Shown here piece after piece: positions 1-8,949 of a DNA stretch of 8,949 nt. The translations under genes were made by a program, and so were the position numbers. The DNA lies in NCBI GenBank assembly GCA_017860075.1, contig JAFNAH010000034.1:1-8949 (forward strand). The letters run 5' to 3'. Origin of the DNA: Acidobacteriota bacterium (GTDB lineage: Bacteria; Acidobacteriota; UBA6911). The number at the start of each line of letters is the position of its first letter. Position 1 is the first letter of the stretch. Below the pieces are notes generated by a model that had not been told where the DNA came from, did not search any database, and was given only the letters and a program-made list of their open reading frames with translations.

Positions 1-7
1 GAAGACG

Positions 8-24
8 CTCCTCCTGGCTCCTTT
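8..24 (-). promoter_or_regulatory. Probable ribosome binding site of a gene just beyond the left edge
   Basis: On the minus strand, downstream of the tkt stop codon, the sequence reads AAAGGAG (24 to 18) and then AGGAGGAG (15 to 8), followed by seven bases before the window ends. A start codon at the usual spacing would fall at or just past the left edge. I infer that another same-strand gene follows transketolase with a gap of about 60 bases. The gene itself is not visible. No terminator-like hairpin with a T-run lies between the tkt stop and this site, which fits continued co-transcription. Confidence 0.45.
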
Positions 25-60
25 CGGCTCTGACGACCTCAATTCATCAGGCGTTGAGTG

Positions 61-2010
61 CTACCTTGGCCGTCCCAACTGTTCCTTCGCTGCCGCAACA
101 ACATTTTGCTTGGTGAAACCGAATTCCTTCTGCAGCACTTTCAAGGGTGCGGAGGCCCCAAAGGTCTTCATACCGAGAATCGCGCCCTCCAGCCCCACAT
201 AATGAGCCCAGCCCCACGTGGACGCCTGCTCCACGGCGACGCGGGCTTTGACCGAAGGCGGCAGCACGCTGTCGCGGTATTCCTGACTCTGGCGTTCGAA
301 GATTTCCCAGGACGGCATGCTCACCACACGGGCCCCGATGCCCTCGGCCTTGAGCTGCTCGTAGGCCGCCACGCAGAGCGACACCTCGCTGCCCGTGGCC
401 AGGAGCAGCACGTGCGGCTTTCCGTTCGGGGCGTCGGCCAGCACGTAGGCGCCCTTGAACAGACCGGAGGCAGGGGCATATTTCGTACGATCGAGGGTGG
501 GCAGGGCCTGCCGTGACAGGATGAGCGCCGCCGGGGTGTGGCGCATCTGGAGAATGAACTTCCAGGCTTCGACCACTTCGGTCGCGTCGGCCGGCCGGAT
601 CACGGCGAGGTTCGGAATGGCCCGCAACGAAATCAGGTGCTCGATGGGTTGATGGGTCGGCCCGTCCTCGCCGACCCCGATGGAGTCGTGCGTGAAGATG
701 TGGATCACCGGGATCTCCATCAGCGCGCTCAGGCGAATCGAACAGCGGGCATAGTCATAGCTGTGAGCCTGGAAATCGCCCGCGCCCTCGAAACTGAGCC
801 GGGTTTTCGTGGACGGTGTCAGATCTACAGACCCCCCGATGAGCCATGGGACGTTCTTTGCGACCGCGTTCAGCACCTGGCCCGAAGACTCGCGCCCCCC
901 CAGGCCCTTCGGGTCCGGGGGAAAAACGGGCAGGTTCTTGTCCCAGCCCTCGGGCAGCTCCCGGCGCTGCATCTTTTCGACCTCATCCGCCAGCTCCGGA
1001 AATTGGCGCCTGTACTCCTTGAACGTGGACTCCCACGCTGTCCGCAGTTCGCGGCCCCGCTTTCCGATCCCTTGCTGGAAGTGTTCCCGCACGCCCTCGG
1101 GCACCAGGAACTTCGCATCCTCCGGCCAGCCGTAGCTGCGCTTCGTCAACGTCACCTCTTCTTCACCAAGCGGCTCGCCGTGAACCCCCGGAGTGCCCGC
1201 CTTGTGTGGGGAACCGTATCCGATGTGGCTGTCCACAATGATCAGCGTGGGCCGGTCCGTCGTTTTCCTGAAAATGCTCAGCGCCCGGTCCAGCCGATCG
1301 AGATCGTTGGCGTCGCCCACGCGCTCGACGTTCCAGCCATAGGACAGGAACCGCGACGCGATGTCGTCACGGAAGGCGATGTTCGTGTGGCCCTCGATGG
1401 TAATGCGGTTGCTGTCGTAGATCCAGCAGAGGTTGCTGAGCTCAAGGTGGCCGCCAAGGGAAGCGGCCTCGTTCGAGATGCCTTCCATCATGCAACCGTC
1501 GCCGCACAGGGCGTAAACATCGTAATCGAACAGGTCGAAGCCGGGCCGGTTGTATCGCGCGGCAAGCCATTTGGACGCGATCGCCATTCCCACGCTCATG
1601 GCAACGCCCTGGCCGAGGGGCCCTGTCGTACATTCCACCCCCGAGGTCCAGCGATATTCCGGATGGCCGGCGCACCGGCTGCCGAACTGGCGGAAGGTTT
1701 TAATGTCGTCGAGGGAAACGCACGGTTTGCCGACGACCTCGTAATCCGGGTCCACGGCCTTCACACCGGTGAGATGGAGGATCGAATAGAGGAGCATCGA
1801 TGCATGCCCGGCAGAGAGCACGAACCGGTCGCGATTGGGCCAGATGGGTTCCTCCGGGTCAAAGCGCAGAAAGTGCTGCCACAGACAATACACCACCGGG
1901 GCCATCCCCATCGGCGTGCCGGGGTGGCCGGAGTTGGCCTGCTGAATGGCATCGATGGAAAGGGTTCGAATGGTATTGATCGACAAATGGCTGACTTCCG
2001 TATCTGTCAT
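61..2010 (-). CDS. tkt: Transketolase with an internal in-frame deletion of the catalytic-glutamate block
   Basis: Transketolase moves two-carbon ketol units between sugar phosphates using thiamine diphosphate (TPP) and a divalent metal, in the cytosolic pentose-phosphate and Calvin pathways. The 649-residue product shows SGHPG (His29), GHAS (His69), GHPE (His116), the TPP motif GDG (170-172) with Asn201 thirty residues after Asp171, and HGEPLG (277-282). Further on are Arg373, Ser400, THDSIG (His441), Asp449, His453 and Arg500. These match E. coli TktA Arg358, Ser385, His461, Asp469, His473 and Arg520. The offset is +15 up to Ser400 and -20 from His441, so about 35 residues are missing between them. 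The join is at Ser417-Tyr418/Asp419-Tyr420. The lost block contains the 'RE' catalytic glutamate (E. coli Glu411) and the aromatic residues packing on the TPP pyrimidine. The start is the ATG at 2010, six bases after AAAAGGAG. The family is certain; activity is doubtful. It lies 101 bases downstream of glucose dehydrogenase. Confidence 0.95.
   Translation of the reverse strand: MTDTEVSHLSINTIRTLSIDAIQQANSGHPGTPMGMAPVVYCLWQHFLRFDPEEPIWPNRDRFVLSAGHASMLLYSILHLTGVKAVDPDYEVVGKPCVSLDDIKTFRQFGSRCAGHPEYRWTSGVECTTGPLGQGVAMSVGMAIASKWLAARYNRPGFDLFDYDVYALCGDGCMMEGISNEAASLGGHLELSNLCWIYDSNRITIEGHTNIAFRDDIASRFLSYGWNVERVGDANDLDRLDRALSIFRKTTDRPTLIIVDSHIGYGSPHKAGTPGVHGEPLGEEEVTLTKRSYGWPEDAKFLVPEGVREHFQQGIGKRGRELRTAWESTFKEYRRQFPELADEVEKMQRRELPEGWDKNLPVFPPDPKGLGGRESSGQVLNAVAKNVPWLIGGSVDLTPSTKTRLSFEGAGDFQAHSYDYARCSIRLSALMEIPVIHIFTHDSIGVGEDGPTHQPIEHLISLRAIPNLAVIRPADATEVVEAWKFILQMRHTPAALILSRQALPTLDRTKYAPASGLFKGAYVLADAPNGKPHVLLLATGSEVSLCVAAYEQLKAEGIGARVVSMPSWEIFERQSQEYRDSVLPPSVKARVAVEQASTWGWAHYVGLEGAILGMKTFGASAPLKVLQKEFGFTKQNVVAAAKEQLGRPR
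751..762 (-). other. Junction of the internal transketolase deletion
   Basis: On the minus strand the codons here read AGC TAT GAC TAT (Ser417-Tyr-Asp-Tyr420). In ordinary transketolases the sequence before this (GAGDF...SY) leads into a GRN.HFG.REH block. The sequence after it (DYAR..IRLSALM) normally follows an FL.FS strand. Here the two are joined directly. The junction carries CTATG twice, as CTATGACTATG, a short direct repeat of the sort left by slippage or microhomology-mediated deletion. The frame is kept on both sides. The absence is read directly by comparison with remembered family sequences; the mechanism is inference. An assembly error cannot be excluded from the sequence alone. 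Confidence 0.8.
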
Positions 2011-2016
2011 GGGTCT

Positions 2017-2024
2017 CTCCTTTT
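2017..2024 (-). promoter_or_regulatory. Shine-Dalgarno sequence of tkt
   Basis: AAAAGGAG on the minus strand ends six bases before the ATG at 2010, which fixes that codon as the transketolase start. Translation initiation therefore looks intact even though the product lacks its catalytic block. Confidence 0.85.
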
Positions 2025-2033
2025 ACCCTCTGA

Positions 2034-2059
2034 TGGAGTTCTTAAATTTTCCACATCTT
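2034..2059 (-). repeat. Intergenic motif with small stem-loop, copy 1 (before tkt)
   Basis: On the minus strand this 26-base element begins AAGATGTGGAAAATT and ends CTCCA. It matches the element at 3213-3238 at 20 of 26 positions, in the same orientation relative to the downstream gene. GTGGA (2054-2050) can pair with TCCAT (2037-2033) around a 12-base loop, with one outer G-U pair. In the other copy the same stem is fully Watson-Crick with an equally long loop. It ends about 23 bases before the tkt start and 9 bases before its Shine-Dalgarno sequence. It could be a leader RNA element or a protein site. A five-pair stem is weak, so the call rests mainly on the repetition. Confidence 0.4.
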
Positions 2060-2111
2060 TTTTCTGCTTGGTGGGTATGGAACGGGCTTGAGTCCGGATC
2101 GCCCGCCGAGA

Positions 2112-3161
2112 TCACCCTTCGGCGAACTGAATGACGACCTTGATGTCCTCCGATCGCCGCTCCAGGGCTTTCGTGAAGTCCTCCGGACGTTCGCGCCGCG
2201 TAATGAGACGAGCCAGCCACGATCGGTCCGCGCGAGCCAGGGCTTGAGCGGCCTTGTACCAGTGCCGTTTGTTGGCATTGACACTCCCCAACACAACGTT
2301 GTTTTTCAGCACCGCCGAAGACGCGACGTTCGCTGTGGCGATCTTGGGTACTGCGCCCCCATGCCCAACACCCGTAAGGCACACGACGCCACTTGCCCCG
2401 ATGACGGAGAGCGACTCGGAGATGATCTGCCCGACTCCGGTGCATTCCATGATGACGTCCGGCTCGAACCCCACGTCTGCGACGCTGCAGGAGTGGTAGG
2501 TTGCGCCGAGAGCGCGCACGAGTTCGGGCTTGGGCCCCGACGTGGTCCGAGCGAGGACGTGGACCTCCGCCGCTCGCTGCGCAGCTCCCAGGGCGGCCAG
2601 GAGGCCGATCGGTCCCGCACCCGTCACGAGTACAACCTTCGGCTCCCAAAAGGCCCTCTGGCCCACCGCAAGGATATGCTCCCATGCCTTCGTGACAACC
2701 GTCGCGGGCTCCAGCAGCACTCCGAGGAACCCCAGCGTCGGGTCGATCTTCATCGCGTACTCGGGCTCGATCCTCCACCTTTCGGACATGAAGCCGTCTA
2801 TCTCTTTGATGCCCCGCTCGGTGTACTGGCCGTTGCGGCACATGTCCCACTCGCCCACTGCGCAGTTCGGGCACGGAACCGGGTCAGGCCGGCGAACGAT
2901 GCCCACCACCAAATCACCCTTCTTCAATCCGCTTGTTGGACCCGGATCGAGCACGCGGCCAAGGGATTCATGACCCAGCACGAGACGTGTCTTGCCCGGA
3001 GGCGCCCAGCCGTACTTGCCCTCTGCAATCTCAACGTCGGTCCCGCATACTCCGACGGCGATGCTTTCCACCAGAACCGAACCGTTGCGGATGTCAGGTT
3101 CCGGAATATCTTCAAAACATGCGGACCCGGGTTTCTTTGGTTCAACTGTGATCGCTTTCAT
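2112..3161 (-). CDS. gdh: Zinc-dependent glucose (aldose) 1-dehydrogenase, MDR family
   Basis: A medium-chain zinc dehydrogenase of 349 residues, most like the archaeal/bacterial glucose 1-dehydrogenase group (Sulfolobus type). That group oxidises glucose, and often galactose, to the 1,5-lactone with NAD(P)+, the first step of non- or semi-phosphorylative Entner-Doudoroff pathways. Visible are GVCGTD (Cys39, Thr41), LGHE (His64-Glu65) and LLEP (Glu151) as the catalytic zinc site. A structural lobe has Cys97, Cys100 and Cys108. The Rossmann motif GAGPIG is at 181-186, followed by Arg205, which may favour NADP. VNANKRHW at 294-301 corresponds to the family's substrate-loop asparagine region, and the C-terminus (DIKVVIQF) is typical. 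The lobe has three cysteines where Sulfolobus has four: Pro94 replaces the first, with Asp93 beside it, which I recall from other bacterial members. The start is the ATG at 3161, eight bases after GAGGAGGT. Substrate breadth cannot be read; glucose is the best guess. Confidence 0.88.
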   Translation of the reverse strand: MKAITVEPKKPGSACFEDIPEPDIRNGSVLVESIAVGVCGTDVEIAEGKYGWAPPGKTRLVLGHESLGRVLDPGPTSGLKKGDLVVGIVRRPDPVPCPNCAVGEWDMCRNGQYTERGIKEIDGFMSERWRIEPEYAMKIDPTLGFLGVLLEPATVVTKAWEHILAVGQRAFWEPKVVLVTGAGPIGLLAALGAAQRAAEVHVLARTTSGPKPELVRALGATYHSCSVADVGFEPDVIMECTGVGQIISESLSVIGASGVVCLTGVGHGGAVPKIATANVASSAVLKNNVVLGSVNANKRHWYKAAQALARADRSWLARLITRRERPEDFTKALERRSEDIKVVIQFAEG

Positions 3162-3169
3162 TTTATGCT

Positions 3170-3177
3170 ACCTCCTC
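3170..3177 (-). promoter_or_regulatory. Shine-Dalgarno sequence of glucose dehydrogenase
   Basis: GAGGAGGT on the minus strand ends eight bases before the ATG at 3161. It is one of the strongest ribosome binding sites in the window and sets the start of the dehydrogenase. Confidence 0.85.
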
Positions 3178-3212
3178 GGCCCATCGGATTGATCCTGTGC
3201 TTAAGCTCCCTG

Positions 3213-3238
3213 TGGAGCCTTGGAATTTTCCACGTCTT
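3213..3238 (-). repeat. Intergenic motif with small stem-loop, copy 2 (before glucose dehydrogenase)
   Basis: The minus strand reads AAGACGTGGAAAATT, then eleven bases ending CTCCA, matching the pre-tkt copy at 20 of 26 positions. GTGGA (3233-3229) pairs with TCCAC (3216-3212) over a 12-base loop. An alternative overlapping hairpin, GCTCC/GGAGC with a four-base loop, lies at 3205-3218. TGGAA and TTCCA around AA form a further small inverted repeat inside the element. It lies about 50 bases upstream of the dehydrogenase start. Neither stem is followed by a T-run in the direction of transcription, so it does not look like a terminator. Confidence 0.4.
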
Positions 3239-3242
3239 CTTC

Positions 3243-3306
3243 ATAAAAACCCGACTCGACCCTCTAACGACTCTAAAGCGACAATCCAATCTCTTGTGGT
3301 TTTTAT
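3243..3306 (-). repeat. 9-bp perfect inverted repeat flanking a 46-bp segment, after the cyclase stop
   Basis: ATAAAAACC at 3243-3251 and GGTTTTTAT at 3298-3306 are exact reverse complements, separated by 46 bases. The outer arm begins one base after the cyclase stop codon. On the transcribed strand the second arm ends in GGTTTTTAT, so the element could be a weak, long-looped terminator or processing structure between the cyclase and glucose dehydrogenase. Inside it, CGACCCTCTAA and CGACTCTAA stand in tandem at 3257-3276, which could be a binding site. Function is inference; the arms are mostly A/T pairs. Confidence 0.35.
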
Positions 3307-3307
3307 C

Positions 3308-3946
3308 TCACAGAGCTTCCCGCACGAGCGCCCGGGCTGGACCGCCGTCTCCTCCGGCAATCTTGAGAGGCAGGCAGACCAGCTGCACTCGACCCGGTCG
3401 GACCCGTTTCAGGTTAAGCCCCTCAATGATCCAGATGCCGGCCTTGAGCAGGGCCTGGTGGCTTTCCACTCCATCCGCGCGGAAACCGCCGACGGAGAGG
3501 TAGTCTGCTCCAACCAGCCGTACCTGCCGCTCAGCGAGGTACCGGGCCGCTGCTGCCGAAAGGTACACGAAGTCCTCGACAAAGCGGTCGGTATCCCAGC
3601 AGTGATCTGAGTTGTGGGTCTTAAACAGGACCCGCTCGCCGCGCCGGATAGCGTGCCGTGCGAGCTCGTCGGGCTTGATGGACTTGCGGTCACGGATAAG
3701 AATCACCCGCGCCGAACCGATGGCTGCGTCCAGCGGCATGTCGTCAATCCCGATGCCGCCGCGGACAAAGTGCGCGGGCGCATCCATGTGGGTGCCTGTA
3801 TGTGCGCCCATCTCAAGGAGCGACACCGTGCACGGGTCACCCCGCTCCATGTCCGAGGCGTGGCTGATACGGGCGGGCGGATCTCCCGGCCAGCTCACCA
3901 TGCCGGTTCTTAGCGTTACCGAAACGTCGATCCAGGGTGAAGCCAT
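3308..3946 (-). CDS. Cyclase family / KynB-like metal-dependent hydrolase
   Basis: A 212-residue cytosolic protein of the cyclase superfamily (PF04199), which includes bacterial kynurenine formamidase (KynB) and other metal-dependent amidases and lactone or amide hydrolases. The signature HTGTHMDAPAHF gives His49, His53, Asp55 and His59; ESHQ gives His163 and IIEGL gives Glu175. These match, with the same spacing, the zinc ligands of Bacillus KynB (His51, His55, Asp57, His61, His160, Glu172 as I recall them). SWPGD (18-22), GADYLSVGG (146-154) and PLKIAGGDG (193-201) are other family blocks. The start is the ATG at 3946, six bases after AAAGGAG. An upstream in-frame ATG at 3964 would translate the Shine-Dalgarno sequence itself (MGKE) and is rejected. 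No tryptophan-degradation gene is nearby, so kynurenine is unlikely to be its substrate. Its place between a glucosidase and a glucose dehydrogenase makes a sugar lactone conceivable, but that is speculation. Confidence 0.88.
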   Translation of the reverse strand: MASPWIDVSVTLRTGMVSWPGDPPARISHASDMERGDPCTVSLLEMGAHTGTHMDAPAHFVRGGIGIDDMPLDAAIGSARVILIRDRKSIKPDELARHAIRRGERVLFKTHNSDHCWDTDRFVEDFVYLSAAAARYLAERQVRLVGADYLSVGGFRADGVESHQALLKAGIWIIEGLNLKRVRPGRVQLVCLPLKIAGGDGGPARALVREAL

Positions 3947-3952
3947 GATATT

Positions 3953-3959
3953 CTCCTTT
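3953..3959 (-). promoter_or_regulatory. Shine-Dalgarno sequence deciding the cyclase start
   Basis: AAAGGAG on the minus strand lies six bases before the ATG at 3946. It sits just inside the longer open frame that begins with an ATG at 3964, so the longer start would have to be read without this site. The shorter start is clearly better. Confidence 0.85.
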
Positions 3960-3981
3960 CCCATTCCTCATGCGACCGTGA

Positions 3982-6723
3982 TCACCTTCGTTTTGTGACC
4001 TTCTGTTTGGGTAATTTGGGTGCGTCCCACTCCCGGACGAAAGACGCCTGCTTCCCCGCCTTGAGAAGTTGCGCGCCATCGAAGCTCCTGAAGAGCTCGA
4101 TGAGTGTCGCCACACCGCCGGACCAGCCCGTCTGGTGGCTTGCGCCGATCCCGGCCCCGTTGTCTCCGTGGAAGTACTCATAGAAAAGGATGTGGTCACG
4201 CCAGTGGGGGTCGGTCTGGAACTTTTCCAGGCCCCCGTAAACCGGCCTGCGTCCGCTCCCGTCCTGGAGGAAGATACTGATGAGACGATTGGCAATCTCC
4301 CGGGCGACTTCAAAGAGGTTCATCTCCCGGCCGGAGCCGGTCGGGCATTCCACCTTGAAGGAATCGCCGTAGAATACGTAGAAGCCGAGGAGCGCCCGGA
4401 TGAGAAGCATGTTGACGGGCATCCAGACCGGGCCGCGCCAGTTCGAGTTTCCACCGAACATCCCCGAGTCGGAATCGGCGGGCAGGTAGTTCACACGATA
4501 TTCCCTGCCCCCGGCATTAAACACATAGGGATGTTCAAGATGATAGCGCGAAAGCGCCCGGATCCCGTGTGGACTCAGGAACTCGTTCTCGTCGAGCATA
4601 CGCGCGAGGATGCGATGCAGCCGGTCCGACCCGACCAGCGCCATCAAGCCTCGGTCGGCGTAGCCCCGTCCCGTATAAAAGTCCGTCAGCAGCTCCGGCA
4701 TGCGGCGTCTACGCTCCTCGAACAGCTTCTTCACACCCGGCACCCGCTTCCGCTGCCAGGGTTCCATCAGGCTTGTCGCGCAGAGCGGCATGAGGCCCAC
4801 CATTGAGCGCACCTTGAGGCGCACCGAGGAACCGTCAGGAAGCCGCAGAACGTCATAGAAGAAGCCGTCCTCCTCGTCCCACATGCCGTCAGGTCCAACA
4901 TGATTGACGGCGTGGGCGATCCAGAGGACATGGTCGAGAAACTTGGCGGCGAGGTTTTCGTAGCTCGGGTCGTAAGCGGCGATCTCGATGGCCAGCTCCA
5001 ACATGTTCTGGCTAAAAAATGCCATCCAGGCGGTACCGTCTGCCTGCTCAATATAGCCTCCCGTCGGCAACGGAGCGGATCGATCGAAAACCCCGATATT
5101 ATCGAGGCCGAGGAAACCGCCCTCGAAGACGTTCTTTCCAAACCGGTCTTTGCGGTTCACCCACCACGTGAAATTGCCCAGGAGCTTTCCGAAGGAGCGT
5201 TTAAGAAACGCGAGGTCACCCTTCCCGCGCTTGACCTCCTCCGTCCGGAACAGGGCAAGCGTGGCCCAGGCGTGAACGGGGGGATTGACGTCACTGAAAT
5301 TCCACTCGTAGGCCGGGATCTGGCCGTTCGGATGGAGGTACATCTGGTCGAGCATCAGATCGAGTTGCTGTTTCGCGAAGTCGATATCCACCTCGGAGAG
5401 CACGATCGTGTGAAAGGCGAGGTCCCACGCCGCGTACCATGGGTATTCCCACTTGTCGGGCATCGAGATGATGTCGTCATTGACCATGTGTCCCCACTCG
5501 CGGTTCCGCGTGGGGCCGGCCGAACTGGAGAAGGGGTCGCCGCCGTGTTCCTTGATCCACTTGTCGGCCTCAAACAGGTAGTACTGCTTCGACCACAGCA
5601 TTCCCGCCATGGCCTGACGTATCACCCGGGCTTCGTCTTCAGTCGCCGAAGAGGGGGTCATCGCGCGATAAAACTCGTCCGCTTCGCTGCGGCGCTCATC
5701 GAACGTCTTGCCAAACCCGGCGAACAGATCCTTCGAGTCTCCGGGATCGTAGTCGGTGAGCCGCAAGCGTACCATCGCCGTCCCTCCTGCCTTCACCTTC
5801 AGCGTGTGGTGCGCAGCCACCTTGGTGCCGGTGCAAGCCGGGTTCACCGCCTCCTTTCGCCCGAGGACCACATAATCGTTGATGCCGTCCTTAACGTGGG
5901 CGCCGGCATTCGCCGTGCCAAAAACCCGTTGGTTGTTGGTCTCGTTTTCGGTAAAGAGGAGAGGCACGTCCCCGTCCACACACAACCATCGCTCACCGAG
6001 CTCGGCGTGAGAGGCTGCGACCGTCCGCATGCCCTTCCGTGCCTTGACCTGACGCAGCGCAGGCTTCGACACTTCAGGCGACCACGTCCACACATTGCGA
6101 AACCAGAGGGTGGGCAGGAGGTGTAACGTCGCCGCCTCCGGTCCCCGGTTTTCTACCGTAATAAGGATGAGTATATCCTCGGGGGAGGCCTTGGCGTACT
6201 CGACAAAGACATCGAAATACTGGTTGTCTGCGAAGACGCCGGTGTCGAGGAGCTCGTACTCCAGCTCCAGGCGCGAGCGACGGCGATTGGTCTCCACGAG
6301 ATCCGCATAGGGATAGGCCCGTTGCGGGTACTTGTAGAGCCATTTCATGTAGGAGTGCGTAGGCGTGGAGTCGAGGTAGAAGTAGTACTCTTTCACGTCC
6401 TCGCCATGGTTGCCTTCGCCGCCCGTCAGACCAAAGAGGCGTTCCTTGAGGATTGGGTCTTGACCGTTCCACAGGGCAAGGGCAAAACAAAGTCGCTGCT
6501 TCTCGTCGGAGAAACCGGCCAGCCCGTCTTCACCCGAACGGTACGCGCGGGAGCGGGACTGGTCGTGGCTGACGTAGTTCCAGGCGTCGCCGTTTTTGCT
6601 GTAATCTTCGCGGACCGTGCCCCACTGTCGCTCGCTCAGATAAGGGCCCCACTTTCGCCACGGCGCGCCCTTCCCGGCCTCGGCCAGGCGTCTTTGCTCC
6701 GCATTCATTTCGGTCTTTGTCAC
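3982..6723 (-). CDS. GH63/MGH1-type glucosidase
   Basis: A 913-residue glycoside hydrolase of the bacterial/archaeal 'glucosidase' group related to GH63 and mannosylglycerate hydrolases (MGH1). Members hydrolyse alpha-linked gluco- or mannosyl-glycosides with inversion. There is no signal peptide, so it should act in the cytosol. Residues 1-330 form a beta-rich N-terminal domain beginning with EQRRLAEAG and PWRKWGPYLSERQWG. From about 360 an (alpha/alpha)6 barrel follows. GLDNIG (539-544) carries the likely general acid Asp541, matching the GxDNS motif of GH63. YEYFHGDNGAG (848-858) carries the likely base Glu849, followed by HQTGWSG. NWRGPVWMPVN (761-771) is another family hallmark. Length is normal. 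The start is the GTG at 6723, six bases after AAGGAGG. A GTG at 6783 would overlap the transporter gene and lacks such a site. It starts 28 bases after the transporter and ends 35 bases before the cyclase. The exact substrate is unknown. Confidence 0.88.
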   Translation of the reverse strand: MTKTEMNAEQRRLAEAGKGAPWRKWGPYLSERQWGTVREDYSKNGDAWNYVSHDQSRSRAYRSGEDGLAGFSDEKQRLCFALALWNGQDPILKERLFGLTGGEGNHGEDVKEYYFYLDSTPTHSYMKWLYKYPQRAYPYADLVETNRRRSRLELEYELLDTGVFADNQYFDVFVEYAKASPEDILILITVENRGPEAATLHLLPTLWFRNVWTWSPEVSKPALRQVKARKGMRTVAASHAELGERWLCVDGDVPLLFTENETNNQRVFGTANAGAHVKDGINDYVVLGRKEAVNPACTGTKVAAHHTLKVKAGGTAMVRLRLTDYDPGDSKDLFAGFGKTFDERRSEADEFYRAMTPSSATEDEARVIRQAMAGMLWSKQYYLFEADKWIKEHGGDPFSSSAGPTRNREWGHMVNDDIISMPDKWEYPWYAAWDLAFHTIVLSEVDIDFAKQQLDLMLDQMYLHPNGQIPAYEWNFSDVNPPVHAWATLALFRTEEVKRGKGDLAFLKRSFGKLLGNFTWWVNRKDRFGKNVFEGGFLGLDNIGVFDRSAPLPTGGYIEQADGTAWMAFFSQNMLELAIEIAAYDPSYENLAAKFLDHVLWIAHAVNHVGPDGMWDEEDGFFYDVLRLPDGSSVRLKVRSMVGLMPLCATSLMEPWQRKRVPGVKKLFEERRRRMPELLTDFYTGRGYADRGLMALVGSDRLHRILARMLDENEFLSPHGIRALSRYHLEHPYVFNAGGREYRVNYLPADSDSGMFGGNSNWRGPVWMPVNMLLIRALLGFYVFYGDSFKVECPTGSGREMNLFEVAREIANRLISIFLQDGSGRRPVYGGLEKFQTDPHWRDHILFYEYFHGDNGAGIGASHQTGWSGGVATLIELFRSFDGAQLLKAGKQASFVREWDAPKLPKQKVTKRR

Positions 6724-6729
6724 CTTAAG

Positions 6730-6736
6730 CCTCCTT
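6730..6736 (-). promoter_or_regulatory. Shine-Dalgarno sequence deciding the glucosidase GTG start
   Basis: AAGGAGG on the minus strand ends six bases before the GTG at 6723 and lies wholly in the 28-base gap after the transporter stop codon. This favours the GTG start over the longer frame that begins at 6783 inside the transporter gene. Confidence 0.85.
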
Positions 6737-6751
6737 TGTCGTCCCCCCCAT

Positions 6752-7630
6752 TCATTCAGCGGCCGGCGCTGCTCCCGGATCACCTATCGGAGCGCGGCGC
6801 GCAAACCAACGCGCCGCGAGCAACGAAAAGATCGTTTGCATGGGAACCCCGAGCGCAACCATGACGATTGCGCGTTGATCAACATCAGCAATGGCAAACA
6901 GCGGCGCGAACGCAGCCCCGAGATTGCGCGTCGACATTCCGAGTGCCAGGACGCTCTTTTGAGGCTGGGGCAGGCCAAAGCTGAGCCCATACGAGGCGGC
7001 AGTCGCCACTGAAAAAAACAGAATCTGTGCCCCGATCGCATAGGTCCCTACCGCACCGATAAATCCTTTGCCGTAAACAACCACGCAGAGTACAAGCATC
7101 ACAAGGGTGGCGATCCCTGTCGTTTTCTTGACGATGGGCTGGAGTCCGGCAGCGACAGGGGCTGAGGCGCGCTGTATCGCCATCCCGATCGCCAGGGGCA
7201 CCATCAAGAAGAACAGGAGTGGCCTCGCGATGGTCCAGGCATCGGCGGTCAGACCCTTGACGATCACCGGGACCGCCAAGGGCATGTAAATCACCGTGAC
7301 CACGGAGGCCAGCAGCATGAAGGCCGCTGCGTAAGCCAAGTCCCCGCGCGCCTTGTCCACCATCATCGGCAGAAACGGCGCACAGGGCGTCATTCCCAGC
7401 AAAACCAAGCCGATGGCATAGGGTTGCTCCAGCGGGATGACCTTTGTGAGCAAGTAAGCCAGGGCCGGGCACAGGACAAAACCCCACAGCCCACTCAGGA
7501 CCACGAAGCGCACATTTCGCAGCCCCCCAAGGGCTTCCCGGAGCTTGAGCCTGAGACCCATATCCAGCAGGTTGCCCACCATAAACATTACGAGGGATAT
7601 CTTTAGCAGGATTTGAAGTATCTCAGGCAC
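6752..7630 (-). CDS. BASS-family (bile acid:sodium symporter-like) transporter
   Basis: A 292-residue, very hydrophobic inner-membrane protein with about eight to nine predicted helices, of the SBF/BASS superfamily. Members carry organic anions, usually with sodium. Motifs are GNLLDMGLRL (19-28), GMTPCAPFLPMM (79-90), matching the first crossover region, and MSTRNLGAAF (232-241), matching the second. These regions hold the unwound helices and sodium sites in solved members. The start is a GTG at 7630, six bases after GGAGG. It is followed after 28 bases by the glucosidase, with the glucosidase's Shine-Dalgarno sequence in the gap, so the two are almost certainly co-transcribed. Possible cargo is a sugar acid or another organic anion linked to the downstream enzymes, but the sequence does not say. 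The C-terminal tail (PGAAPAAE) is short and of low complexity. Length is near the lower end for the family. Confidence 0.85.
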   Translation of the reverse strand: MPEILQILLKISLVMFMVGNLLDMGLRLKLREALGGLRNVRFVVLSGLWGFVLCPALAYLLTKVIPLEQPYAIGLVLLGMTPCAPFLPMMVDKARGDLAYAAAFMLLASVVTVIYMPLAVPVIVKGLTADAWTIARPLLFFLMVPLAIGMAIQRASAPVAAGLQPIVKKTTGIATLVMLVLCVVVYGKGFIGAVGTYAIGAQILFFSVATAASYGLSFGLPQPQKSVLALGMSTRNLGAAFAPLFAIADVDQRAIVMVALGVPMQTIFSLLAARWFARRAPIGDPGAAPAAE

Positions 7631-7634
7631 CGTC

Positions 7635-7641
7635 CACCTCC
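7635..7641 (-). promoter_or_regulatory. Shine-Dalgarno sequence of the BASS transporter (GTG start)
   Basis: GGAGGTG on the minus strand. The GGAGG core ends six bases before the GTG at 7630. No in-frame ATG with a comparable site is close by, so the GTG start is accepted. Confidence 0.75.
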
Positions 7642-7648
7642 CCGGGCT

Positions 7649-7663
7649 TTCCCGAAATGGGAA
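7649..7663 (-). other. Small hairpin in the DUF2254-transporter spacer
   Basis: TTCCC and GGGAA pair perfectly over a five-base loop in the 109-base spacer, just upstream of the transporter's ribosome binding site. A second, longer-range imperfect pair (GTGAT at 7669-7673, ATCAC at 7693-7697) lies beside it. There is no T-run, so neither looks like a terminator. I see no convincing -35/-10 promoter pair in this spacer. The hairpin may be chance. Confidence 0.25.
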
Positions 7664-7739
7664 TGATTGTGATGATTCGTCCGATATTCATGATCACTTT
7701 TCTCCGGATACGTTTTGAGTGGGATGGTTTCGGATTGTT

Positions 7740-8949
7740 TCAACTTCTCCATCCTTTTTGCTTGGTCCATACTTGCCCCCCCGCCCCCTGAACGTCGCTG
7801 ACATTGGCCAAAGCCTGGTCCTCCGGCTCAAGAAAGGATCGCTGGGCGGATCGTTTGAGCAGTTCCAATTCCAAGTAAAGCAGGTCGGTGCGCTCTTGGG
7901 GCAGGGTTTGGACCAGGTCTTCCAGCATGGCCCGCAGCCGACGGACGACCTGAATGCTCGTCCCGCCGAAGTGACGGATTTCCGTAATAGCCAGATAAAC
8001 GAAGTCTTCCCAGTCCGGCGTCCGGTAGAGGAGCCGGGTAGCGCCCGTCGCGTCGCGTCGCCGCCCTTCGTCGAGCCGGCGGCCGCCGATAAGTCGCAGC
8101 AGGTATTGAATCTGGTCGATGGCCAGAACCGCAGTGGTCGGATCGTTGATCGCCGGGGAAAGGCCCTTGGAGGCAATATCCACCATGATCCGGAAGGCAA
8201 ACGCCGGGTCTTGCTGCAGGGTGCGTTCCGCACCGATGGCGACCGATTGATAAAGCGAATCCACCGGTGGGGTAACTCCGCCGCCGAAAATCCGGAACAG
8301 AGGTTCGTCGGCGAACACGGAATCGCCCACCTGAGGCACCATCTCAATCACACAGTCCGCGCGCTGGGCGAGCGACACGAGCCCTTCCATGTCGAAGGCG
8401 AGGACGACGCCCCCTCTGAGGTTGGGAATGACACAGCGGGGCGCCCCCTGCGGGACATCCGCGGATCCCGGCGCCGTCCCTTCCGACACGGAGAAACGCT
8501 GGGGATAGACGTTTTCGATCACTTCGCGCCCCCTCTGGGCCGCCAGCCCCAACGCCCCGCTCGGGCGGAGCAGGCCGCACACGACGTCGATCAGGTAAAG
8601 GAAAACGCCCAGGCTCGCCAGGCAACTGTACGCCGAGACGTAGGCCGTAATCAGGGGAACGTTGCCCCCCCTGATTCGGCCCAGAGACACAAGTGTGAAC
8701 GTGAAGGTGAAGACAAACAGCGTCAACGAGAACTTCGTGACCCGGTTCTGCAACACGAGACCAATGATGCGCGGCGTGAGCTGGGCGCTGGCAAGCTGCA
8801 CGGTAATCAGCAGGGAGGAAGAAACGAAGACAATGAACGTGAGCATGGCCGCCGCCAAGGTTACGAGAAATGACACCGCCATGGACGGGTCGATACTCAG
8901 CCTCCAACCTATGAGCGCCTCGATCCCGTGAAGGGGCCAGAAGGCCATC
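7740..8949 (-). CDS. DUF2254 membrane protein, N-terminus cut by the window edge
   Basis: The visible 402 residues belong to the DUF2254 family (predicted inner-membrane proteins of unknown function). Hydrophobic segments lie at about 23-52, 72-92 and 98-127. The family signature QLASAQLTPRII is at 51-62, and a cytosolic half holds DIASKGLSPAINDPTTAV (around 258-275), the second conserved block. The remainder is soluble, with several charged helices, and ends with VWTKQKGWRS. Family members usually have another membrane helix before the part seen here. The in-frame ATG at 8948 is only one base from the edge and has no visible ribosome site, so the true start is probably outside the window. 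The gene lies 109 bases upstream of the transporter on the same strand. It may belong to a separate transcription unit; no functional link to the sugar genes is evident. Confidence 0.85.
   Translation of the reverse strand, partial: MAFWPLHGIEALIGWRLSIDPSMAVSFLVTLAAAMLTFIVFVSSSLLITVQLASAQLTPRIIGLVLQNRVTKFSLTLFVFTFTFTLVSLGRIRGGNVPLITAYVSAYSCLASLGVFLYLIDVVCGLLRPSGALGLAAQRGREVIENVYPQRFSVSEGTAPGSADVPQGAPRCVIPNLRGGVVLAFDMEGLVSLAQRADCVIEMVPQVGDSVFADEPLFRIFGGGVTPPVDSLYQSVAIGAERTLQQDPAFAFRIMVDIASKGLSPAINDPTTAVLAIDQIQYLLRLIGGRRLDEGRRRDATGATRLLYRTPDWEDFVYLAITEIRHFGGTSIQVVRRLRAMLEDLVQTLPQERTDLLYLELELLKRSAQRSFLEPEDQALANVSDVQGAGGQVWTKQKGWRS

Follow-up and report, generated by a model that had tools for sequence, protein, structure and literature searches.

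Gene run and the transketolase gene as written

The stretch of DNA that was analysed (the window) is a whole contig, C267, of 8,949 bp, within a draft of 632 contigs and 3.06 Mb that is 84.4% complete, with about 16% of the genome missing. The transketolase gene (tkt) is the last gene of a run in which it is preceded by a glycoside hydrolase, a cyclase-like hydrolase and a glucose-dehydrogenase-like gene (Table 1). The contig ends 60 bases beyond the tkt stop, and no contig but the window itself was found to overlap its first 160 bases. In one relative (L025) the glucose dehydrogenase and tkt genes follow the same order, separated by one gene, and the run continues there from hydrolase, dehydrogenase and tkt to genes for DUF1254, 6-phosphogluconate dehydrogenase, glucose-6-phosphate dehydrogenase and transaldolase. 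In the bin of the window the last three lie on another contig, C131 (gnd-zwf-tal).

Table 1. Positions of the features within the window
Feature	Position	Strand	Remark
tkt, operon-type transketolase	61..2010	minus	649 aa, without 37 residues of the pyrimidine-binding domain
Junction of the missing 111 nt, codons 418/419	756..757	minus	At most 1 nt of flank homology, judged on the close relative L025
GVREH look-alike of the catalytic motif, residues 306-310	1081..1095	minus	Different site; same residues in the intact protein P0001
Glucose-dehydrogenase-like gene, upstream of tkt	2112..3161	minus	Gene order shared with L025
89-base segment with an identical copy at the start of contig C131	2888..2976	minus	Fused there to the gnd leader
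Cyclase / arylformamidase-like gene, same gene run	3308..3964	minus	TIGR03035 146.8 bits, below the cut-off of 223.05
MGH1-like glycoside hydrolase gene, same gene run	3982..6783	minus	–

At the junction within tkt, codon 418 (TAT, 757-759) is directly followed by codon 419 (GAC, 754-756), and the reading frame remains open to either side of the join. By aligning the protein to E. coli K-12 TktA we observed that Gly402-Val438, a segment including Glu411, Ile417, Phe434 and Phe437, has no counterpart. R373 and S400 correspond to TktA Arg358 and Ser385 (offset +15), while H441, D449, H453 and R500 correspond to His461, Asp469, His473 and Arg520 (offset -20). These are exactly the offsets given in a preliminary description of this DNA, and its claim of a clean in-frame loss of the block with the catalytic glutamate at residues 418/419 is borne out by the alignment and the open frame. 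It had put the loss at about 35 residues; compared to its own subfamily, which is two residues longer here than the E. coli enzyme, the gap measures 37 residues or 111 nt. Both the catalytic glutamate (TktA Glu411) and the aromatic residues on the TPP pyrimidine (TktA Phe434 and Phe437) are absent. Tyr440 is retained as Y420, the pyrophosphate-site residues His66, Asp155, Gly156, Asn185 and His261 are present as H69, D171, G172, N201 and H277, and the substrate residues checked in the alignment are retained as well. The Pfam domains Transketolase_N, Transket_pyr and the C-terminal domain were found in order; the N-terminal pyrophosphate domain is matched in one stretch (profile positions 4-334 of 334) and the Transket_pyr match is limited to positions 86-173 of 174. 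Against TIGR00232 the protein scores 751.8 bits (cut-off 682.25), compared to 814.6 bits for P0001, an intact and nearly identical protein. When P0001 was compared with the genome, its residues 1-418 were located at 757-2010 and residues 456-686 at 64-756, with nothing for the residues between.

Misalignment as the source of the gap is ruled out by the TktA alignment and by the loci of relatives, which carry the block. When the window was searched for the motif in all six frames, GVREH at residues 306-310 was the sole match. An Arg-Glu motif elsewhere in the protein had been named in the preliminary description as the observation that would speak against the loss; however, P0001 has GVREH at the same place in addition to the true motif, which rules out that the catalytic motif has moved there. 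Slippage between direct repeats is ruled out by the homology at the junction, which amounts to 1 nt as judged on the relative L025. Outside the gap P0001 differs from the protein at three residues, in agreement with the young event that had been suggested. No further stops, frameshifts or excess substitutions were seen in the 649-aa frame with its three substitutions, and the branch leading to it is 0.0016 long in a tree of 33 rows. Nothing points to decay or to new selection.

In published descriptions Glu411 bonds N1 of the TPP pyrimidine, Phe437 stacks on the ring and Phe434 is a pyrimidine contact (PMC4601599), and the PYR domain of thiamine enzymes carries a conserved catalytic glutamate (PMC2831816). 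Judged from its residues, the protein as written is predicted to be inactive and unable to activate thiamine diphosphate, and most likely it does nothing catalytic; the inactivity proposed earlier is therefore likely, as the block with the catalytic glutamate is gone. The accompanying proposal that TPP binding may be retained is not favoured by our comparison, since the N1-bonding glutamate and the ring-stacking phenylalanine are both gone and the closest engineered analogue, human TKT delta38, is folded and inactive and binds no cofactor (PMC3485151). AlphaFold2 models of the gapped protein had pLDDT values below 50 at residues 391-434 and 441-458, and the intact P0001 control was also poor in the Pyr domain (below 50 at 392-433, 438-472 and 478-501).

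The block in relatives and the search for another transketolase

We compared 104 loci, 102 of which span the site. With the window itself (L003 and L005) and another thiamine enzyme (L004) left out, the block occurs in each of the other transketolase loci (99 of 99), among which one gene is represented twice (L006 and L025). Arg-Glu is read in 98 of them and Leu-Glu in L041, a relative's transketolase that has Leu-Glu-His at this place. The motif [FYW]G-x-[RL]E was found in all 186 homologous proteins retrieved; these are 90%-identity cluster representatives among the matches listed (the best 120 of 8,000 and the best 120 of 7,870), and because only representatives were compared, a gapped member could hide inside the nine-member P0001 cluster. 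The comparison of close relatives proposed in the preliminary description thus yielded no second case, as none of the relatives examined has the gap. Searches of open-licence literature for transketolases without their glutamate or with an internal deletion gave no account of such a gap. A gap in the window sequence alone, while a nearly identical intact gene exists, speaks for an error in the draft.

A second tkt with an intact Arg-Glu motif, which had also been suggested as a check, was not found: the searches of the 84%-complete draft revealed no other full-length transketolase. In the same draft a protein search did not find a second copy of the block, and a degenerate-pattern search of the genome gave no exact and 16 one-mismatch matches. 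PF00456 matches in the bin are confined to the window, C158 and C547, the last of which is aceE. A split transketolase in the bin is ruled out, as the PF02779 match on C22 belongs to the E1 component of 2-oxoglutarate dehydrogenase and the PF00456 match on C547 to aceE. The relative G019 and the genome G003 each have a second tkt, distant from the first. In the tree of 33 rows the operon-type tkt stands apart from a clade formed by six same-family genomes and the second copy of G019. The sole genome of the same genus, G001, showed no close tkt match and gave weaker hits in two adjacent pieces (L131, on its contig C296) that look like a split transketolase.

Local defects elsewhere in the draft

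The 2-oxoglutarate dehydrogenase E1 gene on C22 matches NF006914 in two separate frames, at positions 82-574 and at 624-916, on DNA stretches that adjoin directly. At about 1474-1495 of this locus (L001) some 49 conserved profile positions are lost without intervening DNA and the reading frame is disrupted, so that the loss looks like an error and not like a trait. Of the bin's four PF02779 genes, the one on C22 and the one in the window each have a clean hole in the same domain, an odd coincidence that we took for chance. That the organism has lost Pyr blocks in general is ruled out by aceE on C547, which has a related domain and aligns whole. On C131 (L156), bases 1-89 are identical to positions 2976-2888 of the window and are followed by an abrupt jump to the gnd leader; in L025 the counterparts of the two joined places are about 5.4 kb apart. 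The start of C131 is a second deletion-like junction in the operon of the window tkt.

Adjacent perfect duplications were searched for in 131 usable contigs together with the window (719,602 bases, 23.5% of the draft), nine further contigs that read as N being left out. We found three, with units of 30 bp (L140:465-524), 71 bp (L162:4806-4947) and 50 bp (L241:1423-1522), as well as one 64-bp pair 3 bases apart (L238:6659-6789). Neither the 71-bp nor the 50-bp unit is divisible by three; both lie inside open frames and shift the frame. No adjacent duplication with a unit of at least 30 bp was seen in 87 loci of relatives (1,005,354 bases), two of which have adjacent repeats of 18- and 19-bp units, in a comparison that was made post hoc and for which the relatives are no matched control. 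The last 50 bases of contig ends recur elsewhere in the sample for 9 of 260 ends; six of these make up three ordinary end overlaps (99, 99 and 78 bases) and three, including that of C131, are of another kind. Besides that of C131, two contig ends (L143, right end; L240, about 242; L176, 1-67) have their last 50 bases recurring inside another or the same contig. The first 79 sequences checked were free of Ns. Of 40 long frames drawn at random, 17 matched a family at E <= 1e-60, and each of these aligned in one stretch, in a sample of long closed frames whose choice hides frame breaks. A deletion scan against the proteins of relatives revealed no other deletion in nine testable regions. For metagenome bins, PMC7111523 (section 9) describes both scaffold joins at which the overlap is present twice and errors of local extent within genes.

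Origin of the gap and comparison with known systems

We consider it probable that the gap in tkt is a local assembly error, in which a join dropped a short stretch, and that in the living bacterium the transketolase would be intact and ordinary. A stretch of tkt may have been poorly covered by reads, and the two pieces flanking it may have been joined without Ns and with the loss of 111 bases, in which case the in-frame length of the loss would be a one-in-three coincidence. A join over an uncovered stretch that leaves a clean loss would, we infer, be an extension of the published error types (PMC7111523). This origin is supported by the intact block in 99 of 99 loci and 186 of 186 proteins together with the three other differences from P0001, and also by the E1 loss on C22, the fusion on C131 and the duplications, which favour the artefact among the three options offered in the preliminary description. 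The end of the contig so soon after the tkt stop was likewise counted for it, and the lack of a repeat at the gap ends is as expected for a dropped stretch. The same junction can however be argued the other way, as by reasoning a k-mer assembler would need at least one junction read where there is no repeat, unless a scaffolding join was made, and the sequences checked without Ns weigh against such a join. Also counting against an assembly error are the in-frame loss with the rest of the protein unharmed, and the 17 unbroken frames and nine regions without a deletion, which indicate that defects are not everywhere in the draft.

The main rival, which we regard as unlikely on balance, is a real and very young null allele, in which an in-frame deletion of 111 bp removed the pyrimidine-binding core while the cell likely uses another transketolase in the unassembled part. 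It would fit the in-frame loss, the open frame and the missing repeat at the junction, and with about 16% of the genome absent from the draft there is room for a second gene. The copy could be dispensable, given the separate operon-type clade, the second distant tkt in G019 and G003 and the second type in six same-family genomes; yet no further tkt turned up in the assembled part, an intact and nearly identical P0001 exists, and similar local defects occur in unrelated genes of the draft. It is rather improbable that the contig was misbinned and the gapped gene stems from a different organism, whose other transketolase would lie outside the genome searched. The 4-mer profile of the window is indeed closest to the G019 operon (0.896, with a mean of 0.772 against 18 contigs of its own bin), and G001, from the same genus, lacks a close tkt match, but the GC content of the window (0.610) is within the range of the bin (0.594-0.624), C131 with the remainder of the operon belongs to this bin too, and misbinning would leave the gap itself unexplained.

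The repurposed paralogue also suggested in the preliminary description found no supporting evidence, none of the relatives examined having the gap, and we hold it to be very improbable. Such a non-catalytic protein would regulate the pathway by binding sugar phosphates or by pairing with an intact subunit, as proposed for human TKTL1; in its favour the checked pyrophosphate-site and substrate residues are retained and TKTL1-TKT heterodimers are described from human cells (PMC6555833). Against it, the assembled genome offers no intact partner and the lineage of the window shows no extra change (branch 0.0016). The lost block, which from known structures we take to be core strands and one helix of the domain, counts against such a protein as well. 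We would give next to no credence to the still more specific idea of a newborn bacterial counterpart of TKTL1, in which the 111-bp in-frame deletion created a glutamate-free transketolase-like protein unable to activate thiamine, which tunes its own pentose phosphate operon by binding sugar phosphates or pairing with an intact subunit.

Taken together, we prefer the assembly error; the living organism probably does not have the gap, which as a finding is probably ordinary. A protein without its catalytic residue nevertheless passes a curated equivalog cut-off and would be annotated as a working transketolase, and other defects in the same bin can help to weigh such a gap without reads. Should the gap be real, bacteria would offer a natural parallel to TKTL1.

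Compared to the TktA-type bacterial transketolases (TIGR00232), the protein agrees in domain order, pyrophosphate-site and substrate residues and a score above the cut-off, but differs by lacking the equivalents of Glu411, Ile417, Phe434 and Phe437 within the 37 missing Pyr-domain residues. In human TKTL1 and TKT delta38 one block of similar length (38 residues) is likewise described as absent from the cofactor site, although there it is residues 76-113 of the pyrophosphate domain that are lost and here a part of the pyrimidine domain (PMC3485151); a TKTL1-like loss of 38 residues was not seen in the N-terminal pyrophosphate domain of the window protein. TKTL1 is moreover an established gene, whereas the present gap is known from one draft sequence, and the analogy is open to dispute, since one modelling study (PMC6334435) makes a case for TKTL1 being potentially active. 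Glyoxylate carboligase is described as a thiamine enzyme without the catalytic glutamate, so that loss of this residue alone need not end thiamine chemistry; there, however, glutamate is replaced by valine and the fold is kept, while in tkt the whole surrounding block is gone (PMC3534367). The local errors described for metagenome bins resemble what we observed elsewhere in this bin, namely gene-altering errors and duplicated joins, although section 9 of that account describes no clean 111-nt loss as such (PMC7111523).
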